Below, one piece after another: positions 1-64,000 of a stretch of 64,000 nt of DNA (position 1 is the first letter of the stretch; each line of letters opens with the position of its first letter). The notes below the pieces were generated by a model. It saw only the letters and a list, made by a program, of their open reading frames with translations, was not told the origin of the DNA and did no database searches. The DNA comes from Calothrix sp. 336/3 (GTDB taxonomy: Bacteria; Cyanobacteriota; Cyanobacteriia; Cyanobacteriales; Nostocaceae), in assembly GCF_000734895.2 (NCBI RefSeq), contig NZ_CP011382.1, positions 2,086,700 to 2,150,699 on the forward strand, given 5' to 3'. The translations under genes were made by a program, and so were the position numbers.

Positions 1-2427
1 CGCAGTCGGTTGAATCCTCCCAATCAAGCGGGTAGTTAGATTTTGAAAAATCTTGGAACCCGATGGAGACTTGGCGATCGTATCCGGGTCTTGTGCCGAT
101 AAAATCACCCTAACACCTGCTTTTGCTCCATTTGCACACAACCTACCAACCAAAGCCGCGATCGCATCAAATTCAAACAATATCGGGCTTTCATCGATAA
201 AAAAGATACTCGCAGGTGCAGCCAAGGCTCTACGTAATGCCGCACTGTAAGCACTTAAACTCAAAATAGCTGCATCTTCATCGTTCGATAAATTACGCAA
301 TGCAAAGATGAGTAACCTTGCATCACTGCGAAAGGTAGATGGTTGCGCCAAAGCTTGTCCAACTCGACTCGAAAGCCAAAATCGCAACCGTAACCGTATG
401 GTTTCCAAAGCAGCTTTAGTATCCCCAGTGAGAGAATCTAACCGCAAGCGTTCGTGGGAGCAGAAACCTAGAAAGTCATGCAATGTCGGCATTGCTTGCC
501 ATTCGTCCGAACCAAAGCCGTTTGTGTAAGCAGCAGCATAGCGATCGCGTATCAACTCATCCCCAAAAAACGCTTTCAAAGCCAAAGCGATAATCGACCT
601 TACCGCATCCATCAACACCTGTGATTCACCCCGACGATTACCCGAAACCATTGCCAAGATTGCATTTGCCAGAAAATCCTTGTAATCTTCAAACCTTTCT
701 CGCTGCAAAGAAGGTGGTAAATCCCGCAAATTTGGCAACTCAAATAAATTGCTAGACTCCTTACCGATGTCAAAATATGCACCATCATCTCCCATGAATT
801 GGGTGTAGTCGGTAAAAGTGCTAGTTCCATCTGGTTTGGGATAATCCATTGCAACAACTGGCATTCCGTGAGCTAAAGCTTGAGTGAGGATTCCAGAAGC
901 CAAAACACTCTTACCTGCGCGAGTAGTAGCAAACAACCCTAGATTCTTATGCTGCTTGTACAAATCGAGAAATACAGGTGTTCCTCCTTCTTCTGCTATT
1001 AACTCGAAACCTTGGGTATCTCCAGCTTTGGTTCGTACCAGGGGCATTAATCCTGGAACTTCACCACTCAAGTAAAGTAACCTTCGATTAAAAGGTGCAG
1101 TCATCAAGCGTTCCCAAACGATGGGTAAAGTTTGTAACCAGATTCGCCAGGGATATTCGGTTTCTCTGACAACCCAAGCTGGTTGGAGAAAGCAGGATTG
1201 CAGGTAACGACAGGCTTCGTCTAATTGTTCGCGGGTTTTTCTATATACCAAAAACACCGTCGCTGTGTGGATGGGAACTGCTCCTTCATATAGTTCTTCC
1301 TGTGCGGCAACAGATTTTTTGATATTGAGCAGAGATTTTACGTCAACAGAGTTTTTGTCTTGTGCGATCGCGGCAGATGTATTCGCTTGTTTGGTCAAGC
1401 GCTGCATATTAGTTTTGACTAGGGTTTCATTCGCTCGCATCAACTGACAATAAATCTCGGTGTCGTAAATCCGCTCTCTCGATAAAACCTCCCACAAATA
1501 ACGCATCTGTCGTTCTTTATCTGCCCAACCACCGGGTTTCTCCACGAAGGTGAGGGCTGCAATGTATTTTTCTTGGAGATGCACCCAACGTCTATCTGCG
1601 ACGGGAATGGAAGACTCGGACTCCATGAGTAGGGATGCGGGAGAAACATCGGAATAAATTTCCTCACATAGTCCATCTTCATCGAGGGTAAGTAGTTGGG
1701 GAATCGGACGGGGTGATGTTTGATTAAATCGCTGCCAGAGATGTTCCCAAAGCTGTTCAGCAGTTAATGGGTGGATATCTAGCCCCATTTTGTTTGACAG
1801 TAATTGTTCCCATAATTGAAATCCGTCAGTAAAAGATGCGTGTAATAGTCGTTCGATTGCTACAAATTGAAGTTCGTTAATTTCTCCGGTAAATGATTTC
1901 CAAGAGCGTTCTAATTTCGAGAGAATTTTCTCGATCGCTCGCTAGTTCCCGTACTCAAGTTTCAACGGTATATGTGCAATAAAGTCGCAAAGTTTTCGGT
2001 TTGCAACTCCTTGATTTGTAATTGTTGTGTTCTACATCGTCCCCCATTAATAAATATTGCATTCTTTGTTAGGAGCAATATCACTCAAATCTTTGAGTTG
2101 CTGTTGTCTCAAACTATCGTTGGTAAACGAACTTAAGTGTATGGTTAAACGCTCACCGTCGGGTAAATCCTTCAAACCAGATTCGATCGCATCAAATACG
2201 GGGTCGATTTGTTTGCTGCGTAATGTGGAATGAATCCCTGGACATTCAAATCCAAATTGAATCAGGAAATTATCAACTCCTTTGCGTAGGAGATAAGCAC
2301 CAACTGAACGTCCTTGGAGATTTATTTGCAGCATGGAAAAGGGCGCAAATGAATCTTCTAGGGGGATTAATGAGAACTTTCTTTTACCGTTATCTACAGC
2401 CTGCTTTCCAACTTTTTGATTTGACAC
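1..2427 (-). pseudogene. VirB4/TraC-like conjugation ATPase, frameshifted and running off the window
   Basis: The main reading frame runs from the left edge to a stop at 1942-1944 and encodes a VirB4/TraC-type secretion ATPase. It has a Walker A (ATTRAGKS, around 930), a Walker B (SIFFIDES, around 200) and a TraC-like region. The N-terminal 126 codons (2047-2427, including FAPFSMLQINLQG and DLPDGERLTIHLSSF) lie in another frame. Between 1942 and 2060, recognisable pieces (QYLLMGD, TQQLQIKELQTEN, LRLYCTYTVE) fall in three different frames, so several small indels separate the two parts. The family powers type IV secretion and pilus assembly at the inner membrane. The upstream minus-strand genes fit virB3 and virB2, giving the usual virB2-virB3-virB4 order. 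The C-terminus is outside the window. Family assignment is strong; loss of function is likely. Confidence 0.75.
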
Positions 2428-2764
2428 TCACACAACAACCTACTATTTTTTGATTTTGCTTCCTTTTTTTTGAATCTACAACTGGCTGGTACAAACATCG
2501 AATACGTGTCCAATTAGGGGTAGCAACAAATTTGGATAAAATACGCCAACTACCATTAGCTGTCAAAATCCACCATGTTGCTATACCCCAAGCGGCTGTA
2601 CTACAAGTCCATACCCAATTAAGCCGAAATAAACCATGTATCAAGTAGTAAGAAACTCCACAAATTATTACCCAAGGAATTAATTGGTCTGCGGGAAATG
2701 GTCCGATATTTGCCTGTTTGCCAAGAGTCGCATTCACTTTACGATACTTCGATTTTTCCTCCAT
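2390..2764 (-). CDS. VirB3-like small membrane protein of a type IV secretion cluster
   Basis: The product is 124 residues. A hydrophilic N-terminus precedes two adjacent hydrophobic stretches at about residues 27-48 and 52-70 (LIPWVIICGVSYYLIHGLF, then a Trp-rich segment), followed by a basic tail. This topology and length match VirB3/TraL-like inner-membrane proteins, which sit next to VirB4. The gene lies directly upstream of the VirB4-like gene on the same strand and overlaps its start by 38 nt, so the two were probably translationally coupled. The assignment rests on position and topology, not on a diagnostic motif. Confidence 0.5.
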   Translation of the reverse strand: MEEKSKYRKVNATLGKQANIGPFPADQLIPWVIICGVSYYLIHGLFRLNWVWTCSTAAWGIATWWILTANGSWRILSKFVATPNWTRIRCLYQPVVDSKKRKQNQKIVGCCVSVKSKSWKAGCR

Positions 2765-2769
2765 AGATT

Positions 2770-2850
2770 TAGTGATAGCTGCAAATTATTAATTACGAAT
2801 TACGTTAGCGAAGCTCTCCCGAAGGGAGCATTACGAATTACGAATTATAT
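2770..2850. repeat. Dispersed ATTACGAATTACG repeat
   Basis: The gap between the two small conjugation genes is filled by a cyanobacterial-style repeat. ATTACGAATTACG blocks flank a short imperfect palindrome (GCTCTCCCGAAGGGAGC). The same building blocks recur in greater number at 39625-39820. Confidence 0.7.
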
Positions 2851-3410
2851 TACCCTCCTCCTCCAATAATCAAATTTGCCAGAATGTCACCCATCGTTAC
2901 CGCAATCAAAATAATCATCGGTGTTCGGGCTAAATTTTGCCAATCTTCGTCCTGTCTTGCTGCTTGCACAACCCGTACTAAAGAAATTCCCAAGTACAGG
3001 ATGAATAATCCTCGTAGTACATTAAACGATAAAGTAATCGCTGTATCTGCACCTGTAAATTGTGATGTCATCCAAGTTTCTGCATTTTGAAAAAATTGTG
3101 CCTGTACGGGGCTGGCGAAGATATCTAATAGTAGAAATGCACCCCAAATAATAAAAGCAGACGAGGTGATTCTGTAGCTATGAGAAAATTTTGTGATGAT
3201 TTTAAATAAACCTTCCAAATCGCGTCGAAAGAAAATTGCGCTCATTCCGAATGTAGAAATAGTCAACGTCGTAATTCCAATCAAACTTGGATTGATTACT
3301 ACATCTACAACTGTTATAGAAATTGCAGTCAACATTAAGCCATCGGTTCGAGCATGATTTCTTGGATACGAGTTTGTATTTGGGGTTGGTTTCAAGAGCA
3401 TAGAAATCAC
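2850..3410 (-). CDS. VirB2-like pilin-type membrane protein
   Basis: The product is 186 residues. A long, partly hydrophobic leader ends at a likely signal-peptidase site (residues near ASPVQA|QFF, about 104). The mature part would be about 82 residues with two hydrophobic segments (VLRGLFILYLGISLV and PMIILIAVTMGDILANLII) separated by a short basic/acidic loop, ending in GGGG. Small two-helix mature proteins with long leaders are typical of VirB2/TraA pilins. It is the first of three minus-strand genes in the order virB2-virB3-virB4. Identification is by topology and synteny; no enzymatic motif is expected. It could instead be another small Tra-cluster membrane protein. Confidence 0.55.
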   Translation of the reverse strand: MISMLLKPTPNTNSYPRNHARTDGLMLTAISITVVDVVINPSLIGITTLTISTFGMSAIFFRRDLEGLFKIITKFSHSYRITSSAFIIWGAFLLLDIFASPVQAQFFQNAETWMTSQFTGADTAITLSFNVLRGLFILYLGISLVRVVQAARQDEDWQNLARTPMIILIAVTMGDILANLIIGGGG

Positions 3411-4134
3411 AACAAAATTTTCTATATCTACTAATACCGCTCTATTGCTTCAATTTAAATCAACCAATTGTGTGATTATTTTTCGAGGTTTTTAGCTTGT
3501 TAAATAGCATTAAATAATTGTTTAATACGTTACCAAAGAGATGCGAACAAATACTGAATTATACTAAATCTCTGTATTCTATCACACCAAAAAAATAATT
3601 TTATATATTAATTTAAATTGATTCAGTTTGGAATATTACAATTTATATTTCCGTAGATACTGAGGTAATACATGGAGAATTTATGTCAAACTAATCACAG
3701 AGCTATTTGTTGCCTAAACACGCAATAATCAGTGTAAAAACTCCCAGAACCTGGTTTGTATTTGATAGATGAAAATAATTTCAGTGTTCGGATATCGCTG
3801 GCATCATTAAACACGTATGTTCTCAAAATTTAAATTGATATATTTTTTGCTATAAGTCTCTTTAGAGCATAGAAAAACGGTATTATATTCAAGTATTTAA
3901 TTTGAATATCTAGTTAATAAATACACAAATGTATATTTATTGTTACTTCTCACCCGAAGGTAAAATGTCAAATTAGTTTCCAGAATATATTCTCAAGAAA
4001 GATGATTGATTCATAATCCTTCATGGCTCAAAGTCTGACTACACTCGTCAAATCTTGATGTCAAGTTTCATGTTTCATCACATCTGAGTTCTCATAACAT
4101 AAATATGTTGCATCTTCCTTTCTTCAAAATCTAA
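3411..4134. other. AT-rich non-coding stretch
   Basis: About 720 bases without a convincing ORF in either strand. The sequence is AT-rich and contains poly-A/T tracts around 3590-3660 and 3840-3920. It probably holds the promoters of the divergent virB2-like gene (minus) and the small DNA-binding gene (plus). I see no repeat, tRNA or clear terminator. Confidence 0.5.
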
Positions 4135-4218
4135 ATGTCAATATGTGTGCATCTGCGGATTTGGAAACTGCACAAGCCCATATTTAGTAAATATTTGAAA
4201 ATTAGAGGGGTTTTGAAT

Positions 4219-4539
4219 GTGCAAAATTCTCCCAAGAAAACCGCATCATATCCACAATATCTATTGGTGAATAAGCAAATTGCAGCAAAAATGACTGGCT
4301 TATCTGCGGAAACCTTAAAAAGATATAGATTGGGAGGACTACTGCAAAAAGATATTCACTGGGTTGCTATAAATTCCAGGGTAGTTCGCTATAATATTGC
4401 CCTGGTTCTTGATTGGCTATAAAACAAAGATAGTAATCCCCAGGGACACATCAATGCGATTGAACGCTATTTGGAATCTCTTCCTTCTGGATGGAAAAAG
4501 CCCCGGATAAGAAGGTTATCGAATCCTAGCGAACCATGA
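4219..4539 (+). pseudogene. Excisionase-like small DNA-binding protein with an in-frame premature stop
   Basis: The frame is open from 4135, but a GTG at 4219 preceded by AGAGGGG is the better start. The core is LVNKQIAAKMTGLSAETLKRYRLGGLL followed by HWVAINSRVVRYN and DWL, a MerR/excisionase-like helix-turn-helix. It is a paralog of the gene at 4956. A TAA at 4420-4422 follows DWL, yet the same frame continues for 38 more codons to TGA at 4537-4539 (NKDSNPQGHINAIERYLES...). That continuation matches the paralog (NRHDPIAHHRAIALYH) after its own DWL, so the stop truncates an ancestral longer protein. The helix-turn-helix remains intact, and the short form might still bind DNA. Confidence 0.6.
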
Positions 4540-4955
4540 ATGCTATTTGTAAAGGGAAGCCTGCGACAAGTTTGAGACAATGGGCGAACTGATAAGTCAG
4601 CGCTAAGTCCCAAGGGGACAGGCTACGCCAACGCTATCGCCAATCTGGAAAACCTGATTTTATACCTAACGAACGTTATAAGTGTACCTGGGGAATACAG
4701 TTGTTTTATCTTCGTTGTTCGAGAAGTTGGAGCAATTAGTTTATATTTAATCTCGGATTTTTCTAGTGGCTTTTTCGCAGAACTAATTAACCTGTCAAAT
4801 TATCTAAAACCAAGTCAAAAAGTTTTCCGAATACTATCTACTAACGGTTGCCTTCATCTTCCAGCTTTTGTGCGGTTGAAACTAGAATATGGGCGCTTTT
4901 TGGTGAAATCACGGTGCATTCCTACCTGTTGCTGTATTTAGGAATTTAAGACGCG
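4540..4955. other. Non-coding gap with a dispersed repeat fragment
   Basis: About 415 bases without a supported gene. Around 4605-4645 there is a fragment of a common cyanobacterial dispersed repeat (GGGGACAGGCTACGCCAACG and CTATCGCCAA). The rest shows no structure I can name. Confidence 0.4.
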
Positions 4956-5219
4956 ATGTTTAATTTTGCTAGTAAACATCTGGCTTCTCGGTGCTTAAAC
5001 CTGAGCCATTCAACGCTCAAAAAATATCGACTCAATGGTACGTGGATTGAAGGAACCCATTGGGTCAAGGTCAATAATCGTTGTATTTTATACAATCTCG
5101 ATTTGATTCAGGATTGGTTGCACAATCGTCACGATCCAATTGCTCACCATCGAGCGATCGCTTTGTATCATGCAAATCTAAAAAGTAATCAAAAACGCGA
5201 CAACCGGATTGTGACTTAA
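4956..5219 (+). CDS. Excisionase-like small DNA-binding protein
   Basis: The product is 87 residues. Its N-terminal half (LASRCLNLSHSTLKKYRLNG) is a helix-turn-helix of the MerR/excisionase type, followed by a wing-like segment (GTHWVKVNNRCILYNLDLIQDWL) and a basic tail. It shares the TLKxYRLxGxxxxxxHWVxxNxRxxxYNxxLxxDWL pattern with the truncated paralog at 4219. Such small proteins act as recombination directionality factors or transcriptional regulators in integrative elements. The nearby tyrosine recombinase (11956-12890) and attachment-like site make an excisionase role attractive, though this is inference. No partner gene is coupled to it. Confidence 0.6.
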   Translation: MFNFASKHLASRCLNLSHSTLKKYRLNGTWIEGTHWVKVNNRCILYNLDLIQDWLHNRHDPIAHHRAIALYHANLKSNQKRDNRIVT

Positions 5220-5229
5220 TGCAGTTTAT

Positions 5230-5535
5230 TTGATTAATGTGTCAATTGCTGCGAAGTTTCTGCTATCGCTTTGGGGTTTACTATGTTCGATAAACGGTAA
5301 TTTATCTAAATTTAGCTTGTTCTATGCTACACCGGAAGAATTCAGTATAGCGATCGCTTCTGGTTTGTTGCCACTGGTTTTAGTTGGTAGTTTTGGCAAC
5401 TTCTGGAATTTACTGATTGGTTTCTTCCTATTGCAAAATGCGGGGAATGCGGCTCAAGTTGTCAGGGTTCAAGAACAACTTACGGGTTTAACTGCTGGTG
5501 ATATTGCATGGGCTGTAATTTTGGTCATGAGGTAG
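5230..5535 (+). CDS. Hypothetical small membrane protein
   Basis: The product is 101 residues, reading from TTG 5230 or in-frame GTG 5239. Three hydrophobic segments are visible (AAKFLLSLWGLLCSI, IAIASGLLPLVLVGSFGNFWNLLIGFFLL and DIAWAVILVM) with a short hydrophilic segment (RVQEQLTGLTAGD). I do not recognise the family. It begins 10 nt after the excisionase-like gene, so the two may share a transcript. It could be a small plasmid or ICE membrane protein, or the remnant of a larger polytopic protein. The uncommon start codon lowers confidence. Confidence 0.4.
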   Translation: MINVSIAAKFLLSLWGLLCSINGNLSKFSLFYATPEEFSIAIASGLLPLVLVGSFGNFWNLLIGFFLLQNAGNAAQVVRVQEQLTGLTAGDIAWAVILVMR

Positions 5536-5811
5536 TGCGATCGCTCTTAAATAATCATGCTTCTACAAATTAACTACAAATTAAACAATGGCAGTTGAAT
5601 TATCTGGGATTCCCTACATTATCGAGATTTGAGAGCGAAATTCCTAACAATCTAATGCGGCGGGTGAACGGAGTCGATGCGTCGCGACTAAAATCATTGC
5701 CAGATAAGCACTTCAAGAGTTCTGTCAGGCAGCCAGGATGGCTATTCATGCTGTCATATAACAGTCATAATTAATAAGCCCACTTGTAGGGGTAGTTTCT
5801 TGGCAAGTACT
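5536..5811. other. Non-coding gap upstream of the phosphatase fragment
   Basis: About 275 bases with no convincing ORF. An imperfect dyad (AGCCAGGATGGCT) occurs near 5732, but it has no T-tract and I do not call it a terminator. Confidence 0.35.
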
Positions 5812-6234
5812 ATGGCACTCAATACAGTCAAAACTACATTCGGCTTCCTAGCAACACTTTTGCGAAAAGTCGGCATTCTTCGTTGGGATAGTCAATTCCT
5901 CGAACACATCTACAACTACGTCCCAATTTCTGAAATGGTCAGCACTTCCGGTCAACCATCGGAAGCAGATTTACGGTTAATCAAGAACGCTGGATTCCGA
6001 ACGATCGTGAATTTGGCTCCCCACAATGCGGAGAACTCACTTCCTGACGAGCAGCAGTCTGTTGACAACCTGGGACTGGGGTACATTCACATCCCTGTAG
6101 ATTTTAAGAATCCGACAGATGCTGATTTTGAGAAGTTCGTCGAAGTGATGCAGGGTTTAGACGGTAGCAAAGTTTGGGTTCATTGCGCGGCGAATATGCG
6201 AGTTTCCGCATTCATATATCGATATGTGACTTGA
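5812..6234 (+). pseudogene. DSP-like protein phosphatase, 3' end lost at a transposon end
   Basis: Translation from ATG 5812 gives a DUF442/DSP-like phosphatase: VSTSGQPSEADLRLIKNAGFRTIVNLAP at the front, then the P-loop HCAANMRVS. In this family Cys is the nucleophile and Arg binds phosphate. Both are present, but the reading frame leaves native sequence at 6224, just after the P-loop (AFIYRY), and ends inside the Tn7-like element after V-T. The helices normally following the P-loop are missing, so the protein is probably inactive or unstable. The missing 3' part does not appear on the far side of the transposon. Confidence 0.75.
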
Positions 6235-6300
6235 ACCACATGTTGGCAGTAAGTGCCACGAAGTGCTTCCAGTAGGGCAGTGCCATCAAGTGCTTCCATA
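6225..6300 (+). repeat. Left end of the Tn7-like element with TnsB-site-like repeats
   Basis: The terminal TGTGACTTGAACC is followed by two copies of an AGTGCCA...AAGTGCTTCC motif, at about 6251-6272 (AGTGCCACGAAGTGCTTCCA) and 6280-6299 (AGTGCCATCAAGTGCTTCC). Arrays of about 20-bp sites near the ends are where TnsB binds in Tn7-like elements. Confidence 0.75.
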
Positions 6301-6338
6301 AAAAAAGCAAAGTATAAAAGTAGCAAAGACCTTAAATA

Positions 6339-7565
6339 TTATACATGAGGTTTCGATGATTTTGGCTTGTATAATTTATAGCGAGTAGATATCTCATGGC
6401 ATAAATCAGGAAAGTATTTGTACAAATCTCTTGAATCATAGCCAATTTGAAGCGCAAGCTCTTTTAACGACTGAGGTGGAAAGGATTCTTGATGCTGTTC
6501 CAAAAATTCCTGTACCATTTGTGCATCAAAGGGACGATTAGTTTTAAAGTATTGTTCGGATAATGGTAATTCCTTTAAATATATAGGAGCATCTAATTTT
6601 AGCTGACCTAAATAAATGTCAATTAAAGGGATAGATAGTCGATAGCAAACACGTAATAATTTATCGAGTTGAGGAAGTGCATTACCAACACGCCAATCCC
6701 TGGGAACAGTTGAACTTAAAAACATTTCTTGTGCAAAGGCTTTAGCATTTCCTTTGGTTAAAACTTCAATACACTTATCGATAGCAATAGCAACAAATTC
6801 TCGTTTGGGAATTTCAATCAAATAAGGAGTATTTGCGATTAATAAACCAACTTGTTGTGCAATAAATGAGTGCCATTCGATATCTTGTCTATTCACATTG
6901 TACAATTCAATAGTTGAACAACTGCTGCCTAACCAATAATGACATCTACAGCAAAAGCCATTTTTAGTGTTCCAAGCTAATAGATAAATATGCTGCCCGC
7001 AATTTGGACAGTAATTCATCAAGGGATATTTGTGTATAGGGCAAATTTTCACTGCGGACACGCACCAAATTAATGGTTCATAAAGCATTATTCCTTTCTG
7101 GCTAGATTCTGAATAACATAGTGGACACCAAGCTTTATATTTACGTAATAAATTCCGAGTTGATAAAACATTCTGCCAATGAATTAGGGTGAGATATTTT
7201 AAATTTGGTTGTTGAGTCAGTTTCTGTAAAACTAACACAGGTTCAAGTGCCATAGTTCCAGTCCCATTCCATGCACCTGTTTGACTAAAAAAGGCGTGGA
7301 AAAATAGATTAGATAAGTGATTAGAGTTTTTGACCGGATAACGACTAATCGTTGGAGCTAATTCTTGAGCTAGTAAAACTCCTGTTGGTACTCGGTGAAT
7401 TGCAGCTAAACGTGTTACATAACTGGTAAAACTTTCAGTTAGTGGTGTGCCTAATAATAATGGTTGTAATGGATATAAATGACTGCGTTTTGGTAGGTTT
7501 AATTGCTGAGTAAAATCCGGCGATTGGAAATTGAAATTATCAGAGAGCATTTCCACCACCTCCAA
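6339..7565 (-). CDS. tniQ: TniQ/TnsD-family target-selection protein
   Basis: The product is 408 residues. The N-terminal region (PLLLGTPLTESFTSYVTRLAAIHRVPTG) is the TniQ signature. Several Cys/His pairs follow (WCPLCY, ICPIHKYPLMNYCPNCGQ, FCCRCHYWLG) that would bind zinc, then a helical C-terminal half with a helix-turn-helix-like end (SLKELALQIGYDSRDLYKYF). TniQ/TnsD proteins choose the insertion site and recruit TnsC. This one is much longer than the TniQ of type V-K CRISPR-associated transposons and nearer to TnsD-like forms, so it probably reads DNA directly. It overlaps the end of tnsC by 26 nt; an internal ATG at 7550 would reduce this overlap. It is the last gene of the minus-strand transposition operon. 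Confidence 0.85.
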   Translation of the reverse strand: MEVVEMLSDNFNFQSPDFTQQLNLPKRSHLYPLQPLLLGTPLTESFTSYVTRLAAIHRVPTGVLLAQELAPTISRYPVKNSNHLSNLFFHAFFSQTGAWNGTGTMALEPVLVLQKLTQQPNLKYLTLIHWQNVLSTRNLLRKYKAWCPLCYSESSQKGIMLYEPLIWCVSAVKICPIHKYPLMNYCPNCGQHIYLLAWNTKNGFCCRCHYWLGSSCSTIELYNVNRQDIEWHSFIAQQVGLLIANTPYLIEIPKREFVAIAIDKCIEVLTKGNAKAFAQEMFLSSTVPRDWRVGNALPQLDKLLRVCYRLSIPLIDIYLGQLKLDAPIYLKELPLSEQYFKTNRPFDAQMVQEFLEQHQESFPPQSLKELALQIGYDSRDLYKYFPDLCHEISTRYKLYKPKSSKPHV

Positions 7566-8736
7566 CGATATCCCGATTTATTTTTCGTTCCCCAGGACGG
7601 CGTTTCTTTCGATTGTTTTTGGTTTCTGCACTTGTAGATAAATTGTGATGGCTTGATGTATCCCGAACAGATATATTTTGGTTATCACGAACTACTAAGC
7701 CTAAAGATGAACGAAGTTTTTCTACTTGATTTTCCCCAGATGATAAAATATTCTCACCCTCAATTGCTTCGGTTAACATTCGCACAGATTTAGAGACAGC
7801 AGGTGCATAAGCTTGTAAATGCTTGTAACTTAAACAATTTGATGATTCAGACAAAGCTTTTCTGAGTGACTGTGTGAGCCAATCTTTAACTATTCCCACA
7901 CAGCCAATGCTACGCTCATAAAAGTAATCCCAGTGTTTTTCTAAATCAGGAGTTTCAGGTAAAGGCATTGCAAAGGAGAAACTTTTTAATACCCTTTGAA
8001 AATCTTTGATATCTTCTGGATTCTCACTTTGATAACGAGGAAAATGTATATCTATACTTCTGCGACTAAGCTGACCGCTTAAATTTCTTAATTGTAATAA
8101 TTCATATGTACCAAATAACCCGTGTCTTGTTTGAGTAAAACTAGCCATTGATTGAATTGCATCCATTTGGTCTTGTTGTTTGTGACCGGATGTAATTTTG
8201 GCAAAACGTTGTGCTTCGTCAACTAAAAAAACTTTTAATCTTCTTTGCTGAAAAATATGTTCGACATCTGCTCTTAAATCTACCAAATTTGGCTTAACTT
8301 TTACTGTTTTTTGCTCGCCACCATTCCCATACACTCGATGACTACCCGTTCTAGTTTTATAATCAGCAAATGGTTCGCTTAAAGCAATTAAAACACTTTT
8401 ATAGTAAACTTTCCAATCAAAAGAACCTGTATCTGGAGAACGTGCTTCGACACCAGCTATTGGAAGAAATGACAAATCCTGTATCATTAAAGCTTGATTT
8501 TGCTCAAAGATAATTTTCATGACTTGAGCCATTAGAGTTGTTTTCCCAACCCCAGTTGGACCGAATAGAAAAATTAATGACGCACCTCCAGGATTATTTA
8601 TTGCATCTAAAAATTCTTCATAGACTTGTTTTAGAAGTCTATGTACAACAGTAAAATTGATAAAATAATTAATTTTTTCATTATCTGATGCGGTGAGTAT
8701 TTCTTGGGAAATATCTGAGGTAGAATGCATTACCAA
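7540..8736 (-). CDS. tnsC: TnsC-like AAA+ ATPase, transposition regulator
   Basis: The product is 398 residues. It has a Walker A (GPTGVGKT, residues 59-66) and a Walker B (VFLVDEAQRF, Asp173-Glu174) in a TnsC/TniB-type AAA+ domain. A long C-terminal extension is basic (KNNRKKRRPGERK). TnsC oligomers on target DNA link the target selector TniQ to the transposase and confer target immunity. The start overlaps the tnsAB stop by 7 nt and the end overlaps tniQ, indicating coupled translation. The length is larger than the minimal TnsC of type V-K systems and closer to other Tn7-like TnsC proteins. Confidence 0.88.
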   Translation of the reverse strand: MVMHSTSDISQEILTASDNEKINYFINFTVVHRLLKQVYEEFLDAINNPGGASLIFLFGPTGVGKTTLMAQVMKIIFEQNQALMIQDLSFLPIAGVEARSPDTGSFDWKVYYKSVLIALSEPFADYKTRTGSHRVYGNGGEQKTVKVKPNLVDLRADVEHIFQQRRLKVFLVDEAQRFAKITSGHKQQDQMDAIQSMASFTQTRHGLFGTYELLQLRNLSGQLSRRSIDIHFPRYQSENPEDIKDFQRVLKSFSFAMPLPETPDLEKHWDYFYERSIGCVGIVKDWLTQSLRKALSESSNCLSYKHLQAYAPAVSKSVRMLTEAIEGENILSSGENQVEKLRSSLGLVVRDNQNISVRDTSSHHNLSTSAETKNNRKKRRPGERKINRDIVGGGGNAL

Positions 8737-11414
8737 AACTCCTCGTATGGTTTAATATCTTCTGCAATCAATTCCTTCTCTTCTGGCTCTTGAATTGGTA
8801 ATTCCAGCATCTCAATCATAGTTGTTTGTATAACTGGAGTTTGATTGTTTGGAGTTGTCGCATATATTTCTTTTGCTTCGATATCCTGCATTCTTTGCAG
8901 TAAGATTACCTCTTGTTGTTCTGACTTATTCAAAAACTCAGCTAAACTCGATGCTGTAACGACAAATTGTCTATTTGCACAACTATGACGCTGGCGTATT
9001 TCCTCAGATGCAATTCTAATTTCCCTTTCTGAATGTCCAACTAAACTACTGTAATGCTGTGAAATACAAGTTACCCATTGATTGTCAACATAAGCATAAG
9101 CAACTCCCATATCATAAGGGTCGTAGCGCACAGGTACTTGAGTTTTTTCTATTTCTGGATGGCGAAAAATATTGTGCCAATAATAAATATTATTAATCTT
9201 AATTCCATTATTAGGGATTACTTTTGCAGTTCCCTTTGGCGTTGTTGGTAAAGTAAATATTTTAAAATTGCCATCATATTTAATTACTTTATGGCTGCGT
9301 AATCCCGTTCTTAAAAATCCATCCTCAAACATTGAGCGAGGGCTTTGGCTTAGTGCTGGATGTTCTTTATTGTCGTAAAACTCATAAGCCCAATCATATA
9401 GGTTTTGGTATAAACTACCTAGTGTCCAAATTGCTAAGTTTTTTGGATTTACACTTTTAGTTACACCTCTAGGGTTACGAGTAATTTGTGTATTTCCTTG
9501 AAGGTTATGGATTAGCATTGTGTTTGCTGTACCAAAAATCCTTTCACATACACTCCCAAACCTTGGTTTTGCTTGTGGGCGAGTTTTTTTAGTACAAGTA
9601 TAGGCTGCGAGCAATGTTTCAAAATAGATACTTTCAAATTCTTTTCCACCATCTACTACTAAAGTGGATGGGAAACGTCCATAGCGACGGACGCATTCCC
9701 TCATCACCATCATGCAACTGCGGTAAGAAGGTGGGTCAAATGTTAAATAAATTGCTAATATTCTTCTGGAGTAAGCATCTATCAAAAATGTTAGCCAAGG
9801 ACGACCTAGATTGACTTTTGAGTAAGAGCTTACTAGTTCAATGTCCAATTCTGTATGGTCTATATGGCAAATTTCAAATGGTCTATCACCGTGCCTTGGC
9901 GTTGTTAGCTCTAGTTCCCAATAAAAACATTCATTTTTATAGGCTATGCGTTTCCCTTGTCTATGTAATTTTGTTTCAAACTGTGGTATTTTTTTCAAGT
10001 TTTTTAAAAATGTTTTATAGCTTGGAGGTATCAATCCTTTATCAATACAGGTTTGGCGTAAACTACAATATGTTGCATATTTACCTTTCTGCTTGACATT
10101 CAGATAATCATTTTCGATAAACTCATCAATTAGTTTTTGTGTTTGAACTGGTAGTTTTCCTTGGTTGGCTGTTTGATTTTTGTGCTTTGGCAATAATCCT
10201 AAATATCCACAACCGTATTGCTTATCCGCCTCAAGCCACTTTCTTACCCATCGGTAGAATGTTCTTCTTGGTACTTCTGTAAAATCTGCTTTTTCACCTT
10301 GTAAATAACCAGATATAATTGAATAACGCCTCGACGCTTCTATACAATCTTCAACTGATGAACATTTGAAAAATTCTTGTATATCTTGAGAATTTTGAGT
10401 ATTACTGATTGCTTGAAACTTATCTTGCTCTATTAACCTTCTCCATTCCTGATTTGGTAATGAGATTATTTGTGAAGATTCTGACAGTAATGAGATACTT
10501 TTTTCTCCTACATTTATTACATGCCATATCTGTCCATCCCATTTTCCAATTGCTCCAACATGACTTAGGTCTAGAAATTTTCTTGGACTCCAAGCTATAT
10601 CATTTCTTGATATATCTAGTGCTTCAGCCGTTTCTTTATTTACAAATACACTAATTCTTTCTAACTCTGTACTCAGGGAAAATGAATCTAAATCAACATA
10701 TACCGTCTGGTCTGCAATTAATTTGTATATGTAGTCTGGATTAATACCTTTTTCTAATAATTCTGATAATTTTATTCCTGGAAATATGGAAATTATTTTG
10801 ATTATTTTTACTATATCTTCTCTTGGTACTTCGAGATTAATCGATAAATAGTCAGATAAAAAATAGATATTTCTTTGCTTCTTCCAATTTATTTCTTTGT
10901 CGGAGCGAACAACATAATATAACCCTAAATTTAAAGCAAACTCCTCTCCGGGGGGACATCGCCATTTTCCATTACTATCTAATTGATAGCGATTCGGCAT
11001 TTTTGATGCTAAAGCTGATAGCTCTGATGCTGTTTTACATTCTTCCCAACCTGCACTTTTACTCCTAATTACAAAAAAGTCTGCTGTATGCAGTACTCCT
11101 ATTCGTCGTCCATTTAAACAAGTGTATTGCAACTTTATTTTTGGTGGCTGGTCGTAATATTCCAATACATCTGGGTCATATTCCATCTCATATATTCGCG
11201 CTAGCTCATTGTGATGACTCTCAAATTGAATCACCACACCCATTTTTTTGCTTGGATATCGACCGACTACGTTTCCAGCATTTCCCCTCACCCGTCTTGA
11301 TGGTGGAGAACTACGTATCGACTGAATTATTGTATACTGCGCTGATGATAAATCGAGTGATGCAGACCACTCTTCTAACTCAGATTCTGTCAGCATTGCT
11401 ACTCCGGTACGCAA
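8730..11414 (-). CDS. tnsAB: TnsA-TnsB fusion transposase
   Basis: The product is 894 residues. The N-terminal 200 residues resemble the TnsA endonuclease: Glu65 or Glu70 in FESHHNELARIYEMEYDP, Asp112 in HTADFFV and Glu125-Cys-Lys127 in WEECK form a restriction-enzyme-like E-D-ExK site. The rest is TnsB, a DDE transposase with helix-turn-helix domains at about 360-400. Its catalytic residues are Asp519 (CHIDHTEL), Asp588 (LVVDGG) and Glu624 (SVCERIFG). A TnsA plus TnsB pair allows both strands to be cut and thus cut-and-paste movement; fused TnsAB proteins are known from some cyanobacterial Tn7-like elements. All catalytic residues are visible, so the enzyme may be active. It heads the minus-strand operon, and its promoter should lie in the non-coding right-end segment. 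Confidence 0.88.
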   Translation of the reverse strand: MRTGVAMLTESELEEWSASLDLSSAQYTIIQSIRSSPPSRRVRGNAGNVVGRYPSKKMGVVIQFESHHNELARIYEMEYDPDVLEYYDQPPKIKLQYTCLNGRRIGVLHTADFFVIRSKSAGWEECKTASELSALASKMPNRYQLDSNGKWRCPPGEEFALNLGLYYVVRSDKEINWKKQRNIYFLSDYLSINLEVPREDIVKIIKIISIFPGIKLSELLEKGINPDYIYKLIADQTVYVDLDSFSLSTELERISVFVNKETAEALDISRNDIAWSPRKFLDLSHVGAIGKWDGQIWHVINVGEKSISLLSESSQIISLPNQEWRRLIEQDKFQAISNTQNSQDIQEFFKCSSVEDCIEASRRYSIISGYLQGEKADFTEVPRRTFYRWVRKWLEADKQYGCGYLGLLPKHKNQTANQGKLPVQTQKLIDEFIENDYLNVKQKGKYATYCSLRQTCIDKGLIPPSYKTFLKNLKKIPQFETKLHRQGKRIAYKNECFYWELELTTPRHGDRPFEICHIDHTELDIELVSSYSKVNLGRPWLTFLIDAYSRRILAIYLTFDPPSYRSCMMVMRECVRRYGRFPSTLVVDGGKEFESIYFETLLAAYTCTKKTRPQAKPRFGSVCERIFGTANTMLIHNLQGNTQITRNPRGVTKSVNPKNLAIWTLGSLYQNLYDWAYEFYDNKEHPALSQSPRSMFEDGFLRTGLRSHKVIKYDGNFKIFTLPTTPKGTAKVIPNNGIKINNIYYWHNIFRHPEIEKTQVPVRYDPYDMGVAYAYVDNQWVTCISQHYSSLVGHSEREIRIASEEIRQRHSCANRQFVVTASSLAEFLNKSEQQEVILLQRMQDIEAKEIYATTPNNQTPVIQTTMIEMLELPIQEPEEKELIAEDIKPYEEFW

Positions 11415-11955
11415 TGTTTACTTCATTGCATACTTCTATTCAATCTAAATTTTTTGCTTTCAAAATTTAAGAACTATGAATTTTTTTCTACTTAGTGCCA
11501 CGAAGTGCTTCCACAAAATCCGGCTTATAATTGCTCAAGCTATTGTCTGGACTATTATTCAGCGTTTTTAAATACAGTGTTATTTTATACTATATTGTCT
11601 ATTAAATTTTACATTTTCTCACGATTTCGTACTATCAAATAGTAGTTCAAAAGTTCCTATGTACTAGCTTTTATGTCATTTTTACGTCGTTTTTGAGAAT
11701 GCAATCAAATCTAATTGTCTAAATATCCTATGACTATTCGCCCTGAAACCATCTCTATACAAAGGTTTCATCTGTTTGTCTGTCTTTTACATACTTTGTG
11801 CCATTTTAGTCGTCCTATTTTTATACTTTGTGCCATCTACTGCTTCCATTATTCTCAGAATCGCCTCTTTCGCGCAACGTAATCATCAGCTTTTCAAGCT
11901 TTTTTAGTGCCATAAAGTGCTTCCACTTTAGTGCCATTACCTGGGTAAAGTGACA
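11415..11955. repeat. Right end of the Tn7-like element, non-coding, with repeated motifs
   Basis: This 540-bp AT-rich segment has no gene. It carries AGTGCCACGAAGTGCTTCCA at about 11496-11515, degenerate copies at about 11797-11815 (TTTGTGCCATTTTAGTCGTCC) and 11831-11850 (TTTGTGCCATCTACTGCTTCC), and AGTGCCATAAAGTGCTTCCA at about 11907-11926. A half copy (AGTGCCATTACC) follows before the terminal ACA at 11953-11955. The full motifs read in the same direction on the plus strand as those at the left end. The tnsAB promoter should also lie here. Confidence 0.7.
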
Positions 11956-12890
11956 TTATCTTCCTTTGAAGGAAAGACTTTATCTTCGTCATCAACATCA
12001 GCAGGTTTTATCGAGCGTAATAATTCTGCCAAACGGGGATTAACGGGAAAACTCCGCTTCTTCTGAGTCTTCAAACCCTTCTTGCAAATCAATCCCCTCT
12101 CCGATACAACCACCGCTTGCTCGAATCGAATAAAGCGGAAATCCTTGGAAATATACTTCCACTGCAAAGCAACAGCCTCGGATGGTCTACAACCCGTCAG
12201 AAACAGAAACTCAATTAATGGTGTGTAATGCCTGTAATGACGGCTTTGCTTGAATGCTTCGATAATTTTGTCCCGCTCCTCTTGGGTGAATGCATTAATA
12301 TCTGTATCTTCCTTCTCACCCTTGGGAATCTTGATATCCCCTGCCATATCCTCGAATGGATTTTTCTCGATCGAACCAGATTTGACAGCCCAATCACAGC
12401 AAGCCGATATTTGGGTCAAAAGTCGCTTGCAGGTATTCGGGGTTTTATTCGCAATCAACCAATCCCGAATTGCGATCGCATCCCCCACTGTTTTTACAGG
12501 TAATTCGATTTCAATACAACGAGTCACCCGCTTTACATCCTTAGCCAAGGTGCTGGGGGACAAACTACTGCGCTTAAATTCGATGTAACTTTCCCATAAA
12601 TCGATAAGGGAAACAGGAGCAATTGGTGAAATTGATGGTGTAACCTTAGCCAGCAAGCCTTCCGGCTTATATTTGGCTAAAGTTGGGTCGAAATTCCCCG
12701 ACATAATATCTAGCTCGATTTGCCTAGCTTTCATTTCCGCCACCTTGCGGTTGGCAACGCTATCGGTAAAACCTGTCGAGAGGTAATAGCGTTTCCCAGC
12801 AAAGCGAAAAACCAGTTGCAGACGGTCATTGGAGGTTTTAACTTGAACCGTCCCTTTCGAGGATTTGGATTTAGGGGATTGCTTCGCCAT
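11937..12890 (-). pseudogene. Tyrosine recombinase (integrase), C-terminus lost at the transposon end
   Basis: The reading frame gives 317 residues. An N-terminal arm-binding domain of the cyanobacterial integrase type (FAGKRYYLSTGFTDSVANRKVAEMKA) is followed by a SAM-like core-binding domain (SLIDLWESYIEFKRSSLSPSTLAKDVKR) and the start of the catalytic domain with its first Arg (LTGCRPSEAVALQW). Native sequence stops at 11956, after KVFPSKEDN; the last codons come from the transposon end. The HxxR box, the second His and the nucleophile Tyr are therefore absent, so the enzyme cannot carry out strand exchange. Its start lies about 330 bp from the attachment-like site, the usual neighbourhood for an integrase. 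Confidence 0.85.
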
Positions 12891-12896
12891 CAGAAA

Positions 12897-13052
12897 CTCC
12901 TTCTGAAGGCAGAAGGAAGAAGGCAGGTGGCAGGAGGAAAACAGTCAACTTGTGTTGATTTACCTTCAAACACAAAAATACGCTGAAACTTTGCGTTTAA
13001 AGCATTTCTACCTTCTGCCTTCTGCCCCCTGCCTCCTGCCTTCCTCTTCTAG
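12897..13052. repeat. Inverted pair of AGAAGGCAGG-type low-complexity repeats
   Basis: The run at about 12897-12944 (AAGGCAGAAGGAAGAAGGCA, then GTGGCAGGAGG) is mirrored as its complement at about 13010-13052 (CTACCTTCTGCCTTCTGCCC, then CCTGCCTCCTGCC). The two arms flank about 65 bp directly upstream of the integrase and could form a large cruciform. Such GGCAGAAGG stretches are common between cyanobacterial genes. Confidence 0.6.
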
Positions 13053-13053
13053 A

Positions 13054-13328
13054 TTTACCCCCAATTTACCCCCAAAAAATGTCCAAACATGTCCAAATAT
13101 GTCCAACGTAGAATCTATTTTCACAACAAAAAATCCACCCCCAATGGCTGAAATGGGGTTTTGGGAGAAACAGTAAACCCCTGGAAGGCTTGCTTCACAG
13201 GGGTTTTGGGGGTTATGCCAGGAACGAGACTTGAACTCGTGACACGAGGATTTTCAGTCTTCCACAAATCCTTATTTTTCAGTATTTTCACGCTTTACAA
13301 AAATTTGCTACCCCAATGTTACCCCAAT
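13054..13328 (-). other. attP-like site: tRNA-Phe 3'-half core with flanking arm-type repeats
   Basis: On the minus strand, 13259-13216 matches the 3' half of a tRNA-Phe: anticodon loop CTGAAAA (GAA anticodon), the descending stem TCCTC, a T-stem and loop (GAGTTCAAGTCTC) and an acceptor end TTCCTGGCA. The 5' half, including the other anticodon-stem strand and the D-arm, is absent. Paired repeats lie on both sides: TTTACCCCC twice at 13054-13073 and TACCCCAAT twice at 13309-13328. A core flanked by arm-type repeats is the layout of an attP site used by tyrosine recombinases that target tRNA genes. It is not a functional tRNA. Confidence 0.6.
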
Positions 13329-13364
13329 TCATTTTTCTATAACCTCGATTTGTCCTCCTTTAGT

Positions 13365-13515
13365 CCTCTGCTCGCGTTTTCTCAAAAGCCTTATTATCTC
13401 GTTGCATCATCCTATGCTCTACTTTGGCTAGAAAGCCTAATTTTTTGTAGATGTCATCCTATGCTCATTTGCTGCTGAAAACCCTATTATTGCGTAGATG
13501 TCATCCTATGCTCGG
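13365..13515. repeat. 47-bp tandem repeat, three clear copies and one decayed
   Basis: The motif CATCCTATGCTC recurs with CCTATGCTC at 13411, 13458 and 13505, a period of exactly 47 bp. A weaker copy, CCTCTGCTC, is at 13365. Roughly 36 bp of each unit is conserved (AA[AG]CCT[TA]ATT... then GTAGATGTCATCCTATGCTC) and about 11 bp varies. No gene covers the array. Confidence 0.75.
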
Positions 13516-13789
13516 CAAACCATAGACTGGGATAGTGTTGATGGGGAAGCTATCCACTTTATCCCAAATGAGAATGTGGCGAAAAAGCTTGTTTTGTGAG
13601 GATTGCAGCTTTTGTATAGGGATACGTCGAAGATATCGCACCCACAATCATTAGATACTGCAATAGCTTGGGCTGACTTGTCAGTTCGCGTAGTGGTTCC
13701 TTTCGAGCATCGCTGTTAATTTTTGAGCGACATCTCAAATTAAAATTTATTAAAATACTAAATTAGGATTGAATTACATACTAAATTAT

Positions 13790-14140
13790 ATGATTAATCT
13801 GGAAAATATCTATCCGCTCACGGATTTCAAGCGCAATGTCAAACAGTTTATCGAGCAGATTAAAGCGACAAAATCGCCACTGGTGCTTACTGTTAATGGT
13901 AAAGCGGAGATTGTCATCCAGGATGCGAGCAGCTTTCAAGAGATGGTGTGACGCTTAGAAGCATCGGAAGCGGAAGTGCGTCAACTCAAACGGGAAGCAT
14001 TGCAGCGCGATATTCACTTGGGTTTGCAACAGTTAGAAAATGGTCAATATAGCGAGTACGATGATGAGTCTTTACCAAGCTTGTTGCAAGCGATTAAAGA
14101 AAAAGGACAACGCAAGCTCAAGCAAAACCAAGCTCAATGA
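13790..14140 (+). pseudogene. Phd/YefM-like antitoxin with an in-frame TGA
   Basis: From ATG 13790 the product begins MINLENIYPLTDFKRNVKQF, with a Phd/YefM N-terminal fold including LVLTVNGKAEIVIQDASSFQ. A TGA at 13949-13951 stops it after 53 residues. The same frame then continues without another stop to 14140 (RLEASEAEVRQLKREALQRD... ending QNQAQ). That continuation is the acidic toxin-binding tail typical of the family. An antitoxin without it would bind DNA but probably not neutralise. The restored frame ends in an ATGA overlap with the ParE-like gene, the usual antitoxin-toxin operon junction. Confidence 0.75.
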
Positions 14141-14346
14141 ATCTTTATAAAATATCCCAACTCGCAGAGCAGGATTTGGAGGATATTTGGGTATATCTTG
14201 CTGAAAATAACCAAATTACCGCAGATAAGCAGATAGGGAAAAGCCAATCCCTAAAAACTTTTCGGAGATATACTTTAATGTACAATAAAGCTACCCATTT
14301 TTTATGGGTTTTCATAGCTAAATTAGGGGTTTTACTTTTTTACTGA
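14137..14346 (+). pseudogene. ParE/RelE-type toxin, 5' part only
   Basis: The first 33 residues (MNLYKISQLAEQDLEDIWVY, then LAENNQITADKQI) match the N-terminus of ParE/RelE-superfamily toxins. After about 14235 the translation no longer resembles the family; the expected middle and C-terminal strands carrying the functional residues are missing, and the sequence becomes AT-rich filler. The gene is therefore truncated by a deletion or foreign insertion. It sits directly behind the antitoxin pseudogene, so the whole module is dead. Loss of both partners is the expected end state, because an intact toxin without its antitoxin would be lethal. Confidence 0.65.
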
Positions 14347-14416
14347 GTAATAAAATTACATCAATTTTTCTTGATGCAAGATGTGTGTGAATTTTACTTT
14401 GTTACTCAATTTTGCG

Positions 14417-16273
14417 CTAATCATTTTCGTGAATACTTTTGCCATCACCAGATGATCTGAGATGTATGGAAGAGCACAACTCTAGTTGTGCATTTTTGCA
14501 ATCACTATCGTAGTTAATCTGCGGTCTACCGACCTGGATATTGTTTGCTGCAAATGCCTGCCGCACCCGCAGACGAAATTCTCGCCCTACTATCCACTGC
14601 TGCATGGGTGTTGTCTGAATCCATACTCGCATCAACATTCCCGTGTGGGACAGTTCATCAATGCCTAAGACTTCCGGTGGATTGGGCATGAGTTCGCGCC
14701 ATTCCGGTTCGCTGTAAAGTTGTTGTGACACTTGACTCAAAACATTGATAACCTGCTGGGGATCATTGTCATAAGCTACCATAATGGAAAAATCTACTCG
14801 TGACCAGAGGCGTGTTAAATTGCTAACATCGGTAATGTTGCTGTTGGGAATAGTGATAAGTTTACCTTCGCTATCTCGCAGTTGAGTCACGCGCAGGTTG
14901 AGATTTTCCACAAGTCCGGTTTTATCTCCAATCTGAATCACATCTCCTACCGCAAATTGATCTTCTACCAAAATGAGGCATCCGTTGACCATATCTTTAA
15001 TCAGACTTTGGGAACCCAGAGAAATTGCGATACCGATGACAGCACCTCCTGCCAAAATTGAGCTAGTGGGCACGTTAAATAAGCTTAGGGAGAAGACAAT
15101 ACCTAGCGTAATGAAAACAAAAGTGATTAATCCTTTTAATGCTCCAGAAACCGTTGCAGCTCGCAGGGCTATTCGTTGAGTTTCACTCAAAGGCAGATAG
15201 GGATGTGTTGTCCAGACATGGGTGAGGCGATCGATTAAGCTTTTGCCGATGCGAATGGCAAGACTAATAAAAAACCAAATAACTAGCAGGAGAAGGGGAG
15301 CGGCGGTTGCCTCTGTTGCCCATCTCATGAGAAAGGGAACGCGAGACATAATGACTGCAATTCCGATATACCATAGCAGTATAAACGTCCAAAATAATAA
15401 CCAGTTGACAAAGGAATAGATGTCGAGTTGGCGTTTGAGACTAAATTGCTGCTGAAGGATTGCTAAAAACCGCGATCGCTGGTGGGTAATCGCTTCTGCC
15501 TCGGTTTGACTACTCTCTAGCATCTGAGTCGGAGATATTTCTGCGTCGGTTTGGGTAACAGTAGTATGTTCTGAACCAGGTTTAGATTTTAGATGGCGGG
15601 TTTGTAATGCTTCTTGTTTGCGAATCAAAGTTTGCCGCAAAAACCACAGCATAAAACTACCCAACAGTAGTCCGATCGCAATTTGCAGGGACTGTCCAAT
15701 ACGTTGCAGCAATACAGGGCGCGAGAAAAGTTGGTCAATGCGCTCCACTTCCACCTGTAATATTTGCTGCCATTCTTTCGCCAATTCCTCTAGAGTTTTG
15801 CCATGGTAGTCAGCATCGGGTTCTGTCACCGTTACTAGTTTTAATGGACGTGACGTTTGATCGTCATTGAGTTGGAGGATGGAGCGGTTATTAAGCGTAC
15901 CAATGGAAACGATGGGTGTTTGTTTGGCTTTGATGGCTCGATAGAATAGTCGCCTCAAGCGTTGTTTAATTTCTTCAACACGCACCTCTACTGGCAAGCT
16001 TTCCTCCGTTGGCTTGTCCCGATTAAAAACAGTGGGGGAGACAACTTCAAACAAAAATTTATTATCTAAAGGTGAGAGCACCATTGCAATTTCATATACA
16101 CCGAGGCGGGTGACACCGTGAGGCGGCTGACGCGGATCCTTGGAGGCTGCGGTTGGTAATGAAGGTAGTTGACTGTGGGCGATCGCACTCCAGCCGATGA
16201 CTAGGGCGATCGTTAACAGGCTGGTCAGCAGAAATCGAATTGTAAAATGGCGTAAGTGATTAAAAGAGAGCAT
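14417..16273 (-). CDS. MscS-family mechanosensitive ion channel
   Basis: The product is 618 residues. A signal peptide or first membrane helix (RFLLTSLLTIALVIGWSAIAHS) precedes a periplasmic domain, then several membrane helices (about 190-215, 285-310, 315-345 and 375-410). The MscS pore and beta domain follow: SSILAGGAVIGIAISLGSQSLIKDMVNGCLILVEDQFAVGDVIQIGDKTGLVENLNLRVTQLRDSEGKLITIPN. MscS channels open under membrane tension to release solutes during hypo-osmotic shock. The long periplasmic N-terminal part is common in cyanobacterial members. It is transcribed on its own; the next upstream gene on the strand ends 180 bp away at a hairpin. Confidence 0.88.
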   Translation of the reverse strand: MLSFNHLRHFTIRFLLTSLLTIALVIGWSAIAHSQLPSLPTAASKDPRQPPHGVTRLGVYEIAMVLSPLDNKFLFEVVSPTVFNRDKPTEESLPVEVRVEEIKQRLRRLFYRAIKAKQTPIVSIGTLNNRSILQLNDDQTSRPLKLVTVTEPDADYHGKTLEELAKEWQQILQVEVERIDQLFSRPVLLQRIGQSLQIAIGLLLGSFMLWFLRQTLIRKQEALQTRHLKSKPGSEHTTVTQTDAEISPTQMLESSQTEAEAITHQRSRFLAILQQQFSLKRQLDIYSFVNWLLFWTFILLWYIGIAVIMSRVPFLMRWATEATAAPLLLLVIWFFISLAIRIGKSLIDRLTHVWTTHPYLPLSETQRIALRAATVSGALKGLITFVFITLGIVFSLSLFNVPTSSILAGGAVIGIAISLGSQSLIKDMVNGCLILVEDQFAVGDVIQIGDKTGLVENLNLRVTQLRDSEGKLITIPNSNITDVSNLTRLWSRVDFSIMVAYDNDPQQVINVLSQVSQQLYSEPEWRELMPNPPEVLGIDELSHTGMLMRVWIQTTPMQQWIVGREFRLRVRQAFAANNIQVGRPQINYDSDCKNAQLELCSSIHLRSSGDGKSIHEND

Positions 16274-16412
16274 AAATATTGAGAATTACTGATCAACTGG
16301 AGTAGTACCAACAATCAACAACTGTTCTTCCCACACAGCGAACAGCGTTAAATCCATAAGTTTTTGCCTGTATTGTTTGTATGGGTTAATTGGAAGGGTT
16401 AACTGAACGTTA

Positions 16413-16443
16413 GTGGGCGATTAGCGTTGAACCGATCGCCCAC
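16413..16443 (-). terminator. Hairpin downstream of the AAA-hydrolase chimera
   Basis: GTGGGCGAT (16413-16421) and ATCGCCCAC (16435-16443) form a perfect 9-bp stem with a 13-nt loop, 13 bp beyond the stop of the minus-strand gene ending at 16456. There is no run of T on the minus strand, so it is a terminator-like hairpin rather than a textbook intrinsic terminator. Confidence 0.5.
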
Positions 16444-16455
16444 TCCAGGATTTGT

Positions 16456-18672
16456 TTACTTCACAGGTGGCAGTACAAACTTAGGTTTCAAAGTTTCCCT
16501 ACATTCTGCATTGGGAGGACGAGAGGGATTATTCACAAAAGCAGCTCCAACATCCTTCGCACACTGGGAAAAGAGCAGCACACCATGTCCTGCCTTGGGA
16601 AATTCTAAATAGGTGCCATTGGTTAATCCCGCCATCGCCTGTTTGCCAACTGTAGAATTCGTTTGGATATCGTAACGCCCTTGAAGCACTAGGGTCGGAA
16701 TCGTGCTTTTTAACACTTCGCTGTTTTTGGCTGGGGCAGGCTCAACTTGCCAAGACTTACAGAGGGCATAGGCTTGCCTAGCAGCTAGTAAATTTGAACG
16801 TCCTAACTCTGGCATTTCCATTTGCTTGGCGTTGGCTTCAGTCTGAGCCGGGTTGCTAGGGGGAAGGAAATCTTGGCAGTCAAAACTCCGAAATGTGCCA
16901 CCTGGTGTTCCGTTATCCAGCAGTTTGGCTTCACGGAAAATGGTGCCGATCACCTCATAAATGTGACGTATTTCCGCATCCGTCTTGGTTTGTAGGGGCT
17001 TGGTTAGAGCCTCAACCTGCGATTTTGGGAAGATTTCCGCAATTGTGGCAATCAAGGTTTTGCGATCGCGTGGCATTCCGCTTTGGTAGCCTACACCGTA
17101 GAAATTACCACGAGTAACGGTGCGTTCCTTTTCTGGTAAGCTGTCAATGACGTTCAGCGCTTGTTTGACCCATTGTTGGGAAGGTCGTCTCGATTCCAAA
17201 AATTTAGCCCTCTCGGACAATAGCTTGCGGGCTTGCTTTCTCAATTCATCACCTTTAGCCATTAATTCTTGAGGCGCACCAATGGGGATTGTCTTCGGTG
17301 CGGGTGTAGTGAAAATTTTGCCAGAGGCAACACCTACATAGGTAGTGGTCACGCCCTTCTCCAATTCCGATATCATCAGGGGTAGATACTCAGAGATTCT
17401 ATAGTCCTGATTCATCTTGCGAATTAAAGCCTCAAATGCCTGTACCGTGACACTTTCTGATGGCTTATTTTTGTCATTAGATGGGATTGGAATTGGTTTT
17501 TTGTCTAGTGCCTTCAATAAAGCGATCGTGCGTGCCTTGAGATTGGGATAAGCTCTATTGCAATCTTTATCCTGCTGGCAATCCTCAATTTGATAAATCG
17601 GATTTTTGATTGCTAGGTGATTACCTTGGCGCACTACTAATCCTGAGAGCAATAATTCTAGTTGCTCGTGGCTGTCATCAAGAGGTACTAATTCTCCCTG
17701 CAACAGTTGTTGATAAATGCCTAGCAATCGTCCAGTACGGTTTTCATTCCAGAATAAGCGATCGCGGATAGTGCGTAAATGCACAGGTTCATCATGAGTT
17801 TCCCAATTGTCTAAGCAATAAGCTTTTACTAACTCATCTACCCACAACGTTTCCGTATCAGGGGAAATCTGCAATCGTGAGTTTTCGCCTTGCTCCCTCA
17901 CATAAATCACCATCTGACAAAGTTTTTGGGTCAGAAAGGGTTGTCCTCCTGTCCAATGCAAAATTGCCTGGAGGGTGGCGAGGGGGTTTTCTACCACAGC
18001 GTCGAGTCCTGCTGCCAGGGGTGTGGCTTCTGTAATTGTAAACCCATCTAACTGGATGGCATGACCGATGTTGAAAGGTGTTCGTTGTTTATCGGCAATT
18101 AAATCCGAGGGTGTTGTCACACCAAATAGGACAATATTCAGGCGTTGATAACGGATATCATGGGTTCGCTGGTGATAACAAGACCGAATCCAGGCAAAAA
18201 AATCATCCGTGGGAAATTCTAGACTTAATACACTATCAATTTCGTCAATAAAAATATAAATTGGTGTCTGGCAAAATTGTCCCCATAAAATTTCTTCTAC
18301 AAACAAGGTCAAGCACTGGATCCAAGGTATATCTGCGTGGCTGGCAAACCAGTCTCGATAATTTACAATTCCCAGTAGCTGAAAACTCTGGAGTAGACTA
18401 ACTATAATGCCGCGATACCATTGCTGGGGTGTGAGGCGATCGCTTCCCAAGCGAGTCATATCCAAATAGGCGCAATGTGCGCCATCCTTCTGGAGTTGTT
18501 GCTTCACCTGCACTAACAGTGATGATTTACCCATCTGCCGCGCATTGAATACATAGCAAAATTCCCCCGCCCGTAGTGCCTGGTAAAGCTGTCGGTCTGC
18601 CTGGCGCACTACATAGTTGGGCGCATCCGCCTGAAGGCATCCACCAACTTTGTATCGAAAGGAATTCCCCAT
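16456..18672 (-). CDS. Chimeric protein: AAA-like ATPase fused to the C-terminal half of an alpha/beta hydrolase
   Basis: The product is 738 residues. Residues 1-360 are a cyanobacterial AAA-like (AAA_35 type) domain: Walker [10 protein letters not shown] (43-51), Walker [10 protein letters not shown] (Asp143-Glu144) and a winged-helix end ([22 protein letters not shown]). From about 362 ([14 protein letters not shown]) to the end it matches the second half of a TAP-like alpha/beta hydrolase, closely paralleling the gene at 24781 (CAKNQQCNSAYPNL). Asp668 (GRYDI) and His696 (KAGHG) of the triad are present, but the whole front half with the GxSxG nucleophile is missing. The junction maps near 17586. 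The frame is continuous and without stops, so it could be a real fusion or the product of a deletion joining two genes. The hydrolase part should be inactive. Confidence 0.75.
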
Positions 18673-18930
18673 AATAGTTAAGAAACTAACTCGAAACTAT
18701 GCAGCAAGCAGGCAATTATAACCATATGACATAGTTGGGAGCATTAGCATTTAGGGAGGCATTAACTTTACAAATGTTTGAAATCAGCATTTTCACATTT
18801 TTTCCAAGAGGACAATATTACATAATACTGACCTAAAGTTATTAATAATTTACTGAGTGATTGCGGATACGTATAACGTCTAAAAAATTATTGTTTATAA
18901 TTCTTTTCTGCCAATTTGACCTAAGCCTAA

Positions 18931-20487
18931 TTATAACACCAGATATTTATCAAAGAAGTCTCGATATAATTTACAACTAATCACCCAGTTTTGTTGCCGC
19001 AATCTGATTAAACCCATATTTTCTAATTTGTACGCATTTAATGGATCTAGAGGAATATTATGCTCTTGTCTTAAGATTCTGTGGAAAATTTCTAATAATT
19101 GTGAGTTTTTTTGTAATTTATTTAATAAGCTTTGCAAATGTTGACGATAAATACCAGTATGTGTGCTTGCTGTTGTACAAATCTCTTCTAATGTTAATTG
19201 TTGGCAACGGATGTAATAAAGAGCCAAATTAATCAGTGCTGGATGTCCTCCTACTAACTGCATTAGTTGCTTGGCTTCATTATTTACTCTCCAATCAATG
19301 CCATATTTTTTTGCTAATTCAATTACTTGTTCATGATTAAAATCCGATAATTTTAACGGCAATCCAATGTTAAAAGGAGATTGATTAATGTCAAGAGGAA
19401 TATAAATTTCAGTCGAATAAACAATTAGCATTCGCAGTTTTTGCCATACTTGTTCATGCTGTGCTTCCTCTTGCCATGAACGTAACAAAGGTAGAAATTC
19501 TCTGGCTAAATTTGGATATTCAAAAATATGGTGAACATCATCTAATACCAATAAAAAAGGTTGTTCTAAAGGTGCAAGTAAACATTCTTTCATGTAAAGG
19601 GTGCAACTGAGTTTATTGCCGATTTCTTCATCCCAATATTGTTCTGGGTGGGATTCCACTCCCAACTTACGAGAAATAGTTGCAGTGAGCCATTGCATGA
19701 ATAATCGAGGCTTTTGCAAAATATCAATATCAACTTGATTGAGGTTAAGTGTTACAGTTTTATAACCTAACTTCATAGCATGAGCCAAAATCCGCAACAT
19801 TAAAGAAGTTTTGCCCATCTCTCGACAACCTTGAATACGAATCACGCATCCTGGTTGTGTGATTTCTTGGTATGCTATTTCTTGTAGTGGGCGACGGGGA
19901 ATGTACAATTGAGAATCTACAGCTATTGGACCACTAGGATATTTACAATAGTGTTTAAGATTATATTCATAGTGATGATTAGGCAATAATTCAAGGGTTG
20001 TATCTGGGATGATTGTAGGGGTTTCCTGAACCCGCTCTTTGAATGTAATGACATGAGAAGATTTTTCCTCACCAACAGCTATGGAAACAATTTGAGAGAT
20101 TACATTATTCGCTGAAAATAAATCTATATTCCCTGTATTGTCAAAGGTATCTCCACCTATATCCTCTTCATTCTCTTCCCAGCTTTCATCCATTCCATTA
20201 ATATAATCAGCATCAAAAAGGGTGTAATCGCGCTCATCCAGTCGCAAATCAAAAGCACTAAAGCATATTCGTAGAGTGCGCGGATCTATCCTAGAATTTA
20301 AAGACCATAAGCGACTCAGGGTAGCAGTGGAAACTCCAATGCGATCGCTTAGTTCTGCTTGTGTAAAACGCTTTCCTCCCCTTTCTGTTCTCTCTACATC
20401 TAAAATTGCTGCTTGAAATCTCTTCAATCCAGCAACGGTCAAAACTACTCCCCGTTTTCGCTTGAGTGAATTCTTGTATTGTTTCAT
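18931..20487 (-). CDS. Helix-turn-helix plus AAA-like ATPase protein
   Basis: The product is 518 residues. A helix-turn-helix lies at about 38-62 (KRFTQAELSDRIGVSTATLS), followed by an acidic linker and an AAA-like domain of the same family as the preceding chimera. It has a Walker A (GCREMGKTS, 220-228) and a Walker B (FLLVLDDVH). The end (LLNKLQ...LENMGLIRLRQQNWVISCKLYRDFF) is a winged-helix-like tail. Such STAND-like proteins are frequent in cyanobacteria and are thought to be signal-responsive regulators; the actual signal is unknown. It lies 258 bp upstream of the AAA-hydrolase chimera on the same strand, so the two could be functionally linked. No effector domain is visible here. Confidence 0.75.
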   Translation of the reverse strand: MKQYKNSLKRKRGVVLTVAGLKRFQAAILDVERTERGGKRFTQAELSDRIGVSTATLSRLWSLNSRIDPRTLRICFSAFDLRLDERDYTLFDADYINGMDESWEENEEDIGGDTFDNTGNIDLFSANNVISQIVSIAVGEEKSSHVITFKERVQETPTIIPDTTLELLPNHHYEYNLKHYCKYPSGPIAVDSQLYIPRRPLQEIAYQEITQPGCVIRIQGCREMGKTSLMLRILAHAMKLGYKTVTLNLNQVDIDILQKPRLFMQWLTATISRKLGVESHPEQYWDEEIGNKLSCTLYMKECLLAPLEQPFLLVLDDVHHIFEYPNLAREFLPLLRSWQEEAQHEQVWQKLRMLIVYSTEIYIPLDINQSPFNIGLPLKLSDFNHEQVIELAKKYGIDWRVNNEAKQLMQLVGGHPALINLALYYIRCQQLTLEEICTTASTHTGIYRQHLQSLLNKLQKNSQLLEIFHRILRQEHNIPLDPLNAYKLENMGLIRLRQQNWVISCKLYRDFFDKYLVL

Positions 20488-21019
20488 ACCTCAATAAATA
20501 TTTACTTTTTGTATATAATTATTATCACTAGTGATTTTAATATCTTAACTGATGTAAGTGATATCTTTTCAGGACATGAATCATTAAATTAATATAAAAA
20601 ACCCTCAAATACTAGTTAAGAAGACAGACGTTTCGTCAATCTGACTCTTTGGCATAGATTCTTGTAATATCTTGATGGCTAAGGGTTATGTCACGTTGTA
20701 TAAGAATTTATCAATCCTATCTCGATGAAATATTTTCAGTCAATTAAAGAGGAGGGTACTTAAGTGATTTATCTGTACTTGAGGTGAATAGTGAAATATG
20801 GGACATTTACTGCTAACCACTGACAGCCACTAGTTAACTACCCATGGTAAATTAAGTGCTAATTTGATACAAAACATTTACAAAAACAACAACTACGGTA
20901 TTAGTTAATACCTAAAAGCTACTTTGTCACTGAAGAAATTGTAAGTTGATAGGTAAGTGTAAATATAGCAAAATTTTTGAAATTAAATTTTCGATTTGAT
21001 TTTAACTTATTGGAGCATT
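20488..21019. other. Non-coding gap between divergent genes
   Basis: About 530 AT-rich bases separate the minus-strand ATPase gene from the plus-strand exported-protein cluster. The promoters of both directions should be here. I see no ORF, repeat or hairpin that stands out. Confidence 0.4.
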
Positions 21020-21607
21020 ATGATAAAAATATACTTTTTATTCTCTAGTTTATCTGTATTATTGCTTAGTGGATTAACTCCACTAGAAGTAAAAGCTGAT
21101 AGTGTTTGTGGAGAAAAAACACCGGAAGCTAAGTTTAGAACTTCAAAACACTTAGTAACCATTTGTCCTGGTGAAGCGAGTTTTCAAATGATTATCACCT
21201 ATCGTGATGGTTCGGGATACATCAGAGTACCTGCAACCCGTCAAGGAAATAAGTTCTCAGGTTCTAATAATGAACACAACTACATTGTTGACCCCAGAAC
21301 ATTTATCATTGGTACTGACGGTAAAGAGCCAATAAGGGAGAATGTAATAAATTCTTCTGCTCAAACTGCTCGGACAACACCAAACTCTTCTATCCGCAAT
21401 GATGTTGTAACTTATAGTACCTGGATGTTTTTTCAGCGAGATCGCAGTATCCAAATTCCTGTAAAACAAGGACAGGAACTGAAAGTTAACTGTGCTCGTA
21501 CCACTAATATTCCTGGTAGCAGTTTCGAGTATGTAGAAGCAACTGATAATGATGGCAATAAAGCTTGGGTTGCAAAAGCGGCTTTAGCTTCTAAGTGTCA
21601 ACCTTAA
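21020..21607 (+). CDS. Small exported protein of unknown function
   Basis: From ATG 21020, preceded by TTGGAG, the product is 195 residues; the upstream TTG at 20996 is less likely. A signal peptide (IKIYFLFSSLSVLLLSGLTPLEVKA|DS) leads into a beta-rich mature part with four cysteines that could form disulphides (VCGEK, VTICPG, NCART, SKCQP). The last 60 residues (IQIPVKQGQELKVNCARTTN ... NKAWVAKAALAS) look SH3-like. I do not recognise a named family. It is the first of five consecutive plus-strand genes for small exported proteins, each with its own upstream gap of 85-250 bp. Confidence 0.6.
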   Translation: MIKIYFLFSSLSVLLLSGLTPLEVKADSVCGEKTPEAKFRTSKHLVTICPGEASFQMIITYRDGSGYIRVPATRQGNKFSGSNNEHNYIVDPRTFIIGTDGKEPIRENVINSSAQTARTTPNSSIRNDVVTYSTWMFFQRDRSIQIPVKQGQELKVNCARTTNIPGSSFEYVEATDNDGNKAWVAKAALASKCQP

Positions 21608-21854
21608 GTAGGGTTTGGTAGTCTATAGGTTTTTCAAAATAATGCTCTGCAATATTTTCTAGTTTGCATATGAGTATATTTGTTGTCAACAATGAATTAT
21701 ATAGCTTTTCCCCAACAACTGAGGTACGCCTAAATTTTTCCAGCTTTTATCAAAAATACAAGCAGATTTAAAATCCTACCTCTCCAGACTGGAAACTGCT
21801 ACAAATTCCTCAATCATCCCAAACAGACTTAAAAAAATACTGTGGAGAAAAGCG

Positions 21855-22343
21855 TTGATAAAATTGAGTATTCTGTTTGCAGCTGGATTAATTATGATAG
21901 GGGCGATCGCACCCAAATATGGAGATTTTGCCATTGCTCAATCCGAATTTAAAAATGCTCAACAAAGTGAGCCGATTCAGGATAAACCGCGACAATATAA
22001 CGATAGGCGATCGCCAGTTGCCAAAATTAATCCCAAAAAACCCATCCAAATCCGTATTGTGAATCAGTCAAAAGTTGACATATTGACTTTACTGACAGAA
22101 CCAACATCCCGTGAACAAAACGTCCGTCCCCAGAAGTCCGTTACCTTTGGTAGACTCCATACTAACTATCTACCGCCACCGATTGATTTGACAGTGTATA
22201 CAAATGTCCAAGAAACGAATTTAGATGCGCGAATTAAGGTCATAGGTAATGAGTTAATTGTGACTATCACAGCCAAACCAGCGACCTATGGTATGACACG
22301 AGCAGTTTATGTAGATGAACAAGGTGCCATCTATCTCTACTAA
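21855..22343 (+). CDS. Small exported protein of unknown function, TTG start
   Basis: The product is 162 residues, starting at TTG 21855 with GGAG at 21844 in good position. A signal peptide (LSILFAAGLIMIGAIAPKYGDFAIA|QS) is followed by a charged spacer and a compact beta-rich domain from about 65 (IQIRIVNQSKVDILTLLTEP ... GMTRAVYVDEQGAIYLY). There are no cysteines, repeats or catalytic motifs that I recognise. It is the second gene in the exported-protein cluster. Confidence 0.55.
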   Translation: MIKLSILFAAGLIMIGAIAPKYGDFAIAQSEFKNAQQSEPIQDKPRQYNDRRSPVAKINPKKPIQIRIVNQSKVDILTLLTEPTSREQNVRPQKSVTFGRLHTNYLPPPIDLTVYTNVQETNLDARIKVIGNELIVTITAKPATYGMTRAVYVDEQGAIYLY

Positions 22344-22426
22344 TTTGTCAAAGGTACCTGGGAACAGAGCAACTCCATAATTTCAAGCAAAATGCTGTAA
22401 TTCTTGATAATAAGTAGAGGAACTTA

Positions 22427-23206
22427 ATGTTACATTTCAACAGAACCAGTCAATTGTTTCGATTCGTTAATTTTGCAGTTTGTGGGATTGTTTTAAGTTT
22501 ACTTCCGATAAAAACTCAAGACTCTTTAGTTGCAGCCCAAGAAATTAAACCCATTACTACTCCTTTACTAATCTCGCAAAGAGGTTCTACACGCGAACTT
22601 CGAGCAGAGTCTGGACCTGATGATAGAGGTCGTTGGCGATTTTATAAGCCCAATGATGTCTCACCAGATGAAATGCAAGCTCAAGGTTGCACAAATGTTG
22701 GCTCCGGATCTGCTCCATGGCGTTGTCCTAGCCGGAAGATTAGGGTACAAGTCAATAATAACAATAATAATGATCGCCGTGATTATGATGACTACAGAGA
22801 CTCAACACGCGAACTCAGAGCGGAGTCTGGACCTGATGACAAAGGTCGTTGGCGATTTTATAAGCCCAATGATGTCTCGCTAGATGCAATGCGATCCCAA
22901 GGTTGCGTTTTTGTTGGCTCCGGATCTGCTCCATGGCGTTGTCCTAGCCGGAGGATTAGGGTACAAGTCAATAATAACAATAATAATGATCGCCGTGATT
23001 ATGACTACAGAGACTCAACACGCGAACTCAGAGCGGAGTCTGGACCTGATGACAAAGGTCGTTGGCGGTTTTATAAACCCAATGATGTCTCATGGGATGC
23101 AATGCAAGGACAAGGTTGTACTCATGTTGGAGCAAGTCCTGGTCTTCCTGCACCTTGGCGCTGTCCTCGCCGGAGGATTAGGGTACAAGTGGATAACAAA
23201 CCATAA
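22427..23206 (+). CDS. Exported protein made of three near-identical repeats
   Basis: The product is 259 residues, with a GAGGAA ribosome-binding site before ATG 22427. A signal peptide precedes three repeats of about 71 residues. Each has the pattern STRELRAESGPDD(R/K)GRWRFYKPNDV, then MxxQGC, GSGSAPWRCPSR(K/R)IRVQV and an N/D-rich linker (NNNNNNDRRDYD). Two cysteines per repeat probably form a disulphide. The third copy is the most diverged (GASPGLPAPWRC) and lacks the linker. I do not know the family. Conservation between copies extends to the DNA, indicating recent duplication. It is third in the exported-protein cluster. Confidence 0.65.
   Translation: MLHFNRTSQLFRFVNFAVCGIVLSLLPIKTQDSLVAAQEIKPITTPLLISQRGSTRELRAESGPDDRGRWRFYKPNDVSPDEMQAQGCTNVGSGSAPWRCPSRKIRVQVNNNNNNDRRDYDDYRDSTRELRAESGPDDKGRWRFYKPNDVSLDAMRSQGCVFVGSGSAPWRCPSRRIRVQVNNNNNNDRRDYDYRDSTRELRAESGPDDKGRWRFYKPNDVSWDAMQGQGCTHVGASPGLPAPWRCPRRRIRVQVDNKP
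22586..23197 (+). repeat. Direct repeats of 216 and 213 bp inside the exported repeat protein
   Basis: Copies begin at 22586, 22802 and 23015 (each starting TC[TA]ACACGCGAACT). The spacing of 216 then 213 bp is a multiple of three and preserves the frame. Copies one and two share long identical stretches, for example around 22703-22790 and 22919-23003. The third stops before the Asn-rich linker. Confidence 0.85.
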
Positions 23207-23343
23207 TAACTAATTTGTGAAGGTCGAGTTCTCACTCTACAAAGATTTCAATGGTTTAGTCTTAGGCATCAAGTAAGAATAAACTATATTAACCTATTTT
23301 CAACGACATTCTTGTCCTAAACTATCACTAGCTAGAGAAAAAT

Positions 23344-23703
23344 ATGAAATTTGCGACAACTTTTTTCTTCACTATTCTGTCTTTATCATCAATTACTGCT
23401 ATATCCTCAACAAAGACATATGCTGTGACTCCCAATACTCAGGTAATTGTTCAAGAAAGAAGAGCACCAGTTACCTACATGACTCGAAGGAATTCCAATC
23501 AAATTGCCATCCGAATTAAGGAAGGAGAGTTTAAATTTCAGGGTATTCTTAAGAGAACAAAAGGCAATATGTATATTGCCGAAGATAGACAAGTTCGTGT
23601 GATGTATGATCTGAGAACTAAGCGCGTAGTTGTAATTAATAAGAAAACTGGCACCGAGTATTATAACTATATATTTTCTATGAAAAATGAAGGAGCATTA
23701 TAG
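23344..23703 (+). CDS. Small exported protein of unknown function
   Basis: The product is 119 residues; the start is preceded by AGAGAAA. A signal peptide (FATTFFFTILSLSSITAISSTKTYA|VT) is followed by a basic, beta-rich mature region (QIAIRIKEGEFKFQGILKRT, then YIAEDRQVRVMYDLRTKRVVVIN). There are no cysteines and no recognised family. It is fourth in the run of exported proteins, with 137 bp upstream to the previous gene. Confidence 0.5.
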   Translation: MKFATTFFFTILSLSSITAISSTKTYAVTPNTQVIVQERRAPVTYMTRRNSNQIAIRIKEGEFKFQGILKRTKGNMYIAEDRQVRVMYDLRTKRVVVINKKTGTEYYNYIFSMKNEGAL

Positions 23704-23834
23704 TTTACTTTGCTGGTCTTATTACACATCTTTCTCTGCGGTTTATATTCTATTTGTTAGCCTATGACTAAATAGAAGATGAACGATAAGTTGCATTTAC
23801 TTTCAAATTACTATTAACTATCTGCATAAAAATT

Positions 23835-24191
23835 ATGAAACTTCAGACAACATTGATTGCCACATTTTTTTCCTTCACCTCAATTTATACTGCCTTGCCA
23901 GCAAAAGCAGACACCGTAAAGGCTCGCTGTGATGTCTACCCGAAAGGGCAAGATAGGGCATCTTTTTCAGGGCTTTGTAACTTCTCTCAACGCCAAGGTT
24001 TTGTCAGTATCCAACTAATAAAAAATGGCAAGCGCTATGAGCTTAAACCTGCGGGAAAAAAACCTGGTAACTATGTGGATCTGAATGGGAAAGCAGCCTA
24101 TAGACAATCAGGCTTAGGCAAAAAAGGTCAAATTTATCGACTTGCAAACGAGTCCATTTTTGTTTATTGGGATACTGCTCCTTATAAATAG
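23835..24191 (+). CDS. Small exported protein of unknown function
   Basis: The product is 118 residues. A signal peptide (KLQTTLIATFFSFTSIYTALPAKA|DT) is followed by a mature part with two cysteines (ARCDVYP, GLCNFSQ) and a basic, glycine-rich beta region (RYELKPAGKKPGNYVDLNGK ... ESIFVYWD). The layout, short Cys-containing beta domain after a signal peptide, recalls the first gene of the cluster, but I see no direct sequence homology. It is the last of the five exported proteins. Confidence 0.55.
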   Translation: MKLQTTLIATFFSFTSIYTALPAKADTVKARCDVYPKGQDRASFSGLCNFSQRQGFVSIQLIKNGKRYELKPAGKKPGNYVDLNGKAAYRQSGLGKKGQIYRLANESIFVYWDTAPYK

Positions 24192-24341
24192 GGTTTGCTG
24201 AATAGTCATAGGGGAAGTAGAAAATCGTTTTAAAGAACAACAACTATAACTTTTTAGTGATAGAACAAGTACCCACAATTTTGTAGGAAATCAGTTACTT
24301 TATAAATACCCTCTTAGATTCCAGGTACTGCAATACTCCAC

Positions 24342-24473
24342 AAGTAAGTAGAACGGCTTAAATAATTCACGCTATGTCATTGCGAATGAAACGAAGTGGA
24401 ATGAAGCAATCGCAACGGTTTTGACGATTTTACAATCTGTTACATAGTTAGGTTTATTCTCACCGACTTACTT
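24342..24473 (+). repeat. MITE-like repeat, copy 1
   Basis: A 132-bp segment begins AAGTAAGTAGAACGG and ends CACCGACTTACTT, so the termini form short inverted repeats (AAGTAAGT/ACTTACTT). Its reverse complement recurs at 31066-31193 with high identity, including AATTCACGCTATGTCATTGC. It has no coding capacity. Confidence 0.75.
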
Positions 24474-24780
24474 ACATATGTGGAAACTGTCAATACAATA
24501 AATAGTTAGCCTACCGTTAGTTTGCAATATGTGACAGTTTTTTTTAAAGCAGGCGCACGTCAGCTGCTATTCTTCATGTGAAGATTAAACTTTTCTATGG
24601 TTGTTTCTAGAGGTAGGTTGATTCTGGAGTATTTATTTGATGAAGAGTGTGTGTTTAGGGCTTCGCTACGGAATCATTTTGAGAATACTAAGTATATTCA
24701 ATTGAGTTCATTGGACAAGCAGGCGTTGTCCAAAGCCAGCCGTCTAATGCTAGCTAGAATCCAGTGATCTCCAGCATCTT
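24474..24780. other. Non-coding gap before the hydrolase gene
   Basis: About 300 bases without a gene. AAACTGTCA near 24484 and TGACAGTTTTTTTT near 24531 form a 9-bp inverted repeat with a loop of about 40 nt ending in a T-run. This could terminate transcription on the plus strand or be a decayed insertion remnant. Confidence 0.35.
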
Positions 24781-26379
24781 ATGAAGAATTACTTTTTGAA
24801 TCCCGATCAAAGAAAATCCCTCATGAACAGACGGCTAACTCAGTTTTGCCAATCCACCCTCCTCACCGTTGCTGTTTCTGCTACAAGCAGTTGTGTTGTC
24901 AATCAAGTGACTCCCGATCGTGCCAAGTTTGGTGCAGCATGGGAAACCGTTGACTGCAAAACCTTTGACATGCCTGATTCCGTTGCTGCAAAGTCGGATT
25001 GTGGTTACGTCACCGTTCCCGAACAGCACGGACAACCCCAGGGGCGCACCATCCAACTTGCTGTCGTGCGAACCCGTAGCACCAGCAAAGCCCCTGCTGC
25101 CGATCCTCTGTTTGTCGAACAGGGTGGGCCTGGTGACTCAACCATCGGCATTATTGCTGATTGGGCTTTGCCGACGTTTCCCGAACTACAAGCTTTGTTA
25201 AAGAGCCGTGATTTGATCTTCGTAGAGGAGCGGGGGACACGGTATTCCAAGCCTTTCCTGTCCTGCCCAGAGCTTGATGCTCACAATATTGCTGTGGCTA
25301 AAGGGGAGAAAGCATACACCGATCCAGGTTGGTTCAAGGCATGTAACGATCGCTTCAAGGCTCAAGGGATTAACCCCAACGCCTTCAATACCCGCGAAAA
25401 TGCTGCTGATGTTTACTTTGTGGCACAGACGTTAGGCTACAAGCAATTTAACTACTATGGCGTTTCCTACGGCACGCTGCTGGGGCAGTATGTCATCTCT
25501 CAAGCGGACAAGCACAAGGCGAAACTCCGCAGCGTGATCCTGGATGGCGTGGTCAGACCGGATATTGATTTTAATCTGGCATCGGGTCACACAATTAGCT
25601 ATGCCCTGCGAAATCTGTTTCACGCCTGCGCCAAAAATCAACAATGCAACTCAGCCTATCCCAATCTGGAACAGAAATTTCTGGCGATTGTTGATCAACT
25701 CAACAAGAAACCCATTCCCCTGACCCTGACCATTCCCTCCAGCAAAAAAACATTCGTTACCCAACTCGATGGCAATGCCTTTATCACTGGCATCGAAACT
25801 TATTTAGCCCGACCCTATTCTGGTAACACAGCCCGTGGCACTTCTATACCCAAGTTCATCCAGGCAGCGAGCAAGGGCAACTTTGGTTGGATTGCAGAAA
25901 AACTTTCAGAGAATCTGGAAAGTAGTAATGACAGCGCCAAAGGAATGTATCACACCGTCCTCTGTGCCCGGGCGAAATCGGTGCAAGTCAAGCCCGACCA
26001 GGTGCTGCCGCCGCCCTATCCGCAACTCATCCCCTTGGGCATCCGCGAAGCCGAAGCTGTGACGAAGGTCTGTGACGTTCTCCAGTCCGAGCTGAAACCG
26101 CCTTTTGTCTACGAAAATCCGGAGATTCCCACCCTGGTGTTGAACGGCACTTACGACCCAGTCACGCCCCAGCCCTACGGAGAAGCCGTGGCCAGGAACT
26201 TAAAAACCGCCTATGTTTACACCTTTCCCGGTGTCGGGCATGGGGCATTATTTGCGCCGCGGGGTATGCCTGCGGAAGCCTGTGTGACTCAAATTGCCGC
26301 CGACTTTCTGGGTAACCCGCAACAAACGCCCGATAGCCGCTGTCTCACCCAAATCAAGCCTGCGTTTGTCGTTGAGTGA
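24781..26379 (+). CDS. TAP-like alpha/beta hydrolase (peptidase S33 type), probable lipoprotein
   Basis: The product is 532 residues; an internal ATG at 24823 is an equally good start. The N-terminus (CQSTLLTVAVSATSSC) looks like a lipoprotein signal with Cys as lipidation site. The catalytic triad is visible: the nucleophile in YYGVSYGT (GxSxG), Asp in LNGTYDPVT and His in GVGHGAL, with the C-terminal TAP-like domain (CVTQIAADFLGNPQQTPDSRCL). The family cleaves N-terminal residues from peptides or small esters outside the cytoplasm. It is the intact relative of the hydrolase half fused to the AAA-like domain at 16456-18672. The gene stands alone, between a repeat-bearing gap and the convergent methylase gene. 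Its GC content appears higher than that of its neighbours. Confidence 0.85.
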   Translation: MKNYFLNPDQRKSLMNRRLTQFCQSTLLTVAVSATSSCVVNQVTPDRAKFGAAWETVDCKTFDMPDSVAAKSDCGYVTVPEQHGQPQGRTIQLAVVRTRSTSKAPAADPLFVEQGGPGDSTIGIIADWALPTFPELQALLKSRDLIFVEERGTRYSKPFLSCPELDAHNIAVAKGEKAYTDPGWFKACNDRFKAQGINPNAFNTRENAADVYFVAQTLGYKQFNYYGVSYGTLLGQYVISQADKHKAKLRSVILDGVVRPDIDFNLASGHTISYALRNLFHACAKNQQCNSAYPNLEQKFLAIVDQLNKKPIPLTLTIPSSKKTFVTQLDGNAFITGIETYLARPYSGNTARGTSIPKFIQAASKGNFGWIAEKLSENLESSNDSAKGMYHTVLCARAKSVQVKPDQVLPPPYPQLIPLGIREAEAVTKVCDVLQSELKPPFVYENPEIPTLVLNGTYDPVTPQPYGEAVARNLKTAYVYTFPGVGHGALFAPRGMPAEACVTQIAADFLGNPQQTPDSRCLTQIKPAFVVE

Positions 26380-26516
26380 ATGAATTGGGTATCCTTAAGA
26401 TTTTCTTTACGAATCAGCTCTTAATAACTAGACTTGTTCTTAAATTTGTAAGCATTTAGTGACAAAGCTTTGAGCAAAGTCGATTACACTCCCAGGGAAT
26501 CGTTATGCGATCGCGT

Positions 26517-29500
26517 TTATTTCCAGCGAGATTTGCAGTAGTTGTCAATTTCTTCGTCGTTGATTAATTTGCTGGTTAAATTTCCACTGCGTACAAATAA
26601 ACAGCGTTGCTTTTTCTCTCCTTTGGTTTTGATTTCCACAAATACGGGACGAGGTGAGGGTTTGACGGTGATGCGACATACATCTTTGCGTTCGACTTCA
26701 TGGAAGGTGACATCAATTAATGTTGCTAAATCTTTTCCTAGTTTCGGTAGGAGTAAATCGTTGATGAGGAATAGTTGATATGCATCCCGTTTATTGGGTT
26801 TGCTGAAGGTTTGATAGTCTACATCGAGTCCGATAATTTGTTTGTCGTCGGTAACTCCAATGAGTAATGTTCCACCTTGTTCGGTATTCAGGAAGGATGC
26901 GACGGTTTTGAGGATGACTTGCTCCATATCGGGGTTTTTTTGGTTTTTATCCACATCCCAGCGAGCGGTTGATTTGAATTCTAAGGTGGAGCTTTCGTCT
27001 TGGGTGGTGATTAGTTCGATGATGTCTGCGTCTCCCGTCATGGGTGCAAATTCTCGGTATGCAGCAAGTGCGTCTTGCTTGACTTGTTCGGGGACGATGG
27101 GGAAGGTGGTGAGGATATATGCAAATTCATCTTCGGTTAAACCGTAGAGATGAGCGATGATTCCGTCGAGTTCTGCGCGGAGTTTTGCACGTTCGGTTTC
27201 GTCGGTAACTCCGTTGGTGTGGGATTCGAGTCCGACAGATGCAGCGAGTTCGTCGAATTCTGGGGTGGTACAGATGAGTTTAGCAGCGCGATCGCATATT
27301 TCGCTGAAGTATTTGTCTCCTTCTGTTAGTCGCGGAATTGGCATTTGATATATATAAAATATGGTTAAATTTTGACTAACTCTCTGCCTAATGCCAAAAT
27401 CAAAAATAAAAGAATTTAAACAAGCTGTAACAAATAATATTTCAGATGAATTAATTAGTAAGTTTCCATCATTACCTTTCTCATGAATAACACTGGCATT
27501 CATAGAATGACCAAAAAACGCATTTGGAGGTAACACAGATGCTATTAAAGACCTTTCATTTGTACTTGCAGCAACGGAACGATAAGCCAAACGATAATAT
27601 TGATAATCTAGCTTCTGACCTTCATCTTTCCCATTTCTTCCTAATACAGCTTTCCTACCTTCTTTTTCATCTACCCAATATTTAGGTTCAGCGAATTTAT
27701 GGGTAAATTGATGAATCATTTTCCCTTCATAAAGAGGTAATCTTCCTTGAAACTTTGACTTAAATAAATCTTTATCATCAGTCATGTGAAATTCACGACT
27801 TAAACAAAGGTTCCATTTGTCTTCTAACTTTTCTCCCAATAATGGAAACTTAGTCATTTTTTCCGAAATATGAAAGTCTATTTCATTTTTAAATTCTACT
27901 ATTGAAAGCGAATCTGGTGATAAACGACGCACAATTTCAAGGTTTATTGAAATACTTTCATTGCTCGGAAACCGTTGTAATTCCTGAACATCATGACGCA
28001 TAAAAGCAGCAGGAAATTTTTCAGTAATACCGCCTTTCTCAAAAGTCAATATAATAAATTTAGAGCGACTATCAACTCCCTCAAAAATATGTTTCCGATT
28101 CTCAAAACAGAATAATCCACTAATTTGAGTACTAGTAAACAACATTTCGCGCAGTTGTTTTGCTCCTAAGTCATTATAGAGGCTACTAGGAATCACAATT
28201 CCACATTCTCCACCAGTTTTTAATAAATTAAAGCATTGTTCCAAAAATAATTTATAAAGGTTGATATCTGTCGTTTTAGACTTCTTGCCATTAACTATAG
28301 AAATTTGATTTTGATATTGGCTTGATGAGCGATAAAAAAGATTGACATGAGGAAATGAACTTTTATAATCTAGCCATGCATTGGCTATTTCTCTATCTTG
28401 TAATAAGTCTTCTTTTGTATCTTCAAAGGTATGTATATCCATTTTTTTCTTCGTTACCAATTCACTATATCTTGCGAAGAACTCTTTTCCATTTGGCTTA
28501 AAAGCTTCCCAAGGTGGATTGGTAATAATAGCGTCAAAACCACCCCTTCCCAGAATCTTGTCGAAATGATAACCCCAATGAAAAGGCTTCAAAGCAGCAA
28601 TATCATCAAGAGTTAAATCACGTTTGACTGCTTTACCAGTTAACTGAACTTGTTCATACTTAATTTTCAGCTTCTGACTAAATTCCTCTAATAACAAAAC
28701 ATTTAATTTCTCTTGCGATTTCTTATTCAAATTATCAATCGAAGCACGCAAGTTTAATAATCTTTGGTCTTGATGGGTTCCTTCATCTAAACTCATAAAT
28801 TGTTGTTTACCATGAATAAAAGCATGTTCCTTATACATGGCAATGGACTTATTCTTTTCTTCTAATATCCCTTGATATGTATGATAGGAACTAGATTGAA
28901 ATAGACTTAATTGTAAATCAGGATTGTCTTGCTTGTATCCCCGTGCTTTTGCTTTCTTGGTTAATTTAACTTTGTCAAAATTATCTGCATTAACTCCTAT
29001 CAACCCAATCAAGGAATTACCAGCCATAATATTAAAATCAATATTAGGTAGTGGTTCCAATTCATCCACATCATGAGCAGAAGCAACCAAAGCAAGGAAA
29101 AGACGTAACTTAGCGATTTCCGTCGCTTCCTCCATAATATCCACACCATAGAGATTGTCGGTTACAATCCGCTTTTTAATATAGTAAGCGATGGATTTGT
29201 GAACATTTTCCAACTCTTGCAACTCATCTCTGGTTCTTGCATCCCCAATTAACTTAATCGAACCAATCGCAGCACCATAAACTTGAATCAAGGTTTTCAT
29301 CGCTGCAATCAAAAATGCTCCTGAACCACAAGCAGGATCGAGAATTGATAGTTTTGGTAAAATCTCTGTGAATAATAAACGATAAATACTTTGTTCTTTA
29401 CTTAAAAGCAGTTGGTTAATATCTTCAAATTGATTGAACTTATCCGAGATAGTTTCATTCACCCGGTCTACAATTAATTTATGAATTGTGCGATCGCATA

Positions 29501-30572
29501 AATATTCCGTAATTTGCGGACGAGTATAGTAAGCACCAAAGGCTTTTTGGTTAATATATTTCTCGAAAATATACCCCAAAACATCCGGATTTATCTCGTC
29601 GTCTTTTCCTTCCGGTGTATCATCCAAATTCCAAGTATAACGCGCAAATAATTCTAAAACCTGTTCAAAAGCTTCGTCAGCAATAGTAATATTATATTCC
29701 TGCTCAATCCGATGTCTTAAAAACAAACCACCATTCAGATATTTAACATTCCCCACCAATGGTTTAACAGATTCATCTCTATCATGCTCCGGTTTTGCAA
29801 AAGTCTCAAAAAACAACACCTGGAGAAATTCACCATAAAATAAATTTTCTCCCCGTTGCTGACTTTCCTTGAGCTTATTTTGTAAATATTCCAAATCTCC
29901 ATTTGGTTTATTAGGTGATTTATCGATAAATCCCTTACGCTGGAGAAAATAAACAAACATCAAGCGATTGAGAATAATCGAAGTATACCAACGTCTATCA
30001 CTTTCATGATTAATCCCTTTCACATAACCCAAAAATCGCTTGTGTTCTTCCTGAAAATCCTTATAAAATTGCTTCGTGACTCGTTCAACATCAAAAGCTT
30101 TTTGCAACCTTTGAGCAATTTGAACTACCGATAAACTATCATCCTCATATTCAGTAATATCAATTACTAAAGATGCTAACTTACTTAAAAATAAATCTCC
30201 CGGTTGACCTTTTACATATACATGGTCACGAATAAAGGTTTTATTCCCATCCCGCTTTACCCAATACCATAAACTCCGAGTCCGGGTTTCATCGATAAAA
30301 ATCAGCAGATTTTCCGCTTTTAATTTCGCAATTTCCTGATGAATTGCAGCACGAATTTTCACTCCAGGAATAATCCCATCTGTTCCTATGACTTCAAATA
30401 CAGCAACACCCGACACCTCAGCAATACATTTATACTCGTAAGTTTTCTCCTCAACTTCCAACGGAATAGATTTTCTACGTGTCGATTGTGACCAACCTAA
30501 CTCCTCGATAAATAAATCCTCGAATTTAAAATCACGTAATAAATCCCGCGTGCGTTGGAAGTTGAGTGCCAT
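26517..30572 (-). CDS. Type IIG/DISARM-like DNA adenine methylase with a C-terminal AlbA_2 (Schlafen-like) domain
   Basis: The product is 1351 residues. Motif I LDPACGSGAF (411-420) and motif IV NPPW (685-688) mark an Eco57I/PglX-type N6-adenine methylase. It is followed by a TaqI-C-like target-recognition region with repeated hydrophobic blocks (QMPIPRLTEGDKYF). From about 1185 the protein continues as an AlbA_2 domain: ESSTLEFKSTARWDV, MEQVILKTVASFLNTEQGGTLLIGVTDD and CLFVRSGN. That domain is found in Schlafen-like nucleases and regulators. The N-terminal 180 residues are not identified. It lies downstream of a PLD-SNF2 helicase on the same strand, with a toxin-antitoxin pair between them. 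A two-component methylase-helicase defence system related to DISARM is a reasonable inference. Function and modified site are unknown. Confidence 0.75.
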   Translation of the reverse strand: MALNFQRTRDLLRDFKFEDLFIEELGWSQSTRRKSIPLEVEEKTYEYKCIAEVSGVAVFEVIGTDGIIPGVKIRAAIHQEIAKLKAENLLIFIDETRTRSLWYWVKRDGNKTFIRDHVYVKGQPGDLFLSKLASLVIDITEYEDDSLSVVQIAQRLQKAFDVERVTKQFYKDFQEEHKRFLGYVKGINHESDRRWYTSIILNRLMFVYFLQRKGFIDKSPNKPNGDLEYLQNKLKESQQRGENLFYGEFLQVLFFETFAKPEHDRDESVKPLVGNVKYLNGGLFLRHRIEQEYNITIADEAFEQVLELFARYTWNLDDTPEGKDDEINPDVLGYIFEKYINQKAFGAYYTRPQITEYLCDRTIHKLIVDRVNETISDKFNQFEDINQLLLSKEQSIYRLLFTEILPKLSILDPACGSGAFLIAAMKTLIQVYGAAIGSIKLIGDARTRDELQELENVHKSIAYYIKKRIVTDNLYGVDIMEEATEIAKLRLFLALVASAHDVDELEPLPNIDFNIMAGNSLIGLIGVNADNFDKVKLTKKAKARGYKQDNPDLQLSLFQSSSYHTYQGILEEKNKSIAMYKEHAFIHGKQQFMSLDEGTHQDQRLLNLRASIDNLNKKSQEKLNVLLLEEFSQKLKIKYEQVQLTGKAVKRDLTLDDIAALKPFHWGYHFDKILGRGGFDAIITNPPWEAFKPNGKEFFARYSELVTKKKMDIHTFEDTKEDLLQDREIANAWLDYKSSFPHVNLFYRSSSQYQNQISIVNGKKSKTTDINLYKLFLEQCFNLLKTGGECGIVIPSSLYNDLGAKQLREMLFTSTQISGLFCFENRKHIFEGVDSRSKFIILTFEKGGITEKFPAAFMRHDVQELQRFPSNESISINLEIVRRLSPDSLSIVEFKNEIDFHISEKMTKFPLLGEKLEDKWNLCLSREFHMTDDKDLFKSKFQGRLPLYEGKMIHQFTHKFAEPKYWVDEKEGRKAVLGRNGKDEGQKLDYQYYRLAYRSVAASTNERSLIASVLPPNAFFGHSMNASVIHEKGNDGNLLINSSEILFVTACLNSFIFDFGIRQRVSQNLTIFYIYQMPIPRLTEGDKYFSEICDRAAKLICTTPEFDELAASVGLESHTNGVTDETERAKLRAELDGIIAHLYGLTEDEFAYILTTFPIVPEQVKQDALAAYREFAPMTGDADIIELITTQDESSTLEFKSTARWDVDKNQKNPDMEQVILKTVASFLNTEQGGTLLIGVTDDKQIIGLDVDYQTFSKPNKRDAYQLFLINDLLLPKLGKDLATLIDVTFHEVERKDVCRITVKPSPRPVFVEIKTKGEKKQRCLFVRSGNLTSKLINDEEIDNYCKSRWK

Positions 30573-31065
30573 AATATACTACCCTGTTGAAATAATAGAA
30601 TTTTCTCTAGAATTGACGAACATAAAAAATCTGCCCATAGACCGCAGTCATGGAGCAATAGCCCTGTTCAATTCAGGGTTGTAATAGTAAATACGCAATG
30701 ATACTGTTACTTTGATAGCTTTAAAAACACCAAAGAAGTTCAGCGTAAATACGTAGATATATTCATTATGTCTAAGGCTATGTACTGTCAGTGGTAGTAT
30801 GTATCAGGTTAAAATTTGACTAGATAAAAATATTTTTCTGATTTGATTTCAGCATAGAATACTCAAAAGCCCTCAAAGTCCTATCCAGCAAAGACTTAGA
30901 GGGCTTAGTGTAATTACTTAAGTAAATCTACGCTTTGTAAAAAACAACTCACGTATTTTCAAAATAAAAATAAAATTAATACAAAGAATTCTTTATAGTA
31001 GAAGTATTTAAGATTATGAACTTTCTCCAGCTTCTTTAATGGCAAAATCAATCACAGTTTGACTT
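30573..31065. other. Non-coding gap upstream of the methylase gene
   Basis: About 490 AT-rich bases. It should hold the methylase promoter and contains the hairpin at 30869-30906. No ORF is convincing. The stretch 30660-30690 (AGCCCTGTTCAATTCAGGGTT) has a small dyad without a T-tract. Confidence 0.4.
30869..30906. terminator. Strong hairpin between the PIN gene and the methylase gene
   Basis: AGCCCTCAAAGTC (30869-30881) pairs with GACTTAGAGGGCT (30894-30906), giving 12 base pairs with one bulge and a 12-nt loop. No clear T-run follows on either strand. It may end transcripts from the toxin-antitoxin pair before the methylase gene, or be a small repeat. Confidence 0.45.
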
Positions 31066-31193
31066 AAGTAAGTCGGTGAGAATAAACCTAACTATGTAAC
31101 AGATGGTAAAATCGGCATAACCCTTGGGATTGCTTCATTTCACTTCGTTTCATTCGCAATGACATAGCGTGAATTATTTAAACCGTTCTACTT
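31066..31193 (-). repeat. MITE-like repeat, copy 2, overlapping the PIN gene stop
   Basis: This is the reverse complement of the 24342-24473 repeat, with the same ends (AAGTAAGTCGGTGAG and CCGTTCTACTT) and only scattered differences; the last four bases are missing at the high-coordinate end. The final codons and the stop of the PIN-domain gene lie inside it. Confidence 0.75.
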
Positions 31194-31642
31194 AAACGAA
31201 TATTGTGATTGAGCATTTTCTGGATAGCTGTTTTAATAGACAGAGGATAACCTTCACGTTTAGCACGTAATAAAATTCCAATTGAACCTGTCACCGCAAG
31301 ACCACTTAATCTAGCGATTCTTCGTCCCACAGCTTCATCAATACAAACAGTTGAAATCTTCTTATCTAGCGCTAGTTGAATAACTGATGCTTCTCCTAAA
31401 TCTAAAGAGTTAAATAGCAGAGGAGAAATAGTTAAAGGAGAACTTTGTTTTTGTAGCCATGATGCTGATTGAAATTCAGTGATGGCAAAGCCTGTAGTGC
31501 CACCAATTAGTATCTCTTGGTACACTTCAAAAGGAACAAGAACATCTGTATAAAGAGACTCTAAAATCTTTAAATCACCCATAGCAGCGACAAGGGCAAT
31601 TAAGGGAGAAGTATTAATAATAATTTGATTGGTACTAGGCAT
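31178..31642 (-). CDS. PIN-domain toxin (DUF3368 type)
   Basis: The product is 154 residues. Acidic residues of a PIN nuclease are visible: NTSPLIAL at the start, FEVYQEI, LDLGEASVIQLAL and STVCIDEAVGRRIARLSGLAVTGSIGILLRAKREG. PIN toxins cleave RNA and are paired with small DNA-binding antitoxins. It overlaps the upstream UPF0175-like gene by 8 nt. The last codons (IRLSRTV) and the TAA come from the MITE-like repeat inserted at its 3' end. As the conserved body is complete, the toxin probably remains functional. The pair lies between the helicase and methylase genes, an insertion typical of defence islands. Confidence 0.85.
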   Translation of the reverse strand: MPSTNQIIINTSPLIALVAAMGDLKILESLYTDVLVPFEVYQEILIGGTTGFAITEFQSASWLQKQSSPLTISPLLFNSLDLGEASVIQLALDKKISTVCIDEAVGRRIARLSGLAVTGSIGILLRAKREGYPLSIKTAIQKMLNHNIRLSRTV

Positions 31643-31889
31643 TTTCTAGGTCTGATAATAATTCTTCTTCACTAAGATCAATTAAGGGAACCCCATACTC
31701 GCTTAGTTTGAGGATAAAGGTGACTCGATCTACTCCTAATAATGCGGCACACATACCAGAGGAAAGACGCTTCATTTCATAAAGTTTAACAGCCATTGCC
31801 CATTTTGATTCTTGCTCAAATTCTTCTCTGGTTTTGCCAACAGCATCAGGTAATGTTTCGGGGTAGTTAATCGTTAGTTGTAAGGACAT
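31635..31889 (-). CDS. UPF0175-family antitoxin
   Basis: From ATG 31889 the product is 84 residues (MSLQLTINYPETLPDAVGKT ...); the longer in-frame start at 31916 adds nine residues without support. The core (AMAVKLYEMKRLSSGMCAALLGVDRVTFILKLSEYGVPLIDLSEEEL) is the UPF0175 helix-turn-helix found as antitoxin to DUF3368 PIN toxins. Antitoxin-first order with an 8-nt overlap to the toxin supports an operon. It is probably autoregulated by the antitoxin, as in similar modules. Confidence 0.85.
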   Translation of the reverse strand: MSLQLTINYPETLPDAVGKTREEFEQESKWAMAVKLYEMKRLSSGMCAALLGVDRVTFILKLSEYGVPLIDLSEEELLSDLENA

Positions 31890-31975
31890 AGTTATTCTTT
31901 TTTCTATTTGGAACACTCTAATTATAGCAAATGAGAGAAAGAAGGATGTAGCGTAACTGAGGAAGTTAGGTTTTA

Positions 31976-34900
31976 CTAAACTTCAAATAAACCTAAAGAA
32001 CAAATAATTTGAGGCTCTCTTTTTTCAATTTCCTCACTCACAATACATAAGCGATCGTCCGTCCGCAAAGCAACAACTAACTCAGCTAATTGTTGATTAC
32101 TAATCCCACTACGTAATTGTCTATTTAAAGTATCAAGAGCAGATTGTCGTAAGGGATAGCGATAAATATCATCAATGGCTTTTAGCAATTCATCGGTGAT
32201 AAATAAAGTCCCCTTCATTTCCTGTACATAACTCTTCAAACGCTCATAGCTACGAAATCTTGCGCCTGATGGTCTACCCAATTGTCCACCCATATTTTTC
32301 TCTTCTTCTGCAAGTAATTCTGCACCTTTTTTGACTAATTCATGATGATGTTTATTTTTGGCGATCGCGGGTGTTGATTCATCACAAGTTGCCATTTTTA
32401 AAATCGCTAATTGGGATTGACTAACACTATTACCATCGCGATCAATATAAATTAAAGAATCATTTCCTTCGGTAGTTTTCATATACATTAAAACTCCCTC
32501 AGGTTGCACGGGTTGCGGAGAATGGCGACGAGTTGAATAAACTACATTCGACATTTCTTCGATAGTTTTTTTCAAACCTGGATTATCATCGGTGGCTTTT
32601 TTCCAAATTTGAAATGCTTCCGATGTCAAATCAACTTCCGTATCTTCTTCTCCATCTAAAATACCCGATTTCTCGTTATACAAATCCAGAATTACTTGTG
32701 CATCATCATCTTCAAAAAATGCTTCATCAGTTCCCACCACTTCGGCATTTTCTTGTAATCTTTGTTTCAGTCTTCCCCGCAAATTAATAATTCGTTCCAC
32801 TCCATCAGCAGGAAGAAAGGAATAACAGAAAATTTTCTCTGCATTTTGCCCAATTCTATCTACCCTTCCCGCTCTTTGAATCAAGCGAATAATTGCCCAA
32901 GGTAAATCCCAATTAATAATGATTGCACAATCTTGTAAATTATGACCTTCACTTAAAATATCTGTTGCTACTAAAATCCGTAATTCTTGATTTTTGAAAA
33001 CCTGGTTTTGTTTACCATTGCTAACAGGGCTAAATCTTGCCGTCAATTCTGTCGGATTTGGAGATGCACCCGTCACCCCAGCAATATTGGTAATCTGATT
33101 TGCTTGAAGATTCTCCGTTATATAACGAACTGAATCAGCAAACTGGGTAAAAATTAAGATTTTTTCTTGAGGATGAGTTCTCGTGAGTATTTCTACTAAT
33201 TTATTAATTTTTTCATCTTGCTTTGGTTGCCATTCCCCAATACTTTGCAAGACGTTAATTAATGCTTTTACATCTGCAAGTAAATCTTTCTTCAACTTTT
33301 TAATATCGAATAAATCTGTACGTAACCACTTAAATCTTTGTTGATATCGTGTTTGATATTCTTGATAGATAGATTCTGCTAAAGTGCGAAAATGTTTTTC
33401 GGTCGCATTTTCATTGTTAATATCCTCTTCTAATAAATTATTCTCATTATCGTCATCAGTTTCCACATCCAATAAACTTGCCATCAAGGAATCAGTATCT
33501 TCATCATTATTACGTGTATCTAATAACTCAGCATCCTGTGTACCGATGGGGATATCGAGTTCTTTTTCTAAGGCATATAGATAAATAAAATTTCGCAAAA
33601 TATGACGTTCGAGGGATTGAATAAAGGCAAAACCACTACTTTCTAAACGTTTAAATAAATTGGTACGAGAAAATCCCATTAATCTACGTCCACCACGAAA
33701 TAAGCCATTAAGTTGTCTTTGCTCTTTGTCTGTGGGTGCTTGCTTTGGCTTCTTTGCTACATAATTCCCTAATCCATAACGGGGCAGATTCAACTGATTA
33801 ATAACTTCTACTACAGCTGCCGAATAGAGGTAAGAATATGAGTCATTAGCAGTATCTAAATTAAACTTAATTGTGCGTGGTAAACGTTCGGGAAAATAAG
33901 AACGACTTTTATTAGTAAATTCCAAATATTTACGTCCAATTTCATCAGTTTGGGCATAATTATCTTTAATAAACGAGCGAGTCCTTCTAACCATATATCG
34001 CTTCATCAATTCTCGCCAATCATCTGCATATTCACTTTTTTCAAAAGCAGCCAAAGACTTAACCGAACATTGATGCTTACGAATAAATTCTAATTCTCCT
34101 AATGTCCCACCACCCAATTGATTAATTAAAACTTCCGGACGAAATCCTAAATCTTCATCTTCGGGCACAAATAATCTTAATTGGGCAGAAAGGTCAAGAT
34201 AGGTTTTATTATAAGGTGTTGCCGAAAGTAAAATACACTTGCTTTCATTAGCTGTAATATATTCCGCGATCGCACGATATCTTTTACCTTCACGATTGCG
34301 TAAATTGTGGCTTTCATCTATGAGTACAATCCGATAGCGACGTAATTCTGGTAACGTACTTTGAACTTTACTAATTGGCAAAACCTTGGCATAAAGTCGA
34401 TAATTATCAACATATTCTTGCCACATAGAAGTCAGATTTTTCGGACAAATAATTAGGGTTTCGAGTAAACAATCTTCTTGTAATATTTTCGCGAGAGCCG
34501 TTCCCACCAAAGTCTTTCCCAATCCCACCACATCCCCAACAATAACACCACCCCGTCGAGTCACATGACGCGCAGCTAACTGTACTGCCGCTTTTTGAAA
34601 ATCAAACAAATTATTAAACTCACGGGGAATTCGGAACTCGGAAATACCCGCGATCGCTTCATGGGATAAATGATAAGCAATCTTCAAATAAATATGGTAA
34701 GGCGGAATTAATTCTTCCCTTGCCCAACTATTATCAATTATCTCTGCAAGCTCTTGAGAAATATCAATGCAACCATAATCCTTCCACCTGTCATCAAACC
34801 ATTTTTGCAACTTATTTGTAGCATCATGATCTAAAATATCAACATTTAATTCCCCTTGCTTTCTTAGTCCTGCCAAAGTCAAATTACTACTACCTAAAAA

Positions 34901-35368
34901 CCCAACTATGGGACTATTGGGGTCATGGCGATGAACGAGGTATAACTTAGCGTGGAGAGGATGAGCTAAAAATAATTTAATAACTAATTTCTGCGTTTTT
35001 AATTGACGACTTAAGCGACGTAAACCCACTTCATCATCATTTGTTGGCGCGCCAATGGTAAGCTGTTGGCGAAACTCCTCTGCCACCTTTTTTTTTAAAC
35101 GAATAATAGTGCTATTATCGAGCCTGCCGAGAGTCGCACCAAGGGTAAAAGCCGTATGTACCTCATCCCTAGGTAAACCCTGCATTCCCACCAACAAGCG
35201 GCAACAAGAGACTTCCCCACCTACATACTGTTCAATTAAATCATCAAGCTTGCACCAACCTCTAAGGTTAAAATAACCCACGCAGAAATCAGCCCGGTAA
35301 GATAATTTGAGGGTATCGCGTAAAATCGGGAGCAGTTGTAAATCTATATTGTCAAAGATGCGTGGCAT
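31976..35368 (-). CDS. PLD-domain SNF2-type helicase (DISARM DrmD-like or related defence helicase)
   Basis: From ATG 35368 the product is 1130 residues. A phospholipase-D-like motif is at 139-164 (HAKLYLVH ... GSSNLT), then SNF2/RapA helicase motifs: Walker A GDVVGLGKT (278-286), DESH (351-354), SATPYN (382-387), later LIFTQFADSVRYI and QRAGRVDRIGQ. The domain layout suggests a DNA translocase with a possible nuclease active site. The frame continues upstream for 344 more codons into a cytosine-methylase remnant, but MPRIFDNIDLQLLPILRDTL reads as the natural N-terminus. Only one HKD-like motif is clear, so PLD activity is unsure. Together with the methylase-AlbA_2 protein it resembles DISARM-like or helicase-methylase defence pairs; drmA and drmB are not in the window. 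Confidence 0.78.
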   Translation of the reverse strand: MPRIFDNIDLQLLPILRDTLKLSYRADFCVGYFNLRGWCKLDDLIEQYVGGEVSCCRLLVGMQGLPRDEVHTAFTLGATLGRLDNSTIIRLKKKVAEEFRQQLTIGAPTNDDEVGLRRLSRQLKTQKLVIKLFLAHPLHAKLYLVHRHDPNSPIVGFLGSSNLTLAGLRKQGELNVDILDHDATNKLQKWFDDRWKDYGCIDISQELAEIIDNSWAREELIPPYHIYLKIAYHLSHEAIAGISEFRIPREFNNLFDFQKAAVQLAARHVTRRGGVIVGDVVGLGKTLVGTALAKILQEDCLLETLIICPKNLTSMWQEYVDNYRLYAKVLPISKVQSTLPELRRYRIVLIDESHNLRNREGKRYRAIAEYITANESKCILLSATPYNKTYLDLSAQLRLFVPEDEDLGFRPEVLINQLGGGTLGELEFIRKHQCSVKSLAAFEKSEYADDWRELMKRYMVRRTRSFIKDNYAQTDEIGRKYLEFTNKSRSYFPERLPRTIKFNLDTANDSYSYLYSAAVVEVINQLNLPRYGLGNYVAKKPKQAPTDKEQRQLNGLFRGGRRLMGFSRTNLFKRLESSGFAFIQSLERHILRNFIYLYALEKELDIPIGTQDAELLDTRNNDEDTDSLMASLLDVETDDDNENNLLEEDINNENATEKHFRTLAESIYQEYQTRYQQRFKWLRTDLFDIKKLKKDLLADVKALINVLQSIGEWQPKQDEKINKLVEILTRTHPQEKILIFTQFADSVRYITENLQANQITNIAGVTGASPNPTELTARFSPVSNGKQNQVFKNQELRILVATDILSEGHNLQDCAIIINWDLPWAIIRLIQRAGRVDRIGQNAEKIFCYSFLPADGVERIINLRGRLKQRLQENAEVVGTDEAFFEDDDAQVILDLYNEKSGILDGEEDTEVDLTSEAFQIWKKATDDNPGLKKTIEEMSNVVYSTRRHSPQPVQPEGVLMYMKTTEGNDSLIYIDRDGNSVSQSQLAILKMATCDESTPAIAKNKHHHELVKKGAELLAEEEKNMGGQLGRPSGARFRSYERLKSYVQEMKGTLFITDELLKAIDDIYRYPLRQSALDTLNRQLRSGISNQQLAELVVALRTDDRLCIVSEEIEKREPQIICSLGLFEV

Positions 35369-35699
35369 AGTTTTGTCGTGAGTCGGCAGTTTCGTCCCGG
35401 CGAATATTGCTCTACGAGTATACGCTTTTAGAATTGAGAATCTAGGGTTGCAATTATTTTTGATACAAGACTTTAATCTAGCACTGACTTTAAATAGGCT
35501 TGTAACCATGAACGCTGATTCGGGGCAATTTCTACTCTTTGAGAGGCTGAGTCGCAAGCGACACGCTACGCGATCGCCAACGACAACCTGCTTTGCGTCT
35601 AGGTATGTGTTTCTGATACGTTTTGATATTTTCGGGTTGGGAAAGATTGGAATTCCAGACAAAAACTGGTATTTCTTGAAACGGTTTGGTTGAAAGTAA

Positions 35700-36440
35700 C
35701 TATCAGAGTTGATATTTGATGTAATGAATTGAAGTGTTGTTATATTGCTTGTCTCCAAATGTTTTTTTTGCAAATGAACCAACACTTGGGAAGCGAACTG
35801 ACTAGTCAGCGCAAGAGCTATCGCATAAGCAAGCAAAGGAGGAACGCTATTCCCAATAGCCTTATGAGCAGCCAACTTACTCGAACCAAAATTGAACCAA
35901 TCAGGAAAACTATGTAATCTCGCGGCTTCACGAACTGTTATCACCCGCGCATGTTCATAGTGAATTGGTCGCGCTGCGGTTCGATTCCCACTCCCAGCGC
36001 GTAACGTAGGGGAAAATCCATCGGCAGACAAACGATAAGCCCAAGTTGTCGGCTCTTTCTCCCCAGGCTTTGTATCGGTGTATTTCTGCTGGGTTCCAGT
36101 CGTGTGGGCTGTTGCTTTGCATCCGGTAATGAGATTGGGAGATGTTGAATTGCAAGGGTGGTCACTGAGCCTTGTCGAAGTGAAGATTTTGTCCAAATAT
36201 TCTGCATATTTGCCCTTTTCGCCCAACTCCCAGGTGTCGGTTTGAGAATTGATAGGAATGTGACTTAGGTCAGAAATTGCATCCCCGACTGTAAATTTTT
36301 TATCACTCTCCAATGGTGGTATAACTTCGCCAAACTTTGAGCCAACCCAAATAGCTCGTTGTCGTTTTTGAGGCACACCGTAATCTGATGCTGTGAGCAA
36401 CCATTTGGATAAGATGTAGTGTTCTTCGATGAGAGCGTTA
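35700..36440 (-). pseudogene. 3' fragment of a cytosine-5 DNA methyltransferase
   Basis: In the same open frame as the helicase, the minus strand encodes the back half of a Dcm-type enzyme: LTASDYGVPQKRQRAIWVGS, RLSADGFSPTLRAGSG, ARVITVREAARLHSFPDWF and AHKAIGNSVPPLLAYAIALAL (motifs VIII-X). The front half, with the SAM loop and the catalytic PCQ motif, is absent, so it cannot methylate. Upstream the frame dissolves into a repeat-like stretch (GCGATAGCTGCGCTGACC) and overlaps the small gene at 36438. Downstream, between about 35369 and 35700, the translation looks non-coding. The fragment is probably the remnant of an upstream gene, and the joined 1474-residue ORF accidental. Confidence 0.75.
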
Positions 36441-36680
36441 CCCTTGGTCAGCGCAGCTATCGCATTCCCAGTAATCCCGGCAAACTTCTTCTGTCCGAAT
36501 TTTTTGCAGTTTTTCTACCGTACTTAGTAAGGTTTTAAGTGAGCTTAAAATCTCATCAATATCTTGGGAATCCTTTACGGAATCAGAATCATCTTGCAGT
36601 ACGACTACTTCTTGAGCATCTGCAACAGATGGTAATTTATCTTTATGCGTTTCATTTTTTGTTCCGTTTGTTTGTGCCAT
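36438..36680 (-). CDS. Small acidic coiled-coil-like protein
   Basis: From ATG 36680 the product is about 80 residues: an acidic N-terminal half (DAQEVVVLQDDSDSVKDSQD) and a helical heptad-like segment (IDEILSSLKTLLSTVEKLQKIRTEEV). The C-terminal CDSCADQG comes from repeat-like DNA shared with the edge of the methylase fragment, so the original end was probably different. The family is not recognised. Position immediately upstream of the methyltransferase remnant suggests it belonged to the same restriction-modification or defence unit. Confidence 0.4.
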   Translation of the reverse strand: MAQTNGTKNETHKDKLPSVADAQEVVVLQDDSDSVKDSQDIDEILSSLKTLLSTVEKLQKIRTEEVCRDYWECDSCADQG

Positions 36681-36695
36681 AAACCCTGAATCCAA

Positions 36696-37070
36696 AAATT
36701 TATCTTAGTCTATCGTTTTATCGCTTACCTAAAGCAACTAAAATGTGTTCTGAGCATATCAGTGTGTCTCAATTGCCACATTGTTAATATATTCTTATCT
36801 ACATCGTTTCGGTAATTTGGGTGTGAAAATAGTTTTTATTTATGGAAATAATCCTAATTTAGGCTTGCCGATTTTTTGCAGTTTCCTAAATTCCGGAGTT
36901 ACTATCCCTACGGGTGAAGTATATGTATATATAGATTGATTTTCATGGCGATGTAAGTAAGCGTTCGTCACAACATAGCAAGTATTAAACGTTTGTAAAT
37001 TAGCTCTTATGCGGGAATTACCAAAAATTTGTATTTAATAAATGGTAAGGTTCATAGGCACTAATAGCAA
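36696..37070. other. Non-coding gap
   Basis: About 375 AT-rich bases between the defence island and the remnant of the IS-interrupted gene. It probably contains the promoter of the minus-strand small gene. I see no repeat or ORF worth calling. Confidence 0.4.
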
Positions 37071-37175
37071 CTAATTTTTGCTATTTATACAAAGCTCCAA
37101 TTCATCTAATGGAACGGGATGAGCATAAAAATCCAACCTCGCGTACTCTCCTTCAATTGCGCTCACCACAAATGG

Positions 37176-38516
37176 TTCAAGGGGCGACAATCGCCTCTAA
37201 ACCCCGCCAGATAAAGGTTTAGGAGGCACATAACCCTTGAAAAATTGCGTGCTTATTGAGAATGAACTGTACAGTTACTAAGCGGCTACCTGTAGGGTAC
37301 AGTTTAATGGTAAAAAAGAACGGTCTCGTAATTTGATTAAGACCGTCACAATAATGCTGGCATCATTCTACCAAAACTTCTTAGAGAAATACCTAAATAA
37401 GGCGCAATTAATCACCCTGAAGATGTTGGTGTGGTTATTACAAAATCAGAAACAAGTAAAGATAGAAAGATTGGCAGCAACCTTACCTTTACCAATACAA
37501 CAAAACAGTCGTAGACGGCATATACAAAGATTTTTAACACTAAATGCCTTGAGTGTAGTCTTATTGTGGTTTCCAATTATTGAAGCAATAATTAACCAAC
37601 ATTTTAAAATAGGGTCACAATTAACCATTGCGATGGATAGAACACAGTGGAAAGAAAATAATGTGTTGATGGTGAGCGTGATTTATCAAAAAAGAGCTTG
37701 GCCAATATATTGGTGTTTATTAGGGAAAGATGGTTGCAGTAACCTAGAAGAACAGCAAAAAGTATTACGCCCAGTAATTCGGTTATTAAAAAAATACAAA
37801 CTAGTAATTATTGGGGATAGAGAATTTCACAGTGTAGAACTGGCACAATGGCTCCACAAGCAGAACCTGAGTTTTGTATTCCGTCAAAAAAAGGATACTA
37901 CTTTTCGGAAGAAAAGACAGAAATTTCAGCCTTTAAGTAGCATTGAGATTTATCCTGGTATTCGCTCCTTTTATACCGATGTTAAAGTTACTCAAAAACA
38001 AGGTTTTGGTTGGTTCAATTTAGCTGTTTATTGGAAAAGAAAGTACAGAGGTAAACAAGACAAAGAAGCTTGGTATTTATTAACTAATTTGCCTGACTTA
38101 AACACTGCTCTCAAAATATATTCTCAACGTTTTGGGATTGAAGCTATGTTCAAAGATTGTAAAACAGGCGGTTACAATTTAGAAACTTCTCAAGCTAACC
38201 CTGATAGACTTGTACGCTTAATTCTCTTGATTGCTTTAGCAATGACCAGTGCTTGGTTACATGGACAAAGAACTAAATTTCAAAAACTTGATTCTTATAT
38301 TTGTCGCCAAGAAGAAAACAATAGAAATGAGAAGCGTCACAGTAATTTCTGGATAGGTTTATATGGTTTCAATTGGATAGTTGCTTGGTATGGGTGTCAA
38401 GCATGGGTCGAGGAACTGGTCGGTTTCAGTCGCAATAAGCAAGCATATTATCAGCGAGGCTTAAGGGCTATGAAGCTTATACAGCAAGCACTTTAGGGGG
38501 CTTGTCGCCCCTTGAA
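37176..38516 (+). mobile_element. IS4-like insertion sequence, complete, with 9-bp target duplication
   Basis: A 1341-bp element. Its ends are inverted: TTCAAGGGGCGACAATCGCC at the left, and TTCAAGGGGCGACAAGCCCC reading in from 38516. The 9-bp sequence CACAAATGG flanks both sides (37167-37175 and 38517-38525), a perfect target-site duplication. It carries one transposase gene. The intact duplication and IRs indicate a recent, simple insertion. Confidence 0.9.
37354..38496 (+). CDS. IS4-family transposase
   Basis: From ATG 37354 the product is 380 residues; an upstream TTG at 37333 is possible. The DDE catalytic residues fit AMDRTQW, IGDREF and YSQRFGIEAMFKDCKTGGYN, the last being the YREK-like box of IS4 transposases. 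The C-terminal tail is basic. The frame is complete, with no internal stop, so the element may be active. It is the only gene of the insertion sequence. The enzyme excises and inserts the element through hairpin intermediates, as known for the family. Confidence 0.88.
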   Translation: MLASFYQNFLEKYLNKAQLITLKMLVWLLQNQKQVKIERLAATLPLPIQQNSRRRHIQRFLTLNALSVVLLWFPIIEAIINQHFKIGSQLTIAMDRTQWKENNVLMVSVIYQKRAWPIYWCLLGKDGCSNLEEQQKVLRPVIRLLKKYKLVIIGDREFHSVELAQWLHKQNLSFVFRQKKDTTFRKKRQKFQPLSSIEIYPGIRSFYTDVKVTQKQGFGWFNLAVYWKRKYRGKQDKEAWYLLTNLPDLNTALKIYSQRFGIEAMFKDCKTGGYNLETSQANPDRLVRLILLIALAMTSAWLHGQRTKFQKLDSYICRQEENNRNEKRHSNFWIGLYGFNWIVAWYGCQAWVEELVGFSRNKQAYYQRGLRAMKLIQQAL

Positions 38517-39624
38517 CACAAATGGTTGCCAACTGCTCAAATGAGGATGGCAATTCGTCCATATCACCTTATCTCCCACCTGGGGCATATTTTTCAGCCT
38601 TTGTTCTTGCTGTTGTTTCAGTTGATAAATGCGTTCCTTATCTTGAGGATTCAGCATCTCCCAAGTGGCAATTTTGACCTCATTACTACAGTTTTCCGTA
38701 CTGCGAACTACTTCTTCCCAATTATCAGCTTGTCGTAGCAAAGAAATGACTACATCAATATTTACTGTTTCTTTTTCATCAATTACATGTTGTTGATGTT
38801 CCACAATACAAGCTATAGCTTCTTTTTCATCTGTATTGGGAAGTTGGGGATGATTTAACTCAGTAATATCTGTATATGTCTCTGTATTGATGTCATCAGA
38901 ATATGCATTTGGTGAATCTGCATCACCAGAATCAGCATTATCAGATTGTGTTGAGGAAGCATCTGTAACCATTATCAAACGTCCCTCTTTAAAGGCTTGT
39001 CGCAATGAAATAGCTTCCGCTACAATTTGCTGTGGTAATAACCCCTCCTCGTCTATCATCCGTTGTAAAGTTACTCCAGTACGTTCATCTTCTTCATGGA
39101 TGGGGGGTATTTGGCAATATCTACCACCATTTTTTGTTCTACGCCAAATACTCAGTTTTTCAGGTTTGGGCTGTTGAAGCTCTCGACGCTGTTGTTTGAT
39201 TAATTCTCTGACATCCTCTTGGGTGATTTGTGGTAATTCGGATAATTTTTCGATTACATCTTGGTATTTTTTATTGTTCTTTGCTAATCGAAAGATTGTA
39301 TCTGGCTCAATATTTGTTAAATCTTGGAGAGAAAACTTGTCAAAGGTAGTTGCAACTTTGAGATATGTTTTTTCTTCTCCTTGCCAACCCTGTTCTTGAA
39401 GTAATTGTTTGTATTCTTTCCTGGATAATCTTTGTTTGCAAGTAGCTAGTTCAAAAGCGTGTTCTAAGATTGTGGAAGTAGCTTGGTTTAAAGATTGGAA
39501 ATAAAAACCTATATCTCCCGTTACAAGATATTCTGACAATTCAGTTTGGGCTATTTTATCAACTGTTGTTTGGTATGACATGATAATATTTACCCCATTT
39601 TTGTGTGTTTATATGAAAGTAATT

Positions 39625-39820
39625 ACGTAGCTTGCTTTCGCGTAGCGGAATTACGAATTACGCTAACAAAGCTCCTCCGCAGGAGGCATTACGAATTACG
39701 TTAGCGTTAGCTCTCCCGCAGGGAGCATTACGAATTACGAACTACGAATTACGTTAGCGTTCGCGTAGCGTGTCGCTCTGCGACTCAGCTCCTCCGCAGG
39801 AGGCATTACGAATTATTGAA
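39625..39820. repeat. Cluster of ATTACGAATTACG repeats with palindromic inserts
   Basis: At least four blocks of ATTACGAATTACG or close variants alternate with palindromic cores: CTCCTCCGCAGGAGG (twice), CTCTCCCGCAGGGAG and TTCGCGTAGCG. The same family occurs at 2770-2850. The last block ends inside the 3' end of the gene at 39806, providing its final codons and stop. Confidence 0.8.
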
Positions 39821-40054
39821 TGGCATATCTATGGGTTGTCTCCCCTCTTTAATCCAGTTATTGTGTTGCATTGCTGCTAAAGCTTTGACTCTAGAAGAAG
39901 GGTTACGTTTGGTTGATTTACCTTGACAAGCATAAGCAGCCATTGTCCTAGCTGTTACCTTGAGATATTCGGAAGCTTTCTCATAACTCAAACCCCATAT
40001 TTGACAGAAAATTAATGGGTCTAGCTCTTCAAAGAAATATTCATTCTGATTCAT
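39806..40054 (-). CDS. Small helix-turn-helix protein
   Basis: The product is 82 residues. A helix-turn-helix is visible at about 20-50 (IWGLSYEKASEYLKVTARTMAAYACQGK), followed by a basic segment (STKRNPSSRVKALAAM). The last residues (FNNS) and stop lie in the dispersed repeat, so the natural C-terminus may have been longer. It is on the same strand as the interrupted gene starting at 39581, with the repeat cluster between. A small regulator of that gene is plausible. I do not recognise a named family. Confidence 0.55.
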   Translation of the reverse strand: MNQNEYFFEELDPLIFCQIWGLSYEKASEYLKVTARTMAAYACQGKSTKRNPSSRVKALAAMQHNNWIKEGRQPIDMPFNNS

Positions 40055-40461
40055 GATTTCAGATGTACTTTCTACTTAAAATTTAAGAACAATGTATTTA
40101 TGATTAGCTGTGAGAAAATGATGATTTATTAATATTTCAAGCCTGTTATATTTAAGTTTTTAAGTGCTGAAAATTGCAGAAAAATTGCCATAAAGACTCT
40201 AATATATACGAATTAGAGCTTTCATCTCTGCGTCATATAAACTGTAAGATACAACATTCTATTCTCCTGAAATATCAGCAAATATAAATGGTTGTGAGAA
40301 ATGTTGGATTTGTGAAATAGCTAACAGAACCGTTTTGGCAAATGTGGTTTATATCCCAGTTCTAATAATGTCAATTTCATCAGCACTTACAACAATCTCT
40401 AGCTTCAGATTATTGCCCTTAAATTCTTTGCTTATTAAGCTTAACTCAGATAAATATCCGG
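40055..40461. other. Non-coding gap
   Basis: About 400 AT-rich bases. AAAATTTAAGAACAATG at 40078-40094 closely resembles CAAAATTTAAGAACTATG at 11461-11478, upstream of tnsAB; this may be chance in AT-rich DNA. I see nothing else. Confidence 0.3.
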
Positions 40462-40769
40462 TTAATTTTTTTGCTGTACAGGAATAATTTTATCTTGAGC
40501 AATATCGTAGCGATACCAATAATAATATTCGCCGTCCATTTCTCCTTGATGTACATACAAATATCATCACTGTGAACTATTACCATCCAAGGTTGGGTAA
40601 TGAAATCGTTATGTTCATATGTGATGTAAGCGATTAGTTTATCATCAGTGTATATTTCATTGTGCCAGAAGCTCATGCGTACTACTGTTATTTCTTCTGG
40701 TGATATAACTGGAGCTTCCTCAACAAAAGGAGCGAAAAGTGCTTGCTGTGTATCAGTTTTATAAGTCAT
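40462..40769 (-). pseudogene. Small hypothetical gene with a frameshift near its 3' end
   Basis: The first 68 codons (MTYKTDTQQALFAPFVEEAP ... QPWMVIVHSDD) are in one frame, which then gives a low-complexity tail (IIIGIATILLKIKLFLY). A different frame starting at the same point reads YLYVHQGEMDGEYYYWYRYD and then IAQDKIIPVQQKN, ending at TAA 40462-40464. That is far more protein-like, with aromatic and charged residues in a beta pattern. A one-base deletion near 40561 explains both. The restored product would be about 102 residues. I do not recognise the family. Confidence 0.55.
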
Positions 40770-40823
40770 AATGAGAATCTCCTTTAATTAGGGTCAAAAG
40801 ATGATGCTCCCCAGGAGCCGCCT

Positions 40824-40869
40824 AAAAGGCGATCGCGCAAGTTTCTCAGGCTGTAAGCGATCGCCTTTT
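40824..40869. other. Perfect 13-bp hairpin built from two HIP1 sites
   Basis: AAAAGGCGATCGC (40824-40836) and GCGATCGCCTTTT (40857-40869) form an uninterrupted 13-bp stem with a 20-nt loop; CCTAAAAGG/CCTTTTGTTTAGG extends it imperfectly. It lies between divergent genes, so it is not a terminator for either and may be a regulatory or repeat element. Confidence 0.6.
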
Positions 40870-41011
40870 GTTTAGGTTGATAAATCCAAATATAATATTG
40901 GTTATCCCATCTATCAACCCATTGGGATGTCAGGCATTAGTAAATCTATGTGTACACTTGTTATCCCCAGGCTTTTGTTGATAGCGTTAAACAAGAAATT
41001 AGGAAAGTGCT

Positions 41012-41224
41012 ATGGCTGAGTCAAGATTAAATATTAGGATTTCACCGGAAAAGAAAGATGCTTTTTATCAAAAGGTCAAGCAAGATGGAAAAAACGCAAC
41101 TGATGTACTCATTGACTTAATTGACCAATACCTTGGAAGCAAAGTTGAATCAGGCGAAATTTTAGAATTAAAGCAGCGAGTTGAAAAATTGGAAGAGGTG
41201 GTATTGGGGGAAATAGCCGCCTGA
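41012..41224 (+). CDS. Ribbon-helix-helix-like small DNA-binding protein
   Basis: The product is 70 residues. The N-terminus (SRLNIRISPEKKDAFYQKVK) fits the strand and first helix of a ribbon-helix-helix fold, continued by NATDVLIDLIDQYL, then a short coiled coil (EILELKQRVEKLEEVVL). Such proteins dimerise on DNA as repressors, often of plasmid or toxin-antitoxin genes. No toxin partner follows; instead a hairpin terminator comes 59 bp downstream. It is a single-gene transcript. Confidence 0.65.
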   Translation: MAESRLNIRISPEKKDAFYQKVKQDGKNATDVLIDLIDQYLGSKVESGEILELKQRVEKLEEVVLGEIAA

Positions 41225-41283
41225 GGGAAGAAAATTATTCTCTCAGGCAATTATTGGAACAATTAAAAGAGATGCTTAAGGAT

Positions 41284-41309
41284 AAACCCGTCGAACGTTA
41301 GGCGGGTTT
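41284..41309 (+). terminator. Intrinsic-terminator-like hairpin after the ribbon-helix-helix gene
   Basis: AAACCCG (41284-41290) and CGGGTTT (41303-41309) form a 7-bp stem with a 12-nt loop, followed by ACTGCTTTATT. It stands 59 bp downstream of the stop at 41224. Confidence 0.6.
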
Positions 41310-41637
41310 ACTGCTTTATTAATGCTTAACACTAATGTGATAACTCTGTGCTACAAGTGGGATAACAATCGAACCGATATTAAGTCGAAGCGAACCATAC
41401 ACTTATGCAGATGCTTGATGAAACCCTACCTAATTTATGAATAACTAACCAGCAAATAAACTTAATGCCTGCTCGCGCTGGCAGCGTCATCTTATTTTGT
41501 CATGCTTTTGGGATGATATATGGATGCGATTCAGTAAGTCGGCACAAATAAACCTAATAAGGAGCGATCGCCATGATGGTAACTGATTTGAAATTCAAGA
41601 CTTCTTCTAGTAAGAATTAGGATTGGAAAAAATTAAA

Positions 41638-42333
41638 TTAGATTTTGTAGGGTTTTGACAATTTTGTGATAAATCCGGATATCGGAGCGGAGTCTATTCC
41701 TTTTTCCTGCAATTTTTTCAAGAAATCTACCAACAATACCAGGCGATCGTTACCCCAAAACATTTCTTCCTCGACAAAAAAGGTGGGTACTCCAAATGCT
41801 CCGCGATCGAATGCTTCGCGAGTGAGGGAGGTTAATTGGTCTTTTGTATCTGGTGATGCGTGGATTTGAAGAAATTGATTTTCTGGGATACTGAGATTTT
41901 TGGCAACTGCGATCGCGACTTGTTCATCAATCTCAATTCCCTGGGCAAAAATAGCATCAAACATTGCTTGACTATATTCAACTAATAGATTGAATGAGCC
42001 AGCAGCTAAAGTCAATAAAGCTAAATCTTGGGGATGTAGGGCTGATATTTTTGGTTCGTGGAAGGGAATATGATAATAATCAGCCCAACGTTTGGCATCT
42101 TGGGAACGATAGGCTGAATTATATTGTCCAGAAATTGGATGTTGGCTAAAGGGATTTTGTTCTCGCAATCCCATTAAGTCACCGCTATAAATCGGTTTCC
42201 AAATAAATTTACAGTTTGTTTCTGCCTCGATTTTGGGAAGTTGCGATGCTGCAAGGTATGAGTATCTGCTACCCAAACCATAGTAAAAATCTACTGTTAT
42301 TTGCCTTGTGATTTTTCTATTTGGAAGATGCAC
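41638..42333 (-). CDS. DsbA-like isomerase (2-hydroxychromene-2-carboxylate isomerase/HCCA family)
   Basis: The product is 231 residues. The thioredoxin-like start (ITVDFYYGLGSRYSYLAASQL) has Ser-Tyr-Ser instead of a redox CxxC, and the body (PQDLALLTLAA ... LTSLTREAFDRGAFGVPTFFVEEEMFWGNDRL) is that of the HCCA-isomerase/GST-kappa branch of the DsbA family. These enzymes use glutathione to isomerise ring-opened aromatic intermediates, though many members have unknown substrates. The gene is 43 bp downstream of the FAD-ETHE1 fusion gene on the same strand, so the two may form an operon concerned with thiols or aromatics. Confidence 0.75.
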   Translation of the reverse strand: MHLPNRKITRQITVDFYYGLGSRYSYLAASQLPKIEAETNCKFIWKPIYSGDLMGLREQNPFSQHPISGQYNSAYRSQDAKRWADYYHIPFHEPKISALHPQDLALLTLAAGSFNLLVEYSQAMFDAIFAQGIEIDEQVAIAVAKNLSIPENQFLQIHASPDTKDQLTSLTREAFDRGAFGVPTFFVEEEMFWGNDRLVLLVDFLKKLQEKGIDSAPISGFITKLSKPYKI

Positions 42334-42375
42334 AAATTCATCCTTGAAATTGACCTGTGAAATTAATCCTTAAAA

Positions 42376-44565
42376 TTAAATTTGAAAATCCCACACATTC
42401 ACTACTTTCCCACAATTTTGATTTGCAGGTACGGCTTCGGACATTTTTTTGGGATAGGGTAATTTCAAGTGATTCATCAGTTCGATAAATTCCTTTCTAC
42501 TACGTCCTGAAAAACGGGAATTCCATTGTTTTTCTTCACCAATCGTAGAAACAGTTCTTCCTTGGTAATCGTGACCGGGATATACTAACGTATCGTCGGG
42601 TAATTTAAACAACTTCTGAGTCACCGTATCATAGAGCGCACCAGCATCACCATTTTGGAAATCAGTACGACCACAACCACGAATGAATAGAGCATCACCA
42701 GTCAATAAATGGCTTCCATTCATCAGGTAAACCATGTGACTGTTAGTATGTCCTGGAGCTGCGATCGCCTGAATTTCTACGCTTCCCAATTTCAAAATTT
42801 CCCCATCTCGAATGTAGCGATTTGCACCGATTGCTTGGGAATTTTCTGGCAAAATCGCCGCACATCCTGTAATTTCTCGCAGTGCATCCGTTCCGGTAAT
42901 ATGGTCGGCATGGATATGTGTTTCTAAACAATAACGCAAGGTCAATCCTAACTCCCGTAGGATTTGCAAATCCCGTTCAACTTGTTCGAGAACTGGATCG
43001 ACAAGCAGTGCGGTATGGGTTTCCCCATCGATAATGAGATAGGTGTAAGTACAAGATTCGCGATCGAATAATTGTCGAAATATCATCTTCGATGGATTTG
43101 ATTCCGATGTTAATTTTTCCTTAAACCAAATTTCCTCAATCGCAGCGTAGAACTTATTGCTGGAGGAGGTGAGTATCTCTTTGGCTAAATTTGCCGCTTG
43201 AACTCGAATTTCTGGAACCGCAGTAGTTTCCCACAAATCACCTTTCCGTGGTGTCCCTAAAGTATATAGTTGGTCGGAGACTTTTCCATCAGCATCGATT
43301 AAGGCTCCATTGGTAGCAGTATCAATTCCCATAGATAAGGTATTGGTACGAATCAATCGTTGCTCTTGCAAACTCGCGAGTAAGGGATGTTGGAGTCTGC
43401 GAAAGTTAGTATTTGCTCCCGTACAGTTAATGATTTTATCGACAGACAAAACTAAATTTTCACCTGTTTTGCGCTGACGAATTGTCACATTCACACCATT
43501 TTCTACTTCCTGACAACTTGCAATTCTGCCACCGTAATAATTCAATTGACCCGCTTCTGCCACCGTATCTAAAATATCAGCTATTTCCGGTGCAATCCGA
43601 TGACGGTGAACTTCCCAATAGGCTTTGACATGACGGAGAAATCGATTCTTCTCTGGGGATGGGAGCGATCGCCACAGTGATTGAGTTACCGGACGTATTG
43701 CATCGATGACACTACGCCAATTTTGCCCCTGCTCAGTGGCGATTTGAATTTCTTGACGCACCAAACGGAGTAATTTTCTGGCGGTTTTCGGAGCTGTTTC
43801 CAGGTTAATAAATGCCGGATAAATACTCGATTTTCCTTGTATTTTTTCGTGACGTATCGGTGTCAATCCATGACGGGAAACAGCATGAATTTTCCCAGAG
43901 AACCCTTGCCGTTGTAGCGCGACAAAAATATCCACCATCGTCAATCCTGTTCCCACTAACAAAATCGAATCATCGGATTTTATTTGGGCGATCGCATCTT
44001 GCGACCATGCATCGGTAATATAGCGATCGCGATTTGGCAAACTAGCAAGAGGTTGGGGTAATGATGCGGAAAAATTTCCCAGTGCTAACACGACTTTTTG
44101 AGCAGAAAAACATTCACCTCCACTCAAATATATGGTTGTATTTTCACTCGCAGATTCAATGCCGATCGCCTCATCAACTATTTTCTCAAATCGTACATAA
44201 GCAGGCTTACTTTCCTCTGCTTCTTTCAATATTGCTTGCACATAATCCCCATAAATTCGACGGGAAACAAACGTAGATGCTGTTACTTCTTCGTACCCAT
44301 TTTTATGCAGCCAATTTAAAAAATGACTCGGTTCATCGGGAAATGCACTCATTTTACCAGCCGGAACATTGAGCAAATGGGATTCTATTTGTGTACCGTA
44401 GGCAACCCCCCGACCAAATTGGGAACTCCGCTCAATCAATTTAATTTTCAGAGGAATCGTAGTGTTTCTGAGCAAATTTGCAGCTACCAAAGTACCACTA
44501 AAGCCACTTCCGATAATGGCAACTGTCTGAGGAGGAATACCCAAGTTTAACATACTTGTACCCAT
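42376..44565 (-). CDS. Fusion of an FAD/NAD(P)-binding oxidoreductase with an ETHE1-like metallo-beta-lactamase (persulfide dioxygenase)
   Basis: The product is 729 residues. Residues 1-480 are an FAD/NAD(P)-binding domain: IIGSGFSG (17-24), a second nucleotide-binding site LLVGTGLTMVD (202-212) and a closing CTGANTNF (381-388). From about 494 (MIFRQLFDRESCTYTYLIID) it is an ETHE1/glyoxalase-II-like hydrolase with THIHADH (His550, His552, Asp554, His555), APGHTNSH and LTGDALFIRGCGRTDF. ETHE1 proteins oxidise glutathione persulfide to sulfite. The two parts are usually separate proteins. No stop separates them, and both look complete. A role in sulfane-sulfur metabolism is inferred. A MITE lies 10 bp upstream of the start; an ATG at 44553 is an alternative start. 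Confidence 0.85.
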   Translation of the reverse strand: MGTSMLNLGIPPQTVAIIGSGFSGTLVAANLLRNTTIPLKIKLIERSSQFGRGVAYGTQIESHLLNVPAGKMSAFPDEPSHFLNWLHKNGYEEVTASTFVSRRIYGDYVQAILKEAEESKPAYVRFEKIVDEAIGIESASENTTIYLSGGECFSAQKVVLALGNFSASLPQPLASLPNRDRYITDAWSQDAIAQIKSDDSILLVGTGLTMVDIFVALQRQGFSGKIHAVSRHGLTPIRHEKIQGKSSIYPAFINLETAPKTARKLLRLVRQEIQIATEQGQNWRSVIDAIRPVTQSLWRSLPSPEKNRFLRHVKAYWEVHRHRIAPEIADILDTVAEAGQLNYYGGRIASCQEVENGVNVTIRQRKTGENLVLSVDKIINCTGANTNFRRLQHPLLASLQEQRLIRTNTLSMGIDTATNGALIDADGKVSDQLYTLGTPRKGDLWETTAVPEIRVQAANLAKEILTSSSNKFYAAIEEIWFKEKLTSESNPSKMIFRQLFDRESCTYTYLIIDGETHTALLVDPVLEQVERDLQILRELGLTLRYCLETHIHADHITGTDALREITGCAAILPENSQAIGANRYIRDGEILKLGSVEIQAIAAPGHTNSHMVYLMNGSHLLTGDALFIRGCGRTDFQNGDAGALYDTVTQKLFKLPDDTLVYPGHDYQGRTVSTIGEEKQWNSRFSGRSRKEFIELMNHLKLPYPKKMSEAVPANQNCGKVVNVWDFQI

Positions 44566-44575
44566 AGTATTTAAG

Positions 44576-44744
44576 CTTAGTGGTGCAGAAAAGTCCTGGA
44601 ATCCTTATAAATAAAGGATTTTCGACGAGACGGATATTTTAGCGTTTCTCAAAAAATGGAACGAGGATAATAGCTTTCAGGCGCTATTTTGACCATCTAC
44701 GCAGTCCGTCATGAGACTCAGAAAAGTTTTCTGCACCACCAAGG
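44576..44744. mobile_element. MITE with 17-bp terminal inverted repeats and an 8-bp duplication
   Basis: The 169-bp element begins CTTAGTGGTGCAGAAAA and ends with the complement (TTTTCTGCACCACCAAG), one mismatch over 17 bp. TATTTAAG flanks both sides (44568-44575 and 44745-44752). It has no coding capacity. It ends 10 bp before the start codon of the FAD-ETHE1 gene and so must supply or replace its leader and ribosome-binding region. Confidence 0.85.
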
Positions 44745-44752
44745 TATTTAAG

Positions 44753-45199
44753 TTGCACTTACTACCTTCTTTTTACAATCTTAGGTCAAATATACTGAAT
44801 GTTTTTAGCTGTTTAAATATCTCAATCCTTAAACATATTGAAATACCCACTTATCTAAGCGGAAAAGTGGGATTTGAGATTTAGTATTAAATATGACGGA
44901 ATGCCCAAAACAAGAAATTTCAAATAATATCAAAAAATAAAAACTCAAACACCGATGCAGTCAAGTTTTTGTCAACATTCATAAGCTGCGATCGCTTGTA
45001 TATGAACGATATGTCTCTAAACCTAGTGTGAATAGGGGGTTTAAGACTAACTGCGATCGCTAATTGCAAAATGATAAATTCGATACAAGTTTTGTTAAGG
45101 TATCATGACAACCGATTCAGGGCATGAATTTAATATTGATATGGTGCTGAAATCATAGCCGCACAAATATATTATGTGAAGGGAAATAATTATGTTGAT
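44753..45199. other. Non-coding gap
   Basis: About 450 AT-rich bases with two HIP1-like octamers (around 44988 and 45052). No ORF or repeat is convincing. It separates two minus-strand units, and the lost promoter of the FAD-ETHE1 gene may be here. Confidence 0.4.
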
Positions 45200-45601
45200 T
45201 TACGTATTTTTAAACTGCTCGTCAACAGGAATTTGATAACCATTTGCTAACCGATTTGTCATATTCGCAGTACCTGTAATTGCCATTAGTTCGCCAAACA
45301 TTTTATCGCTCATACCTTTAGCACGTGCTGCTGCTGTATGGGAAGCAATACAATATTCGCAACCATTTGTAACGCTAACAGCAATATAAATCAATTCTCG
45401 CGTCAACGGATCGATTTCACCGGAACTTCCCATCACTTCTTTCAAAGTTTCCCAAGTTCTGCGTAAAGTAGGAGGATGGTTTGCTAATGCTTTCCAAAAG
45501 TTATTGATATATTCAGTTTGTCTGGTGGTGCGGATATCGTCATATACCGCTCGCACTTCTTCGCTTGCGTCTTCATATTCGATGAGGTTGCTCATACACA
45601 T
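45200..45601 (-). CDS. Carboxymuconolactone decarboxylase/AhpD-like protein
   Basis: The product is 133 residues (an ATG two codons further in also fits). The core (IDPLTRELIYIAVSVTNGCEYCIASHTAAARAKGMSDKMFGELMAI) carries the CxxC...H site of the AhpD/CMD family: two cysteines in CEYC and the His in ASH. Such proteins have alkylhydroperoxidase-like thiol redox activity. It overlaps the stop of the methyltransferase gene upstream by 10 nt, so the two are translated together. The substrate is not known. Confidence 0.85.
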   Translation of the reverse strand: MCMSNLIEYEDASEEVRAVYDDIRTTRQTEYINNFWKALANHPPTLRRTWETLKEVMGSSGEIDPLTRELIYIAVSVTNGCEYCIASHTAAARAKGMSDKMFGELMAITGTANMTNRLANGYQIPVDEQFKNT

Positions 45602-46314
45602 TCTCCTATGTCGTTAATACAGCTTTTTCGAGGAATATCCTTTACTTTCCATAGTCCCAGACTTTTATCTCGATATAATCCATCTCCCTCACTACATTGT
45701 TCATTAATCAAGTATAAGGGATGAGGAAAATTAAAAGGCGGTTTTTCCAGATTTAATAAGCGCCAATCACCCGTAATAATATCCTCATTTGACTGACAAT
45801 CTGGAAACGTTGTTGTCATTAAATAGGTAATTTGACTGCGTTGAATATTATCAAAAGCCGAAAAAATATCTACAAACGAAAAATGTACAAAACAATCTCG
45901 ACAAAATAATAAATCCGCACTGGGGAGAGATTCACTGACTAAATTTAGTTTAAAAAACTGTTGATTTTTATGTTCGTATCGCTTTTGATTTTCTGTAATA
46001 ATTTCGGTAACTATATCAGCACCAATATAACTCAATACTGGTAAATCTATTGATTGCATCCAACTAAAATCCCCGCAAGGAATATCCAGAAACACATTCA
46101 CCTGTAGTTTTTTTAATAATTCTGGAAGTTCAGTTTCGATCAACTGCGTTTGACTTCTGTGTGCTCCCGCTCCCGAAGGAGAATCCCCACCATTCCACAA
46201 ATTTTGTTGATAAATATGGCTGAAAGTTTCATCAAGAGAAAATGTTTTTCCTTGAGCAGCTTGTTTCTCAAAGTAGTAAGGGTCAAAAGGTACGCGATCG
46301 CGTCGTTCATTCAT
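45592..46314 (-). CDS. Class I SAM-dependent methyltransferase-like protein
   Basis: The product is 240 residues. Motif I is VFLDIPCGDFSWM, motif II SYIGADIV and a later block LPSADLLFCRDCFVHFSFVDI. The N-terminus (FDPYYFEKQAAQGKTFSLDETFSHIYQQNLW) resembles a group of bacterial small-molecule methyltransferases. The conserved Gly run of motif I is PCGD rather than GxGxG, which occurs in this group. It overlaps the AhpD-like gene by 10 nt and lies 46 bp from the threonine aldolase gene. The target is unknown. Confidence 0.75.
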   Translation of the reverse strand: MNERRDRVPFDPYYFEKQAAQGKTFSLDETFSHIYQQNLWNGGDSPSGAGAHRSQTQLIETELPELLKKLQVNVFLDIPCGDFSWMQSIDLPVLSYIGADIVTEIITENQKRYEHKNQQFFKLNLVSESLPSADLLFCRDCFVHFSFVDIFSAFDNIQRSQITYLMTTTFPDCQSNEDIITGDWRLLNLEKPPFNFPHPLYLINEQCSEGDGLYRDKSLGLWKVKDIPRKSCINDIGECV

Positions 46315-46360
46315 AAAACAATTAGCTTTTTCTATATCATGAAAGATATTGCTATAAACC

Positions 46361-47401
46361 TTAAATAAGAGCCTCCTTGATATCTCTAATTAATTCATCA
46401 ATTCTCTCTTTGGTGGTATTCCAAGAACACATCAACCGCACTCCTCCAACACCAAGAAAACTATAAAATAGCCAACCTTTTGCTCTTAAACTAGTAGCGA
46501 CTTTATCAGATAACTTCACATAAACAGCATTTGCTTCCCTGGGAAACATAATTTCAAGACTTTCTATTTTTAGTAATTCATTCTCTAAATACTCCGCAGA
46601 TTGGTTCGCATGACGAGCATTTTTTAGCCAAGCACCAGTTTCTAATAAACCTAACCAAGGGGCAGAGATAAATCGCATTTTAGAAGCTAGTTGTCCCGCT
46701 TGTTTGCAGCGATAGGCAAAATCTTCTGCCAATTCTTTATTAAAGAAAATAATTGCTTCTCCCATCGCCATACCATTCTTAGTGCCGCAAAAGCATAATA
46801 CATCTACACCACTTTTCCAGCTAATTTCCGCAGGGCTTTTATTGAGAGCGACTACTGAATTTGCAAAACGTGCGCCATCCATATGAATTTTTAAATCATG
46901 TTTTTGAGCTAAATCTTGGATGGCAGCCAATTCATCAAGAGAATATAATGTTCCTAATTCTGTAGTTTGAGTTAAGCTAATTACTTTACGCTTTGGATAA
47001 TGAATATCAGCTCTTTTCCCTAATAGTAAAGCTTCGATTGATTCAATTGTTAACTTACCATTTTCACCCTTAGCAAGTCGTAGCTTAGAGCCATTAGAAG
47101 CAAATTCCGGCGCACCACATTCGCTAGTTTCAATATGGGCATTTTCATGACAAATAACACTGTGGTAGGATTGACACAATGCCGCTAATGATAGAGAATT
47201 TGCAGCAGTCCCATTAAAAACAAAAAAGACTTCGCAATCAATTTCAAATAATTCTCGAAACCCATCAGCCGCTCTTTGAGTCCAGATATCATTTCCATAG
47301 GCAGGAGCGCTACCTTGATTTGCTTGCAGCATATATTCTAATGCTTCTGGACAAATTCCAGAGTAGTTATCGCTGGCAAATTGTTCTAAATTGTAATCCA
47401 T
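46361..47401 (-). CDS. ltaE: Low-specificity L-threonine aldolase
   Basis: The product is 346 residues, of usual family length. PLP-enzyme features are visible: GTAANSLSLAAL, HIETSECGAPEF, ISLTQTTELGTLYSLDEL, KIHMDGARFANSV (the Asp that binds the pyridine nitrogen) and CFCGTKNGMAMGEA with the PLP-binding Lys. It cleaves L-threonine or allo-threonine to glycine and acetaldehyde in the cytosol. It heads the minus-strand set with the methyltransferase and AhpD-like genes. Close relatives may act as other beta-eliminating lyases. Confidence 0.88.
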   Translation of the reverse strand: MDYNLEQFASDNYSGICPEALEYMLQANQGSAPAYGNDIWTQRAADGFRELFEIDCEVFFVFNGTAANSLSLAALCQSYHSVICHENAHIETSECGAPEFASNGSKLRLAKGENGKLTIESIEALLLGKRADIHYPKRKVISLTQTTELGTLYSLDELAAIQDLAQKHDLKIHMDGARFANSVVALNKSPAEISWKSGVDVLCFCGTKNGMAMGEAIIFFNKELAEDFAYRCKQAGQLASKMRFISAPWLGLLETGAWLKNARHANQSAEYLENELLKIESLEIMFPREANAVYVKLSDKVATSLRAKGWLFYSFLGVGGVRLMCSWNTTKERIDELIRDIKEALI

Positions 47402-47531
47402 TTGTGGCTTGTTTTTTAAGCTTCAGACTAAATATGCTTATGTTAGCGGAATTATTAGCGAATATGAATCGCTTTTCTCGTGAAATTTTCGGATGACATC
47501 ATTATAAATAAAGTTCACAGTTGTAAAAAAA

Positions 47532-48389
47532 ATGAATAAAAACAACTACTACGACAAAATTTCGCAGATTTATGATCAAACACGTTGGTTGACAGAATCC
47601 ATAGCGGATGAAGTTGCAGACTTTATTCTCAATCTTGTATTTGCAACACCTAAAACATCTTTTCTGGAACCTGGAGTCGGAACTGGATTAAATGTTATTC
47701 CTTTAGTAAAACGCGGTTATTCAGTAACAGGGATTGATATTTCTGAACAGATGCTAAATCAGTTTCGGCAGAAGTTAAACGGAACTCCTGAGAATTTGAC
47801 ACTAGTTCATGCAGATGCTTCCCAGTTACCGTTTGAGGATAACAGTTTTGACGTTGTATTAACCGTGCATATGCTTCATACTGTAGGCGATCGCCAAATA
47901 TTCTTAGATGAAATCGATCGAGTTTTGAAGCCAGGAGGTTACTTTCTCAATTGTCAATGGATTACCCCACCAGCAAGAAGAGAATTTGAAGCCTATTTTC
48001 GAGCAATACAGTCGAAATACAAGAATTATCCGCCAGAATCGAAATCTCAAGATAAAGCAATAGAAGAAAGAGATTTAGAGCAATATTTACGCGAAAAAAG
48101 AGATTTAGAACAATATTTACACGAAAAAGGCTATCAGTCCAATTATTTTGTCGCCAAAGAATGGACAGTCACCAATACTATTGCAGAATTATTAGATTTT
48201 TACAAATCACGAGCATATGGATTATGTTGGCAAGTCTCCGATGAAGAATACGACAAAGTGATAATCGAGTTTGAAAAGTTTTGTATACAGCACTATGATT
48301 CCCTGGAAAGAGTAATTTCCTCCGAAGCCAAATTTGAAATCTCGGCTTATAACCTTCAACAACTACCGTCATCCCCCCCAAATGACTGA
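47532..48389 (+). CDS. SAM-dependent methyltransferase
   Basis: The product is 285 residues. Motif I FLEPGVGTGLNVIPL, then VTGIDISEQML, HADASQLPFEDNSFDVVLTVHMLH and VLKPGGYFLNC make it a UbiE/Methyltransf_11-type enzyme. An internal in-frame duplication doubles ten codons (RDLEQYLREK then RDLEQYLHEK, 48071-48130). It is divergent from the threonine aldolase gene, with 130 bp between starts. The substrate cannot be told from sequence. Confidence 0.85.
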   Translation: MNKNNYYDKISQIYDQTRWLTESIADEVADFILNLVFATPKTSFLEPGVGTGLNVIPLVKRGYSVTGIDISEQMLNQFRQKLNGTPENLTLVHADASQLPFEDNSFDVVLTVHMLHTVGDRQIFLDEIDRVLKPGGYFLNCQWITPPARREFEAYFRAIQSKYKNYPPESKSQDKAIEERDLEQYLREKRDLEQYLHEKGYQSNYFVAKEWTVTNTIAELLDFYKSRAYGLCWQVSDEEYDKVIIEFEKFCIQHYDSLERVISSEAKFEISAYNLQQLPSSPPND

Positions 48390-48720
48390 GTTCTAAGGCT
48401 CGGAAAAATTTGCAAGACTTAATGTTTGACAATCTAACATTTAGTGTATCATAATCATTGTGATTGACAGTATAGACTTTTGTTTTGGTATGTGTCATGC
48501 AAACTCTATTTACTGCATATATGATTGCCGAATTACGGGATCAGGTTGGCAAGAGTGTCTCAAGCCTTGATTTGGAAAGAATTTTGAGGAATTTAATAAT
48601 CTAGCGAGCTGATCGTCATAGTGGTCATAAGTCAGAAGTAAAACAACGATGTTCTCAAAGGGAAGCACTATGTAATCTGACTCTTCCGCAATTTTTCACC
48701 ATTTTTATAGACAACAGCAG
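48390..48720. other. Non-coding gap before the monooxygenase gene
   Basis: About 330 bases. No ORF is convincing. It should contain the promoter of the plus-strand organosulfur-type run that begins at 48721. Confidence 0.4.
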
Positions 48721-50085
48721 ATGAGCAAAACACGCAAGTTTCGTTTAGGTGCATTTATTCAAGCCACTGGACATCATGTCTCTGCTTGGCGACATCCCGG
48801 TTCGCAAATAGATGCTGGTTTGAACTTTGAGCATTACAAAGAAATTACCCAAACTGCCGAACGTGGTTTATTTGATGCAGTTTTTCTGGCAGATAGTCCA
48901 GGTGTTTGGGGTGACGCTCCAGAAACCCAGAGTCGCAATGGTAAAATAGTTCATTTTGAGCCAGTGACGCTGTTTTCAGCTTTGTCATCTGTCACCAAAA
49001 ATATTGGTTTTATTGCTACTGCTTCGACTACCTACGAAGAACCCTATACTTTGGCACGTAAGTTTGCTTCTCTGGATCATCTCAGTCATGGTAGGGCAGG
49101 ATGGAATGTTGTCACCACGGGGAATGAAAATGCCGCAGGTAATTTTGGTCACGACAAGCATCCCGACCATAGTCTGCGTTACGAACGTGCAGAAGAATTT
49201 GTAGAAGTAGTTAAAGGTTTGTGGGATAGCTGGGAAGATGATGCATTCATTCGTGACAGAGAATCTGGTGTTTACTTCGATACCGATAAACTGCATATAC
49301 TTAACCACAAGGGTAAACATTTTTCTGTCAGAGGACCTTTAAATGTTGGTCGTCCACCCCAGGGTTATCCAGTCATTGTACAGGCTGGAGCTTCGGAAGC
49401 AGGAAGGGATTTAGCTGCTCGTACTGCTGAGGTGATTTTTACTGCGAATCAAACCCTGGCTGATGCTCAGGAATTTTATGCCGATTTAAAAGGTCGATTG
49501 GCAAAATATGGACGCTCTCCAGATGATTTAAAAATCATGCCCGGAGCTTTTCCGGTGATTGGACGTACAGAAGCGGAAGCTCAAGAAAAGTATGAATTTC
49601 TGCAATCATTAATTCATCCCGATGTTGCCTGGGGAATTTTAAATAAGTATTACAAAAATGTCGATTTGTCCCAATATTCCCTAGATGATTTAGCTCCTGA
49701 ATTAAACAGCGAAACTAACAATAATAAGAGTCGTCTGAAACTGGTCAAAGATTTAGCGAATCGTGGTAATTTAACACTACGTCAATTGTATTTAGCATTG
49801 GCTACTGCAAGGGGGCATCGTACCATAATTGGAACCCCTGAAAGCATTGCTGACCAACTAGAGGAATGGTTTAACAACGGTGCAGCAGATGGTTTTAATA
49901 TCATGCCACCAGTTTTACCGACAGCATTAGATGACTTTGTGAATCTGGTAATTCCAATCCTGCAAAAACGGGGACTTTTCCGTACTGAATATGAAGGTAG
50001 TACCCTGAGAGAAAATCTCGGTTTACGCCGTCCTCAAAATAATTTTGCAGCGAAAAAAGTGGATGAAAGATTAGTTTTGGCATAA
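48721..50085 (+). CDS. NtaA/SnaA/DmoA-family flavin-dependent monooxygenase
   Basis: The product is 454 residues, full length for the family. Characteristic parts are FRLGAFIQATGHHVSAWRHP, TAERGLFDAVFLADSPGVWG, GFIATASTTYEEPYTLARKFASLDHLSHGRAGWNVVTT and PVIVQAGASEAGRDLAAR. This class uses FMNH2 from a separate reductase to oxidise carbon-sulfur, carbon-nitrogen or other bonds; relatives cleave dimethyl sulfide, dibenzothiophene sulfone and nitrilotriacetate. It starts the plus-strand run ending in a sulfatase, so an organosulfur substrate is likely but unproven. No flavin reductase gene is visible nearby. Confidence 0.88.
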   Translation: MSKTRKFRLGAFIQATGHHVSAWRHPGSQIDAGLNFEHYKEITQTAERGLFDAVFLADSPGVWGDAPETQSRNGKIVHFEPVTLFSALSSVTKNIGFIATASTTYEEPYTLARKFASLDHLSHGRAGWNVVTTGNENAAGNFGHDKHPDHSLRYERAEEFVEVVKGLWDSWEDDAFIRDRESGVYFDTDKLHILNHKGKHFSVRGPLNVGRPPQGYPVIVQAGASEAGRDLAARTAEVIFTANQTLADAQEFYADLKGRLAKYGRSPDDLKIMPGAFPVIGRTEAEAQEKYEFLQSLIHPDVAWGILNKYYKNVDLSQYSLDDLAPELNSETNNNKSRLKLVKDLANRGNLTLRQLYLALATARGHRTIIGTPESIADQLEEWFNNGAADGFNIMPPVLPTALDDFVNLVIPILQKRGLFRTEYEGSTLRENLGLRRPQNNFAAKKVDERLVLA

Positions 50086-50280
50086 TCAATAAATTTTCTT
50101 TTCTTCAAATGGTTAAGGTATACCAAAACAAGGATAACTTTTGTCGATCGCCTCCTATTTCAGATATGTCAATGCGATTGATTAGTCCCAGCAATGTCAC
50201 CAAAAAGCTAGCAACTTTTGGATACAAAATGACCTAAAAGATTGAATCCTCAGCACAATCTGTAATTAAAGGAAATCAAA

Positions 50281-51819
50281 ATGACTGAATATAGCCGCTT
50301 AAAAACTTCCCGCTCTGCTGCCATCAAAGCTAACCTTGATTATCCCATCATCGATACTGATGTTCATACCAACGATTTCACACCTGCGATTGAGGATTAC
50401 ATTGCTAATTATGGTGGAGCACAACTTGTAGACGCATTACGCAAAGCAGAATCTTCCCGTCTCAACTCGAAAACCGACGGAAAAGATTGGTATCAACAAA
50501 CTCCAGAAGAACGTCAGTACAACCGGACAATTCGCTCTCCCTGGTGGGCAAGAGTCACCCGCAATACCTTAGATTTGGCGACTTACACTTTGCCAGAATT
50601 ATTCTATCAACGTCAGGCAGAGCAAGGGTCAGACTATTCTGTTCTGTTTCCCAACAATGTGCTAGCACCAACAGGAGCAGGTAAAGAACATCGTCAAGCA
50701 TTGCAACGAGCAGTGAATCACTACCATGCTGACTTGTATCGCAAATATAGCGATCGCCTGACGACCGTAGCTGGTATTCCGATGAATACCCCCGAAGAAG
50801 CGATTGAAGAATTAGAATTTGCAGTAAAAACTCTGGGGTTAAAAGTAGCAAATATTCCTGGTGGCGTGAAAAGACCAATTAAGGCGATCGCGGATAAATA
50901 TCCAGCCGATAAATATCCAGAAATCGCTAAACACGCCTCTTACATGGACTTCTACGGAATCGATAGCGAATACGATTACGATCCATTCTGGGCAAAAGTT
51001 GTAGAATTAGGTGTGCCCGTTACTACTCACTATGGTAGCCAAGGTTGGACTGGACGCTCTTCCATCAGCAACTACATGAATAACCATATCGGTCATTTTG
51101 CGGATGGTTCCCAAGCATTTGCCAAAGCCCTCTTCTTTGGTGGTGTTACCAAACGTTTCCCACAGCTACGGGTCGGAATGCTGGAAGGTGGAGCCGATTG
51201 GGGCGCTCATGTCTACATCCATTTGGTAGATCGTTTCTCCAAACGTAGTCTCAAAGGATTGCAGAACTACAATCCCGATTTGACCAATTCCAATGAATTA
51301 TACGAATTATTCCAGCGTTTTGGTAGCGAGTTTATAGAAGCCTTTCCTCTCAGCAATGAGGAATTAACCAAAACTGTGCTTGGTTCTTCCTTCAATCGTT
51401 ATAGCCGTCAACCAGCAGCCAACGAACTCGAAGACTTTGCCGCAGCAGGTATCGAAACCATTGAAGATATCCGCGATCGCTGGGTTAATAGTTTCTTCTT
51501 TGGTTCCGAATCCGATGACCGCACCATTGCCACAGCTTTCAACAATAAAGCTAATCCTTTAGGTGTCAAAATTAACGCCATCTATTCCTCAGACGTTGGT
51601 CACTGGGATGTGCCCGATTTAACTGACCCCTTAGCAGAAAGCTGGGATTTAGTAGTGGAAGGTGTGATTTCCGAAGCTGACTTTAAGTCCTACGTCTTCG
51701 CTAATCCCTACAAGTTTTATACCGAAGCAAACCCCGACTTCTTCAAGGGTACTGCTGTTGAATCCAAGGTAAGTAAAATCGAATCTGCACAAGCAGATAA
51801 AGGTTTAGTAACTGCTTAA
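50281..51819 (+). CDS. Amidohydrolase-2 family metal-dependent hydrolase
   Basis: The product is 512 residues, with an AAAGGAAA ribosome-binding site. The metal site begins with YPIIDTDVH (DxH); TTHYGSQG and a later Asp (IYSSDVGHWDVPDL) provide further ligands. The body includes GIPMNTPEEAIEELEFAVKT and LRVGMLEGGADWGAHVYIHL. The family hydrolyses or decarboxylates C-N and C-C bonds of ring-derived compounds. Next to an NtaA-type monooxygenase it probably handles that enzyme's product. The gap of 195 bp allows separate regulation. Confidence 0.82.
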   Translation: MTEYSRLKTSRSAAIKANLDYPIIDTDVHTNDFTPAIEDYIANYGGAQLVDALRKAESSRLNSKTDGKDWYQQTPEERQYNRTIRSPWWARVTRNTLDLATYTLPELFYQRQAEQGSDYSVLFPNNVLAPTGAGKEHRQALQRAVNHYHADLYRKYSDRLTTVAGIPMNTPEEAIEELEFAVKTLGLKVANIPGGVKRPIKAIADKYPADKYPEIAKHASYMDFYGIDSEYDYDPFWAKVVELGVPVTTHYGSQGWTGRSSISNYMNNHIGHFADGSQAFAKALFFGGVTKRFPQLRVGMLEGGADWGAHVYIHLVDRFSKRSLKGLQNYNPDLTNSNELYELFQRFGSEFIEAFPLSNEELTKTVLGSSFNRYSRQPAANELEDFAAAGIETIEDIRDRWVNSFFFGSESDDRTIATAFNNKANPLGVKINAIYSSDVGHWDVPDLTDPLAESWDLVVEGVISEADFKSYVFANPYKFYTEANPDFFKGTAVESKVSKIESAQADKGLVTA

Positions 51820-52048
51820 GAAGCTTGCAAAATGTAGTTGTTGCAAACATTGGAGAATTGATTTTTGGCTTGACAAGTGTTCTCTAACAAGGTGATCGGA
51901 GGTGGAAAGGAGGCAGAAATTTCTCCCATCTCCATCATCTCTTTCTTCTCTTTCTGGTTGCGATCGCGATGCTTGATCCCAAACGCGGGCAATTTATCTA
52001 AATTAATACGTCGGCAAGATGCCCGCACTAGCTTGAAAAAGCAGGGGA

Positions 52049-52168
52049 ACTGGGAGACAAGGGGGACGAGGAGGACAAGGGAGATAAGGGGATAAGGGGG
52101 ATAAGGGGGACAAGGGAGACAAGGGAGACAAGGGGGACAAGGAGGACAAGGGGGATAAGGGAGAAATA
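52049..52168. repeat. G-rich short tandem repeats (GGGGGACAA and GGGATAA units)
   Basis: Around a dozen degenerate 9-10-bp units with GGGGGACAA, GGGAGACAA, GGAGGACAA or GGGGGATAA fill the gap between amidohydrolase and esterase genes. They occur again at 52965-53013, 57943-58019 and, in weaker form, 63553-63582. Four or more G-tracts could allow G-quadruplex formation on the plus strand. Confidence 0.8.
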
Positions 52169-52278
52169 ATTAATGCCCAATGCCTATTTTCATCTGCCCT
52201 GGTGTACGCAGTACTCGAAGAGAAGGCTAGCGCCTACATGACGACTACTTCAATAAAAACAATTTACAGGCAATATTT

Positions 52279-52944
52279 ATGACCATCGAACAACGCTCTC
52301 AAGATACTATCAAAGGCTCTTTACCTTATCTGTTCTCAGCAGTTTCTAATAATACCAACACACCTGCACCTTTGGTATTGTTTCTACATGGAGCGCGAGA
52401 CAGAGGAACCGATTTAAATGTATTACTAACATGGGGTTTCCCTCGTTTTGTCGAGACTTCAGATTCCTTACCTTATTTCTTTGCTGCTCCCCAACTTCCT
52501 GAAGGACAAACCTGGGTAGAGCGGGAGTCAGATGTAATTGCTTTACTAGATGAATTGATAGTTTCCCATCCCATCGATCCGTCCCGTGTAATTTTATCTG
52601 GGTTTAGCTTAGGTACTGCTGGAGCTTGGCATATTGCAGCTTCCAATCGCGATCGCTTTGCTGGTTTAGTAGCAGTTTCTGGTCGTGTACCTCAGAGATT
52701 AGAAGAAACTCAACTAGCTGCACTTCAGGAAATTCCTATCCAAATCTTCCAAGGTGGCAAAGACGAAAAACTGTCTATTGAGGATACGCAGCAAATTGTC
52801 GATACCTTGCGCGGAGTGGGAGCAAAAGTAGATTTTACTATCTTGTCAGAAGGCGATCATTTCATTGCCGATGAAGTTTACAGCGACCCCAAATTGCAAG
52901 AATGGTTGATTTCTCAGAGTCGTCAAGCTTCTGTAGCTGTGTAG
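52279..52944 (+). CDS. Phospholipase/carboxylesterase-type alpha/beta hydrolase
   Basis: The product is 221 residues. The fold is compact: VLFLHGARDRGTDLN (oxyanion loop), ILSGFSLGTAGAWHIA (GxSxG nucleophile), then QIFQGGKDEKLS with the Asp and SEGDHFIADEVY with the His. It is of the size and layout of small esterases and phospholipase/carboxylesterases. It is probably cytosolic, as there is no signal peptide. It would hydrolyse an ester in the presumed organosulfur pathway. G-rich repeats flank it on both sides. Confidence 0.85.
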   Translation: MTIEQRSQDTIKGSLPYLFSAVSNNTNTPAPLVLFLHGARDRGTDLNVLLTWGFPRFVETSDSLPYFFAAPQLPEGQTWVERESDVIALLDELIVSHPIDPSRVILSGFSLGTAGAWHIAASNRDRFAGLVAVSGRVPQRLEETQLAALQEIPIQIFQGGKDEKLSIEDTQQIVDTLRGVGAKVDFTILSEGDHFIADEVYSDPKLQEWLISQSRQASVAV

Positions 52945-52964
52945 TTTATTATCGTTTTCTCTAA

Positions 52965-53013
52965 GTAGGGAGAGGACAAGGAAGACAAGGAAGATGAGGG
53001 AGACAAGGGGGAA
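52965..53013. repeat. G-rich short tandem repeats
   Basis: Short run of degenerate GGGAGAGGACAAGGAAGACA-type units, about five copies, between esterase and aldo/keto reductase genes. Same family as 52049-52168. Confidence 0.7.
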
Positions 53014-53062
53014 ATATCCCTCCAATTAACCTTGACGTAGTACTAGATGAAAGTCAGTAATT

Positions 53063-54061
53063 ATGACATTACCAACAACAAAACTCGGTAAAACTGGATT
53101 GACTGTTTCCCGTCTCTGCTTGGGAACTATGACTTTTGGATTGCAAGCAGATGAAGAAACTTCGAGGCAGATTCTTGATACTGCTGCCGATGGTGGTATT
53201 AATTTTTTAGATACAGCTGATGTTTATCCCCTCGGTGGTGGAGTCGCAACAGCAGGAAGTACAGAAGAAATTATTGGACGCTGGCTTAAGGGTAAACGCG
53301 ATCGCTTTATCGTTGCAACCAAATGCGTTGGCAAGGTGGGAACTGCTCCTTGGGATCAGGGTGCTTCACGCAAACATATTTTGGATGCGATCGACGCTTC
53401 CCTAAGACGACTGGGAACCGATTATGTTGATTTGTATCAATTACATTCCGATGATACCTCCACACCCCTTGATGAAACCTTAGAAGCTTTAGATACCATA
53501 GTTCGGGCTGGTAAAGTACGCTATATCGGAGTTTCTAACTTCCTTGCTTACCGACTAGCACTGGCTCTTGGTCGGGCAGAAGTACGTAATTTAACTAAAT
53601 TTGTTTCCGTACAACCTCGTTATAATCTCCTGTTTCGGGAGATAGAGCGGGAATTATTACCTTTAGCACAGGAAGCAGGATTGGGTGTAATTCCTTACAA
53701 TCCTTTGGCGGGTGGATTACTGACAGGTAAACATAATCTTGCTCAGGGACCAACCGAAGGTACTCGTTTTACCCTGGGTGCTGCTGCTGAACGCTATCAA
53801 GAACGTTATTGGCGCGATCGCGAGTTTCAAACAGTCGAAGAGTTACGCACAGTAGCAGATTTAGCTGGATTGTCACTGACTACTCTCTCTTTGGCTTGGG
53901 TATTAGCAAATCCAATTATCACTGCTCCAATAATTGGTGCAAGTCGTCCAGAGCAACTTGCCGATAGTTTGCAAGCAATAGAAGTAAAACTTGACGACAG
54001 CTGGAAACAAAAACTTGACAATATCACAGCTGAATACCGCAAAGGAGATGCCGTGCGTTAG
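53063..54061 (+). CDS. Aldo/keto reductase
   Basis: The product is 332 residues. The catalytic tetrad is visible: Asp and Tyr in FLDTADVYPL, Lys in IVATKCVGK and His in LYQLHSDD. NADPH-binding elements (IGVSNFLAYRLALALGR, IIGASRPEQLADSL) are typical. It reduces an aldehyde or ketone, cytosolic. It fits as a reductive step downstream of the monooxygenase and esterase. The substrate cannot be inferred further. Confidence 0.9.
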   Translation: MTLPTTKLGKTGLTVSRLCLGTMTFGLQADEETSRQILDTAADGGINFLDTADVYPLGGGVATAGSTEEIIGRWLKGKRDRFIVATKCVGKVGTAPWDQGASRKHILDAIDASLRRLGTDYVDLYQLHSDDTSTPLDETLEALDTIVRAGKVRYIGVSNFLAYRLALALGRAEVRNLTKFVSVQPRYNLLFREIERELLPLAQEAGLGVIPYNPLAGGLLTGKHNLAQGPTEGTRFTLGAAAERYQERYWRDREFQTVEELRTVADLAGLSLTTLSLAWVLANPIITAPIIGASRPEQLADSLQAIEVKLDDSWKQKLDNITAEYRKGDAVR

Positions 54062-54184
54062 CAATAAGTGGTAGTTGAAAATAAATGTTACATTTTTAAA
54101 ATCCCAAACCATTGCAAATACTACACTCTGCTCATAATCATCATGTGTAATTAATTTTCAACACCTACTTAACTGCATTCACTT

Positions 54185-54628
54185 ATGAAGTGGGAAAAAG
54201 GAGAATTCACAGTTGTCGATCGTCGGGAAGCTTTAGATGTTGAGCTGATTTACAACTTCTTAAGCAAGTCCTCATACTGGGCAAAGGGTATACCGAGAGA
54301 AGTTGTCGTTAAAGCTCTTGATCATTCTTTATGCTTTGGACTTTTTAAGGATCATCGGCAAATTGGCTTCGGTCGTGTGGTGACCGATCTCGCTACCTTT
54401 GCTTACCTCGCTGATGTTTTTATTGTTGAGGACTATCGAGGGAAAGGGTTGGGAAAATGGTTACTTGAATGCATTCTGAAGCACCCGGAGCTTCAAGGTT
54501 TACGACGTTGGATGTTAAGCACTGCGGATGCACAGGAGTTGTATCATCAATTTGGCTTTAAATCGTTGCTCAAGCCTGAAAGATTTATGGAAAAGCATAA
54601 TCCCGATATCTATCAGCATGAAGTTTAA
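54185..54628 (+). CDS. GNAT-family N-acetyltransferase
   Basis: The product is 147 residues. The acetyl-CoA-binding motif (ADVFIVEDYRGKGLGKWLLECIL, R/QxxGxG/A) and the end (LRRWMLSTADAQELYHQFGFKSL) define the fold. It lies 123 bp after the aldo/keto reductase, then 63 bp to a second GNAT gene. The acceptor is unknown. Confidence 0.88.
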   Translation: MKWEKGEFTVVDRREALDVELIYNFLSKSSYWAKGIPREVVVKALDHSLCFGLFKDHRQIGFGRVVTDLATFAYLADVFIVEDYRGKGLGKWLLECILKHPELQGLRRWMLSTADAQELYHQFGFKSLLKPERFMEKHNPDIYQHEV

Positions 54629-54691
54629 CATTGTGCTTTTGGAAATAAGCGCAGTCATTAGCGATTAACTTGGCAGTGAGAAGAATTAGAT

Positions 54692-55117
54692 ATGACAGAA
54701 ATCAGACGCGCAAGACTTGTGGATATCGAAAGCATTAGAGCTTTTTACAAGCAATGTGGATATGGAGGTGATCTGAGTGAGGAAGCTTTGACACTTATGG
54801 CTCAACTAGAGGGACAAATTATCGGGGCAGTCCGGTTATGTCCAAATATCGATTTTTTTACCCTTCGAGGAATGCAGGTATTAGCTCCGTTTCAGCGTCA
54901 GGGTATTGGTACACAACTACTTCAAGCTTGTACCGATCAACTGACTTTTCAATTTTGTTACTGTATCCCGTGGCAGCATTTGAAATCATTCTATCAACAA
55001 TTAGGATTTCAAGAAGTTTCACCAATCGAGGTTCCAAACCTATTGAGTGAGCGATTTAATAACTACATCTCTAGAAACATGAATGTCATTCTAATGCGCC
55101 GGTTGCCAACCGCATAA
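54692..55117 (+). CDS. GNAT-family N-acetyltransferase
   Basis: The product is 141 residues. LTLMAQLEGQIIGAVRLCPN and LRGMQVLAPFQRQGIGTQLLQACTDQL (QRQGIG, acetyl-CoA pyrophosphate binding) mark a GNAT. It shares little sequence with its neighbour at 54185, so it is not a recent duplicate. It is followed after 30 bp by the HAD hydrolase gene and is probably co-transcribed with it. Confidence 0.85.
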   Translation: MTEIRRARLVDIESIRAFYKQCGYGGDLSEEALTLMAQLEGQIIGAVRLCPNIDFFTLRGMQVLAPFQRQGIGTQLLQACTDQLTFQFCYCIPWQHLKSFYQQLGFQEVSPIEVPNLLSERFNNYISRNMNVILMRRLPTA

Positions 55118-55147
55118 CAAGCCCTTCGTAATTTAATGATTTAATCA

Positions 55148-55816
55148 ATGGTGAAATCAGTTCTTTTCGATTTAGATGAAACATTACTCGATCGCGATAC
55201 CTCGATTAAGCAATTCATCACTGCACAGTACGATAGGTTGATTGCCCACTTAAATCACATTCCTAAAAGCAATTACATTACTCGCTTCATCGAGCTAGAT
55301 TCCCATGGCTATATTTGGAAAGATAAGGTTTATCAACAGTTAGTCTCGGAATTTGGAATTATGGGGATTAGTTGGCAAGAATTACTTGAAGACTACGAAA
55401 CCCAGTTTCAGTTTCATTGCATTCCATTTGATTTCCTGAAGGAGACATTGAACTGGTTGAAACAGCAAGATTATTTGTTAGGGATCATCACTAACGGATT
55501 AGGGCATTTTCAAGCTCGTGCAATTAATGGATTGGGCATTCGAGACTACTTTGATGTCATCTTGATTTCGGAAGTTGAACAAGTCAGAAAACCCCAACTT
55601 GAAATTTTTCGGAGAGCCACAAATCGATTAGGTGTGGCAGCCCAGGACAGCATTTTTATTGGGGATCATCCTGAAGCAGACATCATTGGGGCAAAGAATG
55701 CTGGAATGATGGCGATTTGGAAACGCAGTCCACACTGGATAGAGGCAAAAGAAGCAGATGCAATCATCGATGAACTGAATGAGATTCCTCCTATTCTTCA
55801 AAGTAAGCGTAGTTGA
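55148..55816 (+). CDS. HAD-superfamily hydrolase
   Basis: The product is 222 residues. The HAD motifs are complete: FDLDETLLDRD (nucleophile and acid Asp), GIITNGLGHFQ, RKPQLEIF (Lys) and FIGDHPEADIIGAKNAGM. It is of the phosphoglycolate-phosphatase/YjjG size with a helical cap. It dephosphorylates a small metabolite in the cytosol. A decayed relative lies directly downstream. Confidence 0.88.
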   Translation: MVKSVLFDLDETLLDRDTSIKQFITAQYDRLIAHLNHIPKSNYITRFIELDSHGYIWKDKVYQQLVSEFGIMGISWQELLEDYETQFQFHCIPFDFLKETLNWLKQQDYLLGIITNGLGHFQARAINGLGIRDYFDVILISEVEQVRKPQLEIFRRATNRLGVAAQDSIFIGDHPEADIIGAKNAGMMAIWKRSPHWIEAKEADAIIDELNEIPPILQSKRS

Positions 55817-55892
55817 AAACTATCAATTCGATCGCATTTGTTAATGCATAAGATTACACAGGTTGCATCGTATCTCCATTTTGGAGCGCATT

Positions 55893-56083
55893 ATGATTAA
55901 AGCTTATTTGACCTTGACGATACTTTAATAGATGATGACTCCGCAATCAGAGATGTAACAAGTGCTTTATTCGATCATATCCTGCCCAAACGAGAACGAG
56001 AGCACATGGCATTTACAGAATGGTGGTTCTCATTAAACAGTGAAATAGTGGCAAATTGTGATGATGTTAGGGAGAATATGAAG
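55893..56083 (+). pseudogene. Remnant of a second HAD hydrolase
   Basis: In one frame the plus strand reads FDLDDTLIDDDSAIRDVTSA, then LFDHILPKREREHMAFTEWW and a stop at about 56085. This is the N-terminal HAD motif plus the start of a cap domain. The matching initiator (MIKAY) is in a different frame, showing an indel, and everything after the cap start is missing. It looks like a degenerate tandem duplicate or deletion remnant. Confidence 0.6.
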
Positions 56084-57942
56084 TGATACGACGCGATCGC
56101 CGTTTTTCAAGTAACAAATCTCATTCATCTCAATCTTTTCAACGTGCTGCCAATGTACCAAATTTGCCATCAACAGCTTTGGGATTTATTTATTATTTTG
56201 TCAGTTATTACCGTTGGTGGTACATATCGATAACTATTTTGGAAGCGATTCACGCCATTTGTGGGATTATGTTGCCCTATGCGATTGGCGAAATTATCCG
56301 CAGTGTGACACGCTCAACGGGGGATAGCAGGTATATTTTTGATGCTGTTCAACAACCCCTGATGTTATTCGTCGGATTAAGTTTAGGAGAAGTAGTATTT
56401 GGGCGAATATCGGGATTACTGATGACCATACGTCATCCCATCCACCGTCAACATATAGTCCGTTGTTTGTATGCCTACTTACAACAGCATTCCCACCGCT
56501 ACCTAAGTAGCAGTTTTGCTGGTGCTTTGGCGCATCGCATCGCGGAAACTTCACTGGGAGTCACCCAAACGATGCAGATGCTACTGAGTGAATTTATGCC
56601 AGTAATAATTGTACATATTGTCTCAGTAATATTGCTTTATCGTGCTTATCCTCCATTAGCTGGATTCGTTGGTGGCTGGGCTGTTATATTTATTAGTGTT
56701 TCTTTCTGGTTAGCGACTCGCTGCCGTATTTATTCCCGTCGAGCCGCCGCCGAAAGGAGTGAAACCACAGGGATTATTGTTGATGCGGTGACGAATTTAA
56801 CTAGTAGTCGCTTGTTTGCCCGGTTAGGTTTTGAAAGACGCTATTTAAACGAGCGACTAAGAAAAGAACTCATCGAAGTTAGAAAATCTAACTGGTATTC
56901 GGAACGCATCCGTTTATTTCAATTTGTCTCATCGGCATTTCTGAAAATCGGTACTTTGTACTATTCGCTTTCCCTTTGGAGTCAGGGGAAAATTGCTGCT
57001 GCGGATTTTGTCGTAGCAACTAGTTTGTCGCTGTTAATCATTAGCGAAGCTCGGAATTTAAGCAAACGCTTTATGGAATTCTTCGAGCATATCGGCAATG
57101 TTAGTAATGGGGTAGGGACAATTATTCAACCCCACGAAATCATCGACCAGGAAAATGCGATCGCTCACCCCATTACCCAAGGAAAAATTGAGTTTTCCAG
57201 GGTTAATTTTAGCTATTCCAATGAAAAACAGGTATTTCAAAACCTGTCAATGACCATCGAACCTGGTCAACGGGTGGGATTGGTAGGATTCTCAGGCTCT
57301 GGAAAATCAACTTTTGTCAATCTGATTTTGCGTTTGTTCGATCCCCAATCTGGACAGATTCTCATCGATGGGGTTGATATTAAAGACATGACCCAAGAAG
57401 CCTTACATTCGCAAATTAGTTTAATTCCCCAAGACCCATCTTTATTTCATCGGACATTGTTAGAAAATTTGCGTTATGGTCGCTTGGAAGCCAGTGATGA
57501 AGAAGTCGTGGAAGCCTCACGCAAAGCTTATGCCCATGATTTTATCGCTCAAATCAAAGAAGGTTACGAATCCTTGGTAGGAGAGCGGGGTGTCAAACTT
57601 TCGGGAGGACAAAGACAAAGGATTGCGATCGCCCGAGTTATCCTCAAGGACGCACCAATTCTCATCTTAGATGAAGCAACTTCCAGCCTCGATTCAATTA
57701 CTGAAAAAGCGATTCAAAATACCCTTGATTCAGCAATGCAGGGAAAAACAGTGATTGTAGTTGCTCATCGTCTATCGACAATTTCCCACCTCGACCGGAT
57801 TTTAGTATTTGATAAAGGTCGAATTATCGAAGATGGCAGCCATGAAGAACTATTAGCCAAACGTAGCGCTTACTACAAGTTATGGAAAATGCAGGCTGGG
57901 GGATTTTTACCCGTTGAGGCTGGTGTTAGTGGTAAGGGGTAG
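56083..57942 (+). CDS. ABC transporter, fused permease and ATPase
   Basis: The product is 619 residues, starting at GTG 56083, which overlaps the TGA of the HAD remnant. A permease domain of about six helices (for example WYISITILEAIHAICGIML and LMLFVGLSLGEVVFG) is followed by the ATPase: Walker A VGFSGSGKST, signature LSGGQRQRIAIARV, Walker B PILILDEATSSLD and the switch His in VVAHRLSTI. This is an exporter-type half transporter that would act as a homodimer in the cytoplasmic membrane. Its cargo is unknown. The position between the HAD genes and the flavoprotein may mean export of a pathway product or toxic intermediate. Confidence 0.9.
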   Translation: MIRRDRRFSSNKSHSSQSFQRAANVPNLPSTALGFIYYFVSYYRWWYISITILEAIHAICGIMLPYAIGEIIRSVTRSTGDSRYIFDAVQQPLMLFVGLSLGEVVFGRISGLLMTIRHPIHRQHIVRCLYAYLQQHSHRYLSSSFAGALAHRIAETSLGVTQTMQMLLSEFMPVIIVHIVSVILLYRAYPPLAGFVGGWAVIFISVSFWLATRCRIYSRRAAAERSETTGIIVDAVTNLTSSRLFARLGFERRYLNERLRKELIEVRKSNWYSERIRLFQFVSSAFLKIGTLYYSLSLWSQGKIAAADFVVATSLSLLIISEARNLSKRFMEFFEHIGNVSNGVGTIIQPHEIIDQENAIAHPITQGKIEFSRVNFSYSNEKQVFQNLSMTIEPGQRVGLVGFSGSGKSTFVNLILRLFDPQSGQILIDGVDIKDMTQEALHSQISLIPQDPSLFHRTLLENLRYGRLEASDEEVVEASRKAYAHDFIAQIKEGYESLVGERGVKLSGGQRQRIAIARVILKDAPILILDEATSSLDSITEKAIQNTLDSAMQGKTVIVVAHRLSTISHLDRILVFDKGRIIEDGSHEELLAKRSAYYKLWKMQAGGFLPVEAGVSGKG

Positions 57943-58019
57943 GGAGGGGGACAAGGGAGACGAGGGAGACGAGGGAGACAAGGGGGACAAGGGGGACAAG
58001 GGGGACAAGGGGGACAAGC
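57943..58019. repeat. G-rich short tandem repeats (GGGGGACAA)
   Basis: After the ABC transporter stop come units GGGAGACGA twice, GGGAGACAA and then GGGGGACAA four times, 9 bp each, with very regular spacing. Same family as 52049-52168. The opposite strand encodes an artefactual Pro/Cys-rich ORF. Confidence 0.85.
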
Positions 58020-58127
58020 TCTGGGTGGGGATGCAATGCGCGAGGCTCTGTCTCGAATCATTAAGTTAAGACAGGGCGATGGAACGAGAAATCGATCGCA
58101 ACTCAAACAACAAGGACATAAATAACA

Positions 58128-59762
58128 ATGTTTGTTAATCCTGAAAATGAACTGCAATTAACCACTGATGTATTGGTAATTGGTGGAGGTCCTGCGGCAG
58201 CATGGGCAGCTTGGTCGGCAGCTTTCCAAGGTGTGAAAGTAATTGTTGTTGATAAAGGTTTCCTTGGTACGAGTGGTGCAGCTGCTGCCAGTGGAAACGG
58301 AATTATGGCTCCTTCTCCAGAAAATTGGGAAAAAGTTGCATCGGAGCGTTACCGTATTGGTAAAAATCTGGCTAACTTACGCTGGATTGAGCGGGTGATT
58401 GAAAAAACTTGGTTAAGTTTACCCCTGGTCGAAGATTGGGGTTATCGTTTCCCCAAAGAAAACGGGGAATCTGTGCGCCAAAGTTATTATGGACCTGAAT
58501 ATATGCGAGTGCTTCGCAAAGAACTGTTACGGCTTGGTGTACAAATTCTTGACCAAAGTCCCGCTTTAGAACTTTTATTAGCTGAAGATGGCTCGGTGGC
58601 AGGTGCTAGGGGTATACAACGACAACATCACCGTGCTTATACTATTCGTTCTGCTGCGGTAGTTATGGCAAATGGTGGTTGTGCATTCTTAAGTAAAGCT
58701 TTGGGTTGTAATACGAATACCGGGGACGGAATGCTCATGGCTGTAGAAGCGGGGGGTGAACTTTCTAGTATGGAAGCTTCCAATCACTACGCTATCTCCA
58801 CTGCCTTTAATGCTACCGTAACACGGGGAGTTCCCTTTGGTTGGGCTAGTTACAGCGATGAAGCAGGTAATGATTTAGGTGGCTACATCAATGGTCGTCG
58901 TGACCCAGCATTTCTTCCCAATGCTCTGCTTAAAGGTACTGTTTACGCTCGTTTGGATCGAGCCACACCGGAAGTCAAAGCAGTAATTGAAAAATCCCAT
59001 TTCATCGCTTTTCTACCTTATAAAAAAGCTGGAATTGACCCCTATAGTGAACGAGTACCCGTGACCTTAGTATTAGAAGGTACAGTTCGCGGTACGGGTG
59101 GTATCAGGATTATCAATGATACTTGTGCAACCAAGGTTCCCGGACTCTACGCAGCTGGGGATGCAGCATCGCGGGAATTTTTAGCAGGGTTGGCTTCCGG
59201 TGGTGGTGGACCTAATGCTGCCTGGGCAATCTCCACAGGACAATGGGCTGGAGAAGGTGCGGCTATATTTGCCAAAAAATTAGGAAATTATGCTCACGAA
59301 AGAATTGCCCATCCCGTTGGTCAAGCCGGATTGAGAAGTCATTCCCCAAGTTCCGAAACATGCGATCGCGAAGCCATTGTTAAGGGTGTACAAGCCGAGG
59401 TATTCCCCTTGGAAAAAAATTATCTACGTTCCGAATCAAAACTGTTAGATTCCCTCGCTAAATTAGAAACTTTATGGCAACAGGTACAAAATAGCCCCAA
59501 ACAAGATAACGTCCGCGATGTGGAATTTTCTCGACGAGCCGCAGCCCTCACTGCTGTAGCCCGGTGGGGTTATTTTAGCGCCCTCCATCGCACAGAAACC
59601 CGCAGCGAACATATCCGCATAGACTACCCAGAAACCGATCCCAATCAACGCTATTACCAAGCCACAGGTGGTTTAGACAAACTTTGGGTAAGACAGGATT
59701 GGATTGTAGATCCAGTTGACACACCATCAAAATTAATTACTCAAACCACAGCTTCGGTATAA
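58128..59762 (+). CDS. AprA/FrdA-like FAD flavoprotein
   Basis: The product is 544 residues. The FAD site is VLVIGGGPAAAWAAWSAA near the N-terminus, with SGAAAASGNGIMAP, VVMANGGCAFLSK and a closing GLYAAGDAASREFLAGLASGGGGPNAAWAISTGQ. The architecture belongs to the fumarate reductase/succinate dehydrogenase/APS reductase flavoprotein superfamily. It is followed after 21 bp by a 2[4Fe-4S] ferredoxin, the same pairing as AprA-AprB of APS reductase, but I cannot assign that substrate from sequence. It may oxidise or reduce an organosulfur or ring intermediate using the ferredoxin. Confidence 0.82.
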   Translation: MFVNPENELQLTTDVLVIGGGPAAAWAAWSAAFQGVKVIVVDKGFLGTSGAAAASGNGIMAPSPENWEKVASERYRIGKNLANLRWIERVIEKTWLSLPLVEDWGYRFPKENGESVRQSYYGPEYMRVLRKELLRLGVQILDQSPALELLLAEDGSVAGARGIQRQHHRAYTIRSAAVVMANGGCAFLSKALGCNTNTGDGMLMAVEAGGELSSMEASNHYAISTAFNATVTRGVPFGWASYSDEAGNDLGGYINGRRDPAFLPNALLKGTVYARLDRATPEVKAVIEKSHFIAFLPYKKAGIDPYSERVPVTLVLEGTVRGTGGIRIINDTCATKVPGLYAAGDAASREFLAGLASGGGGPNAAWAISTGQWAGEGAAIFAKKLGNYAHERIAHPVGQAGLRSHSPSSETCDREAIVKGVQAEVFPLEKNYLRSESKLLDSLAKLETLWQQVQNSPKQDNVRDVEFSRRAAALTAVARWGYFSALHRTETRSEHIRIDYPETDPNQRYYQATGGLDKLWVRQDWIVDPVDTPSKLITQTTASV

Positions 59763-59783
59763 AAGTTTAGTAGGAACAGTATC

Positions 59784-60125
59784 ATGATTGAACTTGTTAG
59801 TCATCAACTCTGTATTAATTGCAACGTTTGTGTTCAGGTTTGTCCAACCAATGTTTTTGACGCAGTTCCCAAGCAACCACCAGCGATCGCTCGCAAAGAA
59901 GACTGTCAAACTTGCTTTATGTGTGAAGCATATTGTCCTGTTGATGCGCTGTATGTTGCTCCAGAATCCCATACAGAGATTGCTGTGAATGAAGATGATT
60001 TAATTGCTAGTGGGATTATGGGTGAGTATCGTCGTACTTTGGGTTGGGGATATGGTAGAAAAAACAATAGTGAGTTAGATACTGCTTACAAATTACGCCA
60101 ACTACCGCGTCCCTATCAAAGTTAA
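59784..60125 (+). CDS. 2[4Fe-4S] ferredoxin-like subunit
   Basis: The product is 113 residues. Two CxxCxxCxxxCP clusters are present: CINCNVCVQVCP and CQTCFMCEAYCP, each ligating a [4Fe-4S] cluster. A C-terminal tail (GIMGEYRRTLGWGYGRKNNSELDTAYKL) of about 45 residues may dock onto the flavoprotein. It follows the AprA/FrdA-like gene by 21 bp and ends 12 bp before the frame of the sulfatase-maturing enzyme, so all are probably one transcript. It transfers electrons to or from the flavoprotein, like AprB in APS reductase. Confidence 0.88.
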   Translation: MIELVSHQLCINCNVCVQVCPTNVFDAVPKQPPAIARKEDCQTCFMCEAYCPVDALYVAPESHTEIAVNEDDLIASGIMGEYRRTLGWGYGRKNNSELDTAYKLRQLPRPYQS

Positions 60126-60182
60126 ATTTTAGCCATATTGATTCCGAATTTTAATTTCCTTTTGTTAGTATTAAGCACCACA

Positions 60183-61196
60183 GTGTCCAGGAAATTTTTT
60201 TTAGTATTGCTACTAGTTACAGCAATAACGATGCCTACGGCGGCACTCATAGTTCCTCCTGTTGTTGCAGCTAGTACAAATCCCTGTCCTTCAGAAATGG
60301 TAAGGATTCCTGGTGGAAAATTTATGATGGGGTCAGATAATTCCAGCTATATAGAAGAACTCCCAGAAAAAGAGGTAACAGTTAGTTCTTTTTGTATAGA
60401 TAAACATGAGGTGAGCAATTCGCAATTTGCAGAGTTTGTCAAAGCGACAGGATATGTAACAGTTGCAGAGCGTCCTTTATCAAAGGAGCAGTTTCCCGAT
60501 TTACCAGATGAGCAAAGATTACCTGGTTCTCTAGTTTTTCAAATCGCAAAACCAGGAGCAAAATACCTGAGTTGGTGGCATTGGCAAATAGGGGCGAATT
60601 GGCAACATCCATTTGGGTTAGAAAGTGCGCTTACCCATCAAGAAAATTATCCAGTTGTGCATATTGCCTACGAAGATGCTCTAGCCTATGCCCAATGGGC
60701 AGGAAAATCCTTACCTACCGAAGCTCAGTGGGAATATGCTGCTCGTGGTGGATTAGACAACGCAACTTATGCCTGGGGCGACCAATATTCTGAGAAAAAA
60801 GCCAACACATGGCAAGGAATCTTTCCCTTTTTTAATACCAAAAGCGATGGTTACGTGGGTATTGCTCCTGTTGGTTCCTTTCCACCCAACGGTTATGGTC
60901 TTTATGACATGACAGGTAATGTCTGGGAATGGACGACAGATTGGTTTCAACCGGGACACAACCATAAAAGCCATAGTGTTAATCCCACAGGACCAACAGC
61001 AAGCTTTGACCCCAATAAGCCTAGCGAAACAGTTCTCCATGTAATCAAAGGTGGCTCTTATTTGTGTGCGCCCAATTATTGCAGTCGCTTCCGTCCAGCA
61101 GCACGAGAATCCCAAGCCCCCGATACGGGAACTACTCATATCGGATTTCGCTTGGTGAAGAATCTGATAACAGAAAGGATGAAGAATGAAGTTTAA
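60183..61196 (+). CDS. Exported formylglycine-generating enzyme (SUMF1 family)
   Basis: The open frame begins at TTG 60138; GTG 60183 is preferred because [20 protein letters not shown] is a standard signal-peptide start (337 residues). The domain runs from [16 protein letters not shown] through [15 protein letters not shown] and [10 protein letters not shown] to [10 protein letters not shown]. The copper-binding cysteines of true FGEs are present in [17 protein letters not shown] (Cys295 and Cys300), separated by four residues as in human SUMF1. FGE oxidises a sulfatase active-site Cys to formylglycine. Its reading frame overlaps the sulfatase start by 11 nt, so they are clearly partners. 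The exported location is notable; most bacterial FGEs are cytosolic. Confidence 0.88.
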
Positions 61197-63546
61197 ATTC
61201 ATACACTGGAATTTATTTCCAGATACAGCAAAGGCGATCGCGTTATTTTTACTCGTAATTTTATTAGCGATCGATAGCCCTGCTCTAGCAGCCACATCGC
61301 AGGTTTTACCTGTTCCCGAACCAGAGTTCAAGGGGAAAATTGGTCTGACCTACAAAGAATCACAACCAGACTTTCCCCAACCCATCAGCGCCCCAGCTAA
61401 AGCTCCTAATGTCTTGCTGGCAATTTTAGATGATGTGGGTTTCGGACAAGCCAGTACCTTTGGTGGGGTGGTGGAGACTCCCAACCTCACCCGTCTCGCG
61501 GAAAGAGGGTTGCGCTACAACCAATTTCATACCACAGCCCTATGTTCGCCGACCAGGGCAGCTTTGTTAACTGGACGTAATCACCATTCGGTAAATACAG
61601 GAGTAGTAGAGGAATTAGCTACAGGCTATCCCGGCTACACAACAGTTTTACCTAAGAGTGCTGCCACGGTTGCGGAAATACTGCGACAAAATGGCTATAA
61701 CACAGCTGCTTTTGGTAAATGGCATAACACCCCCGACTTTGAAACCAGCGCTGCCGGACCCTTCGATCGCTGGCCCACAGGGTTAGGATTTGAGTATTTT
61801 TACGGTTTCCTTGGCGGTGATACTAATCAGTGGAGTCCAGCTTTGGTCGAAAATACCAAACGTGTAGACAAACCCAACAAACCCGATTATCACCTAACAC
61901 CTGACCTCGTTGACCATGCGATCGCCTGGATTCGCAATCAAAAATCCATTGCTCCCGAAAAACCCTTTTTCGCCTATCTGGCTACCGGAGCAACCCACGC
62001 ACCCCACCATGCTCCCAAGGAGTGGATCGATAAATACAAAGGCAAATTTGACCAAGGCTGGGATAAATTGCGCGAGGACATCTTCGATCGCCAAAAACAA
62101 CTGGGTGTAATTCCTGCCAATACCCAACTTACTCCCCGTCCCCCAGAACTACCCGCATGGGATTCTCTCTCAGCAGACCAGCAAAAGCTCTATGCCCACA
62201 TGGCTGAGGTATTCGCGGGATTTTTAGCCCATACAGATTATGAAGTCGGTAGGCTAATCGATGCTGTTGAGCAGCTTGGCGAACTTGATAACACCCTGGT
62301 AGTTTACGTAGTTGGAGATAATGGAGCTAGCGCCGAAGGGGGATTAACAGGTAGCGTCAACGAACTACAAGTTTTCAATGGTGTACCCGAAAATCTCCAA
62401 CAACTCCTAGCTGCCTACGATGATTTGGGTAGCCCCAAAACCTTCAACCATTTTCCCGCAGCTTGGGCATGGGCAGTTAACACACCCTTTCAATGGACAA
62501 AGCAAATCGCCTCTCACTTTGGTGGTACTCGTAACCCTTTGGTGATTTCCTGGGGTAAAAATATTCAAGATCAAGGTAGTATTCGTAGCCAATTCCATCA
62601 TGTTATTGATATTACACCTACTATTTTAGAAGTAGCGGGAATTACTGCTCCGAAGGAAGTTAATGGTGTCAAACAACAACCAATCGAAGGTACTAGCCTT
62701 GCATACACATTTAATGATCCGAATGTGTCTTCCCATCGGGAAACTCAATATTTTGAGATGCTAGGCAATCGAGCCATTTACCATGAAGGTTGGATTGCAG
62801 CAGCGCGTCATGGTCGCTTACCTTGGGAACGGACTGTCAAAGGCAGTTTTGAGACAGATGAGTGGGAACTGTACAATATTGCCGAAGATTTTAGCGAGGC
62901 AAATAATCTAGCGAAGCAAAACCCAGATAAGCTAGAAAAATTGCAAAAGTTATTTTTAAAAGAAGCCCGTAAGCACCAAGTACTACCATTAGACGATCGC
63001 ATCGCCGAAAGATTTGATGTCAAAATTCGCCCCAGTCTCACCAAAGGACGCACAAGATTCACCTACTATCCTGGTACAGTTGGCATTCCAGAAGGTAGCG
63101 CTCCCAACCTCAAAAATCGCTCCTTCACCATTACCGCGAATGTAGAAGTTCCAGAAAATGGAGCCGAAGGTGTTCTCCTTACCCAAGGTGGACGCTTTGC
63201 AGGTTGGAGTTTCTTCCTCAAGGATGACAAACCTACCTATGTCTACAACTACGCCAATACAGCCCGTTACACCATCCAATCCCCGGAAAAATTGCCATCC
63301 GGTAAATCCCAAATCAGATTCAACTTCGACTATGACGGTGGTGTCGGTACGGGTGGCACTGGTAAATTATTTATCGGCGATCGACAGGTAGCTGAAGGTC
63401 GAGTTGATAAAACCATTGCTTACCGTTTAGCCCTGGACGAAACTTTTGATGTGGGCAGAGATACGGGGACTCCAGTCGTGGATAGCTATCAAGTACCCTT
63501 TGCTTTCACTGGTAATTTACAACAAGTTAGCTTGGAACTCAAGTAA
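61186..63546 (+). CDS. Exported Cys-type arylsulfatase
   Basis: The product is 786 residues. A signal peptide ([22 protein letters not shown]) leads into the alkaline-phosphatase-like sulfatase domain: [18 protein letters not shown] (metal Asp82-Asp83), then [15 protein letters not shown] with the CxPxR motif (Cys120 to become formylglycine), [15 protein letters not shown] and [16 protein letters not shown]-terminal beta domain of about 200 residues follows. It is similar in size to large arylsulfatases. It cleaves sulfate from an aryl or alkyl ester in the periplasm. Translation is coupled to the FGE gene upstream. Confidence 0.92.
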
Positions 63547-63552
63547 TTAAGA

Positions 63553-63582
63553 ATTGGGAGATAGGGGAGATAGGGGGGAAAT
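63553..63582. repeat. Short G-rich repeat
   Basis: Three degenerate units of GGGAGATAGG type directly after the sulfatase gene. It is a minor member of the G-rich repeat family seen at 52049-52168 and 57943-58019. Confidence 0.5.
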
Positions 63583-63656
63583 TCTTCCTTTTCTTGCTCT
63601 CTTTCTCCTTACAGTTTTTCCCTACCTGATAACCTGCCCCATATTTTTCTCAAAAC

Positions 63657-64000
63657 ATGAATGAACTATTAGCAATCATCGACAAAGTTACCCTCTTCAC
63701 ATTTATTATTTGCACGATGTTTAGTGCAGGCTTAAGTTTAACAATAGAAAAAATTTGGGAACCACTCCGCAGTCTGAGACTCGTAATCTTGTCTCTGTTG
63801 GCAAATTTTGTATTAGTCCCACTTTTTATTTATTTGTTGGTACAAATAGTACCCCTCAGCGAACCCCTCAAAAATGGTTTACTGATTATGGCACTGGCAT
63901 CAGGTCCCCCTGCTTTGCCCAAACTTGCTCTAATTGTTAAGGGAAATATCGCCTTTTCTGTGGGATTAATGATGATGCTGATGCTCGGCACAATTTTTTA
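63657..64000 (+). CDS. BASS-family (bile acid:Na+ symporter-like) transporter, N-terminal part
   Basis: From ATG 63657 the frame is open to the window's end (114 codons). It encodes four hydrophobic segments (VTLFTFIICTMFSAGLSLTI, LVILSLLANFVLVPLFIYLLV, PLKNGLLIMALASGPPALPKLA and IAFSVGLMMMLMLGTIF). The pattern NFVLVPLF...ALASGPPALPKLA is that of the bile-acid/sodium symporter and ArsB-like BASS family. The family imports organic anions with sodium; members in plants and bacteria carry pantothenate, pyruvate or sulfonated anions. Its position 110 bp after the sulfatase suggests uptake of a sulfated compound or its product. The C-terminus is outside the window. Confidence 0.82.
   Translation, partial: MNELLAIIDKVTLFTFIICTMFSAGLSLTIEKIWEPLRSLRLVILSLLANFVLVPLFIYLLVQIVPLSEPLKNGLLIMALASGPPALPKLALIVKGNIAFSVGLMMMLMLGTIF

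Follow-up and report, generated by a model that had tools for sequence, protein, structure and literature searches.

In the parts of the reviews and surveys available to us, the targets of Tn7-like transposons are glmS, tRNA, comM, parE, res sites and those of RNA-guided targeting. PmcCAST (Tn7744; 9bw1, 8v32), the type I-B2 CAST of the Peltigera membranacea cyanobiont, possesses a fused TnsAB, a TnsC and a TnsD-type selector together with Cascade genes and a second small TniQ. It homes to tRNA-Val, and a constant ~52 bp separates its TnsD-side end from the GGAT-like motif that is recognised. The att DNA is bent by this TnsD, one of whose arginines intercalates at a CC/GG step (PMC12585508). 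Type I-D CASTs (CyCAST and McCAST) also present a fused TnsAB and carry type I-D cas genes; their tRNA-homing TnsD inserts ~52 bp from the T-arm, and insertion by CyCAST was reported 30-33 nt downstream of the tRNA end (PMC10293859). Tn5469 of Tolypothrix/Fremyella is a cargo-less element with a fused TnsAB-type transposase and a single TniQ, and it was described as untargeted (PMC11406308). Finally, glmS homing through TnsD in Tn7 and res-site hunting in Tn5053 both rely on a protein selector that recognises a DNA site and directs insertion at a fixed distance from it. That one TniQ can aim at a type of site spread over many replicons has a precedent in Tn5053 (PMC11406308).

Anatomy of the Calothrix element

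We analyzed a 64-kb window (the whole stretch of DNA studied here) of the genome of Calothrix sp. 336/3. It contains a complete Tn7-like element of 5,731 bp on the minus strand, whose only genes are three minus-strand ORFs that overlap head to tail:

6225..11955, minus strand: whole element, with limits set by three identical copies that have unrelated flanks
6225: TniQ-side end, TGTGACTTGAACC
11955: TnsAB-side end, AAGTGACA
8730..11414, minus strand: tnsAB, fused TnsA endonuclease and TnsB DDE transposase, 894 aa (Pfam TnsA-N, rve and Mu-transpos_C)
7540..8736, minus strand: tnsC, AAA+ regulator, 398 aa (Pfam AAA_22 and TniB; Walker A/B)
6339..7565, minus strand: tniQ/tnsD-type target selector, 408 aa, with two CxxC..CxxH/C zinc motifs (Pfam TniQ; match to 8v32)
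6252..6298: two TnsB-type 20-bp repeats at the TniQ-side end, at 6252-6271 and 6279-6298 (repeat search)
11494..11925: TnsB-type repeats at the TnsAB-side end, at about 11494-11513, 11829-11848 and 11906-11925 (repeat search and sequence)

An earlier sequence-only reading had proposed a Tn7-like element with these limits, a fused TnsAB, a TnsC, a single large TniQ of 408 aa and no CRISPR-Cas of its own, a description borne out by the ORFs, the Pfam profiles and the identity of the copies. The two other identical copies in the genome define the termini TGTGACTTG...AAGTGACA at 6225 and 11955. ORF and Pfam analyses of the 5,731 bp between these ends revealed no cargo and no cas genes, and searches of the 64-kb window for tRNAs, Rfam families and CRISPR arrays gave no match. 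TnsAB matches the TnsAB of 9bw1 over its full length (E 8e-285). Its catalytic residues (E65, D112, E125/K127, D519, D588 and E624) are all at the positions that the earlier reading had named, the zinc motifs noted there for TniQ are present, and the Walker A motif of TnsC is GPTGVGKT. The eight putative zinc ligands of TniQ (C147/C150/C175/H178 and C186/C189/C205/C208) are invariant across the clade described below. For TniQ, the match to the DNA-binding TnsD of 8v32 (E 2e-76, residues 23-400) is far stronger than that to 8fcu, the small TniQ of the RNA pathway (E 2e-43, residues 21-266).

This locus presents the features of a Tn7-like transposon: TnsA and TnsB catalytic domains, an AAA+ TnsC, a TniQ-domain protein, TGT...ACA ends, several TnsB sites and a 5-bp TSD (found in relatives and in another copy of the same genome, and absent from the window copy). 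The cas effector genes and internal CRISPR array of a CAST are both missing. We classify the element as a variant of Tn7-like transposon and not as a CAST.

The element resembles PmcCAST in its fused TnsAB, TnsC and TnsD-type selector and in the distance and orientation of its selector-side end relative to a recognised motif. In contrast to PmcCAST, it has no cas genes, possesses one TniQ that lacks the last ~60 residues of the PmcCAST TnsD, and uses CRISPR arrays as target. With type I-D CASTs it shares the fused TnsAB, but not the cas genes or the tRNA target. It is cargo-less with a single TniQ like Tn5469, but the TniQ-type protein of the latter (Tolypothrix L074) is larger and falls in a different clade, the TnsABs are about 47% identical, and the element has a fixed target. 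Tn7 and Tn5053 use different sites, and Tn7 has separate TnsA and TnsB as well as TnsE.

Relatives and insertion in CRISPR arrays

Plasmids and cyanobacterial genomes were searched for relatives; the genome searches, which overlap, numbered 1,276. We identified members of the same clade in Allocoleopsis franciscana PCC 7113 (G592) and in eight other genomes (G690, G725, G657, G646, G480, G541, G544 and G449), with some of the data coming from draft genomes. Allocoleopsis harbors two copies on plasmid pMIC7113.03 and one chromosomal copy with a frameshifted TnsAB; on this plasmid, one array is situated between type III cas genes. G480 contains four identical, internally deleted copies. No clade member was found at the strict cut-off in the family of G683 (27 genomes), and a single-protein scan of genome contigs returned one distant match only.

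In midpoint-rooted trees, the TniQs of these elements form one clade (bootstrap 100, SH-aLRT 99), separate from the PmcCAST TnsD clade and outside both the RNA-pathway and TnsD clades of CASTs. The TnsABs likewise form their own clade (SH-aLRT 99), which adjoins the PmcCAST lineage. The sequence-only reading had named two observations that would speak against it, a cas operon belonging to the element and a TniQ inside the CAST clade, and neither was made. Its suggestion that the element is a candidate ancestor or relative of the CRISPR-associated versions did not gain support as regards ancestry. In favour of a stripped-down ancestor of CRISPR-associated Tn7-like elements, with a targeting unrelated to arrays, the fused TnsAB is ~51% identical to PmcCAST-type TnsAB and cas genes are absent; however, TnsAB and TniQ fall in clades of their own beside the PmcCAST lineage, the target is specialised, and nothing in trees with midpoint roots only puts the element below the CASTs. 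We regard this ancestry as highly improbable.

The link to CRISPR lies outside the window: the array is the attachment site. The element is present as three identical copies in the genome, two of which are inside CRISPR-array spacers. Copy 3 crosses the junction of the circular contig and its surroundings read, in order, repeat CTTTACAAACTATTCCCCTTCACCGGGGACGGAAAC, GCTAGGTAACCCAAATTGAAGA, element, GAAGAACCCTTCATTT and repeat, with a 5-bp TSD (GAAGA). Copy 1 is inside a spacer of a different array (repeat CTTTACAATCACATCTCCCCGAAAGGGGATGGAAAC) and has no TSD. Cas1 was not found in this genome.

We further compared the insertion sites across the clade, as the earlier reading had recommended for recognising a fixed attachment site; the comparison revealed one, the CRISPR array. 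The set comprises the 16 copies with resolvable flanks, G646 being left out. Twelve of these are in arrays with many different repeats (two in Calothrix sp. 336/3, two in Allocoleopsis, four in G480 and one each in G725, G541, G544 and G449). The other four are the window copy, the chromosomal copy of Allocoleopsis, and those of G690 and G657. All 12 array copies have their junctions within spacers, never in a repeat, and are in a single orientation. In each, the TniQ-side end is located 48-53 bp from the last base of the next repeat (3' end GAAAC); this applies to copies 1 and 3 and to ten relatives, and not to the window copy. In the subclade formed by the Calothrix, G480, G541 and G544 copies, the distance is 51-53 bp (mean 52.2 +/- 0.7) despite repeats that differ in sequence and length (35-38 nt). 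The spacing between the TnsAB-side end and the previous repeat is variable (12-31 nt). Because the distance is fixed on the TniQ side and variable on the other, the anchor is the 3' end of the TniQ-side repeat. Recognition of the TnsAB-side repeat, by analogy with the right end of Tn7 at glmS, was considered and rejected based on these distances and on the side of the tRNA in sister elements.

These observations bear on the possibility that insertion is random and that arrays are dispensable places where insertions survive. Arrays are indeed dispensable and four copies are located elsewhere. However, the arrays of the two target repeat families of Calothrix sp. 336/3 (those two only) amount to ~20 repeats and ~1.5 kb of a 6.42-Mb genome, and 14 other TnsAB loci have no array in their available flanks. 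The single orientation, the avoidance of repeats and the fixed distance in all 12 array copies also speak against random insertion; the fixed distance refutes it unless this pattern fails in further members, and we consider it extremely improbable.

We detected 5-bp TSDs in nine copies (copy 3 and eight relatives), six of which are in arrays. The other six array copies have no TSD, so later rearrangement must be assumed, and the G541 copy is flanked by two different arrays. Together, these two observations suggest that copies recombine and thereby shorten or fuse arrays, with misassembly also possible in the draft genomes. Simple exchange among the surviving Calothrix copies was rejected as the cause of the missing TSDs, as the TSDs of the three copies do not cross-match.

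Sites outside arrays and sister elements next to tRNA genes

The window copy is atypical: it is the sole copy outside arrays in its genome, it has no TSD (its flanks are CGATA and TTATC) and its motif is weak. The features around it are:

5800..6234, plus strand: phosphatase-like (PTP) gene interrupted by the element (Pfam PTP-NADK, profile truncated)
11937..12890, minus strand: Arm-type tyrosine recombinase gene interrupted by the element, C-terminal part missing (Pfam Phage_integrase matched to 101 of 172 only)
6172..6185, minus strand: weakly repeat-like sequence CAATGAACCCAAAC, whose end lies 53 bp beyond the TniQ-side end (p 0.019 by weight matrix, with random anchors as reference)

Since there is no TSD and both neighbouring genes are truncated, this copy has probably been rearranged. 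CAATGAACCCAAAC is possibly a degenerate target-recognition site of this copy.

We built a weight matrix from the array sites and scored the non-array copies at 48-53 bp. The motif was found at 49 bp in G690 (AAGGGGAAGGAAAC; p 3.5e-4), at 50 bp in G657 (p 7e-3) and at 48 bp in the chromosomal copy of Allocoleopsis (p 7.5e-3). With the weak match of the window copy, the four non-array copies give a combined Fisher p of about 7e-7. No match was obtained on the opposite side where it was scored. A motif at a fixed distance outside arrays favours a protein that reads DNA directly, in agreement with the protein-only targeting of the sequence-only reading, and disfavours both RNA guidance and survival at harmless sites.

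RNA-guided self-targeting would imply that a host CRISPR effector is borrowed in trans and that an array-derived crRNA steers insertion into the array itself. The relatives of this machinery are CASTs, the insertions are in arrays, and insertion by type I CASTs takes place tens of bp away from the protospacer. The element nevertheless has no cas genes, and at three sites without an array (G690, G657 and the Allocoleopsis chromosome) the motif is still present at the fixed distance. In addition, the upstream, spacer-side distance varies by ~20 bp while the downstream distance to the repeat end is fixed, and TniQ is TnsD-like, unlike the small RNA-pathway TniQ. These results make RNA guidance very unlikely.

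No tRNA gene was found beside the TnsD-side end in the window or next to the members of the array clade, in contrast to most sister elements. Sisters, including the PmcCAST lineage, adjoin tRNA genes on the TnsD side. These are tRNA-Val, -Ala, -Leu or -Thr, with the 3' end toward the element, in the nine sisters with long flanks and in most other homologous TnsD loci with available flanks. The T-arm motif GGATTCGAAC ends 50-55 bp (mostly 52-53) from the same element end and in the same orientation in 27 of 27 tRNA-flanked sisters, a count in which ambiguous element ends were resolved toward the expected distance and nine cases are clear by eye. This agrees with the published CyCAST distance, which equals ~52 bp from the T-arm. 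When the flank profiles of the array clade and the tRNA sisters were compared across 44 offsets, the best match was at -1 bp; a column-wise information profile that made no provision for slippage of 1-3 bp was too blurred to reveal the motif alone. The tRNA motif GGATTCGAAC agrees at eight of ten positions with the GGATTGAAAC found in some repeats. The most likely scenario from these sequence comparisons is that CRISPR repeats (GGATTGAAAC, GGGGATGGAAAC) became the new target of a tRNA-reading TnsD, with its distance unchanged; the change would have run from tRNA to CRISPR, as judged from midpoint-rooted trees.

The sisters also bear on whether TniQ recognises the structure of the repeat, a hairpin or cruciform, rather than the sequence at its 3' end. 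Most target repeats contain a palindrome, and TnsE of Tn7 is a structure-directed selector (PMC10293859). But the insertion position is fixed to the GAAAC end although palindromes differ or are displaced (G725 and G449), the G690 site GGGGAAGGAAAC is outside any array, and the tRNA-reading sisters keep the same distance to a sequence motif. We attribute only a small probability to structure recognition.

Proposed mechanism and implications

Our results indicate that this Tn7-like element very probably moves by cut and paste and finds its attachment site, the CRISPR repeat, through its single TniQ/TnsD-type protein; we infer that it is active today. TniQ itself would bind the conserved 3' end of the repeat (core GGGATTGAAAC / GGGGATGGAAAC) and recruit TnsC and TnsAB, like the PmcCAST TnsABCD complex. 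TnsA and TnsB would then excise the element and join it into the neighbouring spacer. Insertion would take place upstream of the bound repeat, in the preceding spacer, with the TniQ-side end 48-53 bp (5-bp TSD included) from the last repeat base. Repeat-like motifs elsewhere may occasionally be used. The selector would most likely derive from TnsDs that read the tRNA T-arm (GGATTCGAAC); orientation and distance would have been conserved as recognition drifted towards the repeat sequence. As arrays sit on chromosomes and plasmids, the same selector could support homing as well as spread.

The literature available to us, Hsieh and Peters 2023 not included, contains no mention of CRISPR arrays as Tn7-like attachment sites, and we provisionally consider the array-homing clade as new. 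It is possible, and we propose it tentatively, that a Tn7-like lineage made immune memory its safe harbour: the retargeting of a tRNA-reading TnsD may have combined homing with plasmid spread, with arrays interrupted or recombined and immunity eroded. Under the main mechanism proposed above, the CRISPR array is a destination read by a protein, and TniQ a natural DNA-binding selector for CRISPR repeats. The clade would also constitute a clear case of a Tn7 selector changing target, from T-arm to repeat at equal distance, and the results suggest that it is the T-arm that enables related TnsDs to use several kinds of tRNA gene. Finally, insertion into arrays may represent an unremarked route by which mobile elements break up CRISPR arrays.

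Interrupted arrays and array-flanking ends

The genome of Calothrix sp. 336/3 (99.99% complete) contains two interrupted CRISPR arrays that share a leader-like flank and a third array remnant of two repeats (C1:5769119); Cas1 was not found in this genome. Among the genomes with relatives of the window element, G449 carries an array of 22 repeats (L147, about 6300-8000) that is bordered on one flank by the TniQ-side end of an element. On the opposite flank, a repeat and about 28 nt are followed by TGTTACTTTACCC, which looks like the solo TnsAB-side end of another element. The G541 element (L075, C172) is flanked by a different CRISPR repeat family on each side and lacks the 5-bp target duplication. 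Either two arrays became joined here when copies of the element recombined with one another, or the contig is misassembled.

Surroundings and extent of individual copies

Two small open reading frames, which resemble each other ("TLKRYRL/TLKKYRL"), were identified in the window:

4135-4422, small ORF, helix-turn-helix or excisionase-like
4956-5219, small ORF, helix-turn-helix or excisionase-like

The window element may have inserted within the remnants of another integrative element. A truncated Arm-type integrase is also present at 11937-12890, and both small ORFs lie nearby. In G657 (L149, about 825-2990), the apparent TnsAB-side end of the copy is located about 2 kb upstream of tnsAB, with ACTGT as the target duplication. 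Other coding sequence lies between this apparent end and tnsAB; the extra stretch may be small cargo or an insertion sequence nested in the element.

tRNA genes as targets of related elements

Genes for tRNA-Val, -Ala, -Leu and -Thr are the targets of the TnsDs of related elements (L150-L158 and other sister loci). The distance to the T-arm is the same across these targets, which suggests that the T-arm is the feature read by these TnsDs.

Non-autonomous copies retaining TniQ

Four identical copies of 3363 bp in G480 (L076, L077, L078, L146) and one shortened copy of 2546 bp in G544 (L145) are missing TnsB and part of TnsC. TniQ is intact in these copies, with 71-79% identity to the TniQ of the window element. 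The deletions in the two genomes are independent events that both spared TniQ, and the resulting copies are non-autonomous: either they are moved in trans or TniQ itself has a separate use.
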